Part shown: one piece after another, positions 1 through 64,000 of the stretch
How positions within the stretch are numbered: the stretch's first letter is position 1
How the letters are laid out: the number at the start of each line of letters is the position of its first letter
NCBI RefSeq assembly: GCF_013376475.1
Contig: NZ_CP045508.1
Span: 989,501-1,053,500, forward strand
Reading direction: 5' to 3'
DNA: 64,000 nt
Origin: Desulfolutivibrio sulfoxidireducens
GTDB taxonomy: Bacteria; Desulfobacterota; Desulfovibrionia; Desulfovibrionales; Desulfovibrionaceae
Notes under the pieces: model-generated
Seen by the model: the letters and a program-made list of their open reading frames with translations, nothing else
Database searches by the model: none
Told to the model about the DNA's origin: nothing
Translations under genes and position numbers: made by a program

Positions 1-52
1 GGGGAAATGATTTCCCCCGGGCGGGGTCCGGGGCGGCAGCCCCGGGTGGGGA
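1..52 (-). repeat. Module A of dispersed intergenic repeat (partial)
   Basis: GC-rich sequence directly after the bacterioferritin stop codon. It matches, in inverse orientation, the module at 657-714 and, in the same orientation, the one at 33901-33959. It contains the self-complementary stretches GGGGCTGCCGCCCC and GGGGGAAATCATTCCCCCC (read on the minus strand). It is cut by the window edge, so its other modules cannot be seen. Confidence 0.8.
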
Positions 53-601
53 TCAGGCGCCCGTACCCGTGCCCAGGACGAAGCCCTTGGCGGCGCCGCC
101 GGTGGAGGCCGGGGTGCCGGCGATTTTCGACAGGTAGACGTCGCCCAGGTTGGCGATGTGGCTGCCCACGTTGTCGAAGTGGTTGAAGTGGACCTGCTCC
201 TCGTCGATGATGGCCTCGAACAGCTTCACCGACACGTTGTCGCCCATGTCCCGACAGACCTGCAGAAACTGGTTGTAGGCGTCGATGGTGTCGTCTTCGA
301 GCTTGGAATCGAACGGAAAGATCGTGCGCACGTCCTGGGCCTTGATGACCTTGTCCGCAAAGTCCGTGGTGGGCTCGCCGCCAAGTTCCTTGATGCGTTC
401 GGCGAACTGCTCGGCGTGGCGCATCTCATCGATGGCGATGAGCTTCATGTTCTTGGCCAGCTCGCCGTAGTCCATGGAATCCAGGCCGTAGTGCTGGTTC
501 ATGTACTGGGAAATAGCATACAACTCCATGGCCCGGGCCTTGTTCAACACCTCGATGACCTTCTCACGACGTGTGTCCTTGTCCAACGCGGCATTCGCCA
601 T
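53..601 (-). CDS. bfr: Bacterioferritin
   Basis: 182-residue ferritin-like four-helix protein that stores iron as a ferric core inside a 24-mer and oxidises Fe(II) at a di-iron centre. The di-iron signatures are visible in both halves: IDEMRHAE near residue 50 and IDEEQVH near residue 130. The Met within DEMRH sits where bacterioferritins place the axial haem ligand. The open frame runs on upstream to 799, but that extension is repeat DNA. The start at 601 follows AGGAGG at good distance and opens with MANAALDKD, typical of the family. The C-terminal tail is Gly/Thr-rich. The catalase gene lies upstream on the same strand, separated by a composite hairpin repeat, which suggests a shared oxidative-stress role. 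Length is slightly above the usual 160-180. Desulfovibrio proteins of this type bind Fe-coproporphyrin III; whether this one does is inference. Confidence 0.95.
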   Translation of the reverse strand: MANAALDKDTRREKVIEVLNKARAMELYAISQYMNQHYGLDSMDYGELAKNMKLIAIDEMRHAEQFAERIKELGGEPTTDFADKVIKAQDVRTIFPFDSKLEDDTIDAYNQFLQVCRDMGDNVSVKLFEAIIDEEQVHFNHFDNVGSHIANLGDVYLSKIAGTPASTGGAAKGFVLGTGTGA

Positions 602-656
602 GATGATCCTCCTTTTTCGCCTGTGATATGCACTTTGCCCATCTTGTTCAACACCG

Positions 657-893
657 CCCCGGGGCTGCCGCCCCGGACCCCGCCCGGGGGAAATCATTCC
701 CCCCGGACCCCCCGGCCCCGGGCGTTTTCCTCCGGACGCGACGCGTCCGGAGGAAAACGCCCGGAAATCCAGGGGGTACGGAGGAAAGGATACGCCCACG
801 GCAAGGGATTCGCGAAGCGTATCGAAGTTTTCGAAGGAGGGTCCAGGGAGGAAACCTTTTTCAAAAGGTTTCCTCCCTGGCCGCCGGAGGCAT
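657..893 (+). repeat. Composite intergenic repeat, modules A-B-linker-C
   Basis: The gap between bacterioferritin and catalase is filled by a modular element. Module A (657-714) is a GC-rich run with short palindromes. Module B is a perfect hairpin with 20-bp arms at 721-740 and 742-761. A linker holds AATCCAGGGGGTACGGAG. Module C is a hairpin with perfect 18-bp arms at 843-860 and 863-880, followed by GGCCGCCGGAGGC. The same order of modules occurs inverted at 33699-33959, with different bases in the hairpin arms but pairing kept. It lies between two genes of one strand and could act as a processing or partial termination site. No coding frame here is credible. Confidence 0.85.
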
Positions 894-917
894 TCCTCCC
901 CCGTCTTCTCATCCCAC

Positions 918-2426
918 CTATTCCGCAGTGGCCTTGGCGCGCTCTTCCTGGCTCATGGCCGCGAGCCTTTTGACCTCGTCCAGGGGCAGTTTCAGGCCTT
1001 TGGCCACGCCCGCGCCGTAGTCCGGGTGGGCCTTGTAGAAGATGGCGCACTGGCGCAGTTGGATGCGTTTCTGCGCACCGCCGAGGTGTTCCACGATATT
1101 GCCGATGAGGTTTTTTCGGTCCTGGTCGGTCATGACCTTGGAGAAGAGCGCCCCTGGCTGGACGAAGTCGTCGTTTTCGTGGCCGTAGGGGGTGTGTTGG
1201 GCCAGACCCTCCACGGGGAAGGGCGGTTCCAGGGCCGTGGCGTCCGGGGCCGGGCCGCCGAAGCTGTTGGGCCAGTAGTTGGGGCCGGGGCCGCCGCCGT
1301 CATCCACGCGCATGAAGCCGTCGCGCTGGTAGCTGGTCTCGGGGCGGTGTTTGGGGGCGTTGACCGGGATCAGGTGGTAGTTGGGGCCCAGGCGGTGCAG
1401 GTGGGTGTCGTGGTAGGAGAAAAGCCGGGCCTGGAGCATCTTGTCCGGCGAGGCGGCGATGCCCGGCACCAGGTTTCCCGGGCAAAAGGCCGCCTGCTCC
1501 ACCTCGGCGAAGTAGTTCACGGGGTTGCGGTTGAGGGTGAGTTTGCCGACCACGATGGGCGGCACATCGGCGTGGGGCCAGACCTTGGTGATGTCCATGA
1601 TGTCGAAGCGGTATTTGAGACCTTCCTCATAGGGCATGATCTGCATCTCCAGGGTCCAGGAGGGGTGGTCGCCCCGGGCGATGGCGTCGTGAAGATCCCG
1701 GGTGGCGTGGTCCGGGTCGGCGGAGCGCATGGCCGCGGCCTCCTGGCGGGTGAGGTTTTTTATGCCCTGGTCGGTCTTGAAGTGGTACTGGACCCAGAAG
1801 CGTTCGCCTGTGGCGTTGTACCAGACGAAGGTGTGGCTGGAGTAGCCGTTCATGTTCCGGAAGGTGGCCGGGGTGCCGCGATCCGAGAAGAGCACGGTGA
1901 CCTGGTGGATGGATTCCGGGGTCAGCGACAGGAAATCCCAGAACATGTCCGGGTCCTTGCAGTTGGTGGCCGGGTGGCGTTTCTGGGTGTGGATGAAGTC
2001 CGCGAATTTCAGGGGATCGCGGATGAAGAAGACCGGGGTGTTGTTGCCCACGAAGTCGTAGTTGCCGTCCTCGGTGTAGAACTTGACGGCGAAGCCGCGC
2101 GGGTCGCGTTCGGCGTCGGCCGAGCCTTTTTCGCCGCCCACAGTGGAGAAGCGGGCGAAGATCTCGGTTTTTTTGCCCTTGGTCAGGAATGTGGCCTTGG
2201 TGTAGCGCGAGACGTCGGCGGTGCATTCGAAGACGCCGTAGGCCCCGGCGCCCTTGGCGTGGACCACGCGTTCGGGGATGCGTTCGCGGTCGAAGTGGGC
2301 CAGCTTTTCCAGCAGATGCACGTCCTGGATGAGCACTGGGCCGCGTTTCCCGGCGGTGAGGCTGTTCTGGTCGTCGCCCACGGGGATGCCGAAGGCCGTG
2401 GAGAGGGTGTTTTTCTTCTTCGCCAT
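918..2426 (-). CDS. katA: Monofunctional haem catalase
   Basis: 502-residue catalase that dismutates hydrogen peroxide to water and oxygen in the cytoplasm. The distal haem region is visible near residue 45 as [18 protein letters not shown], holding the catalytic His. The proximal haem-Tyr region [17 protein letters not shown] lies near residue 335-350. NADPH/haem-pocket segments such as [16 protein letters not shown] are also present. Length fits the small-subunit clade. The ATG at 2426 is preceded by AAGGAGACC; the 17-codon upstream extension lacks support. A near-perfect 19-bp inverted repeat of Fur/PerR type lies about 100 bp upstream (2527-2545). Bacterioferritin follows on the same strand, making a peroxide-defence and iron-storage pair. 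Nothing essential looks damaged. Confidence 0.97.
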
Positions 2427-2526
2427 GGCGGTCTCCTTGGGTTGAGGGTTGGGCGGGCATGTGGCCGTAAGCCGCAAGCGGCGGCGTTTCGGTCGAATCG
2501 ATGTCGAGTGTATACCGATTCTTTAT

Positions 2527-2561
2527 GGAAAATCATTCTCCATTGCAATCGAAAAGCAGCC
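2527..2561 (-). promoter_or_regulatory. Catalase promoter with Fur/PerR-like operator
   Basis: Bases 2527-2545 read ATGGAAAATCATTCTCCAT, an inverted repeat in which 16 of 19 bases match its own reverse complement; the core (GAGAATGATTTTC on the minus strand) resembles Fur-family boxes. On the minus strand it falls between a TTGCAA -35-like hexamer and a weak TAAAGA -10-like hexamer 17 bp away, about 100 bp from the catalase start. This would suit repression by a metal- or peroxide-sensing Fur-family protein. Confidence 0.5.
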
Positions 2562-2712
2562 ATCCTCGTAATGAATTAGGATGCAAGAGGACGTCGCAAG
2601 GCGTTCGGGCGTGGGGGACGTCCCGTGGTCCACGAGGTCGTAGCGAAAGCGTATGCGGACTCCCCGGGCGCGGGCGGCGGGTCCGGGGAGCGGCGTTTCA
2701 GGGCGGTCCGGG

Positions 2713-3180
2713 CTATTTCGCGCCCTTGGCGGCGCGCACGTAGATGCCTTCGAGGATCATTCCCCGCCCCTTGCAGTAGACGCCGAAGCAGGCGGGCGCG
2801 ACGTCCAGGATCACGGTGCGGTCCACGAGGCGCAGCTTGATTTCGCAGCCCGGGTTCATGGCGTCGCGGCAGGTGATGACGTCGCTTTTGACTGTGGACT
2901 GGAATTCGAACATGCAGGAGTCGGCCCGGGATCCGGGGTCCTTGAAGGCCATGACGCCCCAGACCCGGTTCACGGGCTGGCCGTGTTTTTCCGAGGGGGC
3001 CAAAAGGAGCTTGATGGTGGCCCGGGGGTCGTCCTGGTGGACGTAGAGGCCGGAGATGGCGTCGGGCTGGGCCAGGGCCGGCCGAGCGGCGGCCAGGAGC
3101 AAAAGGGCGCACAGGGACAGCAGGAGCACTGTGGCGCGCGGAAAGCGGGGACGTATCGGGAAACGGCGGCGTGGGTTCAT
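2713..3180 (-). CDS. Small secreted protein, DUF2147-like size, function unknown
   Basis: 155 residues with a clear N-terminal signal: a basic start (MNPRRRFPIRPRF), a hydrophobic core of Leu/Ala, and a likely cleavage after ALA near residue 37. The mature part is about 118 residues. It contains SGLYVHQDD near its start, four cysteines (CMFEF, CRDAMNPGC, CFGVYC region) and ends in basic residues. The opening SGLY-x(n)-I and length recall small periplasmic beta-barrel proteins, but I do not recognise a family with confidence. The ATG at 3180 has GGAGG seven bases upstream. It lies upstream of the catalase on the same strand with a 286-bp gap holding the catalase promoter, so it is probably a separate unit. 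Confidence 0.75.
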   Translation of the reverse strand: MNPRRRFPIRPRFPRATVLLLSLCALLLLAAARPALAQPDAISGLYVHQDDPRATIKLLLAPSEKHGQPVNRVWGVMAFKDPGSRADSCMFEFQSTVKSDVITCRDAMNPGCEIKLRLVDRTVILDVAPACFGVYCKGRGMILEGIYVRAAKGAK

Positions 3181-3409
3181 GGGCGGCCTCCGGGTCTGCG
3201 GCGGAATATCATTTTTTGATTTTCACCATATAGCCCGGCCGGGAAAAAAGGACAACCGAATCCTGACCGGCTTATCGTGGGGACCGGTCGATCCGGGTGT
3301 TTCTTGATCCGGGGAGGCGCCGGCGCCAGTTTTTGGGGGCGGGCAAATTGACGCCCAGGGGCGGGGCGGGTAGGTTGCGGCCATGGTCACGAAAGCCGGG
3401 AGGAAAGCC

Positions 3410-3910
3410 ATGTCTCGTCGGGCCAGGGGAATCGGATATCTCGCGGCGGCCGTCGCGGCCGTGTGCGCGGCGACGCTGTGTTTGGCCGTAGCGGCCTTTG
3501 CCGGCGAGACGGCCGGGGCGGCGCTGTCCAAGGGCCAGACCATCTACGTGCCGGTCTATTCGCACATCTATCACGGCATCAAGTCCCGGCCGTTCAACCT
3601 GACGGTGACGGTGAGCGTGCGCAACACGGACACGAAGCGGCCCATGACCGTGCTCGCGGCGGACTATTATGACACCGAGGGCGGGCTCGTGCGGCATTTT
3701 CTGGACAAGCCGGCGACCCTGCCGCCGCTTGGCACCCGGGAATTCATCGTGGACGAGCGGGACGAGGCCGGGGGCTCGGGGGCCAACTGCATCGTGCGCT
3801 GGTCGTCGCCCGAGCCGATGAATGCGCCGGTGGTGGAGGCGGTGATGATCGGGGCCAGTTCCAACCAGGGGATATCGTTTTTAAGCGTGGGGAGGGTGAT
3901 CGCGGAGTAG
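3410..3910 (+). CDS. DUF3124 family secreted protein
   Basis: 166 residues. The N-terminus is a signal peptide (basic MSRRARG, then an Ala/Val-rich core, cleavage near AFA-GE around residue 31). The mature part carries the family signature YVPVYSHIYHGIKSRPFNL followed by VSVRNTD and YYDTEGGLV. It forms a beta-sandwich-like sequence ending in FLSVGRVI. The biochemical role of this family is not known; export to the periplasm is inferred from the signal. The ATG at 3410 has GGAGG upstream at good spacing; the ATG at 3383 in the same frame lacks one. It is monocistronic as far as can be seen, divergent from the secreted protein at 2713-3180. Confidence 0.85.
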   Translation: MSRRARGIGYLAAAVAAVCAATLCLAVAAFAGETAGAALSKGQTIYVPVYSHIYHGIKSRPFNLTVTVSVRNTDTKRPMTVLAADYYDTEGGLVRHFLDKPATLPPLGTREFIVDERDEAGGSGANCIVRWSSPEPMNAPVVEAVMIGASSNQGISFLSVGRVIAE

Positions 3911-4347
3911 GGGAGGTCGCCGCGATGGGAGCCGCGATGCGGGGAATGGACAAGGGTTCGCCGGATACGGGGGCCCTTTTTTCGTTCCGTCACCTGGAGG
4001 GCGACAAGGGGCCGCTGTCAGCCCCCCCTTTGCGGCACCAGAATCTACCCCCTTGCATCCCGTCCCGCCTCTCATGACATGGCAATCCCGTTCCCGGCAT
4101 TGCCAATCCCGAACCCTCATGGTTCCCTCCACGGAAATCGGCTCCTTCGTCAAGGCGGCAGAGCGACGGCATTGCGGAAAAGATGCGAATGCCTTCACCA
4201 CCCTGGCTTCACAGCATGGCTTTTGATGGTTATTATATAAAAATAGGGTTTTAAAACAAACGGTTCGGGAAAAAGCGTTTGAAGGATTCGGAAAAGGACG
4301 GTATCAGGAGCATAGCGTCATCTCAAAAAAAGAAACAGGTGACACGA
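3911..4347. other. Intergenic region, AT-rich near 4200-4260
   Basis: No convincing gene. The first 300 bases are GC-rich, with a GGGGGCCC-plus-T-run at 3969-3982 that might be a weak terminator for the preceding gene. The last part (4215-4260) is strongly AT-rich compared with the surroundings, with TATTATATAA at 4231-4240, and is the likely promoter region of the HD-GYP gene. Minus-strand frames here show no start or composition that would support a protein. Confidence 0.5.
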
Positions 4348-5574
4348 ATGGTCGTCAAAATCGGCGTAAACGATCTCTTGGTCGGCATGTACGTCGTCGA
4401 TACCGGCCTTTCCTGGATGGAGCATCCGTACCTGTATTCACGGGAAGGGAGCATTGCCAGCGAGAAACAGCTTACCGCCGTCAAGGAGGAAGGATATGCC
4501 GAGGCCTTCATAGATACGAAGAAGAGCGGTTTCGACGATGCGACGGCAAAGCGCCTTTGCGGCGGGACGCTTTTTGCCGAGGCCTTCGCCGGAAAAGCCC
4601 CGCCACCGCCCGCGCCGGCCTCCGGCATAGACGTGCCCTTGGAGCGGGAACTGCCGGCGGCGAAAAAAATCTACGAGGACGCCCTTTGCTTTGCCAAGGA
4701 CTTCATCCACAAGGCCTATCTGGAAAAGAACGTCGATGTCGAACGCTCCGAGGAATTCGTGGATGACGTCATCTCCAGCGTGGTCCGCAACCGGGAGGCG
4801 TTGACCGGCCTGTGCAAGCTGCGGGTCTACGACGAATACACCTACACCCACAGCATCAACGTGACGGTGCTGGCCACGGCCTTCGGCCAGTTCCTCGGCC
4901 TGGCCGAGGCCGAACTGCGTCCCCTGGGGCTGGCGGCCCTGTTCCACGACGTGGGCAAGGCGAATATCCCCATCGAGGTGCTCAACAAGCCCGGCAGGCT
5001 CGACGAGCGCGAATTCACGGTGATAAAACGCCATCCCCTGGAAGGCTATTCGATCCTCAAGGACAAGGGCGCGCTCAAGGCCCAGGTGCTTCCGGCCATT
5101 GTCGAGCACCACGAGAAATACGACGGCAGCGGCTATCCGCGCGGCATCAGGGGGGAGGACATCTCCCTGTTCGCCCGGATCATCAGCCTGGCCGACGTCT
5201 ACGACGCCCTGACCAGCGATCGGGTCTACAGGAAGGGCATGCCGCCGTCCCATGCCCTGGGCATCATGTACGGCATGCGCGAAAAGGATTTCCATCCGAC
5301 CATGGTCGAGCGGTTCATCAAGTGTCTGGGGGTCTATCCCGTGGGCAGCTTCGTCCGCTTAAGTGACGGCCGCCATGGCCTGGTCTGGTCCTCCAACGCC
5401 CAGGCCCCGCTTCTCCCCACGGTCAAGGCCGCTTTCGACGGGACCCTGCGGCCCATTCCGGCCGAATATGTGGATCTGGCCGCGGACACGGAATCCGGGC
5501 ACCCCGGGCTTTGCATCGAGGAGGCGGTGGACCCCCGTCACCTCAACATCGACCTCGCCGCGGTCATGAATTGA
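4348..5574 (+). CDS. HD-GYP domain cyclic-di-GMP phosphodiesterase
   Basis: 408 residues. The N-terminus (KIGVNDLLVGMYVVD...) is a DUF3391 module of about 100 residues, followed by an Ala/Pro linker and an HD-GYP domain. Catalytic features are visible: LFHDVGKANIP near residue 200, HHEKYDGSGYPRG near 255 and LADVYDALTSDRVYRKG near 285. The family hydrolyses cyclic-di-GMP (some members cyclic GMP-AMP) and lowers its level, affecting motility and biofilm. No membrane segment, so it should be cytosolic. The frame is open from a TTG at 4279; I prefer the ATG at 4348, preceded by AGGTG and beginning right at the domain. It stands alone between unrelated genes. Confidence 0.92.
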   Translation: MVVKIGVNDLLVGMYVVDTGLSWMEHPYLYSREGSIASEKQLTAVKEEGYAEAFIDTKKSGFDDATAKRLCGGTLFAEAFAGKAPPPPAPASGIDVPLERELPAAKKIYEDALCFAKDFIHKAYLEKNVDVERSEEFVDDVISSVVRNREALTGLCKLRVYDEYTYTHSINVTVLATAFGQFLGLAEAELRPLGLAALFHDVGKANIPIEVLNKPGRLDEREFTVIKRHPLEGYSILKDKGALKAQVLPAIVEHHEKYDGSGYPRGIRGEDISLFARIISLADVYDALTSDRVYRKGMPPSHALGIMYGMREKDFHPTMVERFIKCLGVYPVGSFVRLSDGRHGLVWSSNAQAPLLPTVKAAFDGTLRPIPAEYVDLAADTESGHPGLCIEEAVDPRHLNIDLAAVMN

Positions 5575-5643
5575 GATGCCTCATGGCCTGCCGCCGGACT
5601 CGAACACAGCCCCTCGGCCGCAGCGGAAACCGCGTTGCCGGGT

Positions 5644-8600
5644 CTATCCCTCCGTTTGCCCGTCCCCGCCGCAAAGTCCCGTGAAATCGCACCAGGAGCA
5701 GGCCCGGGAGGGCTGCGGCGTAAAGCGCGGCGCGCCGGTCACGTGGCGCAGCAGGTAGTCCACAAGCTCCGGCGTGCGCTCGGAGATCGCGGCCAGGCGC
5801 ACTTCGAGGGGCGTCTCGTCCCCGAAAAGCCCGCGCTCCTCCCCGGAAACCCGCAACTCCACGCACGCCGCCTGAACCGGCGTCTCCCCCCGGGTCACGG
5901 CGTACAAATGGGCGTAAAGCGGCAACTGCACGCTTGCCACCCGCTCCCGGACCTCGGCCAGAAGCCCTTCGTCCTCGATGGCCGCCCGGTCCCCGATCCG
6001 GCCCCAGAACGTCTCGTCCGCCCACAGGGCCTCGCCGGGCTTGCGCGGTTTGCCGGTCTTGTAGTCCAGGATGAAAAGCCCCTCGTCCCGGCGGTCCACC
6101 CGGTCGATGGTCCCGGTGAAAAGCCATTCCCGTCCGGCGGCCGCAAGCCCCACCGAAAGCCGCGTTTCCAGGGAGATCGGCGTTGTGCGCGGCATCCCGG
6201 CCACATACCGGCGAAGCCGCGTTTTGCCCGTTCTCGTCAGGATCAGCCGGGCGTCCGGGGGCATGGCCGCGAAAAAGGGCGCCCCGGCCAGGGCCGCCTC
6301 GTAGCGCTCGAAAAGCCCCTCGAGGGACACGTCCTCGCCGGTGATCTCCCGGCCGACAAAAGGCGCGAAGGTATCGCGCAACACCGCATGCACCAGGACG
6401 CCAAGCTCGGCCACGTCCCCTTCCTCGGCCACCTCCTCCAGGGGGGAGAGCCGCAACACCCGGCGATAGTAGAATCGCAAGGGGCACAGCAGATAATCGT
6501 CCAGAAGGCTCGACGACAGGGGCTTGGCCAGAATCCGGGAAAGCGCCGCGCCCACGGCCGGGGTCTTGTCCACGGCCGCCTCGCGTTTCGCAATGGCCCG
6601 AAGCGGCAGGGACACCATGAAAAGGGGCGGCTCGCCCGGCTCGATGATCTTCCCCCGACGCTTTTCCACCTCCCACAATAGCTGCTCAACGAAGCGGCTG
6701 CGCAGGGGTTTGTCGTCGAAAAGCCCGGTGCTCTGGATGCCCGCCCGGTAGAAAAGGACCACCTCCGAGGCCCCCATGATCAGCCGGAAGAAGTTGTAGG
6801 CGGCCACGATGTCCCGCTGCCGGCTGTCGGCCAGGCCCAGCAGGTGGCGCAGGGGGTCGGGCAAAAGGGGGTCGTGGGGGGCCACCCCGGGCAACAGGTC
6901 GTCCACGGCGTCGAGCAGGTAGATGCGCGAAAAGGACAAAAGCCGCGTCTCCAGCATGCCCATGACCTGGAGCCCGGACAGGGGTTCGGCCTCGAAGGCC
7001 GCCCGCTCGGCCTGAAGCAGCCCGCGCACAAGCGTGAACAGGGTGCGCTGGGGAAAGGGCTCGTCGGCCAGGTCCCCGCCGCGAAGGGCCGGGATGACGC
7101 CGCCCGCGACCCGAAACAGGCATTCGGCGTCGATCAGGAAACGCTCCCAGATGTCCCCGGCGTGGGCCTCGTCGAGGAGAAGGCCGACCAACCCGGCCAG
7201 GGCGTCGCCCAACTGCCGTGGCGTGGCCACGTTTTCGAAGGCCGTCAGGCACACGTGGCGCACCCGATCGGCCAGGGCACGGATATTCTCGCGCCTGCCC
7301 TCGTCCATGGCCTCCCCGGATTCGGCGTCCTCGTCCTCCCCGGGACCCGGCAGGGCGAAGGGGTCCAGGTACCGGCCGCCCCGGCGCACCACGGCCTCCC
7401 AGGCGTGGAACAGCGGCCGCAGGGGTTCGGCGTCGCCCACCTTGAGCATCTTCAGGTACGGATGGCGCACCAGTTCCAGAAAGGCCCGCCAGGAGTAGCG
7501 GCCGGGTCCGAGGCGGGTCTCCTGCAGGCGCAGGATGGTCTCCACAAGCCGGCTCACGGATGAGCGGGCCAGGGGATAGCCCATGCTGATGTTCACGTCC
7601 CGGCGCGGCAGATGGTGCAGGACGGGCATGAGCAGTCCCGTGTCCGGCAGGACCACGGCCGCGTCGGAGATGTCCGGGGCCTCGGCCAGTTCCCGGGAAA
7701 AGGCCAGAAGCTGGGAGTGCAGGTCGTAGCCCTCATGGAAGCGGATGGTCTTTGCGGCCAGAAGCTCTGTGGCGCTTTGCAGGCCGGCGTCGGGAAACAG
7801 GGAATGCTGGCCGTCGCCTTTCGCGCCGCGACGTCCGGAAACCGGGCGCGAGGGCAATGTCCGGCCGTACAGGACCACGGGCGCGCCAAAACGGCGCATC
7901 CAGGCCCCAAGCTCCCGGCAACTGTAGTGGGCGCGTGGCGGGTCCGTGGCCACAAGCGCGTCGGCGTGGCACAAAATATCCAGGCGTCCGGCCTCAAAAA
8001 GGGACCGGAAGATCTTGTCCTCGCTGCCGGATGGGGCGTGGAAGCCGCAGGCGAAAAGCCGCGTGCCGGCACATTTCTCCATGACCGCCGGGACGCTTTC
8101 GGCGGCCAGGGTCTGGCACAGACCCGGGGTGGCCGCGCCGGACTCAAGGAGTCGGACGCGGTAGGCGGCGTGGATGGCCTTGAGGTTGCCGAGCAGGGCC
8201 GCGGCCTGGGGCAGGACCTCCGAGGCCGCGTGGTCGATGTTTTTGGCCGCGATGCCGTGGCGGAAAAGCTCCTCGCACAGCTCGGCCAGACGCAGGCCCC
8301 AGGGAAAAAAGCGGTGCAGTTCCCCGGGAAAGGTGGTCTCCCCGCGCCACGCCTCGTCGCCCCGGCCGGCCTGGAGATCCTGGACGATGGAATAAAGAAG
8401 CCCCACCCGGTCCAGCGGTTCGAGCAGGCGCAACGGACGGCCGTAAACCGTCCGGCCAAGCTCGGCCAGCCACTGGTCCACGGAGGCGATCTCCGGCAGC
8501 AGGCAGGGTTTTTGAAGCCTTGGATCGTCGCGCAGGCGGTCCACAAGGAACCTCCCGGCCCGGCGCAGGGGGAAAAGCACCGTGACCCGCCGGAAGTTCC

Positions 8601-8709
8601 CGGCCGTGACGGCCAGGAGATGGTCGGCCACGGCGTCGATGAAGTCCCGGTCCCAGGGGACGAGCAGGATGGCCGGACGGCCGGGCGCGGAGGCGGCGTG
8701 GGGGGGCAT
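5644..8709 (-). CDS. addB: AddB-like nuclease/inactivated helicase subunit
   Basis: 1021 residues, second gene of a pair with the AddA-like protein upstream (3 bp between stop and start). Such heterodimers resect DNA double-strand breaks for RecA. The N-terminal half looks like a helicase fold without a proper Walker A (PAILLVPWDRDF in its place), as expected for a scanning-type AddB. The C-terminal part is a PD-(D/E)XK nuclease of RecB type: FTGTIDRVDRRDEGLFILDYKTGK with the Asp and Asp-x-Lys, then QLPLYAHLY. A Fe-S cluster is suggested by Cys in LLCPLRFYYRRVL and the C-terminal CSWCDFTGLC (C-x2-C-x5-C). The start ATG at 8709 is the only one fitting the junction. Confidence 0.88.
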   Translation of the reverse strand: MPPHAASAPGRPAILLVPWDRDFIDAVADHLLAVTAGNFRRVTVLFPLRRAGRFLVDRLRDDPRLQKPCLLPEIASVDQWLAELGRTVYGRPLRLLEPLDRVGLLYSIVQDLQAGRGDEAWRGETTFPGELHRFFPWGLRLAELCEELFRHGIAAKNIDHAASEVLPQAAALLGNLKAIHAAYRVRLLESGAATPGLCQTLAAESVPAVMEKCAGTRLFACGFHAPSGSEDKIFRSLFEAGRLDILCHADALVATDPPRAHYSCRELGAWMRRFGAPVVLYGRTLPSRPVSGRRGAKGDGQHSLFPDAGLQSATELLAAKTIRFHEGYDLHSQLLAFSRELAEAPDISDAAVVLPDTGLLMPVLHHLPRRDVNISMGYPLARSSVSRLVETILRLQETRLGPGRYSWRAFLELVRHPYLKMLKVGDAEPLRPLFHAWEAVVRRGGRYLDPFALPGPGEDEDAESGEAMDEGRRENIRALADRVRHVCLTAFENVATPRQLGDALAGLVGLLLDEAHAGDIWERFLIDAECLFRVAGGVIPALRGGDLADEPFPQRTLFTLVRGLLQAERAAFEAEPLSGLQVMGMLETRLLSFSRIYLLDAVDDLLPGVAPHDPLLPDPLRHLLGLADSRQRDIVAAYNFFRLIMGASEVVLFYRAGIQSTGLFDDKPLRSRFVEQLLWEVEKRRGKIIEPGEPPLFMVSLPLRAIAKREAAVDKTPAVGAALSRILAKPLSSSLLDDYLLCPLRFYYRRVLRLSPLEEVAEEGDVAELGVLVHAVLRDTFAPFVGREITGEDVSLEGLFERYEAALAGAPFFAAMPPDARLILTRTGKTRLRRYVAGMPRTTPISLETRLSVGLAAAGREWLFTGTIDRVDRRDEGLFILDYKTGKPRKPGEALWADETFWGRIGDRAAIEDEGLLAEVRERVASVQLPLYAHLYAVTRGETPVQAACVELRVSGEERGLFGDETPLEVRLAAISERTPELVDYLLRHVTGAPRFTPQPSRACSWCDFTGLCGGDGQTEG

Positions 8710-8712
8710 GGG

Positions 8713-11700
8713 TCACTCCGGCGAAACCGACGCGGTCTCGCGGCGGTCCAGGTAGACGAGCAGGCCGCGCGGGCCGCCCGGGGCGGCGTGCTCGGGAAGC
8801 CGGGCCGCCAGGCGCAGGTAGCGGCGCACCTGGGCCGTATGCTCGGGCGCGGGCGCGCCGGTCTTGAAATCAATGACCAGGGTCTGGTCCGGGGCAAGGC
8901 AGAGAAGGTCGGGCCGGTGCCTGTTTCCGGCCTCGTCCAGGATGTCGCGCTCGGACAGGCCGCTTCGCAGGCGTTCGGGCATGTCCGGCAGGGACACAAG
9001 CCAGGCCAGCCCGGCCGCGATGTCCCGGGCCACATCCTCGGCCAGCCCGGGGTCCGGCGGCGAACATTCCTTCCGGGCCAGGGCCGCCTTGGCGGCCGCA
9101 AGGGGCGCGCCCGGGTCGGACATGTCCATGCGGCGCAGGACCTCCACAGCGGCGTGGGCGGCCAGGCCCCGCTTTTTCTCGGTGAAGGCCAGACTGTCGC
9201 GCAGGTCGCGCACGGAGTTGCGATACACCTTAAGCCGCATGATCCAGGACAAAGGCGGCGCGATGTCCGCCTCCTCCGAGGGCGAGGTCCGGGAAGGCCC
9301 GTCCGGGGGAGCCGGGGCGGGGGCCTCGGGTTCCCAGGCCGGCGTTGCCGGGACCTCCGGCTCCGGGCCGAACCGGGTCTCGGCGTCGGTTGCGCCCATC
9401 TCTCCAAGCAGGCTGAGCGCGGCCCGGGTCACGGGATTTTTGTCCGCGAACGGGGGAGTCGGGAAAAACAGGTGCAGCTCAAGCGCGGCCCGGGTCCAGG
9501 CCACGTAGAGCAGGTTCATCTGCTCCAGGCAGGCCTCGGCCCGGCGGCGCTGGTAGGCCTCGCCCATGGCCGTGGACATGGGGACCAGGGCGGTCTGTCC
9601 GTCCAGGCCGAGGCGGCCGAAGTCCGCGACGGGATCGACGCGGAAGTTGTGGAAGGGCACGATCACCGCCGGGAATTCCAGGCCCTTGGCCTTGTGCACG
9701 GTCATCACCCGCACGGCCTCGATGTGTTCGGCCTGGGGGGCCTTTTCCTCCAGGCCGCCCTCCTTCCACCAGGCCAGAAAGGCGGTGATGGAGCTGATGC
9801 CGCGCTGTTCGGCCAGGTGCAGGACCTCCAGGAAGCGGCGCGCGAACGGCTCGTCGGCCGGGTTGCGTTCGAGAACCCTCCAGGCCGCAAGAAGCTCCCG
9901 CACCAGATCGTAGGGGCCGGTCAGTCCGGCCTGGCGGGCGAAGGGCCGGATCAGGCGTTCCCACAGTTCGGGATGGTCGCGGGCAAAGGCCCGGGAACGG
10001 TTGCCGGTCTGGCCGGCGGCCCAGTCGTGAAGCGCGGCCGGGGAGAGTCCCGAGACCCGGCAAAAAAGCCCTGGGGAGCACAGGAATTCGAAAAAGGCCA
10101 GATTGTCGGCGGGATAGTCCACGAAGGCCAGAAAGGCCAAAAGGGCCTGGATGAGCGGGTGGTCGGCCAGCCGCAGGCTGTTTTCGGTGACCACCGGGAT
10201 GCCGGCCGCCACCAGCCAGCGGCTGACCAGGGCGGCCTGGTCGTTGGTCCGGGTCAGGATGGCCGCGCCGGACGGCCCCAGCCGGGGCAGAAGGTCGTTT
10301 GAAAGAAGCTCCAGGCAGGCCTGGCGGGCGGCCTCGGCGTAGCCGGCGGCGCTGTCCCCGGCAAGGCGGCGCGCCACGACCCGGCCCGGCGGGACCTCCC
10401 GGCCCGGGGGCGGCTTCTGGGCGCAACCGGCAAAGGCCCGGGTCAGATCCCGGGCCAGTTCCAGGCGGATGCCGTCCGGGGCCTTTTTCAGGAGGGCCTC
10501 GGCGGCCAGGGCGGCGTTTGCGGGGGTCTTAAGGAGTCCGAAAAAGCGGTTGTTGAAGTCCACGACATGCCGCGAACTGCGCCAGTTGCAGGGCAGGGTC
10601 TCGTCGCGGACCTCGGCCAGCCGGTCCAGTCCGGAACTTTCGGCGGCCCGGTCGAAAAGCGCGGCCTGGCCGCCGCGCCAGCCATAGATGGCCTGCTTGA
10701 CGTCGCCCACGTGGAAAAGCCCCCCGCCCTTGGCCAGGCATTCGGCGGCCAAAAGCTCCAGCACGGCCCATTGGCCGACGCTGGTGTCCTGGAACTCGTC
10801 GATGAGCAGGTGGGAAAGCCGCGCGCCCATGCGGCAAAAGGCCTCGGGCACGCCGCCGTCGCGAAGGGCCCGGCCGACCTTCGCGGTCCACAGGGCCGAG
10901 GGCAAAAGGCCCTGCTCCCGGATCATCTCCGGCAGGCCGGCCAAAAGTCTGGCCGCAAGCTCGGTGAAGGGCAGGTAGGACAGGGCGTCGCCAAGAAGCG
11001 GCAGATCGGCGCGGGCCCGGGCGTGCAGGGCGCGAAAAGTGTCGTGCAGGGCCTCGAGTTCCGGGGTGGCCAGGTCCCGGGAGGCCTTTTTCAGGCAGTC
11101 GGCCACGCTGTGCTTGGCCGCGTAGGCCGACTCCGGCGGCGCGGCCAGGGGGGGCAGGGCGGCCGTGCGCGTCAGGAGCTTTTCGTACTGGCTGACGGGT
11201 TGCGCGCCCGAGGCGGCCAGGTGGTCGAGAAGGGCCTGGGCCGCCAGGGCCAGGGCGGCGCCGAGACGTTTCGCGGCCTGGTGGATGTCCTCGGCCCGGG
11301 CGTTTGGCAAGGGTGGGTCGGTCGCGGCCAGGTGGTCGAAGACCCGGCGCAGGCGGTGGAGGATGGGCTGGCGGGGCAGAAAACCGGCCTGCCCGGTCTC
11401 GGCCAGGGTGTCGGCGGCCCGGGAAAAAAGCTCGGCCAGGGCCGGGTCCCCGGCCTCGAGCCCGCCCAACATCCGTTCCAGCAGGGGATCGAAGACCCGG
11501 GCGTTGTCGAAAACGGTCTCGAAATCCGGGCAAAGGCCCATGTCCAGGGAGAAAAGGCGCAAGAGAAGGGCCAGCAGGCTGTCGATGGTGCGCACGTTGA
11601 GCCGGCCCGCATGGCGCAGGATCAGGGTCAGTTCCCGGGTGGCCTTGGCCGCGCGCCGGGCCGCGTCCGGATCGGTCGGCCGGGACAGGGCCAGATTTTT

Positions 11701-11925
11701 CAGGGCGGCCACCACCCGGGCCTTCATCTCCGTGGCGGCCTTGTTGGTGAAGGTGATGGCCAGGATGTCCCCGGCGTCGTGCGCGGCGGGACCGTATGCG
11801 GCCGGGGCCTGGCCGCACACGGCGGGCGGGGCCGCGTCCGAGGAGGAAAGAAGCAGCGCCACGAAGCGTTCGGTCAGGCGATGGGTCTTGCCGGACCCGG
11901 CCGAGGCCTTGACCCGTTCGATCAT
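8713..11925 (-). CDS. addA: AddA/RecB-like UvrD-family helicase-nuclease
   Basis: 1070 residues. Walker A is at the extreme N-terminus (ASAGSGKTHRLTERF, residues 7-21). Further SF1A helicase motifs follow in order: ITFTNKAATEMKARV (Ia), HLLIDEFQDTSVGQW (II), HVGDVKQAIYGWRGG (III), AILTRTNDQA (IV region) and VMTVHKAKGLEFP (V). The C-terminus has a RecB-type nuclease: RPDLLCLAPDQTLVIDFKTG and QVRRYLRLA. It should unwind and degrade DNA ends together with the AddB partner encoded 3 bp downstream. SD GGGAGACGGGAC precedes the ATG at 11925. It is divergent from the rluA gene, with about 200 bp between. Family choice AddA rather than RecB follows from the AddB-like neighbour and the absence of recC/recD. 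Confidence 0.92.
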   Translation of the reverse strand: MIERVKASAGSGKTHRLTERFVALLLSSSDAAPPAVCGQAPAAYGPAAHDAGDILAITFTNKAATEMKARVVAALKNLALSRPTDPDAARRAAKATRELTLILRHAGRLNVRTIDSLLALLLRLFSLDMGLCPDFETVFDNARVFDPLLERMLGGLEAGDPALAELFSRAADTLAETGQAGFLPRQPILHRLRRVFDHLAATDPPLPNARAEDIHQAAKRLGAALALAAQALLDHLAASGAQPVSQYEKLLTRTAALPPLAAPPESAYAAKHSVADCLKKASRDLATPELEALHDTFRALHARARADLPLLGDALSYLPFTELAARLLAGLPEMIREQGLLPSALWTAKVGRALRDGGVPEAFCRMGARLSHLLIDEFQDTSVGQWAVLELLAAECLAKGGGLFHVGDVKQAIYGWRGGQAALFDRAAESSGLDRLAEVRDETLPCNWRSSRHVVDFNNRFFGLLKTPANAALAAEALLKKAPDGIRLELARDLTRAFAGCAQKPPPGREVPPGRVVARRLAGDSAAGYAEAARQACLELLSNDLLPRLGPSGAAILTRTNDQAALVSRWLVAAGIPVVTENSLRLADHPLIQALLAFLAFVDYPADNLAFFEFLCSPGLFCRVSGLSPAALHDWAAGQTGNRSRAFARDHPELWERLIRPFARQAGLTGPYDLVRELLAAWRVLERNPADEPFARRFLEVLHLAEQRGISSITAFLAWWKEGGLEEKAPQAEHIEAVRVMTVHKAKGLEFPAVIVPFHNFRVDPVADFGRLGLDGQTALVPMSTAMGEAYQRRRAEACLEQMNLLYVAWTRAALELHLFFPTPPFADKNPVTRAALSLLGEMGATDAETRFGPEPEVPATPAWEPEAPAPAPPDGPSRTSPSEEADIAPPLSWIMRLKVYRNSVRDLRDSLAFTEKKRGLAAHAAVEVLRRMDMSDPGAPLAAAKAALARKECSPPDPGLAEDVARDIAAGLAWLVSLPDMPERLRSGLSERDILDEAGNRHRPDLLCLAPDQTLVIDFKTGAPAPEHTAQVRRYLRLAARLPEHAAPGGPRGLLVYLDRRETASVSPE

Positions 11926-12132
11926 GTCCCGTCTCCCTGGCCGTCAAGGATGTGATCACCGCCGGTTACGCCTGACGGACCTCCCTGGCCGGTGGATGCG
12001 CCGGTCGGGCCTTTGCGGCGGTTTGGGGCGGGGAGGGTTTTCACCGCGCGGCTGGTCTGGCATCATAGACCGGCCGGTCGGGCGCGGCAAGGCGCGCCCG
12101 GGACTCCCACTATGCCCTGCGCGAGGCGCGCC

Positions 12133-13128
12133 ATGATCAAGCCCCCCTGTCCCGTCCACCTCCCCGCCGACCCGGAATCGTCCGGCGCCTCGGATGCGGT
12201 CGGGATTGTGATCGTGGTCCCGGCCGAACTGGACGGCCGTCGCCTGGACCGGGTGCTCGGGCTGGCCTTTCCCGGCCTTGGGGTGCGGCGGCTGCGCCGG
12301 GTATTTCTGGAAAACGCGGTGCTGGTGGACGGCGTGGCCCGGCAGCCGGCCTTCAAGGCGCGCGCCGGGGCCGTGGTGACCGTGCGGCCCGCGGAGGGTT
12401 CGCAGGCGGTGCGGCGCGACGCGGGGGGCGCGGCCGGGCTTTTCGTCCTGGCCGAGGGGCCGGACTACGGGGCCGTGGTCAAGCCCGGGGGGCTGTCCAC
12501 GGCGTCCATCGGCCCGGGCGGCGGGGACAGCCTGGAAGACCACCTGCCGGCCCTCTTTCCGGGCCGTCGGGCGATCCTTCTGGGCCGGCTCGACAGGCTG
12601 ACCTCGGGCATTGTGGTTGTGGCCTTTGATCCGGGCGCGGCCGGGCGTTTCCGGGAGGCCGAGGACCGGGGACTGGCCGAAAAGACCTATCTGGCCGTGG
12701 TCCGGGGCCGACTTGACGGCGCGGTGACGATCACCGACGCCCTGGATACGGCCCGGCGCAAAAAGACCCGGGTTCTGGCCGGCCAGGCGGACGCCCTGCG
12801 CCACACCGGGGTCTTCGGGCTGGGATACGACGCTGGCACGGACCTGAGCCTGGTGAGGGCGGTCATCCGCAAAGGGGCCAGGCACCAGATCCGGGCGCAT
12901 CTGGCGAAACATGGCCATCCCATCCTGGGGGACCCGATCTATGGACGCGACGAAAAAGAGGGGATTCCTCTTTTTCTGCGTCATGTCCGCATCATTTTTC
13001 CGGGATTTACGGCCGCATCGCCGCCGGATTGGGCGACGTCCCGGAAGGCGGGCTTACTCCTGGACCTTGGCCCAGGCGTCGAGAAGGCCCTCGATGATGT
13101 CGTACTGGCGGATGAGGTAGGTCCCTGA
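12133..13128 (+). CDS. RluA-family rRNA/tRNA pseudouridine synthase
   Basis: 331 residues. An S4 RNA-binding segment (LDGRRLDRVLGLAFPGLGV to ENAVLVDG) occupies roughly residues 30-80. The catalytic domain contains LLGRLDRLTSGIVVVA near residue 155, with the conserved Asp of the family, and KGARHQIRAHLAKHGHPILG near 255. It isomerises uridine in structured RNA; the exact target cannot be told. The ATG at 12133 has GAGG upstream; an ATG at 12112 is in frame but has no SD. The recognisable fold ends near FPGF (residue 295). The last 25 or so codons overlap, on the opposite strand, a 58-codon FlgM-like gene (13054-13230), so the tail may be unconstrained. Confidence 0.9.
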   Translation: MIKPPCPVHLPADPESSGASDAVGIVIVVPAELDGRRLDRVLGLAFPGLGVRRLRRVFLENAVLVDGVARQPAFKARAGAVVTVRPAEGSQAVRRDAGGAAGLFVLAEGPDYGAVVKPGGLSTASIGPGGGDSLEDHLPALFPGRRAILLGRLDRLTSGIVVVAFDPGAAGRFREAEDRGLAEKTYLAVVRGRLDGAVTITDALDTARRKKTRVLAGQADALRHTGVFGLGYDAGTDLSLVRAVIRKGARHQIRAHLAKHGHPILGDPIYGRDEKEGIPLFLRHVRIIFPGFTAASPPDWATSRKAGLLLDLGPGVEKALDDVVLADEVGP

Positions 13129-13230
13129 TTGGACCTTTCGCTTCAGTTCCGCGACCTTGCGGGTGCGTGCAAGGATTTCTTCCTCGGAGAGCACGGAAAT
13201 GGGAGCGGCCAGGGAAGCGCGCTTGTTCAC
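13054..13230 (-). CDS. Small FlgM-like protein, 58 residues
   Basis: Read from a GTG at 13230 with AGGAT just upstream to TAA at 13054. The sequence is compact and protein-like: SEEEILARTRKVAELKRKV followed by QSGTYLIRQYDIIEGLLDAW. The part VAELK-x3-V-x-SGTY-x(n)-I-x2-LL matches the C-terminal sigma-binding helices of FlgM anti-sigma-28 factors, which hold FliA until the flagellar hook is complete. It is shorter than usual FlgM (about 90-100) and is not near flagellar genes here. It overlaps the 3' end of rluA by 75 bp tail to tail. The alternative is an unrelated small helical protein, but third-position GC bias and the SD support coding. Confidence 0.65.
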   Translation of the reverse strand: MNKRASLAAPISVLSEEEILARTRKVAELKRKVQSGTYLIRQYDIIEGLLDAWAKVQE

Positions 13231-13256
13231 AATCTTATCCTGATTGCCGGTTCGTA

Positions 13257-13285
13257 CCCCGAGCAGTCCGGGTCGGGGGGTTTTT
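13257..13285 (+). terminator. Possible terminator after rluA
   Basis: CCCCGA (13257-13262) pairs with TCGGGG (13273-13278) around a short loop and is followed by GG and five T. It would end plus-strand transcripts coming through the antisense small gene from rluA, ahead of the kinase gene. Confidence 0.4.
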
Positions 13286-13440
13286 GTACTTATCGGACAG
13301 ATGGCCGCGAGACTTTAGGCCGTGCCGCGATTTTTCGGGAAGGGACAAAAAGCCGGGGCTTTACCCGTGTCCGGAAAAAAGGTAGCCAGGAAATCGGACG
13401 GTCTTTGCCACGTCTCCATACATCCAGGAAGGATCCGGAC

Positions 13441-15360
13441 GTGCCCAAACGAAAGGACAACGCCCTGCTCGTGCAGGAACTGCGAGCCCTGCGCGGCCGC
13501 CTGATCGATGCCGACATCCAGAGGATCACCCATGACCGGGAGGAATCCGCGCGGCTTACGGCCCAGTCGCGCTACCAGGCCATCGTCGAGAATCAGGCGG
13601 AACTGATTTGCGGGTACGACCCGCTCGGCATCCTCACCTACGTCAATCCCGCCTTTTGCCGTTACCATGGCCGGGAGGCCCGGGGACTCCTTGGAACCCC
13701 CTTCCCGGCCTTTGCCTCGGAACAGGATCTCCTCGATGTGCGCCGGGCCGTGTCCGACCTTGGCCCGGACCGGGGTATGACCGCCCTGGTCCACCGGGTG
13801 ATCCTGCCCGACGGGGGGGTGCGCTGGCAGGAGTGGGCGCATCGGGCGGTCATGGACGCCTCGGGGGCGGTTGTGGAATACCAGGCCGTGGGCCGCGACG
13901 TCACCGACATCCGGGAGGCCATGGAGGCCCACCGGCGGGCCGAGGAGAAATACCGGGCCATCTTCGAGAACGCGCCCCTGGGCATCTTTCGGACCACGGC
14001 CGCGGGCCGTTTCGAGGAGCTCAACCAGGTCATGGCCGCCATGCTCGGGTTTCAAAGCCCCGAGGAGGCCGCGAGCGTGGTCATGGACATCGGCCGGGAG
14101 TTTTACGATGATCCGGCCCGTCGTCTGGAGCTTTTGGCCGCCCTGGAGAAGGCCTCGGGCAATATCACCTTCGAGACGGTCTTCCGTCGCCGCGACGGCG
14201 GCCGGTTCACCGGACGGCTGCACGTCTCGGCCGTGCGCGACGAGACGGGACGCGTGGTCTCCCTGATCGGGCTCATGGACGACATCACCGAGCGCATGCG
14301 CATGGAGGAGGAACTGCGGCGCAGCGAGCGCACGGCCCGCACCCTGCTCAATTCCACCCTGGAACTGGCCTTTTTGGTGGATGTGGACGGGACCATCCTG
14401 GCGGTCAACGACATTGGGGCCAAGCGTCTGGGGGGCTCGCCGGGCGAGGTGGTGGGACGCAATTTCTGGGAATACATGCCCTGGGAAACCTTCGAGCGCA
14501 GCATCGACCGGGCCTGGGAGGCCTTTTGCGAAAGGCGGCCGGTGCGTTTCGAGGATGAGCGCACGGGGTTCATTCACGACGTGCTGATCTCCCCGGTCTT
14601 CAACGACGCGGGCGGCGTGGACAAGGTGGCCGTCTTCGCCCAGGACATCACCGAACGCCGCCGCCTGGAGCGGCTGCGCGAGGATGTGGAGCGCATCACC
14701 CGCCACGACATGAAGACGCCCCTGATCGGCATCGTGGGCTTTGCCCAGCTTTTGCTCAAGAGCGCCAATCTCACGGACAAGCAGCGCGAATATCTGGCCT
14801 ACATCCAGAACAGCGGTCGCCAGATGATGGATTACATCAAGAAATCCCTGGACTATTTCCGGATGGAACAGCGCTCTTATGTGCTGCGTCCCCAGCCCGT
14901 GGACATGGCCCGGGTCTTTCGGCGCATTCACGAGGACCTGCGGCCCCTGGCGGTCAACAAGTCGGTGCTGGTCGCCTTTGTCATGGACGGGGAGGAGATC
15001 TCCCTGGCCCGCCCCATCTTTTTTCGCGGCGAGGAGGATCATCTGGAGAACCTCTTCGCCAACCTGATCAAAAACGCCGTGGAGGCCGCGCCCGAGGACA
15101 GCGTGGTGACCGTGTCCATCTTCTCCGGAAAGGATGCCCACCGGGTGGACATTCACAACCCCGGGGTCATTCCCGAGGCCGCCCGGGCCAGGTTTTTCGA
15201 GCGCTACAACACGGCGGGCAAGGAGGGCGGCACGGGGCTTGGGGTCTATGTGGCCCGGCTCATCGCCGAGGTTCATGGCGGGGCCATCGACTATCGGACA
15301 GACCCCGGGGAGGGCACCTGCCTGAGAGTGACCCTGCCCACGAATCCCCCCGGAGAATGA
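13441..15360 (+). CDS. Multi-PAS sensor histidine kinase
   Basis: 639 residues, no transmembrane segment visible, so a cytosolic sensor. After a short coiled N-terminus come three PAS segments (about residues 40-165, 170-295 and 300-415), e.g. RYQAIVENQAELICGYDPLG and KYRAIFENAPLGIFRTT. The kinase core has the H-box VERITRHDMKTPLIGIVGF near residue 425, the N-box ENLFANLIKNAVEAA near 540 and the G-box GGTGLGVYVARLI near 600. It should autophosphorylate on His and pass phosphate to an unknown regulator. I chose the GTG at 13441 (SD AGGA seven bases before): the open frame continues upstream to 13129, but that part runs across the FlgM-like gene and reads as non-protein. No partner response regulator is adjacent. 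Confidence 0.9.
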   Translation: MPKRKDNALLVQELRALRGRLIDADIQRITHDREESARLTAQSRYQAIVENQAELICGYDPLGILTYVNPAFCRYHGREARGLLGTPFPAFASEQDLLDVRRAVSDLGPDRGMTALVHRVILPDGGVRWQEWAHRAVMDASGAVVEYQAVGRDVTDIREAMEAHRRAEEKYRAIFENAPLGIFRTTAAGRFEELNQVMAAMLGFQSPEEAASVVMDIGREFYDDPARRLELLAALEKASGNITFETVFRRRDGGRFTGRLHVSAVRDETGRVVSLIGLMDDITERMRMEEELRRSERTARTLLNSTLELAFLVDVDGTILAVNDIGAKRLGGSPGEVVGRNFWEYMPWETFERSIDRAWEAFCERRPVRFEDERTGFIHDVLISPVFNDAGGVDKVAVFAQDITERRRLERLREDVERITRHDMKTPLIGIVGFAQLLLKSANLTDKQREYLAYIQNSGRQMMDYIKKSLDYFRMEQRSYVLRPQPVDMARVFRRIHEDLRPLAVNKSVLVAFVMDGEEISLARPIFFRGEEDHLENLFANLIKNAVEAAPEDSVVTVSIFSGKDAHRVDIHNPGVIPEAARARFFERYNTAGKEGGTGLGVYVARLIAEVHGGAIDYRTDPGEGTCLRVTLPTNPPGE

Positions 15361-15386
15361 ATTCCTCCCCCCGGGATATTTTTTTG

Positions 15387-15421
15387 TTGACCACCGTTGC
15401 CATCGTTTATATGAATCAACA
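15387..15421 (+). promoter_or_regulatory. Promoter and possible auto-operator of the CI-like repressor
   Basis: TTGACC (15387-15392), a 17-bp spacer and TATGAA (15410-15415) form a good sigma-70 promoter 30 bp before the GTG start. GTTTATA at 15405-15411 overlaps the -10; two more copies precede the zinc-ribbon gene. TTGTTGA (15384-15390) and TCAACAA (15416-15422) form an inverted repeat around the promoter. Autoregulation by the repressor is inferred. Confidence 0.55.
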
Positions 15422-15445
15422 AAACGGTCCGGACAGGGGGCAAGG

Positions 15446-16090
15446 GTGGGCAGCGAATTCGACTCCTTTTTTCACCGGGCCCAAAGCGCGTGCGGGGTGA
15501 AGAGCCAATCCGACCTGGCGGCGCTTTTGGGCGTGCACCGGTCGGCCGTGACCCAGGCCAAAAACAAGGGCTCGGTGCCCGGGTCCTGGGCCTTGGCCTT
15601 GTCGCGGCGTTTCGGCACGGACCCCGAGTGGCTTTTGACCGGGCGCGGCGGGGACGCCCGTGGCCATGGGCCGGCGCCGGAGGGGTATGTGCTGGTGCCC
15701 AAGGTCCGGGCGCGCCTTTGCGCCGGGGGGGGCTCGCTTGAGACCGAGGCCGGGGTGGACGGCTATTTTTCCTTTCAGTCCGAGTGGCTGCGGCGCAAGG
15801 GGCGGCCCGAGCACATGGCGCTCATGGACGTGGTGGGGATGAGCATGGAGCCGGAGATCCGCCACGGGGACATGGTGCTCGTGGACCAGTCCCAGACGGG
15901 CATCTTCGCCCATGCGGTGTACGCCTTCGGTGTGGACGACACGGTTCTGGTCAAACGGGTGGAGAAGCGCCCCGGGACGCTTGTGCTTTTAAGCGACAAC
16001 CGGGACTACGCGCCCATCGAGCTTCGCGGCCAGGAGGTCGAGGGGTTGCGGGTCATCGGCCGGGTGATCTGGATCGGCCGGGAGTTGTGA
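15446..16090 (+). CDS. Phage CI-like repressor with S24 peptidase domain
   Basis: 214 residues. The N-terminal helix-turn-helix (residues 10-65) contains SQSDLAALLGVHRSAVTQAKN and GTDPEWLLTG, the pattern of Bacteriophage CI-repressor proteins. The C-terminal LexA/CI-type S24 domain has VVGMSMEPEIRHGDMVLVD with the Ser nucleophile near residue 133 and VLVKRVEKR with the general-base Lys near 169. Such proteins dimerise on operators and cleave themselves during the SOS response. GTG start with a GGGGGCAAGG region upstream. No phage structural or integration genes are near, so this looks like a domesticated regulator. The small zinc-ribbon gene lies 86 bp downstream and shares the GTTTATA motif with this gene's promoter. 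Confidence 0.9.
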   Translation: MGSEFDSFFHRAQSACGVKSQSDLAALLGVHRSAVTQAKNKGSVPGSWALALSRRFGTDPEWLLTGRGGDARGHGPAPEGYVLVPKVRARLCAGGGSLETEAGVDGYFSFQSEWLRRKGRPEHMALMDVVGMSMEPEIRHGDMVLVDQSQTGIFAHAVYAFGVDDTVLVKRVEKRPGTLVLLSDNRDYAPIELRGQEVEGLRVIGRVIWIGREL

Positions 16091-16134
16091 GCCGGGAGGA
16101 CGTGATGGAGGCGGAAATTTTTTTTGTCCGGTGT

Positions 16135-16161
16135 GTTTATATTTATGAACGCATGTTTATA
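16135..16161 (+). promoter_or_regulatory. Paired GTTTATA motif before the zinc-ribbon gene
   Basis: GTTTATA occurs at 16135-16141 and 16155-16161, starts exactly 20 bp apart, so on the same face of the helix. TTGTCC lies at 16124-16129 as a possible -35. The same heptamer overlaps the -10 of the upstream repressor gene. Proposed as operator half-sites of that repressor; inference only. Confidence 0.4.
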
Positions 16162-16176
16162 AAGAGGAGAAAGGCC

Positions 16177-16341
16177 ATGCAACGTCGTTATTGTTCCTGC
16201 GGAGCCCCGGTCCTGGTGGAATACCGGCATTCGGGCCGGGCCTGGACCACGATATTTCGGATCGGGCGGCTTTTTTTCAGATCCGGCCGGGAGTGCTGCC
16301 CGCGCTGCGGCCGGGCCCTGCACATCGACGAATTGGCCTGA
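16177..16341 (+). CDS. 54-residue zinc-ribbon-like protein
   Basis: Starts at the ATG at 16177 behind a strong GAGGAGAAAGG SD. It opens MQRRYCSCGAPVLVEYRHSG and ends with ECCPRCGRALHIDELA. The Cys pairs C-x-C near residue 6 and CC-P-x-C near residue 40 (ECCPRC) can form a rubredoxin-knuckle zinc site; the middle is hydrophobic and basic (TTIFRIGRLFFRS). Function unknown. It could be a nucleic-acid or protein adaptor. It follows the CI-like repressor gene with a separate promoter-like region and shared heptamers, so the two may form one regulatory unit. Confidence 0.75.
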   Translation: MQRRYCSCGAPVLVEYRHSGRAWTTIFRIGRLFFRSGRECCPRCGRALHIDELA

Positions 16342-16397
16342 GAAAAGGCGCGGTCGTCATGCCGGGGTGCCGCTCGGACCTGCGAGGCGGGAAAGAG

Positions 16398-16431
16398 GAA
16401 GCCGCATCCCGGCTGCGCGGAATGCGGCTTC
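16398..16431. terminator. Bidirectional hairpin between convergent genes
   Basis: GAAGCCGCAT (16398-16407) pairs perfectly with ATGCGGCTTC (16422-16431). It sits between the zinc-ribbon gene (plus) and the chemoreceptor gene (minus); T-runs are short, so it may be a weak bidirectional terminator. Confidence 0.55.
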
Positions 16432-16473
16432 GTGAAAAACGCCCGGCCCGGCTTTTGGGGAAGCGGCGCGGAC

Positions 16474-18315
16474 TTAGGTTCGGCCCAGGGCCCTTTGCCG
16501 CGTCGCCGGGCCGAGCCGGCGCGGGCCGCCGGAGATCGCCCGGGCCGGGGAGGCGCCCTCGCCGCCGTTTTCGGACTGCATATCCTCGATGAGGCTTTGC
16601 AGCTCCTGGGCCTGGCGGGCCAGTTCGGCGACCGCCTGGGTGGCCTGGCCCATGGCCTGGCTGGTCTCGGAGGAGATGGTGCTGATCTCCTCGATGGACC
16701 GGTTGATCTCCTCGCTGGCCGCGGATTGCTGTTCCGAGGCCGTGGCGATGGAGCGCACCTGGTCCGAGGCCAGATCCACCAGATGGACGATTTCGGTCAG
16801 GGCCTCGCCGGAACGGGTGGCCAGGCCCGTGGCCTCTTCCGTGGATTTCGCGGCCCGCTCCACGTTTTCGATGTTGCGCTTGGTGCCCTGCTGGATGCCG
16901 TGGATGGCGTCGCCGACCTCCTTGGTGGCGGTCATGGTCTTTTCGGCCAGCTTTCTGACCTCGTCGGCCACCACGGCGAAGCCGCGTCCGGCCTCGCCGG
17001 CCCGGGCGGCCTCGATGGCCGCGTTTAAGGCCAGGAGGTTGGTCTGGTCGGCGATGTCGGAGATGACGTTCATGATCTGGCCGATGCCATCGGCCTGCTT
17101 GCCCAGGGTGTCCATGTCGCTTTTCAGCGCCATGGCCTGCTCCCGGACGTTGGCGATCTCGCGCACGGCCTGTCCCACGATGGTCGATCCGTCCTGGGCC
17201 TTTTTCTTGGCCGTGTCGGAGGTCTCGGCGGCCTGGGAGGCGTTTTTGGCCACCTCGAGCACTGTGGCGTTCATTTCTTCCATGGCCGTGGCCGTCTCGC
17301 CCACCCGATGGGACTGGTTTTCAGACCCCCGGCTGGACTGTTCGATCTGGGCCGAGAGCTCTTCCGAGGCCGAGGACACCGTGGCCACCACGCCCTCAAG
17401 ACGGGCGGCGGCCTGGAGCATGCCCTCGCGCTTGGCGCTTTCGGCCTGGGCCCGGGCCTCTTCGGCCTGTTGCATGGCCTCGGTGGCGGCCTGCTCCTTT
17501 TGGGCGGCCAGGGCGGTCTTGCCTTCGGCCTCGGCGATTTTTTCCTTTAAGGTGTCCACCATCTTTTTCATGACCGCGTACACGCCGCCCTCGGTCTTTT
17601 GCGCCCGGAAGGTTACCCCGAGGTCCCCGGCCGCGATCTTCCCGGCGATCTCGTAGAGGTATCCGGGATCCTCGCCGAGTTGGCGGGTGACCCCACGGAT
17701 GAGCAGGATGGCGACGATCACGCCGATCAGGACTGCCGAGACCAGGATGCCGGCGGTCAAGTACTCCCCGAACACGAATTCCGCTTCCGCCTTGTGCACC
17801 GATGTATCCGCGCCGGTGTTGTTCATCTCGATGAGCTTGTCCAAGGCATTGTACGCGTCATAGAAGGCGGTTCGGGAATCGCCGAGGATCAGTTGTTTGG
17901 CCGCTTCGGTGTCATTTTTTCGCGACTTCTCGATGAGTTGCGGATGGATGGCCAGATAGCGGTCCAGGGAGGCGGTAAACCGGCCGTATTCCGCCCGTTC
18001 CTCGGGCGAGGAGATGAGCTTCTCGTATGCCTGCTGGGCGGACTTCAGGTTTGCGGCCTCTTTCTCCATGGTGGACTCGTACTGGCGCATCTCGGCCTCA
18101 TCCGTGGTGATGATATGGATGAGTTCGTTGCGCCGTATGGCCTGGAATGTGTTTTGGATGAGTCCCAGGTTCTTGATGCTCGGCAGCCAGTTTTTGCCCA
18201 GATCCTCGGTGTCGACGTAGATGTCCTTGCTCGTGAAAATGGAGAGCAGGCCGGTCGCCAGAAGAAGCAGGAGGAGCAAACCAAAGGAACCGATCAGTTT
18301 GGTCGAAAGTTTCAT
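16474..18315 (-). CDS. Methyl-accepting chemotaxis protein
   Basis: 613 residues. TM1 is at residues 7-27 (a long Leu run), a periplasmic four-helix-bundle ligand domain follows to about 185, TM2 at 190-210 ([20 protein letters not shown]), then a HAMP region ([20 protein letters not shown]) and a long coiled cytoplasmic signalling domain. The tip that contacts CheA/CheW is recognisable: [20 protein letters not shown] and [15 protein letters not shown]. The ligand is unknown. It senses a periplasmic signal and controls the flagellar motor through CheA. No CheR-binding pentapeptide at the C-terminus (it ends RQRALGRT). SD GGAGATAATCGC precedes the ATG. It stands alone, convergent with the zinc-ribbon gene. 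Confidence 0.95.
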
Positions 18316-18686
18316 GCGATTATCTCCATGTCCGGCATGAACAGTTTGCGATTAAAGCACTCTTCCAGACGCCCCGTTGTTTGTCAACGAGAATCCACAC
18401 GAGAGGTATTGCCATAGCGGTACGCAGCAACAAATATGTCGCCAATTATATGAAAAAAAATGCAAATCAAGTCTGTTTCCCGGTAAAGTGAAGGCGGGCA
18501 ACGCCTGAATGCAAAAAATACTCAAATGAGAAAAAAGAGATCACGGCTCATCGAGATCGCGACAAGGCGGGAGACAAATTTGTCGTCCCTGTCGACACTT
18601 TTGTAGGATACAGGGGGTTGCCCCCCTGAAATACCAGGGGAAAATTTTGGAACGGGATTTGCCTGAGGACTTCAGAGGTGAAACCC
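18316..18686. other. Divergent intergenic region, AT-rich
   Basis: AT-rich between 18420 and 18600. On the minus strand TATAAT is present at 18445-18450, 130 bp before the chemoreceptor start, though no good -35 pairs with it. On the plus strand TAAAGTGA-N11-GCCTGAAT (18484-18510) loosely resembles a sigma-28 promoter. A small hairpin CAGGGGG/CCCCCTG lies at 18611-18628 before the next gene. No coding sequence is supported. Confidence 0.4.
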
Positions 18687-19673
18687 ATGGAAACGATAGT
18701 GACCCGGTTTGGAAGGCTGCGGGTCGAGGGCCCGATCGAACGCTATCCGGACGGGGCGGTACGCGCGGTTCTTCCGGCTCCCGGATCCGTCTTGCAGACC
18801 CCTCTGGGCGCCTTCACGCCCCGATACGGTTCCGAGGACGAGCGGAAAAAAACCGGAGCGTCCCTCGAATTCCATGGCGACGGCTCGTTGCGCTCGGTCA
18901 TGCTGGAGGAGCGCACGACGGTGCCGACCCCGGCCGGGCCTATCCTGGCCGAACAGATCCTCTTTTATCCGCATGGGGCCATACGGCGCGTCTTTCCCCT
19001 GTGCGGCCGGACCTCGGCCTATTGGAGCGAGGAGGACGAGGCCCGGCTTGTGGACCCGTTCCCCGTGGCCACCTCCCAGGGCGTGATCACCGCCAGATTC
19101 ATGGGCATCGGCTTCGATGCCGTGGGGCGGCTCAAAAGCCTCACCCTGTTCCCCGGCGAGATCGTGGACCTTGCCACCCCCGCCGGACGCCTGCCGGTGC
19201 GCATCGGCGCGGCCTTTTATCCGGACGGGGCCGTGCGCTCCGTGGAACCGGGGCGGCCGACGCGGGTGCACACGCCCGTGGGTGTGGTGTTGGCCTATGA
19301 TCCAGACGCCACCGGGGTCACGGGCGACGTCAATTCCCTGGAATTCGACCAGACCGGACGGCTCGTCCGGGCGGCCACGGTGCGCACGCTGGTGACGATC
19401 CGGGCACAGGACGGATCGAAAAGGGAGGTGCGTCCGGCCTTCCGAGAGAGCCTGTGCGGCAATGCGCGGACCGAACCCGTGGCCATGTGGCTGACTTTTG
19501 AAAAGGCGGTGGTGACCGTCCTGCGTCGGCCGGGAGAGCCGGGAATCGCGTGTTGCCCGGGTGGGACGGGCACGACCGGGGCGGTGGATGTCCAGACGAC
19601 GATCCTGCCGCCCGAGGGCCTTTTTTCATCCATGGGCGCGGCGGCCTGCACCGGCGCGCCGACCGCCTTTTAG
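18687..19673 (+). CDS. Protein built of about six ~45-residue repeats, unknown function
   Basis: 328 residues from the ATG at 18687 (AGAGGTG six bases upstream; an in-frame GTG at 18678 is possible). The sequence consists of repeating units with a core like FYPDGAVRSV followed 8-15 residues later by TPxG: YPDGAVRAVLP...TPLGAF, FHGDGSLRSVML...TPAGPI, FYPHGAIRRVFP...TSQGVI, FDAVGRLKSLTL...TPAGRL, FYPDGAVRSVEP...TPVGVV, FDQTGRLVRAAT. This suggests a beta-solenoid or beta-propeller-like fold similar in spirit to MORN/YwqK repeats. No signal peptide, so probably cytosolic. Not recognised as a named family. It converges with and overlaps by 4 bp a small lipoprotein gene on the minus strand. Confidence 0.75.
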   Translation: METIVTRFGRLRVEGPIERYPDGAVRAVLPAPGSVLQTPLGAFTPRYGSEDERKKTGASLEFHGDGSLRSVMLEERTTVPTPAGPILAEQILFYPHGAIRRVFPLCGRTSAYWSEEDEARLVDPFPVATSQGVITARFMGIGFDAVGRLKSLTLFPGEIVDLATPAGRLPVRIGAAFYPDGAVRSVEPGRPTRVHTPVGVVLAYDPDATGVTGDVNSLEFDQTGRLVRAATVRTLVTIRAQDGSKREVRPAFRESLCGNARTEPVAMWLTFEKAVVTVLRRPGEPGIACCPGGTGTTGAVDVQTTILPPEGLFSSMGAAACTGAPTAF

Positions 19674-19843
19674 AACAGGACGCAGGAGGGCAGTTTCTGC
19701 CTGGGGGTGCGGAAATCCTGACGGTCCGGGACCTGGGTGAGTGTATCGTGGGAGTCCCGGTTCGCCAGCCGCTCCAGTTCGCCGCTGCACAGGGGGGCGC
19801 AGGCCGAGAGCGAAAAAAGAAGAATCCAGACAAGGCGTTGCAT
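19670..19843 (-). CDS. Small lipoprotein, 57 residues
   Basis: Starts at an ATG at 19843 behind GGAGGACCGCAGC. The N-terminus MQRLVWILLFSLSACAP is a lipoprotein signal with lipobox LSAC, Cys at residue 15. The mature part is about 43 residues, polar, with a second Cys in LCSGE and CVLF at the end. It should be anchored to a membrane by its lipidated Cys. Function unknown. Its stop overlaps by four bases the end of the convergent repeat-protein gene. Confidence 0.7.
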   Translation of the reverse strand: MQRLVWILLFSLSACAPLCSGELERLANRDSHDTLTQVPDRQDFRTPRQKLPSCVLF

Positions 19844-20057
19844 GCTGCGGTCCTCCGGGAGGTTTCGAGGAGGCGGCAAGACCTTCCCCTCCTGGAGGAA
19901 AGCAAAAGGCATGCCGTTGGCCCCCAGGCGGTTCGGCCCGGGGTTCGTCCTTACATCGTCGCCGCCCCGCCGCCTCGCGATATTGCCTTTTGCGCCGGTC
20001 CGGTTCATGGTGCGACACAACACGGCAAAAAGCGGTTCGCGAGGTGAACGCCCGGCC

Positions 20058-20927
20058 ATGCTTTCCGTCCACGAACTCTCCACCATCATCTTCGACCCGT
20101 TGCACGCCTTCTGGGAGCGCACATCCACCAAGCGCGCCGTGGCCTGCCTGCAGGTCGCGGTCTTTCTGGCGGGCATTCTCGGCATCGAACTGAACCGGCG
20201 CGGGCTTCTGCCTCCGTCCCTGGCCGCCGTCACCCCGCTGAGCCACTACTACGCCATAAGCCTGGCCTTTACCCTGGTGCTCATCCAGGAGGTCATCGAT
20301 CTCATTTTCATCCTGCCCTGCTCGGTCAGCAAATCCGTGGGCAAGCAGTTCGAGATCCTGTGCCTGATACTTATCCGCAACGCCTTCAAGGAACTGGTGC
20401 ATTTCAGCGAGCCCATCTCCCTGTCCGGAGGGATCGCCCCGGTTTTGCCCATTCTGGCCGACGGGGTCGGGGCGCTGGGGATATTCTTCGGGCTCGGCTG
20501 GTATTACCGGCTGCACGCCGCCCGGCCGTCGGGGAGCCGGGGAGCGGACCTGTTCGCCTTTGTGGCGGCGAAAAAGCTCCTTTCCCTGCTCCTCTTGCCG
20601 GTTTTCGCCAGCCTCGGCGTGGTCGTGGGCTTTTCAAGCCTTGCCGACGGGCAGCCGCACGTGTTTTTCGAGGTGTTCTACACTGTGCTCATCTTCAGCG
20701 ACATCCTCATCGTGCTGGTCTCCCACGCCTATCAGCCCAATTTCCACGCCGTGTTCCGCAACTCCGGCTTCGCCCTGGTGACCCTGCTCATCCGTCTGGC
20801 CCTGGCCGCGCCGCCGTTTCTGGCCCCCGGACTCGGGGTCACCTCCATGGCCATCGCCATAGGACTTTCCGCCGCCTACAACGCCTTTGCCCCGGCATTC
20901 CGGGAACACGGCGCGCCGAGGAAATGA
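20058..20927 (+). CDS. Polytopic inner-membrane protein, unknown function
   Basis: 289 residues with about seven hydrophobic segments: near residues 30-48, 65-90, 100-118, 128-155, 175-200, 210-230 and 240-285. Charged loops include CSVSKSVGKQFE and LHAARPSGSRGAD. Conserved-looking residues lie inside the membrane parts (YYAISLAFTLVLIQEVIDLI). No transporter signature recognised. The ATG at 20058 begins MLSVHELSTIIFDPLHAF; the upstream extension to 19737 runs across the small lipoprotein on the other strand and is not protein-like. SD is weak. Divergent from the lipoprotein gene, with about 210 bp between. Confidence 0.75.
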   Translation: MLSVHELSTIIFDPLHAFWERTSTKRAVACLQVAVFLAGILGIELNRRGLLPPSLAAVTPLSHYYAISLAFTLVLIQEVIDLIFILPCSVSKSVGKQFEILCLILIRNAFKELVHFSEPISLSGGIAPVLPILADGVGALGIFFGLGWYYRLHAARPSGSRGADLFAFVAAKKLLSLLLLPVFASLGVVVGFSSLADGQPHVFFEVFYTVLIFSDILIVLVSHAYQPNFHAVFRNSGFALVTLLIRLALAAPPFLAPGLGVTSMAIAIGLSAAYNAFAPAFREHGAPRK

Positions 20928-21465
20928 CCGCCCGACGCTTCCCGGGCCGCGCCCTCATGGCGTGATCCCCATGGCCGGGCGCGCGGCGCGGGCGGGGCCA
21001 ATCCTGGACACCGCGCCGGACCCCCGGCACTGCGGGACCCACGGGGCGGAAAGGGGCCGCAAAAGGCAAACGCCGCCTCCGGAAGCTCCAGGGGACGGTC
21101 CCGGGGCAACACGAACACGCAAACCAAGGTTCGCGTCCTCGTTTTCCGACCAGGCCGCGCGGAAGCGAGCGTACCGGGAAATACCTTGTCTTGCCGGATG
21201 GATTTCCGTTAGGCTGGAACCAACTTCGAGATTCGGAAGTTCTTGGCCGCGACCGCATCCGGTTCGTGATGTCCGTGGCCGTGTGCCGCCGGGTCCTTTG
21301 GGCGACGTGCCGTCGCGACGTGGAACGAGAGACGCAGGCGGCGTCGTGCGGCGCGGACGGCCCGGCATGGCAGCCGCAAAAGAGCGGGAAGTGTTGTGGA
21401 CAGTCCGCGGGCGCGGATCAACGGCACTGCCAAATGCACTCCGCAATTGAGAGAGGAGCGTGACA
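20928..21465. other. Long intergenic region without supported gene
   Basis: About 540 bases. All frames give Arg/Pro/Gly-rich readings without SD or family resemblance. Composition shifts from GC-rich to average towards 21200, ahead of the low-GC lipoprotein genes. GAGAGAGGAGC at 21449-21459 is the ribosome-binding site of the next gene. It may be a decayed junction of acquired DNA; nothing further can be supported. Confidence 0.4.
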
Positions 21466-22245
21466 ATGTGGCGCATGATAACACTTCAGGTGCTCATCCT
21501 GTCGGTTTTTTGCGGCTGTTCTTCGGTGCCGCAAGCCACAAAGTTTCATGCTGGAACGCAAAAAAAGATGCAGGCCGCAAAGCATTGGGATGTGCTGGCA
21601 AAAGACATATCCCAAAAAATCAAAAAGGCCATAGACAGGAATCCGGAGCTGTCAATGAAGGCGGTCTGCCTCGAAACCGACGACAACTCCCCGTTTGGTC
21701 AGATATTCAAGGACATGCTGAAATATAATCTTTTCAACAGCAACATATTGCTGTCCGACGATCCCAACGATTCAATCCATTTGAAATACAGCACACGCCT
21801 GCTGTATCATAATGCGGATCGCGTGACAGGGGATTATGTCGCGAGGGAAAAGCTTCTGCCCGGGTCGGTGTTGCTCGGCGCCGGGGCCGCGCTGGGAACA
21901 GTCGCCGTCGTTCGCGCCGTGGATTTTTCCACCTTTGCCGCCGGGCAAGCGGCGCTTGTCGGGTCCGCCGTGGCCCTTGGGGCCGCCGGGTTGATGGAAA
22001 TGGCCATTGCCAGTCAATATACGAGCATAACGAATACGGAGTATATATTCCTGGCTGAAATACTGTATTCTGGAAAGACGTATGATATGTATATGGATGT
22101 TTATTACATCAATAGCGAAGACGCATACCAATATATGGCTCAGGTAAACATGGTCCCCTACAAGAGTGATACGGTCCTGTCCGGGAAGACGATGAAAGTG
22201 GTGGGGGACGACACAAAAAATACAACCCGGCAGCCAGGGAAATGA
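21466..22245 (+). CDS. Lipoprotein with Gly/Ala-rich hydrophobic centre
   Basis: 259 residues from the ATG at 21466 (AGGAG seven bases upstream; the GTG at 21460 is too close to it). Lipoprotein signal with FCGCSS, acylated Cys near residue 18. The middle (GSVLLGAGAALGTVAVVRAV and GQAALVGSAVALGAAGLMEM) is Gly/Ala-rich and hydrophobic, resembling the central segment of TraT-type outer-membrane lipoproteins; overall similarity cannot be shown by eye. Base composition is clearly lower in GC than the surroundings, with codons such as ATA and TAT common, which suggests transfer. A FlgO-type lipoprotein gene follows 54 bp downstream, probably cotranscribed. Confidence 0.75.
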   Translation: MWRMITLQVLILSVFCGCSSVPQATKFHAGTQKKMQAAKHWDVLAKDISQKIKKAIDRNPELSMKAVCLETDDNSPFGQIFKDMLKYNLFNSNILLSDDPNDSIHLKYSTRLLYHNADRVTGDYVAREKLLPGSVLLGAGAALGTVAVVRAVDFSTFAAGQAALVGSAVALGAAGLMEMAIASQYTSITNTEYIFLAEILYSGKTYDMYMDVYYINSEDAYQYMAQVNMVPYKSDTVLSGKTMKVVGDDTKNTTRQPGK

Positions 22246-22299
22246 TGGGGTTCATAATCGCGCGATTTCACATGCCGCGGACATCAATGGGATGACATC

Positions 22300-22842
22300 A
22301 TGCTAAAATCGTTCATTCTCGGGGTCATGACGGTTATTCTTTGTTCGTGTGTGAACACGGCGGTCCAGCCGACGACGCAAAATGTCGAGCCCTCGGAGCC
22401 AAATCTTTTCGATTACAGCTACAAGGCGTGCGATTTGTTGCTGCAACGCGCCACCGCGACAATCGATCGGCAGAGGGATGTGCTTGTGGCAAGCTTCGTG
22501 AATACGGACAGGCTTGATGAATCTTCCACCTTCGGTCGGTGCATCGCTGACAACTATATAACGTACCTCGTATTGCAGGGATACAAGGTTTCAGAAATCA
22601 AATTGCGCGAGAACGTGCTTGTGAAGCAGGATGCTGGCGAATTCATGTTGTCCAGAGAGGTAAAAAATATCCTTTCGACGCACAAAGTGCATGCTGTCCT
22701 GGTCGGGACATACTCTGTTGGAGCGGAAAATGTGTATGTTACCGCAAAAGTGATAAATCCAGCGGACAGCGTGATCATCTCGGCAGTCGATTACAAAATA
22801 AAAATGACCAGGGATGTAAGGAAAATGCTTGGGATGCCGTAG
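22300..22842 (+). CDS. FlgO-family outer-membrane lipoprotein
   Basis: 180 residues. The lipoprotein signal ends LCSCVN with Cys near 17. The mature part matches the FlgO domain: DRQRDVLVASFVNTDRLDES, FGRCIADNYITYLVLQGYKV, then VHAVLVGTYSVGAENVYVTA and KVINPADSVIISA. FlgO proteins of Vibrio help anchor the sheathed flagellum in the outer membrane; many FlgO-domain proteins elsewhere have no known role. Low GC like its upstream partner, so they probably moved together. The IS5-type element lies directly downstream. SD before the ATG at 22300 is poor. Confidence 0.85.
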   Translation: MLKSFILGVMTVILCSCVNTAVQPTTQNVEPSEPNLFDYSYKACDLLLQRATATIDRQRDVLVASFVNTDRLDESSTFGRCIADNYITYLVLQGYKVSEIKLRENVLVKQDAGEFMLSREVKNILSTHKVHAVLVGTYSVGAENVYVTAKVINPADSVIISAVDYKIKMTRDVRKMLGMP

Positions 22843-24177
22843 CGGCTCCACGCGTTCCATCACGCGGAAAACGGCCTTGAGACCGCTGCACAATCCTATG
22901 ATGTCGTTACGGAATTCTTCCGAAAGGTCTCGGACGTCTTATTCCGCCGTTGTTTAGCCGCCAGCGATGATCTTGCTTCGCCTTGCGGCGGCGCTCGTCA
23001 CCCCGTTGGCGTAAGTGTTCCTCAGCATGCCGCTTTGAGCGCCGCCTTTTTTAGGTTGAAGGCCATGGCGTTGAGTAAAAATTCAAGCTCGACCTTGGGC
23101 ACCCCAAGGTAACGCGTCCGGAAGAATCCATAACCTCGCTTGAGCGTTCCGAAAGCCCGTTCCACCTTCGACCGGACACTGCTGACTTGGCGGTTTGCCG
23201 CTTTTTCGGCGGGGTTCAGCGCACGGTTGCGAGCGGCCTTATGCATGATGCCGTCAGCAAGTCCCCGGGCTTGGAGCACATGCCTGTTCAACTGGCTGCT
23301 GTATCCCTTGTCTGCGTAGATGCGGCCCCCTGGCATGGGGCCAATCTCATCCAGAATATCCACGAATTCCTGCGTATCCGAATGGTTGGCCGGCGTGACA
23401 TGGCCGCCAAGGAGAAAGCCGTCCCGGCTGTCCGTGGCCGCATGGACTTTGTAGCCGTAATATGCCCGGTTCCCTTTGCGCAACCAGGCCGCATCGGCGT
23501 CATCGGAGTAGCTGATGGTTACGTCCGACGCCTCGTCGTCATCTTCCTCGCGGTCTTCGGGAAGAATATCGATCACCTTGAGGGGGCGGCGCGAGGAGGT
23601 GATGACGCTCGCGTCCACGATGGCTCCTTCACGTACCAGTATGCCGCGCCGCTGGAGTTGATGGTTGAGTTTGTCCAGAAGCCGCTTCAAGACGTTTTTT
23701 TCAAGCAGGCTCTGCCGAAACCGGCAAATGGTCGAGGAATCGGGCACTTGGTCATGATCAAGGGAGAGGCGCACGAACCGGACAAAGGACAACCGATCGT
23801 ACAAGCATTCTTCCACCGCCGCATCGCTCAGGTTGTACCACCTCTGGAGCAGAAGGATTTTAAACATCGGCAACGGCGCATAGGCGGGATTGCCAACGGC
23901 ATTGGCAACCCGGCTAAGCTTTTTCCGAAGAAGCTTCTCAAACGGCTTCCAGTCAATGAGGCGATCTATTTCGTCCAGGAAGCATTCCTTGTGCCTGCGA
24001 CGGGACACGACGTAGTCGGCAATGCCGGGCTTTTTGGAATTGCGCTCGTTCATGATCGCCTCCATCATTTTGATGGAGAAAACATAGCACAATTGCCTAA
24101 AATTACAACAGATTTGTGCCATTTTTCGCGCAACGATCTCGCCTCGGGCGACAGGACGGCGGAAAAAGACGGGCCTT
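22843..24177 (-). mobile_element. IS5-type insertion sequence (ends not resolved)
   Basis: The transposase gene at 23022-24053 defines the element. Its boundaries must lie between the FlgO gene (ends 22842) and the hybrid kinase gene (ends 24178). I looked for terminal inverted repeats; the best weak pair is GTTGTTTAGCC near 22950 against GCCTAAAATTACAAC near 24092, which is not convincing. Coordinates are outer limits, not measured ends. Confidence 0.5.
23022..24053 (-). CDS. IS5-family DDE transposase
   Basis: 343 residues from the ATG at 24053 with GGAGG five bases before. The N-terminal DUF772-like DNA-binding part contains PMFKILLLQRWYNLSD and DSSTICRFRQSL. The DDE catalytic residues are recognisable: GAIVDASVITS near residue 145, GGRIYADKGYSSQLN near 245, and RSKVERAFGTLKRGYGFFR near 300, with the glutamate in KVERAFG. 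The gene appears intact, so the element may be active. Longer upstream reading to 24245 has no start signal. It sits at the edge of a low-GC segment, 3' of the FlgO gene. Confidence 0.95.
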   Translation of the reverse strand: MNERNSKKPGIADYVVSRRRHKECFLDEIDRLIDWKPFEKLLRKKLSRVANAVGNPAYAPLPMFKILLLQRWYNLSDAAVEECLYDRLSFVRFVRLSLDHDQVPDSSTICRFRQSLLEKNVLKRLLDKLNHQLQRRGILVREGAIVDASVITSSRRPLKVIDILPEDREEDDDEASDVTISYSDDADAAWLRKGNRAYYGYKVHAATDSRDGFLLGGHVTPANHSDTQEFVDILDEIGPMPGGRIYADKGYSSQLNRHVLQARGLADGIMHKAARNRALNPAEKAANRQVSSVRSKVERAFGTLKRGYGFFRTRYLGVPKVELEFLLNAMAFNLKKAALKAAC

Positions 24178-25476
24178 TCAGGTCGCGGTTGGGGACCCGC
24201 GGGGAAAAAGCCGGTCCAAGACCTCGGCGAAGTCCGAAATCTCAAAGGGCTTGCTCACGTAGTCGGTAAAGCCCTGGGCCAAAAGGGTCTCGCGGTCGCC
24301 GGGCATGGCGTGGGCGGTGACCGCCACCACCGGCAGGTTCGGATCGAATTTCCCGGAACGATCGTGGCGGATGCCGTGGGTCGTCTCCACGCCGTCCATC
24401 TCCGGCATGCGGATGTCCATGAACACGGCGTCGAACCGGGAGCACCGCAACAGATCGAGCACCCCCGCCCCCCGGGGCGCGCCCATGGCGTCGTGCCCCA
24501 GCTTGCGCAGGATGCGCAGCCCCACCAGCCGGTTGATGGTATTGTCCTCGACCACCAGCACCCGCAGAGGCATGGCTTCCCGCGCGAAGGCCCTGGCGCG
24601 GCCGGCGCTTTCGGCGTCATTTCCCGTAATGGCCGCGTCCACGGGGGGAAGGCGGCCAAACGGCAGACTCAGGTAAAACGTCGTGCCCTGGCCGGCCGTG
24701 CTTTCCACAGCCGCCGAGCCGTCCATGCACTCCACGATCCGACGCACCACGGAAAGCCCGAGCCCCAGGCCCTGGTGCCGCCTGGAGGCGCTGCCGTCGG
24801 CCTGGGAGAAGGGGACGAAGATGCGCTCCAGCCTGTCGTCGGGGATGCCGATTCCCGAGTCCGAAACCTGGAACAGGATGGCCTTTTGTCTGGGGTCGCG
24901 GCCTGGAGGCAGGGCGGAAATCTCCAGGCGGACCTGCCCCTGGCTGGTGAATTTGACCGCGTTGCCGACCAGGTGAAACAGGATCTGGCGCACCCGGCCC
25001 CCGTCGCCCACAAGCACCTTGGAAACGGCGTCGTGCACCGCCAGGGTGAGGGACAGGCCCTTGAGGGTGGCCCTGTGCCGGAAGGCCTGGATGACCGAGT
25101 CCGCGACCGCCCGGGGATCGAAGGGCTTGTGAACGAGGGTCATGCCTTCGCAACTGACCCTCGTGAATTCCAGGATGTCGTTTAAGACCCAAAGCAGGGT
25201 GCGGCTTGAATCCAGGGCCGTCTCCACGCAGTCGCGCTGTTCGCCCGAGAGTTCCGTGGTGGACATGATCTGGAGCATGCCCAGGATGCCGTTTAAGGGG
25301 GTACGCAGTTCGTGGCTGATGTTGGCCAGAAATTCGGATTTGGCCTCGTCTATGGGCCGTCTCGCGCTCTCCTGGGATTCCCGCAGGCGCACGCGCAGTT
25401 CAGCATTCTCGCGGCGCAACGCGTCGAGTTCGGTCGAGGGCGGCGGCTCGTCGCCGCGCGGATGGTGAGGCGTCAT
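24178..25476 (-). CDS. Hybrid histidine kinase with receiver domain
   Basis: 432 residues, no transmembrane segment. A coiled N-terminus (LDALRRENAELRVRLRESQE) leads to the H-box SEFLANISHELRTPLNGILG near residue 55, N-box ILFHLVGNAVKFTSQ near 170, G1 VSDSGIGIPDDRL, G2 GLGLGLSVVRRIVECM. A C-terminal receiver starts near 310: LRVLVVEDNTINRLVG, phosphoacceptor in AVFMDIRMPEMDGVET, and VSKPFEISDF. It probably senses through a partner protein since no input domain is visible. The ATG at 25476 follows GAGGGAG. The frame upstream to 25611 is unsupported. IS DNA ends close to its stop codon without disrupting it. Confidence 0.92.
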   Translation of the reverse strand: MTPHHPRGDEPPPSTELDALRRENAELRVRLRESQESARRPIDEAKSEFLANISHELRTPLNGILGMLQIMSTTELSGEQRDCVETALDSSRTLLWVLNDILEFTRVSCEGMTLVHKPFDPRAVADSVIQAFRHRATLKGLSLTLAVHDAVSKVLVGDGGRVRQILFHLVGNAVKFTSQGQVRLEISALPPGRDPRQKAILFQVSDSGIGIPDDRLERIFVPFSQADGSASRRHQGLGLGLSVVRRIVECMDGSAAVESTAGQGTTFYLSLPFGRLPPVDAAITGNDAESAGRARAFAREAMPLRVLVVEDNTINRLVGLRILRKLGHDAMGAPRGAGVLDLLRCSRFDAVFMDIRMPEMDGVETTHGIRHDRSGKFDPNLPVVAVTAHAMPGDRETLLAQGFTDYVSKPFEISDFAEVLDRLFPRGSPTAT

Positions 25477-25686
25477 GCAATCTCCCTCGGGTTTGAATAC
25501 CCCCCGGCCCTCAAACATGCAAGGTCTCCCGGGCGGAGGCCAGCGCCACGGGCCGGTGGCGGGTCGTCCATCGGGTCGCGCCTCAATCGGCGCGTGGGAA
25601 AAATACCGCACGGTTCCGGAATTGATCGAGCCGGGTTTTTAGAATACGGTGCGCCACCACATCTCAAATTTGGGGAGCCTACGGAC

Positions 25687-26823
25687 ATGAAGGATACGCC
25701 ATTTTCCGACCTGACCCTTTTTATCACCGGTCCCACCTATGTGCGACCGCAGGTGCGACAGGCCGGGATGTTGCCGGAATTCGGGCACCGCGACACGGAA
25801 AACACCAAGCGGTTCGAACCGATCATGAACAACCTGAAAACCTTGGCCGGGGTCGGAGACGACCACCGGGTGATCATCTTCAACGGCAGCGGCTCCACGG
25901 CCATGGAGGCCTCCATCCGCTCGCTCGTGGCCGACGGGGAGACCGTGCTCAACGTCTCGGTCGGCGCGTTCGGCGACCTGTACCACAAGATGGCCGTGGT
26001 CAACGGCAAGAAGGCCGTCCAACTCAAGTTCGAGCCCGGCCGGGCCATGGAGCTTTCGGCCCTGGAGGCGGCCATCGCCGAACACAGGCCCGCCGTGGTG
26101 ACCATCACCCACAACGAGACCTCAACCGGCGTGACCAACGACATCGTGGCCGCCTGCCAGGCGATCCGCAAAAGCGGGGCCCTGGCCCTGGTGGACGGGG
26201 TGAGCCTGTTCGGCGGCGCGCCGGCCATGATCGCCGAGTCGGGCTGCGCCATGTACAGCACCTCGACCCAGAAGTCCCTGGCCCTGCCGGCCGGATTCGG
26301 CATCGCCTTCGTCACCGCCGAGGCCGTGGACAAGGCCGGAAAGGTGCAAAACCGGGGGCATTCCTCGGACATCCTGGGCCAGCTCGGCCGGGCCGGGAAG
26401 TTCCAGACCCTGACCACCCCGAACTGCACCCTGGCCAACCAGATGTGCGTGGAACTCGACTACATCGTAAACGAGGAGGGCGTCGCCAACCGCTTCGCCC
26501 GCCACGTGGCCATGCGCGACATGGTGGCCGAGTTCGTGGCCGGACTGCCCGGCTACAGCCTCTTTGCCCAGGAGGGCTTCCGTTCGGCCACCCTGACCAC
26601 GGTGCTCGTGCCCACGGGGGTCTCGGTCAAGGACCTCAAGGCCGTGAAGGAAGTTATGCGGGCCAAGGGCTATCTCTACGATCCGGGCTACGGCAAGCTC
26701 AACGAGCAGTTCGAGAAAGAGGGCCGGCAGCCCATTTTCCGCATCGGGCACATGGGCGACATCACCCCTTCGATGCTTAAGGCCTATCTGAAGGACCTGG
26801 GGCCGGCCCTGCCCAAGGCCTGA
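25687..26823 (+). CDS. Class V aminotransferase, serine pathway type
   Basis: 378 residues, PLP enzyme. The start ITGPTYVRPQVR and FNGSGSTAMEASIRSL bind cofactor and substrate; THNETSTGVTNDI, ALVDGVSLFGG and STSTQKSLALPAGFG (Lys of the Schiff base in TQKSLA near residue 200) are family motifs. Such serine-pyruvate/phosphoserine-type aminotransferases next to serA in anaerobes are thought to act as SerC substitutes, converting 3-phosphohydroxypyruvate with glutamate to phosphoserine. SerA follows 205 bp downstream on the same strand. GGGGAG precedes the ATG. The reading frame is open upstream to 25312, but that part is promoter sequence shared with the divergent kinase. Exact substrate is inferred from context. 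Confidence 0.9.
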   Translation: MKDTPFSDLTLFITGPTYVRPQVRQAGMLPEFGHRDTENTKRFEPIMNNLKTLAGVGDDHRVIIFNGSGSTAMEASIRSLVADGETVLNVSVGAFGDLYHKMAVVNGKKAVQLKFEPGRAMELSALEAAIAEHRPAVVTITHNETSTGVTNDIVAACQAIRKSGALALVDGVSLFGGAPAMIAESGCAMYSTSTQKSLALPAGFGIAFVTAEAVDKAGKVQNRGHSSDILGQLGRAGKFQTLTTPNCTLANQMCVELDYIVNEEGVANRFARHVAMRDMVAEFVAGLPGYSLFAQEGFRSATLTTVLVPTGVSVKDLKAVKEVMRAKGYLYDPGYGKLNEQFEKEGRQPIFRIGHMGDITPSMLKAYLKDLGPALPKA

Positions 26824-26832
26824 TTTGGGGGG

Positions 26833-26876
26833 AAACGGTCCAGGCCGTGCTCGGGCGCGGCGGGGGCCGTTTTTTT
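26833..26876 (+). terminator. Possible terminator after aminotransferase gene
   Basis: AAACGG (26833-26838) can pair with CCGTTT (26867-26872) around a GC-rich loop, followed by a run of seven T from 26870. It would end transcription 10 bp past the stop codon and give serA its own promoter. Confidence 0.4.
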
Positions 26877-27028
26877 CAAGGGCGATCACGGCAGATGCGG
26901 CGGGTGGCGGCCAGCCAAAACCGCGTGGGATCGGCGGTCGCCGCGCCAGGCAGGCAGGGGGAACCTCCGCGCCCGGGAATCTCCGGGGGGCGCGTCACGC
27001 ACACGACAACGACAAACAGGGAGCGGGC

Positions 27029-28213
27029 ATGAAGATATTGGCCAACGACGGTCTGGTGGAGGAGGGCATCCAGTACCTGCACAAAGAGGGTTTCGAGGTG
27101 GACACGGTCAAGCGTGACCTCGACGATCTTATCGGCGACATCAAGGACTTCGACGCCCTGTTGGTGCGTAGCGCCACCAAGGTCACCCGCGAGGTCATCG
27201 AGGCCGGGACCAAAAACGGCGGCAAGCTCAAGGTCGTCGGTCGCGGCGGCGTGGGCACGGACAACATCGATCTGGTGGCGGCCCGGGAAAACGGGGTCAT
27301 CGTCAAGTTCGCTCCCAACGGCAACACCAACGCCACGGCCGAGCACGCCCTGGGGCTTATGTTCGGCGTGGCCCGCAAGGTGCCCTTCGCCCACGCCACG
27401 CTCAAGTCCGGCATCTGGCACAAGAAGCGTTTCCAGGGCGGGGAGCTCATGGGCAAGACCCTGGGCATCATCGGCTGCGGCCGTATCGGCCAGGCCCTGG
27501 CGACCAAGGCCAAGGCCCTGGGCATGAAGGTGGTGGGCTTTGACGTCTACCGCAAGCTGGATTCCGAAGTGGACTATCTGGACACGGTGGACGACGTGCT
27601 GCGGGTCTCGGATTTCGTGTCCCTGCACACCGGCGGGCGGGAGACGCTGATCGGACCCAAAGAACTCAAGATCATGAAGAATACGGCCTACCTCGTCAAC
27701 GCCTCCCGGGGCGTCAACGTGGACGAGGACGCCCTGTACGACGCCTTGAAAAACGGGGAGATCGCCGGAGCGGCCCTGGACACCTACCGCAAGGAGCCCA
27801 AGCGCGAGGGCGAGCCCTTCGAGAACCGGCTCATGGAGTTCGACAACGTGGTCTTTAGCGCCCATCTGGGGGCCTCCACCCGAAACGCCATGCGCCGCAC
27901 GGGCCTTGAGATCGCCGAGGTGGTGGCCAAGTACCTGCGTCTGGGCGATTTCAACCAGTCGGTGAACGCCGGGCAGACCGTGGAGGAGGAGGGTCGGGAG
28001 ATCTACACCATCTTCATCACCCACGAGGACACGCCGGGCATGTTCGGCAAGTTCGGGGTGGCCTTCGGGGAGATGGGGGTCAATATCCGCGAGAACAATT
28101 CCCGAAAGCTCAACGACCACGTGCAGACGGTCTACGTGGTGCACCAGAAGCCCACGCCCGAGGTCTGTCGGCGCATCGGGGAGATCGCTGGGGTGAAGCG
28201 GGTCGCGTACTAG
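27029..28213 (+). CDS. serA: D-3-phosphoglycerate dehydrogenase
   Basis: 394 residues. NAD-dependent oxidation of 3-phosphoglycerate to 3-phosphohydroxypyruvate, first step of serine synthesis. Family features: KVVGRGGVGTDNIDLVAA near residue 70, Rossmann motif TLGIIGCGRIGQALA near 145, catalytic Arg in VNASRGVNVDEDAL near 230, Glu in DTYRKEP, and His in VFSAHLGASTRNA near 280. A C-terminal ACT domain (FITHEDTPGMFGKFGVAFGE) begins near residue 325 and may bind serine for feedback control. The ATG at 27029 has GGGAG upstream. Preceded by the class V aminotransferase. The usual third enzyme, SerB, is not in the window. Confidence 0.96.
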   Translation: MKILANDGLVEEGIQYLHKEGFEVDTVKRDLDDLIGDIKDFDALLVRSATKVTREVIEAGTKNGGKLKVVGRGGVGTDNIDLVAARENGVIVKFAPNGNTNATAEHALGLMFGVARKVPFAHATLKSGIWHKKRFQGGELMGKTLGIIGCGRIGQALATKAKALGMKVVGFDVYRKLDSEVDYLDTVDDVLRVSDFVSLHTGGRETLIGPKELKIMKNTAYLVNASRGVNVDEDALYDALKNGEIAGAALDTYRKEPKREGEPFENRLMEFDNVVFSAHLGASTRNAMRRTGLEIAEVVAKYLRLGDFNQSVNAGQTVEEEGREIYTIFITHEDTPGMFGKFGVAFGEMGVNIRENNSRKLNDHVQTVYVVHQKPTPEVCRRIGEIAGVKRVAY

Positions 28214-28317
28214 GGCTGGCCGTTTCTTTTTCTATTCAGCCGGGGGAGGCCTTGCGGGCATCCCCCGGAAATGAAATCGGCGTGTCCGAAGGAAAGCCGC
28301 ACAGCCGAGGGAATCGG

Positions 28318-28704
28318 ATGTCCTGGAAAGAGCATGTTCCCGAGAGCCTGACCGCGAAGCTCGTGGTGGACGATCGGGAGATACGCCAGGACACGCACAA
28401 GGTGGATTACGTCAAGGGCCGGGTGGCCTTCGACCTGGAATGGAACTCCAAGGACCAGACCTTCGACCGGGATCTGTTCGCCTTCCGGACCTTTTTCGAT
28501 TATGACAAGATCAGCGTGGGCATCCTGGTCACGCGCAGCAACCAGCTTGACCCCTGGTTCGCCTCGCTCGGCGAGGGGATCCGCAAAAAGTACGGGGCGA
28601 GCACCACGCATATGGGCAAGCTTTTGCCGCGCCTTGAAGCCGGGCGCGGGGGTGGCTGCCCCATCCTGGTCTTCGGCATGACCACGGCGCTTTTGGAGGA
28701 ATGA
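28318..28704 (+). CDS. Compact BglII/BstYI-like restriction endonuclease
   Basis: 128 residues from the ATG at 28318 (GAGG seven bases upstream). The core KVDYVKGRVAFDLEWNSKD then FDRDLFAFRTFFDYDKISVG and ILVTR matches the BglII/BstYI fold as I know it. BglII uses D84, E93 and Q95; here D30, D39 and E41 have the same 9- and 2-residue spacing, so the active site reads D...DxE instead of D...ExQ. Typical members have about 200-220 residues; the N-terminal half is absent and only about 100 bp separate this gene from serA, so it is either a minimal form or a truncated one. It overlaps the MT-A70 methylase gene by one base, the layout of a restriction-modification pair. Longer in-frame starts (GTG 28282, TTG 28252) add unrelated residues. 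Confidence 0.72.
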   Translation: MSWKEHVPESLTAKLVVDDREIRQDTHKVDYVKGRVAFDLEWNSKDQTFDRDLFAFRTFFDYDKISVGILVTRSNQLDPWFASLGEGIRKKYGASTTHMGKLLPRLEAGRGGGCPILVFGMTTALLEE

Positions 28705-29342
28705 TGCACGACCTGAATGCCGCGTTTCTGTCCGCCGTGGAGGGCAAAACCTTCGGGACCATCCTGGCCGATCCGCCCTGGCAATTCAAAAACCGCACCG
28801 GCAAGATGGCCCCGGAGCACAAGCGCTTAAGCCGCTACGCCACGCTTGGGCTTGACGACATCAAGAGCCTGCCGGTGGGGGCTGTCGCGGCCGATCCGTG
28901 CCACCTGTATCTGTGGGTCCCAAACGCCCTGCTTCCCGAGGGGCTTTCGGTGCTTGGGGCCTGGGGGTTCGAATACAAGACGCACATCGTGTGGTGCAAG
29001 GTGCGCAAGGACGGCGGCCCGGACGGCCGGGGGGTGGGATTTTATTTCCGCAATACAACGGAGATGTTGCTTTTCGGGGTGCGCGGGAAAAACGCCCGGA
29101 CCCTGGCCCCGGCCAGAAGCCAGGTGAACGTGATCCGCAGCCGCAAGCAGGAGCATTCGCGCAAGCCCGACGAGCAGTACGACATCATCGAGTCATGCAG
29201 CCCGGGGCCGCGCCTGGAGCTTTTCGCCCGGGGCACGAGGCCCGGGTGGACCACCTGGGGCAACCAGGCCGAGGACTACGCGCCCACCTGGGCCACCTAC
29301 GCCAACCACTCCGGGGCGGAGAAGCGGGTCGGCGGGGTGTAG
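28704..29342 (+). CDS. MT-A70 family adenine methyltransferase
   Basis: 212 residues. The catalytic DPPW (residues 23-26, in TILADPPWQFKN) marks N6-adenine methylation with S-adenosylmethionine. Other family parts: HLYLWVPNALLPEGLSVLGA and YKTHIVWCKVRK, then EMLLFGVRGKNARTL and SRKPDEQYDIIES, ending in ELFARGTRPGWTTWGNQ. In bacteria such enzymes (M.MunI type) usually methylate DNA in restriction systems or phages. Two ATGs are possible, 28701 and 28704; the second has better SD spacing (GGAGG four bases away) and abuts the nuclease stop. Pairing with the BglII-like gene implies it protects the same site; the site itself cannot be read from sequence. Confidence 0.9.
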   Translation: MHDLNAAFLSAVEGKTFGTILADPPWQFKNRTGKMAPEHKRLSRYATLGLDDIKSLPVGAVAADPCHLYLWVPNALLPEGLSVLGAWGFEYKTHIVWCKVRKDGGPDGRGVGFYFRNTTEMLLFGVRGKNARTLAPARSQVNVIRSRKQEHSRKPDEQYDIIESCSPGPRLELFARGTRPGWTTWGNQAEDYAPTWATYANHSGAEKRVGGV

Positions 29343-29358
29343 CGGGCCGATCGCTTTC

Positions 29359-29400
29359 AAGACCCGGTGGAACCGCACCTCGGTTTCGCCGGGTCTTTTC
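29359..29400. terminator. Terminator between convergent methylase and emrB
   Basis: AAGACCCGG (29359-29367) pairs with CCGGGTCTT (29389-29397), followed by T-rich sequence on the plus strand and preceded by A-rich sequence for the minus strand. It serves both convergent genes. Confidence 0.7.
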
Positions 29401-29411
29401 GCGTCGGTCGA

Positions 29412-30965
29412 TCAGTGCCCCGCCGGCATCCCGCCGCCTCTGGGCGGTCGGCGCATGATCCACATCAGGACGCAAAGCGCCAGAAACATCAGCGCCTGGG
29501 CGTGGAACACGTCGTAAAAGGCCATGGCCGCCGCCTCGCGCCGCATGTGGCGGTGGATCACCCCGGCCGCGTAGGTGGCCGTGTCCGCATATTCCCCTAT
29601 CTTCAGGGCCACTGCCTGCCTGAGCCGCTCCAGGGCCATGGAATAGGTCGGATCGAAGGGAGAGAGGTTCTCCACGATGCGGACTTGGTGAAATTGGGTG
29701 CGTCTGGCCAGAAGCGTGGTCACGAAGGCCACCCCGAACGATCCCCCCAGGTTCCTGAGCAGGTTGAAGATGGCCGAGGCGTTGTTCATGGCCTCCCGGG
29801 GAATAAACGCCATGGTCAGGTACGACAGGGGCACGAAGAAAAAGGCGATGCCCACGGCCTGGATGTTGCGGGCGAAAATCGCCGTGCCCAGGTCGATGCC
29901 AAGCGTGAACCCGGACATGTACCACAGCGATCCGGCGCTTATCAGAAGCCCCACGAAGAGAAGGAACCGGGCGTCCACGCGCTGGGTGAGCTTGCCGACC
30001 AGGGGCAAAACGAGAAGCATGATCAGCCCGCCCGGCCCAAGCACCACCCCGGCCAGAAACGCCGTGTAGCCCATGAGGTTTTGCAGATACATGGGCAAAA
30101 GCACGATGGACCCGAAAAAGGCGAAAAAGCCGAAAAACATGACCACGTTGCCTGTGGCGAAACTGCGGTCCCGAAATATCCGCAAATCCACGATGGGGTT
30201 TTTCTGCCTGAGCTCCCAGAAAACGAAGAAGATCAGGCACACCCCGGCCACGACGGACAGGGCCAGGATGTGGTCCGCCGCGAACCAGTCGTCCTGCTGG
30301 CCCTTGTCCAAAACGATCTGCAGCGAGGCCAGTCCCACGCTCAAAAGGGACAGCCCCACCACGTCGATGCCCTCGCCCCGGACCCGGCGCAAAAGATACG
30401 GCGGGTCCTGGATGTACAGCCAGTTCATGCCCAGAGCCACAAGCCCGATGGGCACGTTGATATAGAAAATCCAGCGCCAGGAATAATGGTCCGTGATGTA
30501 GCCGCCGAGTAACGGCCCCAGGATGGGACCCAGCACCGCGCCCATGGCGAAGATGGCCATGGCCATGCCGCGCTGGTTCGGCGGAAAGGTCTCGAGCAGG
30601 ATGGCCTGGGACACGGGTTGCAGGCCGCCGCCGCCCACGCCCTGAAGCACCCGGAACAGGATCAGGGCCTCCAGGCTCATGGCCATGCCGCACAGCATGG
30701 ACGACAGGGTGAAAAGCCCGATGGAGGCCAGAAGGTAGTTGCGCCGGCCCATGAGCCGGGACAGCCAGCCGCTTATGGGAATGACCACGGCGTTTGAGAC
30801 CAGATATGAGGTCAAAACCCAGGTGACCTCGTCCTGGCCGGCCGACAGGCTGCCCTGGATGTGCCCCAGGGCCACGTTGGCGATGCTGGTGTCCAGGATC
30901 TCGATCAGCGTGGGGATCATCACGCACAGGGTGACGATCCATTTGCCGGCCGGCCGCGCCTCCAT
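29412..30965 (-). CDS. emrB: EmrB-type multidrug efflux MFS transporter
   Basis: 517 residues with about 14 transmembrane helices, DHA2 family. Motif A-like GWLSRLMGRRNYLLA lies after TM2; motif C-like GAVLGPILGPLLGGYITD sits in TM5; LDTSIANVALGHIQG near residue 24 is the family's motif D1. It pumps hydrophobic compounds out with proton influx and works with the membrane-fusion protein EmrA encoded 4 bp upstream. The ATG at 30965 starts MEARPAGKW. Last gene of marR-emrA-emrB and followed by a shared terminator. Substrate unknown. Confidence 0.95.
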   Translation of the reverse strand: MEARPAGKWIVTLCVMIPTLIEILDTSIANVALGHIQGSLSAGQDEVTWVLTSYLVSNAVVIPISGWLSRLMGRRNYLLASIGLFTLSSMLCGMAMSLEALILFRVLQGVGGGGLQPVSQAILLETFPPNQRGMAMAIFAMGAVLGPILGPLLGGYITDHYSWRWIFYINVPIGLVALGMNWLYIQDPPYLLRRVRGEGIDVVGLSLLSVGLASLQIVLDKGQQDDWFAADHILALSVVAGVCLIFFVFWELRQKNPIVDLRIFRDRSFATGNVVMFFGFFAFFGSIVLLPMYLQNLMGYTAFLAGVVLGPGGLIMLLVLPLVGKLTQRVDARFLLFVGLLISAGSLWYMSGFTLGIDLGTAIFARNIQAVGIAFFFVPLSYLTMAFIPREAMNNASAIFNLLRNLGGSFGVAFVTTLLARRTQFHQVRIVENLSPFDPTYSMALERLRQAVALKIGEYADTATYAAGVIHRHMRREAAAMAFYDVFHAQALMFLALCVLMWIMRRPPRGGGMPAGH

Positions 30966-30969
30966 GCGG

Positions 30970-32184
30970 TTACCGGACCAGGATGGTGGGCACCACGCTC
31001 ATGCCCAGGCGCAGCACCGGCGCGTCCGCGTCAAGCCCCTCGGGCACGATCTTGACCGGGATGCGCTGCACCACCTTGACGTAGTTGCCAGACGCGTTCT
31101 CCGGCGGAAAAAGCGAAAAGACCGCGCCCGTTCCGGCCATGATCGACTCCACCCGGCCCCGAAACTTTCGGCCCGGATAGGCGTCCACAGTGAAAACCAC
31201 CTCCTGCCCCGGGCGCACGTTGGTCAGTTGCGTCTCCTTGTAGTTGGCCGTGATCCAGGTCTCTTCCGGATCGAGCGGGACCACGGCCAGAAGCGGCTGG
31301 CCAGCGGCCACCAACCGCCCCTGCTCCACGGCCTTCTTGGTCACATTCCCGGCCACCGGGGACACGATCCTCGTATAGCCAAGGTTCAGTTCCGCCTGCC
31401 GCACCTTTTCCCGGGCCAGATCCACCCTGGCCCGCTGGGCCCTGGCCTCCACGTCCTTGATGCGGGCCGTGTCCTTTCCGGTCTGGGCCAGTCTGATCTC
31501 GGCGGCCAGCCGGTCCAGATCGGCCTCCACGGACAGGCGGCGTCGGGCGGCGGCCTCGGCCCGGGCCGCGGAGGCCCGGGTCTGGGCCTGGGCCGTGTGC
31601 TGGGCGGTGGTGGCCTTGTCCATGTCCGACTGGGACACCACCTCCCGCTCGTGGAGGGATTGGTAGCGGCCAAGGTCCAGCTTGGCTTGGTCGAAACGGG
31701 CCTGGGCCTCGGCCGTGTCCTGCAGGGCGGCCTCCTCCTCCTTGCGGGCCTGCTCCAGACTTTTCAGCAAGGCATCGCGCTGGGCCGTGGCCCCGGTCAC
31801 CCTGGAGGAGGTCTGGGTCAGCTCCAACGGGGCCTCAAGCTCCATGGCCGCCAGTTGGCTCTCGGCCGAGGCCAGATCGGCCCGGGCCTGGGCCAGGGCC
31901 ACCTGATAATCCGTGGGATCAAGCTCCACCAGCACATCCCCGGCCGCCACCACCTGGTTGTCCGTAACGGCCAACCTGGCCACATACCCGGGCACGCGCG
32001 GGGTCACGTAGTGGATGCGGCCGTCCACAAAGGCGTCGTCCGTGGTGATCTTGCCCCGACCGGACAGGTAATAGCCCAGGGCGCCGGCGATCAGGACGAC
32101 CAGGACGCCGATGAGAATCCGTTTCTTTTTGGGCGAGGCGGATTTCTCTTCCCGCGTCGCGCCGTCGTCGGGCGTGGTGGTCAT
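30970..32184 (-). CDS. emrA: EmrA-type membrane fusion protein
   Basis: 404 residues. One N-terminal membrane anchor (RILIGVLVVLIAGALGYYL, residues 20-38), then a lipoyl-like half (PGYVARLAVTDNQVVAAGDV), a long coiled hairpin rich in Ala/Glu/Arg (residues 95-235), the returning lipoyl half (IVSPVAGNVTKKAVEQGRLV) and beta-barrel domains (ETWITANYKETQLTNVRPGQ). It links EmrB in the inner membrane to an outer-membrane channel, which is not encoded here. The ATG at 32184 overlaps the MarR stop (ATGA). The frame upstream to 32520 merely mirrors the MarR gene. Confidence 0.95.
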   Translation of the reverse strand: MTTTPDDGATREEKSASPKKKRILIGVLVVLIAGALGYYLSGRGKITTDDAFVDGRIHYVTPRVPGYVARLAVTDNQVVAAGDVLVELDPTDYQVALAQARADLASAESQLAAMELEAPLELTQTSSRVTGATAQRDALLKSLEQARKEEEAALQDTAEAQARFDQAKLDLGRYQSLHEREVVSQSDMDKATTAQHTAQAQTRASAARAEAAARRRLSVEADLDRLAAEIRLAQTGKDTARIKDVEARAQRARVDLAREKVRQAELNLGYTRIVSPVAGNVTKKAVEQGRLVAAGQPLLAVVPLDPEETWITANYKETQLTNVRPGQEVVFTVDAYPGRKFRGRVESIMAGTGAVFSLFPPENASGNYVKVVQRIPVKIVPEGLDADAPVLRLGMSVVPTILVR

Positions 32185-32648
32185 GAGGCCGCTTCCGATT
32201 CCAGGTCGTCGAGCCTGGCGTTTATTTTGTCCATGATGCTCTTGAGCGTCGTGAACTCGGCCTCGGTCAGGTCCGCATACAGCCGGGCCGCATACCCTTT
32301 GACCAGCGGCAAAAGTATCTCGCGCGCCCCCCGGCCGGCATCGGTCAGGTGCACGCGGAAGCTGCGCCGGTCCATCGGGTCCTTGCGGCGCTCGGCCAGT
32401 CCCTTCTTTTCCAGAAGATCCAATATCCGGGTGATGGTGGTCCGATCCTTGACGGTCCGGTCCGCCAGTTCGGTCTGGGTCAGGCCCTCCTGGCGCCACA
32501 GGCACAAAAGCACCCCCCATTGCTCCGGGGTCACGTCCTGGCCATGTTCCGCGAACACCCGGCGCAGGCCCAGCCGCATGCGCATTCCCGTGCGGGAGAT
32601 GAGAAACCCCGGGGCCTTTTCCGGGTCATACACGTAGGCGTCGTCCAT
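32181..32648 (-). CDS. MarR-family transcriptional regulator
   Basis: 155 residues with a winged helix-turn-helix: VTPEQWGVLLCLWRQEGLTQ, then TELADRTVKDRTTITRILDL and the wing LAERRKDPMDRRSFRV with the conserved D-x-R-S. Helices at both ends form the dimer interface. MarR proteins usually repress their own operon until an aromatic ligand binds, so this protein likely controls emrAB. GGAGCACACCACA precedes the ATG. A near-palindromic site at 32729-32746 upstream may be its operator. Confidence 0.94.
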   Translation of the reverse strand: MDDAYVYDPEKAPGFLISRTGMRMRLGLRRVFAEHGQDVTPEQWGVLLCLWRQEGLTQTELADRTVKDRTTITRILDLLEKKGLAERRKDPMDRRSFRVHLTDAGRGAREILLPLVKGYAARLYADLTEAEFTTLKSIMDKINARLDDLESEAAS

Positions 32649-32728
32649 TGTGGTGTGCTCCTGGGACGTGCGTCGCCGGGTTGGCGGATTGGTCCGCCAG
32701 CCAGACGCGGCGAGAAAGTAATAGGCAC

Positions 32729-32746
32729 GCCGACAATATGTCTGGC
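32729..32746 (-). promoter_or_regulatory. Possible MarR operator
   Basis: GCCGACAATATGTCTGGC is nearly palindromic (GACA-ATA-TGTC core with GCC/GGC flanks), 80 bp before the marR start. On the minus strand a TTGCCA-like -35 overlaps its edge (32746-32751). Fits repressor binding at the promoter of marR-emrA-emrB. Confidence 0.45.
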
Positions 32747-32757
32747 AATAATCACGG

Positions 32758-33669
32758 TCAAGCAGCGTTTCCGTCCGCCACCATCCGCCGCACCCGACAG
32801 ACCCCGCAGACCTCGCCGGAGGACGGATAGCCGCACACGGCGCAGGGCGTCAGTTCGCTCGTCTCCCGTTTTGCCGCCGCCTCGAAGACCGGCCGGGCGT
32901 TTCGCAAAAAAAGTTCGTAAAAGGCCATCCTGGCCCCGGGACTTGTGTCCTCCAAATCCCCGAGAAGCCGTTTGTGGCCGGTGAAGCTGGCCCCGCCGCT
33001 GTACGGGCAGGGCTCGTGCCAATGCCGGATGCCCTGGAAAAAGCAGTAGGCCGCGGTCTCGAACTCCGTCAGCCGGCACAGGGGCTTGACCTTGCGCACG
33101 AATTTTCCCTCGGCCGGAAGCGCCGGCCCCTGATCCCCCAGATACGCCGTATCCCATCTCAAGGTGTTGGCGAAAAGCCGGGCCGCCTCGTCGTCCAAAT
33201 TGTGCCCGGTGGCCAGGGCCGCAAATCCGTGTTCGTAGGCGAAGCGGTTGAACCAGTGGCGCTTGATCTTGCCGCATACCGAACAGATCGGACGCCGCAC
33301 CGACCGCTTCACGTCCGGGATGGCCAGCCCATCCCTGGCTGTCTCCACCACGTGCACGACATACCCCCGCTCCCGGCAAAACCCCTCCACCCACGCCCGC
33401 ACCAACTCCGAGGAGCCCGCAATCCCCAGATCGATATGCACGCCCTCCACGTCATAGCCCAGCTCCCGCAGCACATGCAAAAGCGCCAGCGAATCCTTGC
33501 CCCCGGAGACGGCCACCAGCACCCGCTCGTTTTTCCCGAACATCCAGTGCCGCCGGATGGCCCGCTCCACCTGGCCCCGGAAGAAGTCCAGAAAACATGC
33601 GGGGCAAAACCCCGTGTGATGGCTCGGCAGGGCCACCTGGGCCACTTCGCCGCAGCGACGACATTTCAT
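32758..33669 (-). CDS. ttuA: TtuA/TtcA-family tRNA 2-thiolation protein
   Basis: 303 residues. The N-terminus MKCRRCGEVAQ...FCPACFL and the C-terminus PCAVCGYPSSGEVCGVCRVR form two zinc ribbons. The PP-loop ATPase motif VLVAVSGGKDSLALLHVL is near residue 50; the catalytic cysteines lie in PICSVCGKIKRHWF near 130 and CPYS near 225, as in Fe-S-dependent tRNA thiolases that make 2-thio-pyrimidines. TtuA takes sulfur from a ubiquitin-like carrier; a ThiS-like gene lies upstream on the same strand with the composite repeat between. AAGGAG precedes the ATG at 33669. The in-frame extension to 33771 is repeat DNA. Confidence 0.9.
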   Translation of the reverse strand: MKCRRCGEVAQVALPSHHTGFCPACFLDFFRGQVERAIRRHWMFGKNERVLVAVSGGKDSLALLHVLRELGYDVEGVHIDLGIAGSSELVRAWVEGFCRERGYVVHVVETARDGLAIPDVKRSVRRPICSVCGKIKRHWFNRFAYEHGFAALATGHNLDDEAARLFANTLRWDTAYLGDQGPALPAEGKFVRKVKPLCRLTEFETAAYCFFQGIRHWHEPCPYSGGASFTGHKRLLGDLEDTSPGARMAFYELFLRNARPVFEAAAKRETSELTPCAVCGYPSSGEVCGVCRVRRMVADGNAA

Positions 33670-33698
33670 GGCAAGGCTCCTTGTGATGGGGAGGGTGG

Positions 33699-33959
33699 AG
33701 GCCTCCGGCGGCCAGGGAGGGGGAACCCTTTTGAAAAAGGGTTCCCCCTCCCTGGACCCTCCCCCTTCCAAAATTTTTGGCGGCTTCGCGTTGCGGGCGA
33801 CATTTCGGACCGTTTCCCTGGGGGAGATGGTTCTCTCCGTATCCCCTGGATTCCCCGCCGCGAACCCGCGAGGCGTACGCCTCGCGGGTTCGCGGCGGGG
33901 GCCAGGGGGTCCGGGGGGAATGATTCCCCCGGGCGGGGTCCGGGGCGGCAGCCCCGGTT
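33699..33959 (-). repeat. Composite intergenic repeat, inverted copy
   Basis: Same modules as at 657-893 in reverse order. Module C hairpin: perfect 21-bp arms at 33712-33732 and 33735-33755. Linker with CCCCTGGATTCCCC. Module B: perfect inverted repeat with 24-bp arms at 33853-33876 and 33877-33900. Module A: 33901-33959. Arm bases differ from the first copy but are compensated, so secondary structure is kept. It separates the ThiS-like gene from ttuA. Confidence 0.85.
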
Positions 33960-33962
33960 CTC

Positions 33963-34160
33963 CTAGCCCCGGGACATGACCAGGCGCACGGTGATGATGT
34001 CGCCGGGGTGGATGCGCCTGTCCGGGGTGAGCAGTTCGTCGCCCCGGATGATCAGGGCGTCGTTGGTTTTGAGGTTCAATTTGCCGAGCAATTGCAGGAC
34101 GGTGTTGATTCTGGGGAAGGTGAGGGTTGACTTTTTGGGTTCAAGGTGGATGGTAATCAT
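33963..34160 (-). CDS. ThiS/MoaD-like sulfur-carrier-type protein ending in Arg-Gly
   Basis: 65 residues with the beta-grasp pattern: MITIHLEPKKSTLTF, NTVLQLLGKLNLKTNDALII, and IHPGDIITVRLVMSRG. The family is adenylylated at a C-terminal Gly-Gly and carries sulfur as thiocarboxylate (TtuB feeds TtuA). Here the last residues are S-R-G: the penultimate Gly is Arg. It could still be a carrier, be processed, or be a non-carrier relative. Placement upstream of ttuA on the same strand supports a TtuB-like role. The start at 34160 is chosen because the fold begins there; upstream frame belongs to the promoter of the response regulator. Confidence 0.8.
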   Translation of the reverse strand: MITIHLEPKKSTLTFPRINTVLQLLGKLNLKTNDALIIRGDELLTPDRRIHPGDIITVRLVMSRG

Positions 34161-34283
34161 ACGGATGGTGGTAGCGATTGGATGTGGGGAGTGCAAGGGG
34201 GAATACGCTGTTGACCGGGGACGATTTTTCACGCATAAAATCAAGTGGAGTGTTTGAGACGAAAAACCGCAAGGAGTAGGCCC

Positions 34284-34658
34284 ATGGGCGGTACGATATT
34301 GGTTGTCGACGACGAAAAGCACATTCGGATGCTCTATCAGGAGGAGCTTGAGGGCGAGGGGTATCAGGTGGTGACCTCCGACGGCGAGGAGGACATCCTG
34401 GAGCTTTTGGCCCGGGTGAAGCCCGAGGTGGTGGTTTTGGACATCAAGCTTGGCCCGAACCGGTCGGGGCTTGATCTGCTCCAGGAGATTCGCGGCCAGG
34501 ACCAGGCCTTGCCCGTGATTTTGAGCACGGCCTACGACAGTTTCCAGCATGATTTGAAGTCGATTGCCGCGGATTATTACGTGGTCAAGTCCGTGGACCT
34601 GGGCGAACTCAAGTCAAAGGTGGCCCTGGCGATCGAGAAGGTCCGGGCATCCGCCTGA
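34284..34658 (+). CDS. Single-domain response regulator
   Basis: 124 residues, only a receiver domain. Acid pocket in ILVVDDEKHIR, phosphoacceptor Asp in VVVLDIKLGPN near residue 54, Thr/Ser in LSTAYDS near 83 and Lys in YYVVKSVD near 105. No DNA-binding output, so it works like CheY or as a phosphorelay link; its kinase is not adjacent. AAGGAG lies seven bases before the ATG. A strong terminator follows. Confidence 0.93.
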   Translation: MGGTILVVDDEKHIRMLYQEELEGEGYQVVTSDGEEDILELLARVKPEVVVLDIKLGPNRSGLDLLQEIRGQDQALPVILSTAYDSFQHDLKSIAADYYVVKSVDLGELKSKVALAIEKVRASA

Positions 34659-34681
34659 GCGGGAATGGGGTCGCAGTGTCG

Positions 34682-34717
34682 GCGTGCCGGGGGGATCGCT
34701 TCGGCACGCTTTTTTTT
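34682..34717 (+). terminator. Rho-independent terminator
   Basis: GCGTGCCG (34682-34689) pairs with CGGCACGC (34702-34709), then eight T. It ends the response regulator gene. Confidence 0.85.
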
Positions 34718-34769
34718 CGCGCGGGGTTTTGCTTGCCGGGGCTTTTTGTTCGTGCTAGCCGCCTAGCCC

Positions 34770-35414
34770 ATGTCCTTTGATATTGCGTCGTATGTGCGCG
34801 AGATCGCGCTTTTGGCGGTGCCGCTTCTGGTCGCGGTGACCTTTCACGAGGTGGCCCACGGCTATGTGGCCTACCTTTTGGGCGATCCCACAGCCAAGGC
34901 GGCGGGGCGGCTGACGCTCAATCCCCTCAAACATCTTGATCCCCTGGGCGTGTTGGCCTTTTTGCTGACCCGGATGATCGGGTGGGCCAAGCCGGTGCCT
35001 GTCGACGCGCGGTATTTCAAGAATCCGGCCCGGGGGATGGTCTTGGTGGCCGTGGCCGGGCCGGCCATGAATTTTTTATTGGCCATGGCCTTTTCGGTGC
35101 TGTTCCGGCTGATCGGGGGGTTGGCGGTGGCCGCGCCGCAGGGGAGCGCCATGGCCATGGTCTGGGAGCCCCTGGCGTACATGTGTCTGGCCGGGGTGAC
35201 GGTGAATCTGGCCATCGGCCTTTTCAATCTCCTGCCCATACCGCCCCTGGACGGCAGCCGGATCGTGGCCGGGCTGTTGCCGCCCCGGGCCGCGTACGGG
35301 TATCTGCGCTACGAGCGGTACGGCTTTTTTCTGGTCATTTTGCTGGCGGTGACCGGGATTCTGGGGAAGCTCCTCATCCCGGCCATCTTGGTTCTTCGCG
35401 GGCTGCTTCTGTAG
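34770..35414 (+). CDS. Site-2-type M50 family membrane metalloprotease
   Basis: 214 residues, mostly membrane. Zinc-site HEVAH in VTFHEVAHGYVAYLLG near residue 26 and the second ligand Asp in NLLPIPPLDGSRI near 155, as in short bacterial YwhC-type rhomboid-like M50 proteases without a PDZ domain. It should cleave membrane proteins inside the bilayer; targets are unknown. The intervening helices include AVAGPAMNFLLAMAFSVLF. It lies 40 bp before trpS and may be cotranscribed with it, an arrangement I have seen often for this family in related bacteria. Confidence 0.92.
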   Translation: MSFDIASYVREIALLAVPLLVAVTFHEVAHGYVAYLLGDPTAKAAGRLTLNPLKHLDPLGVLAFLLTRMIGWAKPVPVDARYFKNPARGMVLVAVAGPAMNFLLAMAFSVLFRLIGGLAVAAPQGSAMAMVWEPLAYMCLAGVTVNLAIGLFNLLPIPPLDGSRIVAGLLPPRAAYGYLRYERYGFFLVILLAVTGILGKLLIPAILVLRGLLL

Positions 35415-35454
35415 GGCGCGCGCACACGTGTAACCTTGTTTCCGGCGGGAGAGC

Positions 35455-36453
35455 ATGGGCGCTTTGAAAAACACTCGCATCGTATCGGGCATGCGGCCCA
35501 CCGGGCCGCTTCATCTGGGGCATTATTTCGGGGTCCTGGCCAACTGGGTCGAGCTTGAGCGGGACCACGACTGTTTTTTCTTCGTGGCCGACTGGCACGC
35601 CTTGACCACGGAGTACGCCGATCCGTCGCGGATCAAGGGGTTCGTGCCGGAACTGGTCAAGGACTGGGTGGCCGGGGGGCTCGACCCGGAGAAATGCGTG
35701 CTGTTCCAGCAGTCCCAGGTGCGCGAGCATGTGGAGCTGCACCTGTACCTGTCCATGATCACGCCCGTGTCCTGGCTTGAGCGCTGTCCCACCTACAAGG
35801 ACATGGTCAAGGAGCTTGCGGCCAAGGACCTCAGCACCTACGGATTTCTGGGCTATCCGGTGCTCATGGCCTCGGACATCCTGCTGTACAGGCCCGGGGC
35901 CGTGCCCGTTGGCCAGGACCAGTTGCCGCACCTGGAACTGACCCGGGAGATCGCCCGGCGCTTCAACTACCTGTACGGCGAGTTTTTTCCCGAGCCGGCG
36001 GCGGTTCTGACCCCGTCCCCCAAGATGCCCGGACTCGACGGCCGCAAGATGAGCAAGAGCTATGGCAATTCCATCGCCCTGGGCGAGGACCCGGCGGTGA
36101 TGAAAAAGAAGGTCATGGGCATGCTGACCTGCGCCAAGCGGGCGCGCCTCAAGGACCCGGGCGATCCCAAGGAGTGCAATCTTTTTCCGTACCACGAGTT
36201 GTTGACGGACAAGGCCCGGCTGCCGGAGATCGTGGAGGGGTGCATGAACGCCACCTGGGGCTGCGGGGACTGCAAGAAGCTTTTGGTTGCGAATCTGACG
36301 GCCTTCCTGGAACCGATCCACGCCAAGCGGCAGGAGCTTGACCGCAACCCGTCCATGGTTCGGGACATCCTGGCCTCGGGCAACGCCCGGGCCAAGGCGG
36401 TGGCCGAGCGGAACCTGGCGGAACTCAAGGAACTTTTGAACTTTAATTTCTAA
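35455..36453 (+). CDS. trpS: Tryptophanyl-tRNA synthetase
   Basis: 332 residues, class I synthetase that charges tRNA-Trp. HIGH-type signature GPLHLGHYFG near residue 18; KMSKS in GLDGRKMSKSYGN near 195; VGQDQLPHLELTREIA near 152 is the usual family block. Length fits bacterial enzymes. Also typical: CPTYKDMVKELAAKDLSTYG. The ATG at 35455 has GGCGGGAGAGC upstream. Codon use matches the genome background. Directly after it the sequence becomes AT-rich and contains an IS630-like end. Confidence 0.97.
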   Translation: MGALKNTRIVSGMRPTGPLHLGHYFGVLANWVELERDHDCFFFVADWHALTTEYADPSRIKGFVPELVKDWVAGGLDPEKCVLFQQSQVREHVELHLYLSMITPVSWLERCPTYKDMVKELAAKDLSTYGFLGYPVLMASDILLYRPGAVPVGQDQLPHLELTREIARRFNYLYGEFFPEPAAVLTPSPKMPGLDGRKMSKSYGNSIALGEDPAVMKKKVMGMLTCAKRARLKDPGDPKECNLFPYHELLTDKARLPEIVEGCMNATWGCGDCKKLLVANLTAFLEPIHAKRQELDRNPSMVRDILASGNARAKAVAERNLAELKELLNFNF

Positions 36454-36473
36454 TCCGTACGAAGAGACGACGA

Positions 36474-36500
36474 GTGTTGCGTTCTGCAAATAAATATGTA
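36474..36500. mobile_element. Solo IS630-like terminal sequence
   Basis: GTGTTGCGTTCTGCAAATAA and following ATAT repeat the first bases of the IS630 remnant found at 38659 (GTGTTGCGTTGTGTAATAAA). The first ten bases are identical and the AT-rich part that follows is similar. It lies 20 bp after trpS in an AT-rich stretch (36454-36680) with no gene. No TA duplication is obvious. Together with the downstream copy it brackets the autotransporter gene. Confidence 0.55.
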
Positions 36501-36680
36501 TTATACTATAAATCTGCAAAAAATTTAAGGTGAAAAAACGAGAGTTTTGAAAACGCATCCCCTGCGGTTTTGCGAGGGTCCCAGAGGACAGGTAGATATT
36601 TTGTCTGATATTTTATATCCTATCTTGTCATGTCGGGATTTGCTTAACCAGTTTTCTTTATTGTAGTCGAGGAGGCAGTA

Positions 36681-36749
36681 ATGCAGGTTGCTAGACTCGG
36701 TGTTGCCAGAGATCGGATGCATGTGGTGATCTCGAAGTCGTCAGTATGA
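36681..36749 (+). CDS. 22-codon leader ORF overlapping autotransporter start
   Basis: ATG at 36681 follows GGAGG at five bases, a better ribosome site than that of the large gene. It reads MQVARLGVARDRMHVVISKS then SV and stops with TGA at 36747-36749, which overlaps the ATG of the autotransporter (ATGA). Such an arrangement would couple translation of the autotransporter to the leader. It is not clear whether the peptide itself matters; the first residues slightly resemble the start of IS110 transposases, so it could be a remnant. Confidence 0.45.
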   Translation: MQVARLGVARDRMHVVISKSSV

Positions 36750-38659
36750 CCAAAATGATGCAAGCTGTCCTGCTGGCCGCCTTGTTCATCTTTTTCGTCC
36801 TGTCCACGCCCGGTCCGGCCGGCGCCAAGGGGGTGTTCAACCAGTTTGTCGGATTGGGCGACAGCACCATCGATTCAGGGTATTTTCGCTATAATTCGAC
36901 GGGAAGCGCGTCCGGAGATGTACAGGTCGCCGCCGCCATCGCCAACGGCGCTGCCGGCGGGTGGGCCGGGCCCGGGGTGATGACCTCCACTTTTTTGGCC
37001 GGAAGGTTCGGCATCTCCGCCGCGCCGGTCGGCGGCGGCGGAACCAATTACGCCAACGGCAGCGCCTATACGGCCCCTTTGAGCGCCACGGCCGGGGGTG
37101 CCGCCGCCCAGGGTGGATTGCCCGGGAACGTGTCCACGACCCAGCAGGTGGCGAACTATCTCGCCTCCACGGGAGGCGTCGCCAATCCCGGCGCCCTGTA
37201 TGTCGTCAGCAGCGGCAACAACGATCTGATCTTTGCCCAGAAGCAGGGCGCGGCCTGGATCGCCGCCAACCCCAACTTCTTAAGCGGCCTGGCGGCCCAA
37301 TTCGCGGCCAGCGTGGCGAGCCTGCAGGCGGCCGGCGCCCGTGTCATCATTGTGCCCAATACGTTCTACACGTCGACGCTGACCGGGGCGGGCGGCATCC
37401 TCCCCGCAAGCAACGTCGCCGCATATGTGCGGGCCGTCGCTTATGGGATCAACAAGTGGTCGAACTTGACGGCGGCGGGTGTGCGCTTCATTCCCGCCGA
37501 CCTGACCAGCGTGTTTCGATTCGTGTCGACCAATCCCACCCTGTTCGGATTCACCCCGGCCTCGGTGTTGTCGGCCAACGCTCCGTCGCCGGTCGCCGCC
37601 TTGCTCACCTCCTGGGCCGACATCACCCCCGTCCAATTGCAGACCTTTCTGTTCGTCGACGGCCACCATCTGACCACGGCCGGCCAGTTGATCGAGGCGG
37701 ATTACGAGGAAAACCTGCTCACGGCCCCGAGCCAGATGTCGCTTTTGGCGGAGGCCCCGGTGCAGGACGGCCTGGCGCGCGCGGCCACCATCCAGGGGCA
37801 GATCGACATGTCCGGGAGGCATCGCGGGCCAAACGGCGTGAACGTCTGGGTCAGCGGCGGGATCAGTTCCCTGACGCTCAAGAATTTTTCGGGCTTCCCC
37901 GGTGTCGCCGGCACCCCGCTTACGGGCTCGGCAGGCGCGGATTACCAGTTCCCCTTCGGCCTCATCCTGGGCGCGGCCTTCACGGCCGGGACCCAGACGC
38001 AGCAGTTCTCCATGGGCGGCGGCCACTTCGACCAGAACGGCCAGGCCGTGAGCCTCTATGTCGCTGGTAAAGCCGGGCCGGTCTGGGGCAACGCCGTGGC
38101 CTCCTGCGGCTGGTATCAGGACAAGATCGATCACCCGGTGGCGCTTGGCCTTTATACCGACCAAAACAGCGCCAACACCACCGGGCAATCGTTGTCCCTC
38201 GCCCTGCTGGCCGGCGGCGACATCCCTCTCGGCCCTGTGACCACCGGCCCGGTGGTCGGTCTGGTGCTGCAGCGGGTGCGCCTCAAAGGATTCACCGAAA
38301 CCGGCGTCAGCGGCGTCACTGCCCTGTCGTTCGGCGACCAGACCCGCGATTCCGCCGTCAGCCAGCTCGGCTGGCGGGTCTTGGTGGATATCGGCAGCAT
38401 CCAGCCGTTCGCCGAGGCGAAATGGAACCACGAGTTGGCGAACCAGGATCGCAAAGTCAGTGCAGCGCTCACCTCGACCGAGGCAGCGCCATACAGCCTG
38501 GACGCCGCCCCGGTGGCCAGGGATTGGACCAGCGCGTCGCTTGGCGCCTCCTACAAGGTCAGCGAGCAGTTGATGCTTCGCGCCACGGGTTCGGCGTCGT
38601 TCGCCGATCCGCAGATGGTGTGCTACGGCGGCGAGTTGGGCGTGAACATCAGCTTCTAG
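36746..38659 (+). CDS. GDSL-esterase autotransporter
   Basis: 637 residues. Signal peptide at residues 1-27 (VLLAALFIFFVLST... AGA). The passenger (about 30-340) is a GDSL/SGNH hydrolase: block I FVGLGDSTIDSG with the nucleophile Ser, SSGNNDLIF with the Asn of block III, and VDGHHLTTAGQ with the Asp-x-x-His of block V. The C-terminal 270 residues form a beta-barrel autotransporter domain (VNVWVSGGISSLTLK onward) ending GVNISF, with the terminal Phe recognised by the Bam complex. It resembles EstA-type surface esterases acting on lipids. Its own SD is poor; a leader ORF overlaps its start. Its stop codon TAG is formed at the junction with an IS630 remnant. Confidence 0.9.
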   Translation: MTKMMQAVLLAALFIFFVLSTPGPAGAKGVFNQFVGLGDSTIDSGYFRYNSTGSASGDVQVAAAIANGAAGGWAGPGVMTSTFLAGRFGISAAPVGGGGTNYANGSAYTAPLSATAGGAAAQGGLPGNVSTTQQVANYLASTGGVANPGALYVVSSGNNDLIFAQKQGAAWIAANPNFLSGLAAQFAASVASLQAAGARVIIVPNTFYTSTLTGAGGILPASNVAAYVRAVAYGINKWSNLTAAGVRFIPADLTSVFRFVSTNPTLFGFTPASVLSANAPSPVAALLTSWADITPVQLQTFLFVDGHHLTTAGQLIEADYEENLLTAPSQMSLLAEAPVQDGLARAATIQGQIDMSGRHRGPNGVNVWVSGGISSLTLKNFSGFPGVAGTPLTGSAGADYQFPFGLILGAAFTAGTQTQQFSMGGGHFDQNGQAVSLYVAGKAGPVWGNAVASCGWYQDKIDHPVALGLYTDQNSANTTGQSLSLALLAGGDIPLGPVTTGPVVGLVLQRVRLKGFTETGVSGVTALSFGDQTRDSAVSQLGWRVLVDIGSIQPFAEAKWNHELANQDRKVSAALTSTEAAPYSLDAAPVARDWTSASLGASYKVSEQLMLRATGSASFADPQMVCYGGELGVNISF

Positions 38660-39023
38660 TGTTGCGTTGTGTAATAAATATCTATAATTTCGCTCCAGGA
38701 GGTGTGAGATGGGAGCCCCTGCCAAGCGAGTTGCATTGACCCCGGAAGACTTGGCAACCCTCGTGGGTGGATAAACGGCGGCGGCTGACACTTCATTTCA
38801 ACCCCACCTCCGCATCCTGGCTGAACCAGGTGGAGATCTGGTCCAACATATTTGTCCGGGACGTGGTCAAGGGCGGCGTCTGGCGCTCCAAGCAGGCGCT
38901 AATCAACCAAATAATCAAATATATCAAGCGGTACAATGAAGATCGGGCACATCCCTTCAGATGGACATACGAAGGGAAGCCGCTCCAAGCGTAATGCATA
39001 CGTATTTACGGAACATGACACTA
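38657..39023 (+). mobile_element. IS630-family remnant, internally deleted
   Basis: Bounded by TA on both sides (38657-38658 and 39022-39023), the target of IS630/mariner elements. Left end GTGTTGCGTTGTGTAATAAA and right end (minus strand) GTGTCATGTTCCGTAAATAC share GTGT, GTT and GTAA in register, as imperfect terminal repeats. About 365 bp remain against the usual 1 kb. Confidence 0.75.
38709..38994 (+). pseudogene. IS630 transposase, fused N- and C-terminal scraps
   Basis: ATG at 38709 with AGGAGGTGTGAG upstream starts MGAPAKRVALTPEDLATLVG, the usual N-terminus of IS630 transposases, then stops at 38774. From about 38775 another frame reads LTLHFNPTSASWLNQVEIW and continues VVKGGVWRSKQALINQIIKY to stop at 38994, the C-terminal end of the same protein, including the Glu-region of the DDE site. 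The middle, some 250 codons, is gone. It cannot make an active transposase. Confidence 0.85.
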
Positions 39024-39044
39024 GACACGCCCCAGGTCTTGAAG

Positions 39045-39081
39045 ACGCCCGGTCTGGTCGATTCCAGACCGGGCGTTTTTT
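39045..39081 (+). terminator. Strong rho-independent terminator
   Basis: Perfect 13-bp stem: 39045-39057 pairs with 39064-39076 (ACGCCCGGTCTGG and its complement), six-base loop, then six T. It lies 20 bp past the IS630 remnant, and probably once ended the autotransporter transcript. Confidence 0.9.
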
Positions 39082-39122
39082 GCGGGCGCTTGCGCCCGGT
39101 ACGGCACAAAAAGGAGGAGGAT

Positions 39123-39752
39123 ATGACGCGCGACCTTCTGGCCATTTCCGCAGCCAACCAGCACAAGGCCCGGGCCGTGATCGAGGACTGCGGCCTGTAC
39201 GCGGCCTGGGAGTCCGTTGGGGCCACGGTCAATCTGGTGGGCTCCCTGCGAACCGGCCTGTTGCTCCACAGGCGCGACATCGACGTCCATATCTACAGCC
39301 AACCCTTCGACATCGCCCAAAGCTTCGCCGCCGTGGCCAAGATGGCCGAACACCCCCGGCTTGCCCGCGTCACCTACGCCAATCTGCTTCAGGCCGACGA
39401 CGCATGTCTGGAATGGCATGTCTGGTTCACGGACACCCATGGCGAATCCTGGCGGATCGACATGATCCATCTGCACCCCAGCTCCCGGTATGCCGGCTAT
39501 TTCGAGACCGTGGCCGAGCGCATCGAAAGGGCGCTGACCCTTGAGACGCGGCTGGCCATCCTGCGTCTCAAGGATGAAATTTCGCCCGAGGCCGGGGTCA
39601 TCGGCATCGAGATCTACCGGGCGGTCATCCAGGGCGGGGTGCGCGACGCGTCGGGATTTTCGGCCTGGCGCGAGGCCCATCCCCGGGCGGAGATCGTGGA
39701 CTGGATGCCGGACGAGCCCGGCTCGGCCGAAAAAAGAGAAGAGGTGTCTTGA
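39123..39752 (+). CDS. Nucleotidyltransferase-fold protein
   Basis: 209 residues from the ATG at 39123 with AGGAGG upstream. The segment NLVGSLRTGLLLHRRDIDVH (near residues 40-60) has the Gly-Ser, then Asp-x-Asp pattern of the nucleotidyltransferase superfamily; SWRIDMIHLHPSS near 110 could supply the third acidic residue. The rest is helical (ETVAERIERALTLETRLAIL). Substrate unknown; relatives include aminoglycoside nucleotidyltransferase-like and GrpB-like proteins. It is isolated between two strong terminators, so monocistronic. A 29-codon frame starting at its stop codon (39753) has no support beyond the overlap. Confidence 0.75.
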   Translation: MTRDLLAISAANQHKARAVIEDCGLYAAWESVGATVNLVGSLRTGLLLHRRDIDVHIYSQPFDIAQSFAAVAKMAEHPRLARVTYANLLQADDACLEWHVWFTDTHGESWRIDMIHLHPSSRYAGYFETVAERIERALTLETRLAILRLKDEISPEAGVIGIEIYRAVIQGGVRDASGFSAWREAHPRAEIVDWMPDEPGSAEKREEVS

Positions 39753-39883
39753 TGTGTGGAGAAATGGCCGGGCGAGAGCCTCAGGCGGCCAAAGGGCAGC
39801 CGCCATTTGGAATCCCCTTCGAATCCAGGATGTTGCTATGAAATATGCCTCGACGGAGAGGAAGGGTGTCACACGGCACGTTT

Positions 39884-39921
39884 CGCGCCCGGCCCGGAGC
39901 ATCCCAGGCCGGGCTTTTTTT
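39884..39921 (+). terminator. Terminator, first of two identical copies
   Basis: GCCCGGCC (39887-39894) pairs with GGCCGGGC (39907-39914), followed by seven T. The 38 bases 39884-39921 are identical to 40466-40503. Ends the nucleotidyltransferase-like transcript. Confidence 0.9.
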
Positions 39922-39995
39922 ATGGGGCCTTGTTCCGCGTGGGGAATTTGATTATATATTGATATCAGACGGGTATTTGACGTCGGGAGGAGTCC

Positions 39996-40196
39996 ATGGG
40001 CATTCAATACATGACGGACGAAGCGGGCAGGAAGGTGGCCGTGGTCATTCCCCTGGCCCAGTGGGAAGCCATACAATCCGAATTGCGGGGAGATGCCGTT
40101 TCCTCGCCGCGGGACGAGGCGGACCGTCGCGAGGCATACGCCGAACTGGCGGCCGGGAAGAGCCTGGACCTGGGCCGGGCCATGGCCGACTGGTAA
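39996..40196 (+). CDS. Antitoxin of RelE-type module
   Basis: 66 residues. MGIQYMTDEAGRKVAVVIPL and QWEAIQSEL form the N-terminal part typical of short antitoxins that pair with RelE/ParE toxins; the C-terminal half (EADRREAYAELAAGKSLDLG) is charged and helical, fit to wrap a toxin. GGGAGGAGTCC precedes the ATG. Upstream, AT-rich DNA has TGATATCA (39960-39967), a perfect palindrome that could be the self-repression operator. The toxin gene starts 5 bp after the stop. Confidence 0.85.
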   Translation: MGIQYMTDEAGRKVAVVIPLAQWEAIQSELRGDAVSSPRDEADRREAYAELAAGKSLDLGRAMADW

Positions 40197-40201
40197 CCGT
40201 C

Positions 40202-40456
40202 GTGGAACGGGAGCTGGTTATCGGCAAGAAGGCTCAGGAGTTCATTGTGAGCTTGCCCGAGGCCATGCGCAAAAAGATCAAGCGGGCCGTGACCCGGCTC
40301 ATCGCTGGTGATGTCCAGGGGTTGGACATCAAGCGGCTCAAGCCTCACCCCAATGACTACCGGCTTCGGATCGGCGGAGTGCGGATTTTGTTTTCCTCCG
40401 ATACGCAACGACTTTTCGTGTATAAAGCCGGATACCGGGGAGACGTGTACAAATAG
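40202..40456 (+). CDS. RelE/ParE-type toxin
   Basis: 84 residues from GTG at 40202. RelE fold: LVIGKKAQEFIVSLPEAMRK, then VTRLIAGDVQGLDIKRLKPH, DYRLRIGGVRILFSSD and FVYKAGYRGDVYK. The family cleaves mRNA on the ribosome or poisons gyrase; the basic RLRIGGVRILF strand is characteristic of the RelE branch. It is neutralised by the antitoxin encoded 5 bp upstream; the two are surely cotranscribed. SD is poor, as common for toxins translated by coupling. Confidence 0.88.
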   Translation: MERELVIGKKAQEFIVSLPEAMRKKIKRAVTRLIAGDVQGLDIKRLKPHPNDYRLRIGGVRILFSSDTQRLFVYKAGYRGDVYK

Positions 40457-40465
40457 CGCCTGGAC

Positions 40466-40503
40466 CGCGCCCGGCCCGGAGCATCCCAGGCCGGGCTTTT
40501 TTT
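40466..40503 (+). terminator. Terminator, second identical copy
   Basis: GCCCGGCC (40469-40476) pairs with GGCCGGGC (40489-40496), then seven T. Identical over 38 bases to 39884-39921. Ends the toxin-antitoxin operon. Confidence 0.9.
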
Positions 40504-40599
40504 GGAGAATCCGGCAGACGTGCCCAATATTTGATATTGCAAATCATTTTCATTTATGTGATGGTTCTCCTAAGGGACGTGCAACCTCGGGAGGCGACC

Positions 40600-41316
40600 A
40601 TGGACAAATCGAATCGATCCCTGATCCAAAGCGGCGTGTTGTGGGCGGCGGTGGCTGTGGGGGTTGTGCTGCTGGTTTTGGCCGCGATTCGCTGGCGGGA
40701 GAACGGCCCGGGCGGGCTGGTCTGGCTGGCGGCCTTCGTGGCTATGTTCGTCATCCGCCTGCCGTACAGCGTCCGCAACCGGGGAAATGTCATTGTCGAG
40801 GCCCACAAGGACGCCAGCGAGGTGATCCTTTTCATCGCCATGTTCGGCTCGATGATGATCCTGCCCCTGGCGCATCTGGCCACGGGATGCTTCGTCTTCG
40901 CCGATTACGCGCTTCCCGGCGGCGCGGTCGTGCTTGGCGCGGCGTTGCAGGTTCCGTTCGTGGCGCTTTTCTGGCTTTCCCACGCCCATCTCGGCCGCAA
41001 CTGGAGCCCGGGGCTGGAGATGCGCCAGGAGCACGGGCTGGTGACCCACGGCATCTACGGCCGCATCCGCCACCCCATGTACGCCGCGATCTGGCTCTCC
41101 GCCCTGGCCCAGCCGCTTTTGATCCACAACTGGATCGCGGGGTTTCTGGTTGTTCCGGCCTGCGCCGCCATGTGGATCATCCGCGTGCCGCGCGAGGAGG
41201 CCATGCTGCGCCGGCGGTTCGTCGATGCCTATGACGACTATTGCCGGACGTCCGGGCGGCTTCTTCCGAGGTTTGGGGCGTCGCGCGCGGGCGGCAAGGC
41301 GGCCGGCCGGCCTTGA
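40600..41316 (+). CDS. ICMT/PEMT-like membrane methyltransferase
   Basis: 238 residues with about five transmembrane segments. The C-terminal part carries the isoprenylcysteine methyltransferase-type signature: GIYGRIRHPMYAAIWLSALA near residue 150 with the R-H-P-M-Y, and MLRRRFVDAYDDYCRTSGRL near 210 (the F-x-x-x-Y-x-x-Y element). Such proteins methylate lipids or lipid-linked groups using S-adenosylmethionine inside the membrane; bacterial substrates are mostly unknown. GGAGG lies five bases before the ATG at 40600. The long Arg/Gly tail after LLPRF is not conserved. Isolated gene after a terminator. Confidence 0.85.
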   Translation: MDKSNRSLIQSGVLWAAVAVGVVLLVLAAIRWRENGPGGLVWLAAFVAMFVIRLPYSVRNRGNVIVEAHKDASEVILFIAMFGSMMILPLAHLATGCFVFADYALPGGAVVLGAALQVPFVALFWLSHAHLGRNWSPGLEMRQEHGLVTHGIYGRIRHPMYAAIWLSALAQPLLIHNWIAGFLVVPACAAMWIIRVPREEAMLRRRFVDAYDDYCRTSGRLLPRFGASRAGGKAAGRP

Positions 41317-41500
41317 GTCGCGTACCTTGCGGGAGAATATGCCGCCACCCCTTTCCCGGGGCCTGCGACATCCTGACGAATGTCCTGGAGGACCGGTCTG
41401 GAGAGCCTCCCGATGGCGGACCTGGGCTCATGCCCTGTGGCGCGCAAGGGAGGGCGCGTGTTCAGGGGGGGCGGGACCGCCCGGGACGCGGCGCGACACC

Positions 41501-42508
41501 CTACGAGACGCCAAAAAGGGCCAGGATTTCGTAACACAGCGCGCCCGCAAGGGCCGCCGCCGGAATGGTCAAAATCCAGGCCAGGACAAGGTTTCCGCAG
41601 ACGCCCCAGCGCACGGCCGAAAGCCGCTTGGAGGCCCCGACGCCGATGACCGCCGTGGAAATGGTGTGGGTGGTGCTGATGGGCGCGCCGAAGCTCGAGG
41701 CCCCGGTGATGACCAGGGCGGCCGCGGTCTCGGCCGCGAATCCGTGGACGGGTTCGAGCTTGAAGATTTTGTGCCCCATGGTCTTGACGATCTTCCAGCC
41801 GCCCGTGGCCGTCCCAAGGCCCATGGCCAGGGCGCAGGACAGCTTGACCCACAGCGGCACGGTCATCTCCGGGATCTGGTGGAAGGTGAAAAGGGCCAGG
41901 GTGATGATGCCCATGGTCTTTTGGGCGTCGTTTAAGCCATGGCTGGTGGCCATGAACGCCGAGGAGGCGATCTGCAGTTTCTTGAAGACGTGGTTGACCT
42001 TGGTCGGGGAGGCGCGCACGAGCAGCCAGGACAGGACCACCATGAACAGATAGCCGCACAGGAAACCGGCCAGGGGCGAAAAAACCAGGGGCAATACGAT
42101 TTTCTCCAGGATGCTCGGGTAGTTGGGCGCGCCAAAGCCGCCGTGGGCGATGGACGCGCCGATGAGCCCGCCGATGAGCGCGTGGGACGAGGAGGACGGC
42201 AGTCCCAGGTACCAGGTCAGACAGTTCCAGACGATGGCCCCGAAAAGGGCCGACAGCACCAGACCCTGGCTGCCCGCCACCAGTTCCGGACTGACGATGC
42301 CGCTGCCGATGGTGTGGGCCACGGCCGTGCCCAGGAGGGCCCCGGCCAGGTTCAGGATGGCGGCCATGGTCACCGCGGCCAGGGGCGAGAGGACCTTGGT
42401 GGAGACCACGGTGGCGATGGCGTTGGCGCTGTCGTGGGCCCCGTTGGTGAAATCGAAGATCAGGGCGATGCCGACCACGGCCACGAGGAGAAGGGGGATA
42501 TCAGGCAT
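41501..42508 (-). CDS. pit: PiT-family low-affinity phosphate transporter
   Basis: 335 residues, about ten transmembrane helices. Family motifs in both halves: FDFTNGAHDSANAIATVVST near residue 18 and TSHGLNDAQKTMGIITLALF near 190; SSSHALIGGLIGASI and SSFGAPISTTHTISTAVIGV are the matching second elements. It moves phosphate with protons (or as metal phosphate). Its start overlaps the DUF47 gene by 8 bp, the usual Pit-accessory layout. Last gene of a minus-strand operon with a sensor kinase and a large PHP-like protein. Confidence 0.96.
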   Translation of the reverse strand: MPDIPLLLVAVVGIALIFDFTNGAHDSANAIATVVSTKVLSPLAAVTMAAILNLAGALLGTAVAHTIGSGIVSPELVAGSQGLVLSALFGAIVWNCLTWYLGLPSSSSHALIGGLIGASIAHGGFGAPNYPSILEKIVLPLVFSPLAGFLCGYLFMVVLSWLLVRASPTKVNHVFKKLQIASSAFMATSHGLNDAQKTMGIITLALFTFHQIPEMTVPLWVKLSCALAMGLGTATGGWKIVKTMGHKIFKLEPVHGFAAETAAALVITGASSFGAPISTTHTISTAVIGVGASKRLSAVRWGVCGNLVLAWILTIPAAALAGALCYEILALFGVS

Positions 42509-43130
42509 TTTTCAGCATGACTCCTTCCAGGATGTCCCCCAGGGCGTCCAGGCGATCCACGGCGCTTTCGATGCGGTCGTAGATGTGGCTCCACTTGACG
42601 ATCTCCAGAATGCTTTCGTAGTCGTGACGTTCACAGTCGTAGAGTTCGCCGATGCCCACCAACAGCAGGGTTTCGCTTTCATATTTCAGCCAGCGGATGT
42701 TCTCCATGTGCTTGTCCGCCTTGGTGTTGGCGGAAAGCCGCTCCAGCATGGCCCCGGAGGCCTCCACCATCCCCTGGATGTTGAGCACCAGCCGCTTGGC
42801 CGGATAGCGCACCCGCGCGGGCTCATAGACCTCGAGCCGTGTGGACACGGCCTTGATGGCGTTGAGGATGTCCTCCTGGGCCACGTTGATGTCGTGGATG
42901 TCCTCGCGGTCGATGGGGGTGATAAAAGTCAGGGAGAGTTCACGGGCGATGGTGCGGGAGATGATGTTGCCCTCGGATTCGATGATGTTGACCTGCTTGC
43001 ACAGTTCCTCCGTGTCCGCCGTGTCCTCGAAAAGCCCGCACAGGTGTCCCGCGGCCTTGATCAGCTTGTTGTTTTGCTCCTGAAAGAGCTTGAAGAATTT
43101 GACCGAGCGCGGGAAAAAGCTGAACCCCAT
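42501..43130 (-). CDS. DUF47/PhoU-like Pit accessory protein
   Basis: 209 residues, all helical. The start GFSFFPRSVKFFKLFQEQNN and ITPIDREDIHDINVAQEDIL with acidic metal-binding residues identify the TIGR00153/DUF47 family, relatives of PhoU that bind metal and modulate Pit activity. The ATG at 43130 is preferred since AAGGAG lies six bases before it; the ATG at 43136 abuts that SD. Stop overlaps pit by 8 bp, so translation is coupled. The sensor kinase gene ends 36 bp upstream. Confidence 0.94.
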   Translation of the reverse strand: MGFSFFPRSVKFFKLFQEQNNKLIKAAGHLCGLFEDTADTEELCKQVNIIESEGNIISRTIARELSLTFITPIDREDIHDINVAQEDILNAIKAVSTRLEVYEPARVRYPAKRLVLNIQGMVEASGAMLERLSANTKADKHMENIRWLKYESETLLLVGIGELYDCERHDYESILEIVKWSHIYDRIESAVDRLDALGDILEGVMLKNA

Positions 43131-43166
43131 GGACATCTCCTTATGCGGGTTGGAGAGGGCGTTTTT

Positions 43167-44924
43167 TTACGCGGCGGACGCGGAGGCCGGGCCCGCGTCC
43201 GGCAGCCGGACGCGAAGGACGTCGTGGCCGGCCGGGACCGCCGTGCCGCCGTAGGCCCCGATGAAGTCCGAAAACAGGGCCGCGTCGTCCCCGCCCGCCC
43301 CGGATGGGGACACAAGGCTCCCGGCTCCGGGGAAATCGATGCGGATGTCCCCGTCGGACCGGGACAAGACCACGGTCGCGTCGTGGCCGGAGGCGGCCAT
43401 GCGGGCCAGGGCCGCGGCAAGGACCCTCCCCAGGCCGTTTGGCTCCACAGCCGCCGGGAAGTCCCCTGGTCCCTGGACCTCGAGGGTGATGGCCGGGGCC
43501 TGCGGGAACCGGGCGGCGGTCTCGCGCAGGGCGTTTTCCAGGATGCGCCGGACATCGGTTCGCGGCGGCCGGTCCATATTTTGGGAAAAACGCGCCGCGG
43601 CCACGGCCACCAGGTCGGCCACGGCCCCCTCCATGTCCGCCACGAAGCCCCGGGCCGAATCAAGGGCGCCTTCGGCCCGGGCCGGGTCGCTTTTGAGAAC
43701 CCCGGCGGCCATGTCCAGATAGCCCGCGATCTTGGTCAGGGGCGTGCGCAGGCGATGGGAGGCCTCGCGCACGAAATCGTGGATATTGGCCCGCATGCGC
43801 GTTTGGCCGGTGACGTCGCGCAGGGTGAGGATCAGCCTTCGCCTGGCGGCCTTGTCCGCGAAGGGGACCAGGCTTATCTCCACGTCGCGTCCGCCGGGCA
43901 GGGTGTAGCGGCGGGTGAACTGCGAGGCCTCGGGGTCGTCAAGCATGGCCGTCACGTCGCCGTGCACGGCCGGCCCCAGGTTCGTTTCGATGGGGAGGCG
44001 GTCTTCCAGGGCCCCCGGTCCCAGGAGGCGGAGCAGGGAGGCGTTGTGGGAACCGATGCGGCCGTCGGGATCGATGACCGCCAGTCCCTCGGCCATGCCG
44101 TCCAGCACGGCGGCGTGGCGGTTGCGCCGGCCCTCGATGGACGCCACATGCCTGCCCACCCGTTCGGCCATGGCGTTGAAGGCCTCGGCCAGCCCGGCCA
44201 GCTCCTTGTCCGGCGGGAGATACAGTCGGCGCGCATAGTCGCCCTCGCCCAGAGCCGAAAGCGCCAGGGTCAGCTCCTTGACCGTCCCGGTCAGGCTTCG
44301 GGTGGGCAGAAGGGACAAAAGTCCTCCCGAGAGCAGCACGAAACCCAGCGCGGCCAGGATGATCCCCCGGAATCGGGCCAGTTCCGTGGTCACGGCGTGG
44401 TAGGGCACGGCCACGCGCAAAACCCCGTCCGGCAGGCCGGGCAGGCCCTGGGCGCGCATGGCGGTATAGACGGTCTGCCGGCCCGTGGTGCGGCTTTGGC
44501 GGATGTCCGTGCCGAATCCGGTGGCCAGGGCGGCCACCACCTCGGGACGTCCGGCGTGGTCCTCGAGTTCGGCCGTGTCCGGTTCGGGGACCTCGGAATC
44601 GGCCAGGACCCGGCCGTCGGCGATATAGGTGACCCTGGCTTTCAGGTGCCGGCCCATGCCGGCGGCCCACTCCGGAAGATCGGCCAGGGCGATGCGCCCG
44701 GCGTCGTCCCCGCCGTCCGTCCGGTCCGCGAGGCCCGGACGGTCCGGGGCCTTTTGCAACAGCCACAGCACGAGTTCCAGCTTGGATGCCGCCAACTCCT
44801 GAGCGTCCTGCACCAAAAGCCGTTCGGTCTGGCGGACAAAGAACCAGAACACCAGACACAGGACGAAAAAAAGCGCTGTCCAACTGAGAAGCAGGTGGCG
44901 AACATGCAGTGAGGACCGTTGCAT
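43167..44924 (-). CDS. PhoR-like membrane histidine kinase with degenerate ATPase
   Basis: 585 residues. TM1 near residues 8-30, periplasmic domain to about 180, TM2 (GIILAALGFVLLSGGLLSLL), HAMP (LALSALGEGDYARRL), PAS (HAAVLDGMAEGLAVIDPDGR) and HisKA with H-box REASHRLRTPLTKIAGYLDM near residue 390. The following ATPase part does not show the usual boxes: LGRVLAAALARMAAS stands where the Asn box should be, FPGAGSL replaces D-x-G-x-G, and the GLGL loop is missing. It may not bind ATP and could act as phosphatase, adaptor or pseudo-kinase. Start ATG at 44924 (TTG at 44942 possible), both with weak SD. In one operon between the PHP-like protein and the DUF47-Pit pair, so a phosphate-linked sensor is likely. 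No response regulator adjoins. Confidence 0.85.
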   Translation of the reverse strand: MQRSSLHVRHLLLSWTALFFVLCLVFWFFVRQTERLLVQDAQELAASKLELVLWLLQKAPDRPGLADRTDGGDDAGRIALADLPEWAAGMGRHLKARVTYIADGRVLADSEVPEPDTAELEDHAGRPEVVAALATGFGTDIRQSRTTGRQTVYTAMRAQGLPGLPDGVLRVAVPYHAVTTELARFRGIILAALGFVLLSGGLLSLLPTRSLTGTVKELTLALSALGEGDYARRLYLPPDKELAGLAEAFNAMAERVGRHVASIEGRRNRHAAVLDGMAEGLAVIDPDGRIGSHNASLLRLLGPGALEDRLPIETNLGPAVHGDVTAMLDDPEASQFTRRYTLPGGRDVEISLVPFADKAARRRLILTLRDVTGQTRMRANIHDFVREASHRLRTPLTKIAGYLDMAAGVLKSDPARAEGALDSARGFVADMEGAVADLVAVAAARFSQNMDRPPRTDVRRILENALRETAARFPQAPAITLEVQGPGDFPAAVEPNGLGRVLAAALARMAASGHDATVVLSRSDGDIRIDFPGAGSLVSPSGAGGDDAALFSDFIGAYGGTAVPAGHDVLRVRLPDAGPASASAA

Positions 44925-45015
44925 TGGTGGTTTCCGGGGCAAGAGGGTTTCGGGAAAATCAGGCCGGGTGGCCGGGCCGCATGTCGCGCCAGGGTCCGGA
45001 TCGCCGTCCGCCCGG

Positions 45016-48000
45016 TCATGAGGCCTGGTCCCGGGCCTCGCCCCGGGGATCGTCCCGGGCGTCCTCGGACGGCGGTGGGGCGTCCCATTCCTGGGGCTGG
45101 GACATGGGGCATTTCCCGGCCAGCCTTTGCAATTCGTCCAGGTATCCCTGGTAGTGGCTCAGATAAAAGGACAGGGCCCGGGCGAAGTTCTTGCCCACCA
45201 GCCCGTCTAAGAAAAGCCTGCTTATCTCGTATTCCCGGCGAAGGACGTATTGGGAGAGCAGAAAGGCCCGCCGCTCGTCCTGGGACATGCCCGGGATGAT
45301 CAGGCGCAGCACCGTGCGGGCGCGCGGCTGATACATCCAGAAATACAGCAGGTCCAGGGCGTTGACGTAGAGGATCTTCTCCAGGTCGGCCTTGTCCGAG
45401 GACAGGGACTCGGAGAGCTCCTGGGGGGACTCGAGCAGGGTCTCGACGTCTTTCTGGGGAAACCGCAGTTCCAGCATGGAATAGGTGTCGTAGAGCTTCT
45501 TGGACTTGGTCTTGTAGTCCCGAAGGCGCATGGCGATATATTTCGAGCGGTCGGCCAGGCCCTCGATGAGGCCGGCCACGCCGTCCGAGCACAGCTTGGA
45601 AATGATGGCCGCCCACTGCTGCATGATGGCCCCGGCGTCCGGCACCCCGGCCGCGCAAAGAAGGACCGTGATCAGGGAGTTCAGGCCGATGGCCAGGGGA
45701 ATGGACAGGGCGCTGCGGAAGAGGTTGCCGGTCACGGCCCGCCTGGGAAGCCCGCGCAGGGCGTTATGGGTGGCGATGTACGCCCCGTTGACCGCGGCCA
45801 TGGCCGTGTACAGGGCCACCGGGTCGGTCTGGGCGGTGATCCCCAGGCCCTGGTCCATGACCAGGGTCTTGACCACATAATCCAGAAGCGGGACCGAAAA
45901 GCCGGTGTACATGAGCGAGTCGGCCAGCCGGGAAAAGCTGACGTATTCGCTCCAGGAGAGCACCGGGGAACGGCGCAGGCCCCCCGAGCCCATGACCGAC
46001 TGGATGACGTTGCGCAGCCCCGTGATGCCGAACCAGATCAGCGGTCCGAACCAGCACAGCACCCACCAGTCCTTGGTCATGGCGAAGGAGACGGCGGCCG
46101 GGACGAATCCGGCCAGGATCTTGAGGAAATTCTTGACCGAGCTTCGGGCATAGCGCCAGGAAAAGCCGGGGGAGCGGGGACCGGACAGGAGTTTTTCCTT
46201 GAAGACCTCACCGCTTGGCGGCTGGATGCCGCCCAGGGTGTAGATGTTGGCCGTTTCCGGCGTGGCCTGGAAGTAGCGGCGTCTGGACCACGTCAGGCGG
46301 GACCGAAGACCGGCGTGCCTGAAAAGCGGGGAAAAAAGCGCCAGCCTGGCCGCCCGGCGGGCCATGGGCGAGGCGTCCAGGGCCGTATGGTACCGCACGG
46401 AGGGCTCCACCTCCACGCCCACGGGCAGGGCCCGGCGCTGGTGTCCCCGGGGATGTTCCAGGTGGCGCACGGCGCGTCCGGGCAGGGTGTCCTTGACCAC
46501 CAGCCCCATGCCGTGGTGACGGCAGGACTGGCCCGTGGAGTCGGTGCCCAGGCAGGCCCGAAGCGGGGAGGTCTTGTAGTAGCCCATGAGTCCGGCCATG
46601 TTGTCCAGCACGCCGGCGAGACGCCTGATCTTTTCGTCCGTCCGGGGGTCCCCCCGCTGCTCGATGCGGCGCATGACCCGGCGTACGAATTTCTTGATCT
46701 TGACCGGATTTCCGGAGTTGACCACGGAGATCAGTTCGATGATCTCGGCGTCGTACCGGGCGGGATCGACCTCGAAGTCGTGCAGGTTGAATATCTCCAC
46801 ATGGGTCACGGCCCCCCGGCATTCGCTTAAAAGCATGAGCAGATCTTCGGGACCGTGCCCGTCCAGGGTCAGGACGAAGCGGTTGAGGGTATGGAATTCG
46901 TGCACCCGCTCGATCAGTTCGCAGGGGGAAAGCCGCAGAATGGCCGGACAGTCCGCGTCGTCGCAGGGGATGTCCGGATTCCTCAGGCCGGGGTTCTGGT
47001 CCGGGCTCAGATAGGCTTCGATGACGTGTTCGGGGCTTAGGCGGTCCATGTGCGAGAACACGGCCGAAAGCTCCGGCCCGTCGGGATGGGCCCCGCCCGC
47101 CAGCAGGCTTTGGGCCCTGTCCCGCAGGGAGGCCTGCACGGCGTTATGGATGAAGCGGCCCAGGTGCATGAGCGAGGCCTGTCCGGCCCCCACGAAGGCC
47201 GTGAACGACTCGGGATGAAGCGGGGGCACGTCCACGCCCGTCTCGGCGGCGATGGCCAGGCGGTGGGTGGCGTCAAACGCCGCCAGGACCTCCATGACGT
47301 AGCGTTTCTGGAACTGGGCCGCCTCCCGGCCCAGGCGCAAGAAAGCCGCCACCTCGGGCTTGGTCAGAAATTCCAAAAACTCCCCGATCTCGGTGAACCC
47401 CCGGGGGATCCAGATCATTTTGAGATAGCCCCCGTTGTGCCGGGTACGGTATTCGAGCCCGATGCGCACGGAGATGCCCATGATCCGGGCGGCCTGCAAA
47501 AGCTCCGAGGCCACCTCCGGGCGCACGAAGTTGTTGTGGATGACCGTGAGCTTGCGGATGCCCTTGATCCAGGCGTCCATGATCAGGTGGGTGGGGGACT
47601 TGCGGCCCTTGGTGTTGGCGTCGTGGACGTGGTCGTCGAAGGCCAACTGGTTCCACTCCTCGGGCATCTCCAACAGGTGGTAGTCGGCAAGTCCCCGGCG
47701 CACCACGCGCGGCTTGCCCGAGGAGGCGGCCCGAAAGTCATGGGCCAGTTCCAACTGGCGCACGGGGTCGTCGCCCAGGCGCACCAGTTCCTTGATGATC
47801 TGCAAAAGAAGGCGGGCCGTGTTTTTTTCCAGCTCGCTTTCGGCCGAGAGGAAAACCTCGTCCCGAAGCGATCGCAGGGCCTTGATGCGGTCCCCGGCCA
47901 TGCCCGCCTCCAGGGACCCCAGGAGGTGGACGATGGCGTAGGCGATGCGCAGTTCCCGGGGAGCGGCCATTTCCTTGATGCCGTGGGGATGCAGGTAGGT

Positions 48001-48168
48001 GGCCAAAAGACGCCGCAGGCCAGGGAATTTCTTGCGGCTTAAAACGTCGTTGACGATCTTTAAGAGGGCGTAGTCCTCCCGGTCGAACATCAGGCGCGAC
48101 AGAAGACCTCCCTCGGACTGGCAAGGGATTCCGGCCTGGGCCGAAGGGGGGGCAAGGGTATCGGGCAC
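45016..48168 (-). CDS. Large PHP-like membrane protein, undescribed
   Basis: 1050 residues from a GTG at 48168 (GAGGGATCCA before it). Residues 180-270 look like a PHP metallophosphoesterase core: FDDHVHDANTKGRKSPTHLI (H-x-H), GIRKLTVIHNN (place of the usual T-D-H-N), and GISVRIGLEYRT (the G-x-E element). Residues 270-560 are helical and soluble, with DRLSPEHVIEAYLSPDQNPG. From about 690 several hydrophobic segments occur (FLKILAGFVPAAVSFAM, WWVLCWFGPLIWFGI, LSIPLAIGLNSLITVLLC), then a soluble tail with LYFWMYQPRARTVLRLIIPG. It may hydrolyse a phosphoester at the membrane. First gene of the operon with the sensor kinase (91 bp downstream), DUF47 and Pit, which suggests a part in phosphate homeostasis. 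No family name recognised. Confidence 0.8.
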   Translation of the reverse strand: MPDTLAPPSAQAGIPCQSEGGLLSRLMFDREDYALLKIVNDVLSRKKFPGLRRLLATYLHPHGIKEMAAPRELRIAYAIVHLLGSLEAGMAGDRIKALRSLRDEVFLSAESELEKNTARLLLQIIKELVRLGDDPVRQLELAHDFRAASSGKPRVVRRGLADYHLLEMPEEWNQLAFDDHVHDANTKGRKSPTHLIMDAWIKGIRKLTVIHNNFVRPEVASELLQAARIMGISVRIGLEYRTRHNGGYLKMIWIPRGFTEIGEFLEFLTKPEVAAFLRLGREAAQFQKRYVMEVLAAFDATHRLAIAAETGVDVPPLHPESFTAFVGAGQASLMHLGRFIHNAVQASLRDRAQSLLAGGAHPDGPELSAVFSHMDRLSPEHVIEAYLSPDQNPGLRNPDIPCDDADCPAILRLSPCELIERVHEFHTLNRFVLTLDGHGPEDLLMLLSECRGAVTHVEIFNLHDFEVDPARYDAEIIELISVVNSGNPVKIKKFVRRVMRRIEQRGDPRTDEKIRRLAGVLDNMAGLMGYYKTSPLRACLGTDSTGQSCRHHGMGLVVKDTLPGRAVRHLEHPRGHQRRALPVGVEVEPSVRYHTALDASPMARRAARLALFSPLFRHAGLRSRLTWSRRRYFQATPETANIYTLGGIQPPSGEVFKEKLLSGPRSPGFSWRYARSSVKNFLKILAGFVPAAVSFAMTKDWWVLCWFGPLIWFGITGLRNVIQSVMGSGGLRRSPVLSWSEYVSFSRLADSLMYTGFSVPLLDYVVKTLVMDQGLGITAQTDPVALYTAMAAVNGAYIATHNALRGLPRRAVTGNLFRSALSIPLAIGLNSLITVLLCAAGVPDAGAIMQQWAAIISKLCSDGVAGLIEGLADRSKYIAMRLRDYKTKSKKLYDTYSMLELRFPQKDVETLLESPQELSESLSSDKADLEKILYVNALDLLYFWMYQPRARTVLRLIIPGMSQDERRAFLLSQYVLRREYEISRLFLDGLVGKNFARALSFYLSHYQGYLDELQRLAGKCPMSQPQEWDAPPPSEDARDDPRGEARDQAS

Positions 48169-48458
48169 TGGATCCCTCTGTCACGCTCCCGTGACAATAA
48201 CGTCCAATTCTTCACAAGATTATGCCAACGGCAAGGCGTTCACGTCAAGGCGCTGGCCGAATCCCGGTGTCGCCTCCGGGGGGCCGGCCGGCGGGAAACG
48301 GCGTTGACAACCGTCGTCCCCTGAGAGATGTATATCCTTGTGTTTTCAGGATGAAGGCCCCGGACGGGGCGGGGACGCCTTTTGGCGTGACGTCGGGGTG
48401 CGACGGCGGATCGGCGTGGTTCCAAAACGGGTGCGCCCGGGAAGACGGGGAGAAGCCT

Positions 48459-48854
48459 GTGGATGTCTTGAGCGTCACGGGGGCCATGGAAAGGATCGGC
48501 TACGATGTGGAGCTCTATCTGGATCTGTGCCGTATCTGTCTCCAGGAGTTTCCGGCCAGGCGCGAAAGAATGCTCGGATACCCAAATCCGGGCGGTGCGG
48601 ACGAGATGTTCCGACTGGCCCATTCCTGCAGGAATGCCTGCGGGGCCATCGGGGCCGAGGCCTGCGCGGCGCTTTCCGCCAGGGTGGAGAAGGCCGCCCG
48701 GGCCGGGGAGGTCGCTACGGCCAGGGGGCTTCTGTCCGATCTCGCCAGGGAACTGGCCAGGGTGGAGCGGGCGGTGCAACGGGTCCTGGAGGACCCTGTG
48801 GCCTTCGGGTTGGTCGGTGGGGAGGGCCACCCGCCGCCAGGCGATTTCGTTTAA
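48459..48854 (+). CDS. Hpt-domain phosphotransfer protein
   Basis: 131 residues from GTG at 48459 (GGGGAG six bases before). The stretch MFRLAHSCRNACGAIGAEAC then LSARVEKAARAGEVATARGL has the four-helix Hpt pattern with phospho-His in AHSCRN near residue 52. Hpt proteins pass phosphate between receivers in multistep relays; partners could be the hybrid kinase at 24178-25476 or proteins outside the window. The open frame begins at 48222, but the extra N-terminus is not protein-like. Divergent from the PHP-like gene. Confidence 0.8.
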   Translation: MDVLSVTGAMERIGYDVELYLDLCRICLQEFPARRERMLGYPNPGGADEMFRLAHSCRNACGAIGAEACAALSARVEKAARAGEVATARGLLSDLARELARVERAVQRVLEDPVAFGLVGGEGHPPPGDFV

Positions 48855-48878
48855 AACCCCGCAAGCCGGCATGGCCCC

Positions 48879-49121
48879 CTAGCCATCGCGGTTTTTCACG
48901 TCGCCCCGCCAGGGGTTGAACCGGGCGCAACAGCCCTCGCCGACCCCCAAAAGGAAACGGAAGCGTTCCCCGTGCTCGGGGTCCTCGGCCAGCCGGCATC
49001 GGTAGCGGGCCGTGTCCTGGTCCCAGTACAGGTCCGGACAGCGTTTCAGGTAGCCGTAAAGGATGTGCGACTCCCGGCATTGGTCGTTCAGGCAACACCA
49101 GCCGCAGCCCACGCAGGGCAC
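48879..49121 (-). CDS. YkgJ-like cysteine-cluster protein
   Basis: 80 residues from a GTG at 49121 (start uncertain; a TTG at 49130 is also possible, and no SD is visible). The N-terminus VPCVGCGWCCLNDQC holds a C-x2-C-x2-CC cluster, further Cys occur in KRCPDLYW, YRCRL and GEGCCARF. This pattern is typical of YkgJ-type proteins, which bind zinc or an Fe-S cluster; function unknown. Convergent with the Hpt gene with 24 bp between. The reading frame extends to 49232 without a plausible start. Confidence 0.65.
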   Translation of the reverse strand: MPCVGCGWCCLNDQCRESHILYGYLKRCPDLYWDQDTARYRCRLAEDPEHGERFRFLLGVGEGCCARFNPWRGDVKNRDG

Positions 49122-49562
49122 GACGCTCAAGGAAGAAGCAGGCTGGCTGCTTGGCCGGCGGGCGGGTCGGCCAGAGACACGGGAATACCCCCGCGTGATC
49201 GGTCGGCGGCCCCGAAGCCGAAGCGGGGCCAAATGGGGACGCGTCCCGTGGAAAAAAGCCGAGACATGGGCGGTCCTTTGGTCCCGGCGTCCGGGCGCGG
49301 CCGTCCGCGCGACAAGGGGAGCGGAAACCGTGCGGCCGGGGACAGGACCGAGGGTGCCAGTCTACCGGAATATTTCCCCGGGGAACAGGGTCAAAGGGTG
49401 CGGAGAGGTTTTTTGCCGCACATGAAGTCGCGGCTCCTCAAGACGTCTTTGAGGCCTATCTCGCCGGGATGGATGCGGAATTTGAAACGGCGAGGCCCTT
49501 GGCCGCCTCCGGCGGCCCGTGCGGCATATTTTTTCAAGACCGGCGCCGTGAAAACAGGAAGC
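49122..49562. other. Intergenic region without supported gene
   Basis: About 440 bases. A plus-strand frame near 49410-49560 reads AGMDAEFETARPLAASGGP and looks mildly protein-like but has no start signal and runs antisense into the next gene. Otherwise only GC-rich sequence with CCGCCTCCGGCGG palindromes similar to the ends of the composite repeat. Confidence 0.4.
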
Positions 49563-50075
49563 TCAGTTCCGGCGGGCTTTTTTGGCCTTGGCGTAGCCTG
49601 TGGCCTTGTCCCGGCGCGCCGATTCCGCTGTGCCGAGGACTGTGGAGATCAGGTTTCTCCCCGTGGTCGACATCTCCGGATGCTCCCGCCGAAAGGCCTC
49701 CAGATCGGCGGCGATTTGCCGCTCCATGCGTTCGGATTCCAGGAACATGAGATAGGCCAGGACCAGGGCGGCGGCGTTCTCCTCGGAACCGTCGCACAGA
49801 AGCGCCACCTGTTCGGCGGGTACGGTTTCGAGAAGCCGCGCGGCGAACATGTCCGCCCATTTTTCGTGCAGTCCGGGCAAAAGGGGCGGGATGTTCCCGG
49901 CCAGGGCCAGGGCCGCGTCCCTGCCGAGGTCGGGCCGGGTCACGCCCAGAAATTCCCGAAGGGCCTCGCGGCGGCGCTCCGGGGTGGTGGACACCTGGGC
50001 CAGGACCGTGGACCGGATGTGGGCCCGTCGGGCCTCGTCGTCCGCGTTCGGGGGCGGGGGGGATTGTGGTGGCAT
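49563..50075 (-). CDS. Hypothetical helical protein
   Basis: 170 residues from an ATG at 50075 with AAGGAGCCCTC upstream. No signal peptide or membrane segment. Helical throughout: ERRREALREFLGVTRPDLGR, GLHEKWADMFAARLLETVPA and NAAALVLAYLMFLESERMER; the C-terminus is basic (DKATGYAKAKKARRN), which might contact nucleic acid. No family recognised. It stands alone, divergent from the potD-like gene. Confidence 0.7.
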   Translation of the reverse strand: MPPQSPPPPNADDEARRAHIRSTVLAQVSTTPERRREALREFLGVTRPDLGRDAALALAGNIPPLLPGLHEKWADMFAARLLETVPAEQVALLCDGSEENAAALVLAYLMFLESERMERQIAADLEAFRREHPEMSTTGRNLISTVLGTAESARRDKATGYAKAKKARRN

Positions 50076-50446
50076 GAGGGCTCCTTGGGCACGAGGCGCG
50101 TGTGCGGGTCGGGTATCACGAAGCGCGCATCCCAGGCAAATGGCCGGGCGAACGGGCCGGGGTGGATCGGCGCATCCGAGGTCCGTACCCGGGGATGTCG
50201 CGGGCGCGTCACGACGAGTCTGTTCGAAAACGAAAATCCCCGGCTGCCAAACCGCCGTATCGACGGAAAAAAATTAAGAATATCGAATGGTACAGCGTCA
50301 GCCGGTCTTCAGCGCCCTGTTCGACATAAGATTGTTCCTGTTCCGACACGGTTTCCCGGTTGCCTAAAAAATCACGGAAGGGTATTTTTTTCAGTACCGA
50401 AAAAACGGTCCGCACGGACACATGAAACTGGAACAAGGGGGTTGGC
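50076..50446. other. Divergent intergenic region before the ABC importer
   Basis: AT-rich part at 50255-50410. ATATCGAATGG (50280-50290) and a pair of A/T tracts (GGGTATTTTTTTCAG at 50379-50393, CCGAAAAAACGG at 50397-50408, the latter palindromic at its ends) could belong to the promoter of the substrate-binding protein gene. No gene supported. Confidence 0.4.
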
Positions 50447-51508
50447 ATGAAACGGATCGTGGCACTTCTGGCGCTTAGCCTGTTCGCCCTGGTCTCCACG
50501 GCCCAGGCCGCGGGAACCCTGAAACTTCTGACCTGGAAGGGCTACGCGCCCAAGGAGTTGGTGGACAAATTCGAGAAGGAAACCGGCCTCAAAGTCGAGG
50601 TCACTTATTCCAACAACGAGGAAATGATCGCCAAACTGCGCGCCACCCGGGGCGCGGGCTTCGATCTGGCCCAGCCCAGCCAGGACCGCATCTCCGCCGT
50701 CCAGGCCGAGTTCGGCATCTATCAGCCCATGGATTACGCCAAGATCAATGCGGACCAGTTCATCCCTTCCCTTCTCGACGCGGTCAAGAAAAACACCCTG
50801 GTCGGCGGCAAGTCCCACGCCGCGCCGTTTTGCTGGGGCACCTCGGGGCTGGTGGTGAATTCCGAGAAGGCCCCGAACGCGACCAGTTGGAAGGCCCTCA
50901 TCGATCCGGCCTACAAGGGCCGCATCAGCTACCGCCTCAAGCGCGTGGCGCTTATCGGCCTGGGCTTCGCCCTGGGCTACAAGCCCTTTGACCTCTATAG
51001 CGATCCCAAGGCCTACAAGGACATGCTGGACAAGGTCGCCGAGGCCATGATCGCGGCCAAGCCCCTGGTCCAGAACTACTGGTCAAACGGCGACGCCCTG
51101 CTCGAATCCGTGCGCTCGGGCGAGGTTGTGGTGGCCGAGGCCTGGGACAACGGGGCCTGGAAGCTGCACGCCGAGAATCCCAAGATCGACTTCGTGGCCC
51201 CCACCGAGGGCGCCCTGGGCTGGATCGACACCTTCGCCATCCCAGCCAAGGCCGAAAACGTGGACGCCGCCTACAAATGGATCAACTTCATGCTCAGGCC
51301 GGAAAACGCGGCCCTGTTTACCACCCAGGAAAAGACCGCCACAGCCTCCAAGGGCGCCGGGCAGTTCGTGGACCCGGCCGTGCGCGCCGACTTCGAACGG
51401 TCCTTCCCCGCCGCCACCATCGACAACATCAAGTGGTATCCGCCGGTTCCGGGAGCCCTGGAGGAGATGGAAGGCAAGATCCTGGACAAGATCAAGGCCG
51501 CCAATTAA
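50447..51508 (+). CDS. PotD-like periplasmic substrate-binding protein
   Basis: 353 residues. Signal peptide cleaved after AQA near residue 22. Bilobal binding protein of the spermidine/putrescine type: LKLLTWKGYAPKELVDKFEK, PFCWGTSGLVVNSEKAP, VVVAEAWDNGAWKL, GWIDTFAIPAKAENVDAAYK. The Trp and Asp of G-W-I-D line up with PotD residues that bind the amine, but the Tyr-rich loop after DL-x-x-P-S is replaced by QDRISAV, so the ligand may differ. AACAAGGGGG lies before the ATG. First gene of an import operon that ends with a glycerophosphodiesterase. Confidence 0.9.
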   Translation: MKRIVALLALSLFALVSTAQAAGTLKLLTWKGYAPKELVDKFEKETGLKVEVTYSNNEEMIAKLRATRGAGFDLAQPSQDRISAVQAEFGIYQPMDYAKINADQFIPSLLDAVKKNTLVGGKSHAAPFCWGTSGLVVNSEKAPNATSWKALIDPAYKGRISYRLKRVALIGLGFALGYKPFDLYSDPKAYKDMLDKVAEAMIAAKPLVQNYWSNGDALLESVRSGEVVVAEAWDNGAWKLHAENPKIDFVAPTEGALGWIDTFAIPAKAENVDAAYKWINFMLRPENAALFTTQEKTATASKGAGQFVDPAVRADFERSFPAATIDNIKWYPPVPGALEEMEGKILDKIKAAN

Positions 51509-51727
51509 CGCGGTCCTTGGCCGGTTATGCCGCCGCCCGGCGCGCCGCGCAAAAATCGTTTCGCGGCCGCGCCGGACGGCGGCGTCCGCCGTCGTCATCC
51601 CGACCGGAGCGGGCCGGCCCGACCAGGGGGCTGGCCGGACCTCGCCCGACCGGAGCGGACCGCCTGACCACAGCGGACCAGGCCGCCCCGGCCGCCGCTT
51701 CATCCTTTTTCCCTGCGACGTGGCCCC
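51509..51727 (+). other. GC-rich spacer inside the importer operon
   Basis: 219 bases between the binding-protein gene and the ATPase gene. CCCGACCGGAGCGG occurs twice (51599-51612, 51644-51657) and CGGACGGCGGCGTCCG can fold as a hairpin (51574-51589). Such structures after binding-protein genes often lower expression of the downstream membrane genes; that role is inferred. Confidence 0.45.
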
Positions 51728-52843
51728 ATGGACATCGACCTGAGCGTTTCCCATTGCGTCAAGACCTTCGGCGCCTTCCTGGCCGTGGACGACGTCACCT
51801 TCGACGTCCCCGCGGGCTCCTTTTTCTCCATCCTGGGACCCTCGGGATGCGGCAAGACCACGCTGTTGCGCATGGTGGCCGGATTCGAGGAGCCCACCTC
51901 CGGGCGCATCATGATCCGGGGCAAGGACATGCGCGGGGTCTTGCCCAACCGCCGCCCGGCCAACCTGGTCTTCCAGCACCTGGCCCTTTTTCCCATGATG
52001 ACCGTGGCCGAGAACATCGCCTTTGGCCTGAAGCGCCGCAAGGTGGCCGCTCCCGAGATCGCCCGGCGCACCGGGGACATCCTGGAACGCGTCGGCCTGC
52101 CCGGCTACGGGGACAAGCGCGTCGCCCAGCTCTCCGGCGGCCAGAGGCAGCGCGTGGCCATTGCCCGGTGTCTGGTCCTCGACCCCCTGGTCCTGCTTCT
52201 GGACGAGCCCCTGGGCGCGCTCGACCTCAAACTGCGCGAACAGATGAAGGTGGAACTCAAAAAGCTCCAGGCCAAGGTCGGCACCACCTTCGTCTACATC
52301 ACCCACGACCAGTCCGAGGCCCTGGTCATGTCCGACACCGTGGCGGTCATGAACATGGGCCGTTTCGAGCAGATGGGCTCTCCCCAGGAACTCTACCGCT
52401 CCCCCAAGACCCCCTTCGTGGCCCGGTTCGTGGGCGAAAACAACATCTGGTCCGGCCGGGTGGAAAAGACCGAGGGCGACCGCGCGGTCATCCGCACCGA
52501 CGAGGGCTTCGCCTTCATCGCCCGCGCCCAAGGCGGCCTGCCCCCGGGCGTCCGGGCCGATCTGTTCCTGCGGCCCGAGGCCATGCGCATCGAGCCCGCC
52601 GAGACCGAGGGCCTGAACACCTTCACGGTCGCTGTCCGGGCCATCCTCTTTGACGGGGCCAACAGCCGGCTGCTTACCGCCACCCCAAGCGGCCATGAAC
52701 TCCTGGTGGCCCTGCCCCAGAACCGCCGCTTCGACCACATCGCTCCCGGACAGAACATCCTCGTGGGCTGGCATCCCGAATCCGGCATCTGTTTCCCGGC
52801 CACGGCGCCCGCCCATGCGGCCGCAAGGGGGCCCCGCCCATGA
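51728..52843 (+). CDS. ABC importer ATPase, PotA type
   Basis: 371 residues. Walker A ILGPSGCGKTTLLRM near residue 37, Q-loop VFQHLALFPMMTV, signature QLSGGQRQRVAIARCL near 138, Walker B LVLLLDEPLGALDLKL, H-loop ITHDQSEA. The last 120 residues form a TOBE-type regulatory domain (VGENNIWSGRVEKTEG...). It powers uptake through the two permeases encoded next. Stop overlaps the permease start (ATGA). SD weak. Confidence 0.94.
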   Translation: MDIDLSVSHCVKTFGAFLAVDDVTFDVPAGSFFSILGPSGCGKTTLLRMVAGFEEPTSGRIMIRGKDMRGVLPNRRPANLVFQHLALFPMMTVAENIAFGLKRRKVAAPEIARRTGDILERVGLPGYGDKRVAQLSGGQRQRVAIARCLVLDPLVLLLDEPLGALDLKLREQMKVELKKLQAKVGTTFVYITHDQSEALVMSDTVAVMNMGRFEQMGSPQELYRSPKTPFVARFVGENNIWSGRVEKTEGDRAVIRTDEGFAFIARAQGGLPPGVRADLFLRPEAMRIEPAETEGLNTFTVAVRAILFDGANSRLLTATPSGHELLVALPQNRRFDHIAPGQNILVGWHPESGICFPATAPAHAAARGPRP

Positions 52844-53694
52844 GACACTCCCGGCTGTCCCTGTGGATATTCCTGACCCCGGTGCTTCTGTGGCTTGTGC
52901 TTCTGATCGTTTTGCCCCACCTGGATCTCTTGCTCATGAGCTTCCGGGGCAAGGACGAATACGGCCAAATGGGCTTTACCCTGGGCAACTACGTCACCTT
53001 CTTCTCCGAGCCCATCTACTGGCTGACCTTCGTGCGCACGGCCGTCTATTCGGTCATCACCACCTTTTTCACCTTCCTTCTGGCCATGCCCGTGGCCTTC
53101 TACATCGTCAAGGTGGCCAGGCCCAGGTTCAAGGGCGCGCTTTTGACGTTGCTGCTTCTGCCATTCTGGGTCAGCGAACTGGTGCGGGTCTACGGCTGGA
53201 TGATCCTTCTTCGCGAGTCCGGGGTCGTCAACTTCTTTCTCAAACGGCTCGGGCTGGTGGATGCCCCCATCCAGATGCTCTACACCGACGCCACCATGAT
53301 CATGGGCCTGGTCTACACCTCCATGCTCTTTATGGTCGTGCCCGTGGTCTCGGTCATGGAGAGTCTGGACGACAGCCTCATTGAGGCCGCCTGCGACCTG
53401 GGCGGCTCCAGGTGGAGCATCTGGCGGGAGATCATCCTGCCCCACTGCAAGCCCGGCATCACCTCCGGGGCCATCGTGGTGTTCATGCTCTCGCTTGGCA
53501 ACTACCTGACCCCCAACCTCATGGGCGGCAAGAACTCCCTGTGGTTCACCGAACAGATCTACAACCAGTTCATCGCCAGCTTCAACTGGAACCAGGGCGC
53601 GGCCTTCGGCTTTCTGCTCCTGGTCCTAAGCTCGTGCATCATCTGGGCCGGCCTGCGGATAAGCCGCCAGAAGCTGGGGGAGGTGGCCTCGTGA
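52840..53694 (+). CDS. ABC importer permease, PotB type
   Basis: 284 residues, six transmembrane helices. The EAA loop is visible: DDSLIEAACDLGGSRWSIW followed by REIILPHCKPGITSG near residue 175-205, which contacts the ATPase. N-terminus RHSRLSLWIFLTPVLLWLVL is the first helix. Overlaps the ATPase gene by four bases and the second permease by four (GTGA), so all are translated together. Confidence 0.94.
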   Translation: MRHSRLSLWIFLTPVLLWLVLLIVLPHLDLLLMSFRGKDEYGQMGFTLGNYVTFFSEPIYWLTFVRTAVYSVITTFFTFLLAMPVAFYIVKVARPRFKGALLTLLLLPFWVSELVRVYGWMILLRESGVVNFFLKRLGLVDAPIQMLYTDATMIMGLVYTSMLFMVVPVVSVMESLDDSLIEAACDLGGSRWSIWREIILPHCKPGITSGAIVVFMLSLGNYLTPNLMGGKNSLWFTEQIYNQFIASFNWNQGAAFGFLLLVLSSCIIWAGLRISRQKLGEVAS

Positions 53695-54545
53695 TCCGCT
53701 CCCTGCCCAATTCCAAGGCCTATACCTGGTCCTTCCACGTCTTCGTGATCCTGTATTTCGTCTTTCTCTTCGCGCCGCTTCTGGTCACCTGCGTGTTGGC
53801 CTTCAACGACTCCAATTTCCCCTCCCTGCCCTGGAACGGCTTCACCCTGGACTGGTTTTTCTCCCCAGGCCCCAGACGCGTGGGCATCTTCCACGACGCC
53901 CAGAACCTGCGCTCCATCCTGGTCAGCTTCGAGACCGCAGTCATCGTCTCCATCCTGTGCGTCGTGGTCGGCACCTGCGCCGCCTTCGCCTTCGAGCAGG
54001 AACATTTTCCCGGCAAAAGCCCGCTCTATTTCCTCATGCTCGCCCCCCTGGTCATCCCCGGGGTCATCCTGGGCATCTCCCAGCTTCTGGCCGCCACCAC
54101 CGCCGGAACCTTCGTGGAAAAAACCTTTGGCCTCGACGTCGAACTCTTCCGCCCCAGCTTCTGGCTGGTGGTCCTGGGCCAGTTTTCGTTCATCACCACC
54201 TTCGTGGCCCTGGTGGTCGCGGCGCGCCTGCGCAAGTTCGACCGCTGCCTGGAGGAGGCGGCCCTGAACCTCGGGGCCACCCGCTTCGAGGTCATTCGGC
54301 TGATCATCCTGCCCTACCTGCGTCCCGCCCTGATCAGCTCCGGGGCCGTGGCCTTCCTCATGAGCTTCGAAAACTTCAACACCACGCTTTTCCTCGTCGG
54401 CTCGCAGCCCACCCTGCCCATCAACCTCTACCTCCAGGTCCGCGACGGCAGCACCCCGGTCATAAACGCCATCTCGTTTCTGCTCATCGTCGGCACCTCC
54501 TGCCTGGCGCTTTTCAACCTCTATCTCGGCCGCAAGGAGTCCTGA
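53691..54545 (+). CDS. ABC importer permease, PotC type
   Basis: 284 residues from a GTG at 53691 preceded by GGGGGAGGTGG. Six transmembrane helices; EAA loop CLEEAALNLGATRFEVIRLI followed by ILPYLRPALISS near residue 185-210. N-terminal ATG-starting frames upstream belong to another reading. It forms the channel with the first permease. Typical late part: SFENFNTTLFLVGSQPTLPI. The glycerophosphodiesterase gene starts 3 bp after its stop. Confidence 0.94.
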   Translation: MIRSLPNSKAYTWSFHVFVILYFVFLFAPLLVTCVLAFNDSNFPSLPWNGFTLDWFFSPGPRRVGIFHDAQNLRSILVSFETAVIVSILCVVVGTCAAFAFEQEHFPGKSPLYFLMLAPLVIPGVILGISQLLAATTAGTFVEKTFGLDVELFRPSFWLVVLGQFSFITTFVALVVAARLRKFDRCLEEAALNLGATRFEVIRLIILPYLRPALISSGAVAFLMSFENFNTTLFLVGSQPTLPINLYLQVRDGSTPVINAISFLLIVGTSCLALFNLYLGRKES

Positions 54546-54548
54546 TCC

Positions 54549-55364
54549 GTGTTCTTCGACCATATCCCCGCCTCACGGCCCATCGGCGCACACCGGGGAG
54601 CCCGCTCCCTGGCCCCGGAAAACACCCTTCCGGCCATCGAAAAGGCCCATGCCCTGGGCGCGCACTTCGTGGAAATCGACGTGCGCCTGACCGTCGACGG
54701 ACACCTCGTGGTCTTTCACGACGACACCCCGCGCCGGACCACAAGCGTCGTCGCCTCGCCCCTGGCCGCGCGCGCCGCGCACCATGTCGATACCTTCACC
54801 CTGGCCGAACTGCGCTCCCTCGACGCCGGCTCCTGGTTCGCCGCCACAGACCCCTTCAAGACCATCGCCGACGGGGAGGTCCCCCAAACCGACCTCTCGG
54901 GTTTTCCCGGCACGCCCATCCCCACCCTGGCCGAGGTCCTGGCCTTCTGCCGCGGCCATGATTTCCCCGTCAACGTCGAGATCAAGGACCACGCCGGCCG
55001 TCCCGGCCACGAGGCCATCACCCCTGAGGTCCTGGCCCTGGTGCGCCGGACGCAAACCCGCGACCTCGTGCTTGTGTCCTCCTTCAATCACCACTACCTC
55101 ACCCAGGCCGCCGCTCTCGATCCGGACATCCCCCGGGCCGCCCTCTTCGAACACCGGCTTCCCCGCGATATCCGCAACCATCTTCGTTCCCTCGAAGCGG
55201 CCGCCTGCCACCCGGACCACGCCATCGCCCCGCCCGCCGTGGTGCAATCGCTTCTCGAGGCGGGCCTGCGCGTCACCCTGTGGACCGTGAACGACCCGGC
55301 CAGGGCCAGGACCTACCCGCCGGCCGCCGGCGTCATTACCGACGTGCCGCAGCGCTTCCTGTGA
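54549..55364 (+). CDS. ugpQ: Glycerophosphodiester phosphodiesterase
   Basis: 271 residues, GDPD TIM-barrel. Catalytic motifs: IGAHRGARSLAPENTLPA with His-Arg near residue 15, FVEIDVRLTVDGHLVVFHDD with Glu/Asp metal ligands and second His near 40-55, and VNVEIKDHAGRP near 140. It splits glycerophosphodiesters into glycerol-3-phosphate and an alcohol. No signal peptide, so it acts in the cytosol on imported substrate. GTG start with AAGGAG upstream, 3 bp after the permease gene; cotranscription with a PotD-type importer is unusual and hints that the importer carries a glycerophosphodiester or its amine head group. A hairpin array starts at its stop codon. Confidence 0.93.
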   Translation: MFFDHIPASRPIGAHRGARSLAPENTLPAIEKAHALGAHFVEIDVRLTVDGHLVVFHDDTPRRTTSVVASPLAARAAHHVDTFTLAELRSLDAGSWFAATDPFKTIADGEVPQTDLSGFPGTPIPTLAEVLAFCRGHDFPVNVEIKDHAGRPGHEAITPEVLALVRRTQTRDLVLVSSFNHHYLTQAAALDPDIPRAALFEHRLPRDIRNHLRSLEAAACHPDHAIAPPAVVQSLLEAGLRVTLWTVNDPARARTYPPAAGVITDVPQRFL

Positions 55365-55500
55365 ACCGGGGCTGCCGCCCCGGACCGGAGTAACCGGGGC
55401 TGCCGCCCCGGACCGGAGTAACCGGGGCTGCCGCCCCGGACCGGGACTAACCGGGGCTGCCGCCCCGGACCGGAGTAACCGGGGCTGCCGCCCCGGACCC
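55365..55500 (+). repeat. Tandem array of five ~28-bp palindromic units
   Basis: Units start at 55365, 55393, 55421, 55450 and 55478, each ACCGGGGCTGCCGCCCCGG followed by a short spacer (the third is one base longer). Every unit can fold as a 7-bp GC hairpin. The array begins on the base after the ugpQ stop and its last unit merges into module A. It looks like slippage amplification of the module A tip. Confidence 0.95.
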
Positions 55501-55585
55501 CGCCCGGGGGAAATCATTCCCCCCGGACCCCCCGATTCCCGGTCGCGGAGCGCGCCGCTTCGCGGCAACGCTCCGCGACCGGGAA
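55478..55585 (+). repeat. Module A plus module B hairpin
   Basis: Module A at 55478-55535 is nearly identical to 657-714. It is followed by a hairpin with perfect 17-bp arms (55536-55552 and 55569-55585). Module C is not present here. It lies between convergent ugpQ and the GH64-like gene, where a bidirectional terminator would be expected. Confidence 0.85.
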
Positions 55586-55645
55586 AACGAGGCGGGACGG
55601 GCGGGTCCGCTGGAGTACGTCCGCTGTCGCCTGATATGCGGACGT

Positions 55646-57052
55646 CTACTGGTCAACGTTGAGTTCGATCATGAGATAGCTGTTCGGATCGATCGCGGGG
55701 TCGAATTCCATGAGCACCTGCCCCAGCCGGTCCTGCAGGGAAAAGCCATAGGCCGTGGCCTTGCCCTGGAGGCTGGCCGCATAGGTGTTATAGTTCGTGG
55801 GCTTGGCCGGTTGCGCTTTGTCGAACAAGAGGTTCTTGCCCGCCGGGGTGTTCGCCGGGTCGATGACGGTCCCGTCCGGCATCGTGCCTCCCCACCATCT
55901 CGTGCTGGAAAGACCACCGAGGGGAATGCCGTTGAAGGTGACGGCGCTTCCCGGGAACCCGAAATTGAGTCCGGCCAGCAGGTCGCCGACCACCCATCCG
56001 AAAACGTCGTTGGTCATCGAGGACGTGGTGTCGCTTTGGGTTTTCCCATGGGGATCGACATAGGACCAGGTATAGCCGGGGTCGCAACCGTAAATCCCAT
56101 TGGTCGCATTCAGTTCCGCGAAGGTGATGGTGACGGTGCTTTGGTCCCCGATGCCATCGCCCTTGATTCCGCCGCATGTGGGGTTGGCCTTGCCCGACCC
56201 TTTTTGCGCGGTCATGGTCACGTTGCCGTTCACGTCGACCGTGGCCATGTAATCGTACCCCTGCGAGGTCAACCGCTCCCTCTGCGGGATTCCTCCGGCC
56301 TGCGAGCCGGCGAAGCATCCCTGGATGTGGATCGCTTGCCTTTGCAGGGTCGTTTTCAGGTAAGAGGTCCAATCATGATACAGGGGATTCGGATTCGTCG
56401 CGTCATGGAAGGCCATGGGCGGAAGCACCCTGGCGAATTTGGGCGAAGGCAGAATGTCTTTGGGAGAGGGAACGACGTTTGCCAGGGGCGGTGTTGCCGC
56501 ATTCGCGGCCGCGGTGACAAGTTGCGTCGTGTTTACCAGCGTCGCCAGCGGGCTGTTTTTGCTGTGCGGGGCGTTCACGGCGGTCAGTATCAGGCCGATC
56601 GCGGCGCAATCGATATAGGACATGTTGACGTGCATGCCCCCGGCGTCGACGGTCGGTTCGATATACTGGTACCGGATGAGATAGTTGGGATCATTGGGGT
56701 TCGCCGAGGCTGGCTGGTAGCAGCAGCCGAGACCGTCCAGGGGGGCGTTGAGGCTGATGTAGATGCGGCCTGAAACGTACGAGGTGATGAAGACCGACGG
56801 GATATTGGCCGGAGCCCCCCCGCCCACGGAGACCGGACTGGTGAGCTCGGCCAGGGAATAGGGGGTGTCCCGGATCAGATCTTCCATCGTGCCGGTTGAC
56901 TTGTTGTAATACCGCCCTTTCACCCCGGGCTTCCCTCCGCCAAGGAAATGGACGAGGACCTTGTCCGGGGCAAACCCGCCGAGTGGGCCGAAGACGATGG
57001 GGACACCCTTGGGTGCCGCTTCCTGGGACCGTGGAGAATCGTGATGCGCCAT
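55646..57052 (-). CDS. GH64-like beta-1,3-glucanase family protein
   Basis: 468 residues. Features of the GH64/thaumatin-like family: GRIYISLNAPLDGLGCCYQP near residue 95, IRYQYIEPTVDAGGMHVNMS then YIDCAAIGLILTAVN near 130-160, and FGWVVGDLLAGLNFGFPGS near 350. GH64 enzymes cut long beta-1,3-glucans to pentasaccharides and are mostly from actinobacteria and fungi. The assignment is by pattern and fairly sure; catalytic residues could not be placed with certainty. No signal peptide is visible (MAHHDSPRSQEAAPKG), odd for a glucanase; export by another route or an intracellular role is possible. GGAGGAGGACATC precedes the ATG. The upstream DNA is AT-rich, a possible sign of transfer. Confidence 0.75.
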   Translation of the reverse strand: MAHHDSPRSQEAAPKGVPIVFGPLGGFAPDKVLVHFLGGGKPGVKGRYYNKSTGTMEDLIRDTPYSLAELTSPVSVGGGAPANIPSVFITSYVSGRIYISLNAPLDGLGCCYQPASANPNDPNYLIRYQYIEPTVDAGGMHVNMSYIDCAAIGLILTAVNAPHSKNSPLATLVNTTQLVTAAANAATPPLANVVPSPKDILPSPKFARVLPPMAFHDATNPNPLYHDWTSYLKTTLQRQAIHIQGCFAGSQAGGIPQRERLTSQGYDYMATVDVNGNVTMTAQKGSGKANPTCGGIKGDGIGDQSTVTITFAELNATNGIYGCDPGYTWSYVDPHGKTQSDTTSSMTNDVFGWVVGDLLAGLNFGFPGSAVTFNGIPLGGLSSTRWWGGTMPDGTVIDPANTPAGKNLLFDKAQPAKPTNYNTYAASLQGKATAYGFSLQDRLGQVLMEFDPAIDPNSYLMIELNVDQ

Positions 57053-57265
57053 GATGTCCTCCTCCGGCTGCTTGGGCAGCCATGCTATGAAGTTGCTGGT
57101 ATTTATTAATTGATTAATAACCGGAAAATAGTCAAATAGTTTCTTTGAAATATAGTTTTATCGAATAGCCAGGTGCGGCAGGGAGGCGGCAAGGAAGGAA
57201 TCCGAAAACGTCGGGAGGCGCGGATGTCGGGATGGCTGGCCGGGGATGTGTTCCGGCCTCGGGGG
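57053..57265. other. AT-rich intergenic region
   Basis: 213 bases, markedly AT-rich at 57090-57170 (TTATTAATTGATTAATAA, palindromic in part, at 57101-57118). TTGACT on the minus strand at 57130-57135 may be the -35 of the GH64-like gene; no good -10 at the right distance. No gene seen. Confidence 0.4.
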
Positions 57266-58444
57266 TCAGGCCGCCTGCGCGGCCGCGTGGGCCGAGGCAA
57301 AGGCCCAGTGCAGGTTCAGGCCCCCCAGGCGGCCGGTGACGTCCAGGGTCTCGCCGATGAAGCACAGGGCCGGCAGGGCCCGGGCCTGCATGGTCTTGGA
57401 GGAGATGTGCGCCGTGTCCACGCCGCCCAGGGTGACCTCGGCCTTGGCGTAGCCTTCGGTGCCGGCGGGTGCGAAGGGGAAGGCGTGCAGCGAGGCCAGG
57501 ACGGACAGGAGGCGTTTGCGGGGAGTGGCGGCGACCGGGCCGGCGAGAGTGTGGAGGTCGCACAGGGCGGCGGCCAGGCGGGAGGGAACGAAGCGGGCCA
57601 GGGCGTTTTTCACGTCCAGGCGCGGGTGGTGGTCCGGGATGGTCGTGAGGTCGCGGCCCGGGGAGAGGTCGATGGCCAGGGTCTGGGAGGGGGACCAGTG
57701 CAGGGAGGCGTCGAGCACGGCCGGTCCGGAGATGCCCTTGTGGGTGAAGAGCAGGTCGCCGTGGATGGGCGGCATGGGGTCCGGTCCGGTGATGGCCACG
57801 GGCAGGGCCGTGCCGGCCAGGGAGTGGCAGAAGGGGGAAAGCCCGGCCGGGGCCAGAAGCGGCACCAGGCCGGGCCGGGTGGCCACGACCGGGATGCCGT
57901 ATTGCCGGGCGATGCGGTGTCCCAGGTCCGAGGCCCCAAGGCGCGGCCAGGAAAGGCCGCCGGTGGCCACGATCAGCCGGGAGCAGGCCAGGAGGCCGGT
58001 TGAGGTCTCAAGGGTGAAGCGGCCGGCATCGGATTCGTGGCGGACCTCGTGGATGGCGGTCCGGGTGCGGATGGCCGCCCCGGCGGCGCGGGCGTTGGCG
58101 ACCAGCAGGTCGGCCACGGCCGAGGCCCCCTGGCGGCAGAATATCTTGCCCTGGTCCTCCTCGGCGGTGGTGAGGCCGCCGGCGTGGACAATGGCCAGGA
58201 TATCGGCCGGGGTGAACCGGGCCAGGGCGGATTTGACGAAATGGGGGTTTTGGCCGACGTAGTCCGAGGGCGAGGCCGCCAGATTGGTCAGATTGCAGCG
58301 GCCGCCGCCGCTTACGCGGACCTTGGCGGCCGGGCGTTCGGCGTGGTCCAGGACCAGGGTGGAGCGGCCCCTGGCCGCGCACAGGGCGGCGCACAAAAGG
58401 CCCGAGGCCCCGGCCCCCAGGATGATGACGTCGGTATGGTTCAT
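57266..58444 (-). CDS. BaiN/HI0933-type flavoprotein
   Basis: 392 residues. FAD-binding Rossmann start DVIILGAGASGLLCAALCAA, then KVRVSGGGRCNLTNLAASP near residue 43, the diagnostic block of the BaiN/YhiN family, IVATGGLSWPRLGASDLGHR near 165, and the C-terminal LCFIGETLDVTGRLGGLNLH with the second FAD contact. BaiN is associated with reduction steps in bile-acid conversion, but most members are of unknown function. Start at 58444 fits the Rossmann; longer frames run across the dehydrogenase promoter. Divergent from the alcohol dehydrogenase, 66 bp between. Confidence 0.93.
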   Translation of the reverse strand: MNHTDVIILGAGASGLLCAALCAARGRSTLVLDHAERPAAKVRVSGGGRCNLTNLAASPSDYVGQNPHFVKSALARFTPADILAIVHAGGLTTAEEDQGKIFCRQGASAVADLLVANARAAGAAIRTRTAIHEVRHESDAGRFTLETSTGLLACSRLIVATGGLSWPRLGASDLGHRIARQYGIPVVATRPGLVPLLAPAGLSPFCHSLAGTALPVAITGPDPMPPIHGDLLFTHKGISGPAVLDASLHWSPSQTLAIDLSPGRDLTTIPDHHPRLDVKNALARFVPSRLAAALCDLHTLAGPVAATPRKRLLSVLASLHAFPFAPAGTEGYAKAEVTLGGVDTAHISSKTMQARALPALCFIGETLDVTGRLGGLNLHWAFASAHAAAQAA

Positions 58445-58510
58445 GGCCCTGCGGCGGTTGTGCCGTTTTCGGGCCTTGGGCGCAAGCCGGGACGGCAAAA
58501 GGAGCGGGAT

Positions 58511-59698
58511 ATGCGGTTTTCGTTTTCGGGACCGGGACGCATCGTATTCGGTCCGGGGTGTGCGTCCGAGCTTGCCGGGATTGTAGCCGGATATGGGAAT
58601 CGGGTCCTGCTGGTGACCGGGGCGCATCCGGAAAGGCTGCGGCGGATCAGGGACGGGCTGGCCGAGGCGGGCGTCGTCGTCGTGCCCTATGCGGTTCTGG
58701 GGGAACCCACGGTGGCCGTGGCGGCCGAGGGCGCGAGTCTGGCCCGGGAGGCGGGGTGCGCGGCGGTTGTTTCTGTTGGCGGGGGCAGCGTCATGGACGC
58801 GGGCAAGGCCGTGGCCGCCCTGGCCGCCAATCCCGGGGACCCCTACGACTTTTTGGAGGTGGTGGGGCGGGGCCTGCCCCTTCCCAACGCGCCCCTGCCG
58901 CATGTGGCCGCGCCGACCACGGCCGGGACCGGGGCCGAGGCCACGGCCAACGCCGTGCTTTTGTCCCCGGAGCACAAGGTCAAGGTCAGCCTGCGCTCGG
59001 CCGGCATGTTCCCGGACGTGGCCCTGGTGGACCCGGAATTGACCCACGGGATGCCGCCGGCGGTCACGGCGGCCACCGGGCTCGACGCCCTGACCCAGCT
59101 TTTGGAGGCCTTCGTGTCCCGGCAAAAAAATCCCATGACCGACGCCCTGTGCCGCGAGGGGCTTATGCGCGCGGCCCGGTCGCTTGAGCGGGCGTATCTG
59201 GACGGGTCCGACGCGGCGGCGCGCGAGGACATGGCCCTGGCCGCGCTTTTAAGCGGCCTGGCCCTGGCCAATGCCAAGCTTGGGGCGGTGCATGGGCTGG
59301 CCGCGCCTTTGGGAGGAGCGTTTCCCGCGCCGCACGGATTCGTGTGCGCCCGGCTTCTGCCCCTGGTCATGGAGGCCAATGTCCGGGCGCTTTTGGAGCG
59401 CGATCCGGGTTCGCCGGCCCTTGGGGCCTTTGCCGAGGCCGGGCGCATCCTGACGGCTGGCGCGGACGGCAAAGGCCGATCCGGAACGGGGGACGAAAGG
59501 GCTGACATCGCGGCCGGGGTGGCCAGGGTGAAGGGGCTGTGCGACCGGGTCGGGACGCCGTCCCTGTCCCGGTTCGGGATGACCCGGGAGGACGTGTCGG
59601 GCATCGCGGCCAAAGGCTTGCGGGCCAGCAGCATGCGGGGAAATCCCGTGGAACTTTCGCCGGAGGAGGTGGAGGGGATACTTCTGCGGGCGCTCTAG
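58511..59698 (+). CDS. Iron-containing alcohol dehydrogenase
   Basis: 395 residues. NAD-binding GGGSVMDAGKAVA near residue 95; metal-binding region: Asp in ATGLDALTQLLEAF near 193, His in KLGAVHGLAAPLGGAFPAPH near 260 and the second His at HGF. Type III dehydrogenases interconvert alcohols and aldehydes in fermentation or ethanol oxidation; substrate cannot be told from sequence. AAGGAG lies six bases before the ATG at 58511. Frames upstream to 58037 mirror the flavoprotein. Ends 2 residues after the family's last helix; no obvious defect. Confidence 0.94.
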   Translation: MRFSFSGPGRIVFGPGCASELAGIVAGYGNRVLLVTGAHPERLRRIRDGLAEAGVVVVPYAVLGEPTVAVAAEGASLAREAGCAAVVSVGGGSVMDAGKAVAALAANPGDPYDFLEVVGRGLPLPNAPLPHVAAPTTAGTGAEATANAVLLSPEHKVKVSLRSAGMFPDVALVDPELTHGMPPAVTAATGLDALTQLLEAFVSRQKNPMTDALCREGLMRAARSLERAYLDGSDAAAREDMALAALLSGLALANAKLGAVHGLAAPLGGAFPAPHGFVCARLLPLVMEANVRALLERDPGSPALGAFAEAGRILTAGADGKGRSGTGDERADIAAGVARVKGLCDRVGTPSLSRFGMTREDVSGIAAKGLRASSMRGNPVELSPEEVEGILLRAL

Positions 59699-59880
59699 CG
59701 CCCCTGGCGGGCCGTGCTGGGCTTGGGGGGCATCCGTTCCCTTGCGTGGCCTCTGTCATGGAAAGCCGTACGAATGGGCTGTGTTCGGATGGCCCATGCG
59801 GCTTGAGGGCCGGTGCGGCCATCCGCGTCCTTTTCGAGACGGCCAATCCCGGCGGTTTGGAACCGTTGGCCTTTCGCGTC

Positions 59881-60303
59881 CTACTCTGTGGCCTCTTGGA
59901 TGTAGGCCACGAAATCTTCCTGCACCTGCCGGATCACCGTTTCACGCAGGGCGGCCACGTTTTCCGGAGGCTGCCTGTCGCGCATGGCCCGATGGTATTG
60001 GGTCAGGGCCTCGTAGGAGTCGAGGAGTTCCTCGTGCAGGGTGGGTTTGTCCGGCGTGACATTCCGGAGGGAAACCACGCGGCAATCCATGCGTGAGGCC
60101 AGAAACCGCAGGGGCAGGATGGAATCGCAGGCCCGCATCAGGGGAAGGAGCAGCTCCACCCCGAGTTTGGCCCCCGTGTCGGCCTGGCTGAGTTCCCGCA
60201 TGAAGGTGGTGTAGGGCTTGCCCAGTTCCCTGGCCAGGGCCTTGGCGGGCTTGCCCGAGGCCCGCACCATTTCGCGCAGGACGTCCATGATCGAGTCTGG
60301 CAT
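59881..60303 (-). CDS. Phage CII-like (CP76-type) regulatory protein
   Basis: 140 residues. DVLREMVRASGKPAKALARE then LGKPYTTFMRELSQADTGAK forms a helix-turn-helix of the Phage_CP76/CII-like family, used by phages to activate lysogenic promoters. LLLPLMRACDSILPLRFLAS follows as in the family; the C-terminal half is helical. GGAGGG precedes the ATG at 60303 at nine bases. No other phage gene is near, so it is a stray or recruited regulator. Divergent from the trehalose synthase gene, which it could regulate. Confidence 0.85.
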   Translation of the reverse strand: MPDSIMDVLREMVRASGKPAKALARELGKPYTTFMRELSQADTGAKLGVELLLPLMRACDSILPLRFLASRMDCRVVSLRNVTPDKPTLHEELLDSYEALTQYHRAMRDRQPPENVAALRETVIRQVQEDFVAYIQEATE

Positions 60304-60705
60304 GAGAGAATTCCCTCCATAATCTCATGGCCTCCTTTGGGCCGATGACATATATTAAGAAAATAGGCGTAGCGTCTCCTGAGTCGTGCTTCGATCGCCG
60401 CGCGTCAAGGGCACACTATCGCCCGTATCTCGATGTCCCGCAACTGTCCCTGGCGCTGGGGGGGATCGGCCGGAACGGACGGGGAACGCCCAGCCCCGCC
60501 CTATGGCCACAGCGGCATGCCCCGACGGCGGACCGGCCAGTGTTGCGTCCCTTGAAAAACACCCCAGTTTTTTAAGAAAAAAATAAGTATTTCAAATTGT
60601 TGTTTTCGAAATTCGTGTATGCTCATTTCCAGGACGCGACACGAGGCCTCGATGGACCGCCGGCCCGAGGACGGATGAAAACGACGTCGACAGCCCAAAG
60701 ACAGC
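60304..60705. other. Divergent intergenic region before trehalose synthase
   Basis: About 400 bases, AT-rich at 60560-60630. TTGTTG (60597-60602) and TATGCT (60618-60623), 15 bp apart, form a weak plus-strand promoter candidate 83 bp before the start. AGTGTTGCGT at 60539-60548 equals the first bases of the IS630 ends near 36474 and 38659; alone it proves nothing. No gene seen. Confidence 0.4.
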
Positions 60706-63700
60706 ATGTGGTATAAAGAAACCATCATCTATGAATTGCATGTGCGTTCCTTCGCCGATGGGGACGGGGACGGGGTTGGCGATTTCAAGGGCCTCATCGA
60801 CCGGTTGGACTATCTGAAACGGCTGGGGGTCGGGGCCTTGTGGCTCCAGCCGTTCTATCCCTCCCCCCTGCGCGACGACGGGTACGACATCGCCGACTAT
60901 ACCGCCATCCACCCGGCCTACGGCGATCTGGCCGATTTCCGGCGGTTTTTGCGCGAGGCGCACAGGCGGGGACTGCGGGTCATCACCGAGCTGGTGCTCA
61001 ACCATACCTCCGATCAACATCCCTGGTTTCAGCGGGCCAGAAGGGCCAAGCCCGGTTCGCCCCACCGTGATTTCTACGTCTGGAGCGACACCCCGGACAA
61101 GTTTCGCCAGGCCCGCATCATCTTCAAGGATTTCGAGCAGTCCAACTGGTCATGGGACCCGGTGGCCAAGGCCTACTTCTGGCACCGCTTCTACTCCAAC
61201 CAGCCGGATCTCAACTACGACAATCCGGCGGTGCGCCGGGCCATGCTGAAGGTGGTGGACTTTTGGCTGGGCATGGGCGTGGACGGATTGCGCCTCGACG
61301 CCGTGCCCTACCTCTTCGAGCGCCAGGGGACCAACTGCGAAAATCTCCCGCAGACCCACGCCTTTCTCAAGGAACTGCGGGCACATGTGGACGCCGCCTT
61401 CCCGGACCGGATGCTTCTGGCCGAGGCCAACCAGTGGCCCGAGGACGCGGTCGCCTACTTCGGCCAGGGCGACGAATGCCACATGGCCTTTCATTTTCCG
61501 ATCATGCCCCGCATCTTCATGTCCCTTTGGGCCGAGGACCGCTATCCCATCATCGACATCCTCGAACAGACCCCGGCCATCCCGGACGCCTGCCAGTGGG
61601 CCCTTTTTTTGCGCAACCACGATGAATTGACCCTGGAGATGGTCAGCGAGGAGGAGCGCGACTCCATGTACCGGGCCTACGCCAGGGACGCCAAAAGCCG
61701 CATCAACCTGGGCATCCGCCGTCGCCTGGCGCCGCTTATGCAGAACAACCGGCGCAAGATGGAACTGATCAACATCCTGCTGCTCTCCTTTCCCGGCACG
61801 CCTTTTCTCTACTATGGCGACGAGTTGGGCATGGGCGACAACTACCACCTCGGCGACCGAAACGGCGTGCGCACCCCCATGCAATGGAGTCCGGACCGCA
61901 ACGCCGGTTTTTCCAAGGCCAATCCCCAATCCCTGTTTCTGCCCGTGGTCATCGATCCGGAATACCATTACGAACTGGTCAACGTGGAGACCCTGGAGCA
62001 CAACCAGTCCTCGCTTTTATGGTGGATGCGCCGGGTCCTGGCCGCCTACAAGGCCCAGCCCGCCCTGGGCAAGGGGAGCCTGCGGTTCGTCCGGGGGGAA
62101 AACACCAAGGTTCTGGCCTTGCTGAGGACCGACGGCGACAACCGCCTCCTGGCCGTGATCAACCTCTCCAGGCATGCCCAGGTGGCCGAACTGGACCTGT
62201 CGGAACTGGCCGGCTTCACCCCGGTGGACGTGTTCGGGCAGACCAGGTTTCCCCTCATCGACCGATCCGCCTACGTCTTGACCATGGGGCCGTACGACTA
62301 TTTCTGGTTCCGCCTGGAAAGCGGCCGCGCCGTCCATGCCCCAGACAAGCAGCCCGGCCCGCTGACCGTCCCCCTCCGGGCGGCCCGGAAGGCGTGCGCC
62401 TCGGATGTCCTGACCCTGTCCGGCGCGGGCCTCGCGCCTTCCGCCCTAAGCGCCATCCTGGCCCGCTTCGTTGGGGAAGGGGCCGAAGAGGTCCGCCACA
62501 TCGACGAGTTGGTCCTGCCGGCGGATCACGGGAGCGTCAGCCTGCTCTTGGCCGGTGGACCGGAAGGGCATGGCGACGCTCCAAACCATTTCATGGTCGT
62601 TTCCAGGACCCGGGAGGGGCCGGCCGATGCCCAGGGGGGCGTTCCGGAGAACGTCCTGGTCCGTCTGAAATGCCCGCGGAACGTGGAGACGTTGGCCAAC
62701 GGCCTGACGGATCAAGCCTCCCTTGCCTGCCTGGCCGGCTTTCTGGCCTCGGGAAAACGTCGTCAGGCGGAATACGGCGTGTTCCAAAGCGAGACCTACG
62801 CGCGCAAGAGCGAACGGATGGCGATGCGGCGGCCCGTGGCTATCCGTCTTTTGACCCAGAATCCCCACTCCATGACCTATTCCCTGGACAACGCGGTCTT
62901 CCTGAAGGTGTTTTTGCGTCCCGAGGAGGGGATCAACCCGGACCTGGAGCTGCCGCTGCAGTTGGCCAAGCGGGATTTCCCGGGGGTGCCCCGGGTGCTG
63001 GCCTCTTTCTCCTACAGCCGCCCCCGGGCCCAGGCCATGACCCTGGCCGTGGCCTCGTCCTACGCGCCCGGGGCGGTGGCCGGCGAGACCTTTGTCCTTG
63101 AGGCCCTGGATCGGTTTTTCGGGGAAGTCCTGGCGGAAGGGAGACCGCCGACCCCCGAGATCAGGGGCGAGGTCATCGGGGAATACCTGCTGGAGTTTTT
63201 CCGGGGCCTGGGGGAAAGGGCCGCCAAGCTGCATCAGGCCCTGGCCGCCGTTCCGGGTCCGGATTTCGCGCCCGAGCCCATGAACAAGCTCTACCTGCGC
63301 TCCATCTACCAGTCCATGCGCAACCATCTGCACCGGACCGCCGAGGCCGTGGATACGGTCCGTCGGGATGTCCCGGGCCTGAAGCCCATTCCCACGCGCG
63401 CCCTGCGGGAACGTTTTTCCTCCCTGTTGTCGCTTGCCCCGAGCGGGTCGCGCATCCGCATCCATGGCGATTTCACGCTGGAAAACGTGTTGCGCGCGGG
63501 TCAGGAACTGGTGCTGGTCGATTACGACGGCGACATCCGGCTGCCCCTGGGCGAACGGCGCATCAAGCGTTCCCCCCTGCGCGACGTGGCCAGCATGCTC
63601 CAATCCGTGGCGGTCACGGCCCGGCGCGGATACGAGCGGTGTCTCGCTCACGCCGCGACCGAGGCGCAGTTGCTGTCCGATTGGCTCGAAAGATGGCTTG

Positions 63701-63915
63701 CGGCCGTGTGCGGGATGTTTTTTACCGCCTATCTGGATGCGGCGGGCGACGCGGACTGTCTTCCGCCGGACGACGCGTCGCGGCGGGTGTTGCTTGAGGT
63801 CTACGTCTTGGAGCAAGGGTTGCGAGGTATTTTGCGGGCCATCGACGAGGGGCGCCACAGCGAGGTGCCCGTGCTGCGCACCGCGCTGGGGAGCTTGAAA
63901 GGGCTGGCCCCATGA
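60706..63915 (+). CDS. treS: Trehalose synthase-maltokinase fusion protein
   Basis: 1069 residues, two enzymes in one chain. Residues 1-550 are a GH13 trehalose synthase: nucleophile Asp in [11 protein letters not shown] near 197, acid/base Glu in [11 protein letters not shown] near 240, third Asp in [11 protein letters not shown] near 306; it interconverts maltose and trehalose. Residues 600-1065 form a maltokinase-like (Pep2/Mak) domain: [17 protein letters not shown] near 918 with catalytic Asp and [18 protein letters not shown] with the metal Asp. The fusion makes maltose-1-phosphate for GlgE-type glucan synthesis. Start [16 protein letters not shown] is typical; SD is weak. Its stop overlaps the next gene by four bases, so more glucan genes probably follow. 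Confidence 0.94.
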
Positions 63916-64000
63916 ATGATCCGGCGGGAATCGCGGCGCTTTTCGCCGACCCGTTTCTGGACGCGATCCTGGCGGGAAGGCGGGAGGGGATTTTGCTTCT
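63912..64000 (+). CDS. Start of a further gene, cut by window edge
   Basis: ATG at 63912 overlaps the treS stop (ATGA). The visible 29 codons read [20 protein letters not shown] and AGRREGILL, without recognisable family signature. Position suggests another glucan/trehalose enzyme such as a branching enzyme or glucanotransferase; that is inference from neighbours only. Confidence 0.6.

Follow-up and report, generated by a model that had tools for sequence, protein, structure and literature searches.

The window, a stretch of 64,000 nucleotides from the genome of Desulfolutivibrio sulfoxidireducens, carries four consecutive minus-strand genes, whose coordinates and spacing in the original prediction were borne out by the list of open reading frames (ORFs). 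They are given below in their order along the row; the first encodes a protein of 1050 residues that we call BIG.

45016..48168, minus strand: BIG (gene 1), 1050 aa, GTG start, from the ORF call
43167..44924, minus strand: PhoR-type sensor (gene 2), ATG start within an ORF that opens at 44942
42501..43130, minus strand: PitR, DUF47 (gene 3), ATG start, ORF opening at 43136
41501..42508, minus strand: Pit low-affinity phosphate transporter (gene 4), 335 aa

From gene 1 to gene 4 the gaps are 91, 36 and -8 bp, the last being an 8-bp overlap of PitR and pit. A GAGGG element lies immediately 5′ of the GTG start of BIG, and the ATG of PitR is preceded by an AAGGAG-like ribosome site. The order BIG-sensor-DUF47-Pit is common to all three members of the genus examined (the window, L111 and L112). 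The minus strand of the BIG-sensor gap contains no terminator-like site, and the sole promoter-like site, at 48248-48219 (minus strand), was at chance level (1 found, 0.7 expected). The four genes are probably transcribed as a single unit.

The assignment of the last two genes as a standard Pit pair held up in the Pfam search. Gene 3 matched PF01865 (PhoU_div/DUF47) with E 1.3e-17 and 64.3 bits, above the cut-off of 24.4, and scored 36.8 bits against TIGR00153, below the cut-off of 104.3; gene 4 matched PF01384 (PHO4) with E 8.8e-100 and 334.5 bits against a cut-off of 33.7. By sequence, genes 3 and 4 are thus an ordinary PitR(DUF47)-Pit pair. In Staphylococcus aureus, PitR represses PhoR together with PitA, according to the accessible part of PMC13170248.

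Gene 2, which had been called a non-canonical sensor, indeed departs from the usual kinase architecture. Pfam recognised HAMP, PAS and HisKA, the last at 24.1 bits in the window protein (cut-off 26.9) and at 33.7 and 34.3 bits, above the cut-off, in the orthologs L111 and L112; the phospho-acceptor histidine is kept in an SHRLRTPL box. HATPase_c was sought by Pfam in these three sensors and was absent from all of them, so that no autophosphorylation is expected. The domain is present in the sensor homologs of L046 and L136, intact kinases of about 31% identity to the window sensor that sit in the gap between BIG and Pit on the opposite strand. The best NCBIfam matches were WalK, PnpS and PhoR, all far under their cut-offs (57.8 bits against TIGR02966, cut-off 334.2). 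We accordingly assign gene 2 to the PhoR-type sensors, with the ATP-binding domain lost.

BIG could not be placed in a named family in the original prediction, and our searches led to the same result. The Pfam scan of the window protein returned zero matches even at E<=1, PF02811 included, and comparisons of the BIG sequence with Pfam, NCBIfam and the PDB gave nothing or chance matches. Among 32 BIG PHP-region sequences, none matched PF02811 (PHP) at E<=0.1; five Pfam families were hit by one member apiece, which we dismissed as chance. The family profile reached a best E of 0.21 against the PDB, tblastn of a plasmid collection gave no match, and no published description of the family was found in a literature search conducted largely outside the subscription journals. 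The proposed likeness to PHP phosphoesterases was recovered in a confident structure model, in which a helical N-terminus (residues about 22-165) is followed by an RNase AM-like PHP barrel with a helical insertion (residues about 172-580), a beta add-on (581-655), the membrane domain and a helical C-terminus (871-1022). The closest folds to the barrel were 3e0f (VIA Z 19.7, rmsd 2.7, 251 aligned), CV1693 (2yb1; VIA Z 18.4) and RNase AM (9etk; VIA Z 18.3, rmsd 3.6, 264 aligned), and Foldseek matched 3o0f with E 8.8e-6. Profile comparison of the BIG family with 30 RNase AM-like sequences by hhalign gave E 3e-7 and Prob 93 over 136 columns, which span the insertion and PHP strands 1-3, and the alignment of the domain's second half was not convincing; residues 176-272 also matched one RNase AM-like protein directly (E 6.9e-5). 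The model presents BIG as a PHP-type barrel joined to a membrane domain, with no match to a named family. The two elements to which the following paragraphs refer are:

47614..47643, minus strand: H-x-H motif of BIG on PHP strand 1 (residues 176-185), from conservation counts and the alignment with RNase AM-like proteins
45562..46143, minus strand: BIG residues 676-869, six predicted membrane helices, from topology prediction and the fold model

The H-x-H and G-x-E elements pointed out earlier are present and conserved. In the alignment, which contained one duplicate protein (L004 = L038) and was therefore counted on 66 distinct sequences, H180 occurs in 63, H182 in all 66, E239 in 60 and D543 in 59. 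Relative to the ligands of RNase AM, as described in the accessible part of PMC9410882, these four are the only ones kept of the nine PHP metal ligands, and the other five are replaced (K187, N212 or Tyr, K250, T434 and T545); D543, T434, T545 and the HP-motif residues were equated by motif and strand order only. K187, a conserved lysine, occupies the position of the third metal's Asp, and R189, K190 and K492 are likewise highly conserved basic residues of the domain. At least one of H180, E239 and D543 is missing in 11 of the 66 proteins. Judged by these residues, the site offers ligands for one metal (alpha) at most, and the replacement of five ligands makes RNase AM-type three-metal chemistry unlikely. 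The suggested phosphate release is not supported. In our reading the PHP domain binds a ligand, or a single metal at most, and regulates the membrane part.

The membrane segments were also confirmed by prediction, as a six-helix domain spanning about 676-870 with a positive-inside pattern, which puts the PHP domain and the C-terminus in the cytoplasm. Four basic residues of this domain (R719, R805, R818 and K858) are invariant. Comparison of residues 660-1026 with solved structures gave a best Foldseek E of 0.31, with none <=0.001, and a best VIA Z of 5.9 at rmsd 12.5; the matches to XPR1, KimA, RND and MFS folds were at noise level and were rejected. Pfam hits to the membrane domain of 67 BIG members, among them Sigma70_r4_2 (6), Pneumo_ncap (5) and DUF6622 (2), were scattered and weak and were attributed to chance. 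The domain appears to belong to BIG alone: 47 of the 395 genomes searched had a match, 45 of these lay inside a BIG frame, the other two were short, weak and stray, and no convincing six-helix domain was found outside BIG frames.

BIG matches were found in 249 of the 297 sampled genomes of the class and also in other Desulfobacterota, and the family comprises 529 stretches in the genome contig collection. Neither ORF clustering at 108 loci nor a Pfam scan of 92 of the 98 downstream and 97 of the 103 upstream called neighbours revealed a constant partner; these neighbour scans covered loci other than the window and the near-duplicates L112 and L032, omitted L111 upstream, and took in neighbours less than 1 kb away and of at least 60 aa. 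The commonest neighbours were response regulators (7), PAS/kinase proteins (6), and GDPD, shikimate dehydrogenase and LysR (4 each), with Pit found twice downstream and twice upstream. The gene downstream lies on the same strand in 48 of 98 cases.

Pit does adjoin BIG in some other lineages, so that the second finding named beforehand as refuting the prediction, homologs never next to pit genes, did not arise. Among 72 BIG-bearing genomes, eight have Pit within 10 kb, about 18-fold above expectation, and these fall into 4 of 50 genera where about 0.3 would be expected (P about 3e-4). PitR accompanies Pit in most cases, and the orders seen are BIG-sensor-PitR-Pit, BIG-Pit-PitR, PitR-Pit-BIG and Pit-PitR-BIG. 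Mapped onto a phylogeny of 77 BIG proteins, the Pit label requires no more than four changes. Of the four genera, g25 and g218, both Desulfonatronum-like, share one clade of this tree and may therefore reflect a single event, which leaves three lineages and a P of about 0.004. The window's own genus had prompted the Pit question, and a recount without it gave 3 of 49 genera (P about 0.004) or, as two lineages, a P of about 0.04. Pure chance as the source of the adjacency is thus made less probable by the count of eight in 72 and kept alive by the stricter values of 0.004 to 0.04. BIG is distant from Pit in the other 64 genomes, and of all 72 BIG-bearing genomes 15 lack a Pit gene altogether, so that the general job of BIG cannot need Pit. 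The link between BIG and phosphate is likely, though not a general one. The proposal of a phosphate system not described before was overstated: the sensor-PitR-Pit arrangement is of a known kind, a PhoR-type kinase being found beside Pit and PitR in relatives, and most BIG genes are away from Pit.

Our tentative preference, which we hold with somewhat less than even confidence, is for a phosphate unit, composed of Pit, PitR and a sensor derived from PhoR, which BIG has joined, a protein whose PHP domain would respond to a phospho-ligand and act on its membrane domain. The operon would combine phosphate uptake and phosphate sensing, with BIG added. The PHP domain, probably no longer active in RNase AM chemistry, may bind phosphate or a small phosphorylated molecule, with H180, H182, E239 and D543 together with K187, R189, K190 and K492 as candidate contacts. 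Such binding would shift the membrane domain, with its invariant R719, R805, R818 and K858, into another state; this domain is a candidate anion channel, transporter or partner of a transporter. In the genus of the window, PitR and the sensor could couple this output to the traffic of Pit. A bolder version, which we regard as a long shot, makes BIG the first member of a new class of bacterial phosphate-homeostasis protein, in which a PHP domain turned phospho-ligand sensor, with Lys replacing the third metal's Asp, acts as the gate of a new six-helix channel or exporter for anions (phosphate).

BIG might instead have a housekeeping role in envelope, membrane or RNA metabolism unrelated to phosphate, its nearness to Pit being lineage-specific chance or co-regulation. 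This is a serious contender, although we think it rather doubtful: the presence of BIG throughout most of the class, the mixed neighbourhoods with a same-strand downstream gene only about half the time, and the BIG-bearing genomes devoid of Pit are all as it would predict, while the roughly 18-fold excess of Pit in four genera, with PitR mostly present and the gene orders differing, speaks against it, less strongly so under a strict lineage count that leaves the window genus out. That BIG is an active membrane-bound one-metal phosphoesterase, freeing phosphate in the cytoplasm for Pit and PitR to balance, is an idea close to the original prediction and seems unlikely to us. Its closest folds are phosphoesterases and its alpha-site ligands are widely kept (59-66 of 66 sequences), but the other beta and gamma ligands have given way to Lys, Tyr/Asn and Thr among others, and the 11 proteins short of H180, E239 or D543 depart even from the alpha set. 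Ligand mutants of RNase AM (D20A, E72A and D255/H257A) disrupted its activity, according to the accessible part of PMC9410882, and Escherichia coli Pol III alpha, with five of nine ligands altered, has no exonuclease activity, as stated in the portion of PMC5636811 available. These ligand losses also led us to lower the standing of BIG as a plain PHP hydrolase.

The sensor, for its part, could be no more than a PhoR paralog in decay, and the unit would be a common Pit-PitR operon that is transcribed by read-through from an upstream gene unrelated to it. The missing ATP-binding domain would fit decay, as would an intact PhoR-like kinase at another place in the genome, 4.08 Mb (257.8 bits against TIGR02966, also under the cut-off), and the retention of a PhoR-type kinase-Pit-PitR row in relatives without BIG in the row. 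The three genus members, with sensors 69-71% identical, nevertheless all keep the frame open, and in another genus (L230) PitR-Pit is preceded by a similar sensor ending right after HisKA, which together argue that sensor function has been kept; we consider decay quite improbable. The sensor beside PitR-Pit also raises the question of whether PitR signals through a histidine domain incapable of self-phosphorylation. BIG itself occurs in the majority of the genomes sampled from the class, yet our results gave it neither a Pfam match nor an assigned function, and it offers the testable idea of a crippled PHP domain serving as the sensor for a membrane domain of no recognised fold. Should BIG take part in phosphate control, it would be a component that a survey built on Pst, Pit, NptA, PhoU and PitR does not seek.

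The XPR1/PHO1 (SPX-EXS) phosphate exporters, in which a cytoplasmic ligand-binding domain is set on a membrane domain in a phosphate context, provide no more than a working analogy for BIG. No likeness in sequence was found, and none in fold that convinces (XPR1: Foldseek E 3.6; VIA Z 4.4, rmsd 6.8), and if the bolder version held, BIG would be their counterpart in logic, not in descent, opposing import by Pit. With RNase AM (YciV) and CV1693, BIG shares the PHP barrel, with HxH at strand 1 and GxE at strand 3, and the helical insertion after strand 3, where the conserved H335 aligns with the RPH histidine of the RNase AM-like proteins. Unlike RNase AM and CV1693, it has five of the nine ligands replaced, has lost the RPH arginine (L333) and does not match PF02811, and its barrel is fused to a long helical domain on the N-terminal side, to a beta add-on and to a six-TM domain. 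The sensor shares the HAMP-PAS-HisKA order and the phospho-acceptor histidine with PhoR and PnpS kinases and differs from them in the absence of HATPase_c and in scores far under the model cut-offs. Genes 3 and 4 represent the known PitR-Pit phosphate uptake pair, adjacent and with an 8-bp overlap in the window, and are joined here by BIG and a sensor devoid of HATPase_c.

The minus-strand row comprises the genes for BIG (a 1050-aa membrane protein), a sensor, PitR (DUF47) and Pit, separated in that order by 91, 36 and -8 bp:

45016-48168, minus strand: BIG, an open reading frame with a GTG start and a ribosome-site-like element upstream
43167-44924, minus strand: sensor, an open reading frame with Pfam HAMP, PAS and weak HisKA matches
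42501-43130, minus strand: PitR, Pfam PhoU_div/DUF47, with a ribosome-site-like element before its ATG
41501-42508, minus strand: Pit, Pfam PHO4

The same gene order was found in both other members of the genus examined (loci L111 and L112), and the four genes therefore form a conserved unit, presumably carried on one transcript. Promoter-like sites were at chance level (1 found, 0.7 expected), and terminator-like sites little over it (9 found, 5.6 expected, sd 2.4). On the opposite strand, about 54 bp from the start of BIG, begins a gene (48222-48854, plus) whose product has an Hpt (phosphotransfer) domain; in L111 and L112, the called frames upstream of BIG are long and on the minus strand.

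BIG, which had no Pfam match at E<=1, represents a large, conserved family that is nameless in the libraries searched. Of 39 relatives, counting the genome of the window itself, 30 have a match, as do 249 of the 297 class genomes searched and 32 of 297 genomes sampled evenly across the phylum. Among 541 candidate stretches in genome_contigs, 529 code for a relative, and the best 80 were retrieved; by title they come mostly from Desulfobacterota (delta-proteobacteria), with one MAG each labelled KSB3, CSSED10-310 and Alphaproteobacteria. Two copies are present in several genomes (G018, G010, G114, G382 and others of genera g34 and g8), with about 41-50% identity to the protein of the window, and a division of labour between them is possible. 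At L035 (3416-6649, minus; BIG matches extend to 6523), BIG is directly followed by another long frame, of 1078 aa, on the opposite strand, apparently a tail-to-tail duplicate. A BIG-like protein from another family of the phylum (G199:C1:4415339-4417648; 954-aa frame, 30-34% identity over pieces) is very distant and would serve as an outgroup.

An AlphaFold2 model of BIG, computed from 67 sequences (66 distinct; mean pLDDT 86.6, pTM 0.86), shows a PHP barrel at residues ~172-580. The barrel resembles 3e0f (VIA Z 19.7, rmsd 2.7, 251 aligned), CV1693 (2yb1; VIA Z 18.4), V. cholerae RNase AM (9etk; VIA Z 18.3) and 3o0f (Foldseek E 8.8e-6). Independently of the structure model, profile and genome searches show homology with RNase AM-like proteins: a profile of 30 such sequences from the window's genome and its relatives aligned with BIG by hhalign at E 3e-7, starting at HxH, passing GxE and reaching into the helical insertion, and BIG 176-272 matched one RNase AM-like protein, identified by its coordinates, at E 6.9e-5. 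Within the insertion, the RPH histidine of the RNase AM-like proteins aligned with BIG H335.

With the second HxH histidine also in its ligand set, RNase AM has nine ligands. The RNase AM report describes three manganese ions, held at alpha (H13, E72, D255), beta (E72, H83, H198) and gamma (D20, H45, H257) sites, and disrupted activity in the D20A, E72A and D255/H257A mutants (PMC9410882). Ligand counts over the 66 distinct BIG sequences revealed that H180 (63/66), H182 (66/66), E239 (60/66) and D543 (59/66) are kept, with at least one of H180, E239 and D543 missing in 11 of the 66. The other positions are replaced: D20 by Lys in 61 (K187), H45 by Tyr in 62 (two have Asn, the window protein among them), and H257 by Thr in 57 (T545); H198 corresponds mainly to Asn (38; Thr in the window, T434), and H83 aligned with a variable Gln/Lys/Arg position (K250). 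First-half equivalences were taken from hhalign; those of D543, T545 and T434 were placed by motif and strand order because hhalign was unreliable over the second half. BIG therefore retains no more than one metal site, and the strong conservation of D183, N185, K190 and K492 argues for a site that still binds something. A DnaE1 study gives nine residues for the DnaE1 site and notes that E. coli Pol III alpha, with five of the nine altered, is without exonuclease activity (PMC5636811).

Family-mean hydropathy and model helices place six membrane segments at 676-870, with moderate hydropathy peaks (1.1 to 1.9). In most PHP-side loops basic residues outnumber acidic ones, and the opposite-side loops have nearly no basic residues; by the positive-inside rule, the PHP and C-terminal helical domains would therefore both lie in the cytoplasm. 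The membrane domain is the most conserved long segment of BIG, with 52 of 195 positions at least 95% identical (N-terminus 27/144, C-terminus 20/152; the short PHP strand 1-3 segment, 23/87) and R719, R805, R818 and K858 invariant in the alignment. Modelled alone (pLDDT 88.9, pTM 0.79), it had no Foldseek match among solved structures at E<=0.001 (best 0.31) and a best VIA Z of 5.9, at rmsd 12.5; these results are not proof of a new fold. Searched alone, it matched 47 of 395 sampled genomes, 45 times inside a BIG frame (G312 apparently cut at a contig end; G199 very distant). The remaining two were short, weak stray matches, and no free-standing membrane domain was seen in the 395 genomes.

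Compared with its orthologs in the genus, the window sensor shows 69-71% identity; with the kinases of loci L046 (from a MAG with the name Desulfonatronum) and L136, about 31%. The latter two have an intact HATPase_c, and the NCBIfam models they match best, PnpS, WalK and PhoR, all score under cut-off. No HATPase_c was found in the sensors of the window, L111 and L112, where the aligned region retains the SHRLRTPL histidine box and has lost the N and G boxes. The 476-aa PhoR-like sensor of L230 (genome G011; 6478-7905, minus), outside the window's genus, stops just past HisKA directly before PitR-Pit and is thus a second sensor next to PitR-Pit that lacks an ATP-binding domain. Histidine kinases are very numerous in the window's genome, with 67 places matching the PhoR model at E<=1e-20, the closest being 4080173-4081195.

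We collected 121 distinct BIG loci, 74 with at least 5 kb on each side; among these 74, the retrieved flanks contained Pit in nine and PitR in nine. Three shorter-flank loci (L062, L067, L095) added three further Pit cases. Across all of these loci, the following arrangements occur:

BIG-sensor-PitR-Pit: three loci of the window's genus
BIG-Pit-PitR: L220 (L046 again), L115, L116 and L136; in L046 and L136 the BIG-Pit gap contains a PhoR-type kinase on the opposite strand
PitR-Pit-BIG: L202 (L050 again) and L067
Pit-PitR-BIG: L062, where the gap before the first start codon of BIG is ~25 bp
Divergent large Pit without PitR: L095 and L105

On a FastTree tree of the 77 BIG proteins from these loci (the 74 plus three), the Pit label requires at least four changes. 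The BIG-Pit-PitR and PitR-Pit-BIG loci share one clade and so may trace to one event; they differ in gene order and Pit length (~411 vs 336 aa). At L079, PitR lies just upstream of BIG, with no Pit in the flank. The large Pit-type frames near BIG (669-772 aa, divergent) occur in L095, L105 (on the 5' side of BIG) and G618:C51; a DUF389 gene in L095 and a DUF4143 gene in L105 adjoin BIG on that side. Past Pit, L111 (offset ~+10.5 kb) and L112 (~+9.0 kb) have a second DUF47-like match on the opposite strand.

We also mapped Pit across 72 genomes that carry BIG, some from the same organisms as the surveyed loci. In eight (G000, the window's own, G001, G002, G026, G031, G035, G313, G618), Pit and BIG share a contig and lie no more than 10 kb apart, compared with 0.45 expected under simple uniform placement given genome sizes. 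Counted by genus, 4 of 50 have such a Pit where 0.31 would be expected (P ~3e-4; P ~0.004 counted as three lineages); leaving out the genus of the window, from which the question arose, P is ~0.004 for three genera and ~0.04 for two lineages. Against a general link count the 64 of 72 genomes with no Pit nearby, the 15 with no Pit at all, and a downstream gene on BIG's strand in 48 of 98 cases. The several lineages, differing gene orders and recurrent PitR and PhoR-type sensors lead us to favour, moderately, a functional tie over chance. The best reading of BIG is a membrane protein with a PHP domain converted to a binding module, recruitable to phosphate control. Its PHP fold, ligand losses and topology, and the Pit enrichment, are computational results; ligand binding, gating and a phosphate function would be its putative roles.

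In S. aureus, PitR acts on PhoR jointly with PitA (PMC13170248). Among relatives, an intact PhoR-type kinase adjoins Pit-PitR in L226, L228 and L229, stretches in which no BIG was found, and Pit-PitR is without such a neighbour in L224, L225 and L227; the kinase-PitR-Pit part is therefore an already known kind of arrangement. The PHP fold, Pit, PitR and the PhoR-type sensor are likewise known kinds of part, and none of the literature search results obtained describes the fusion protein or its membrane domain.
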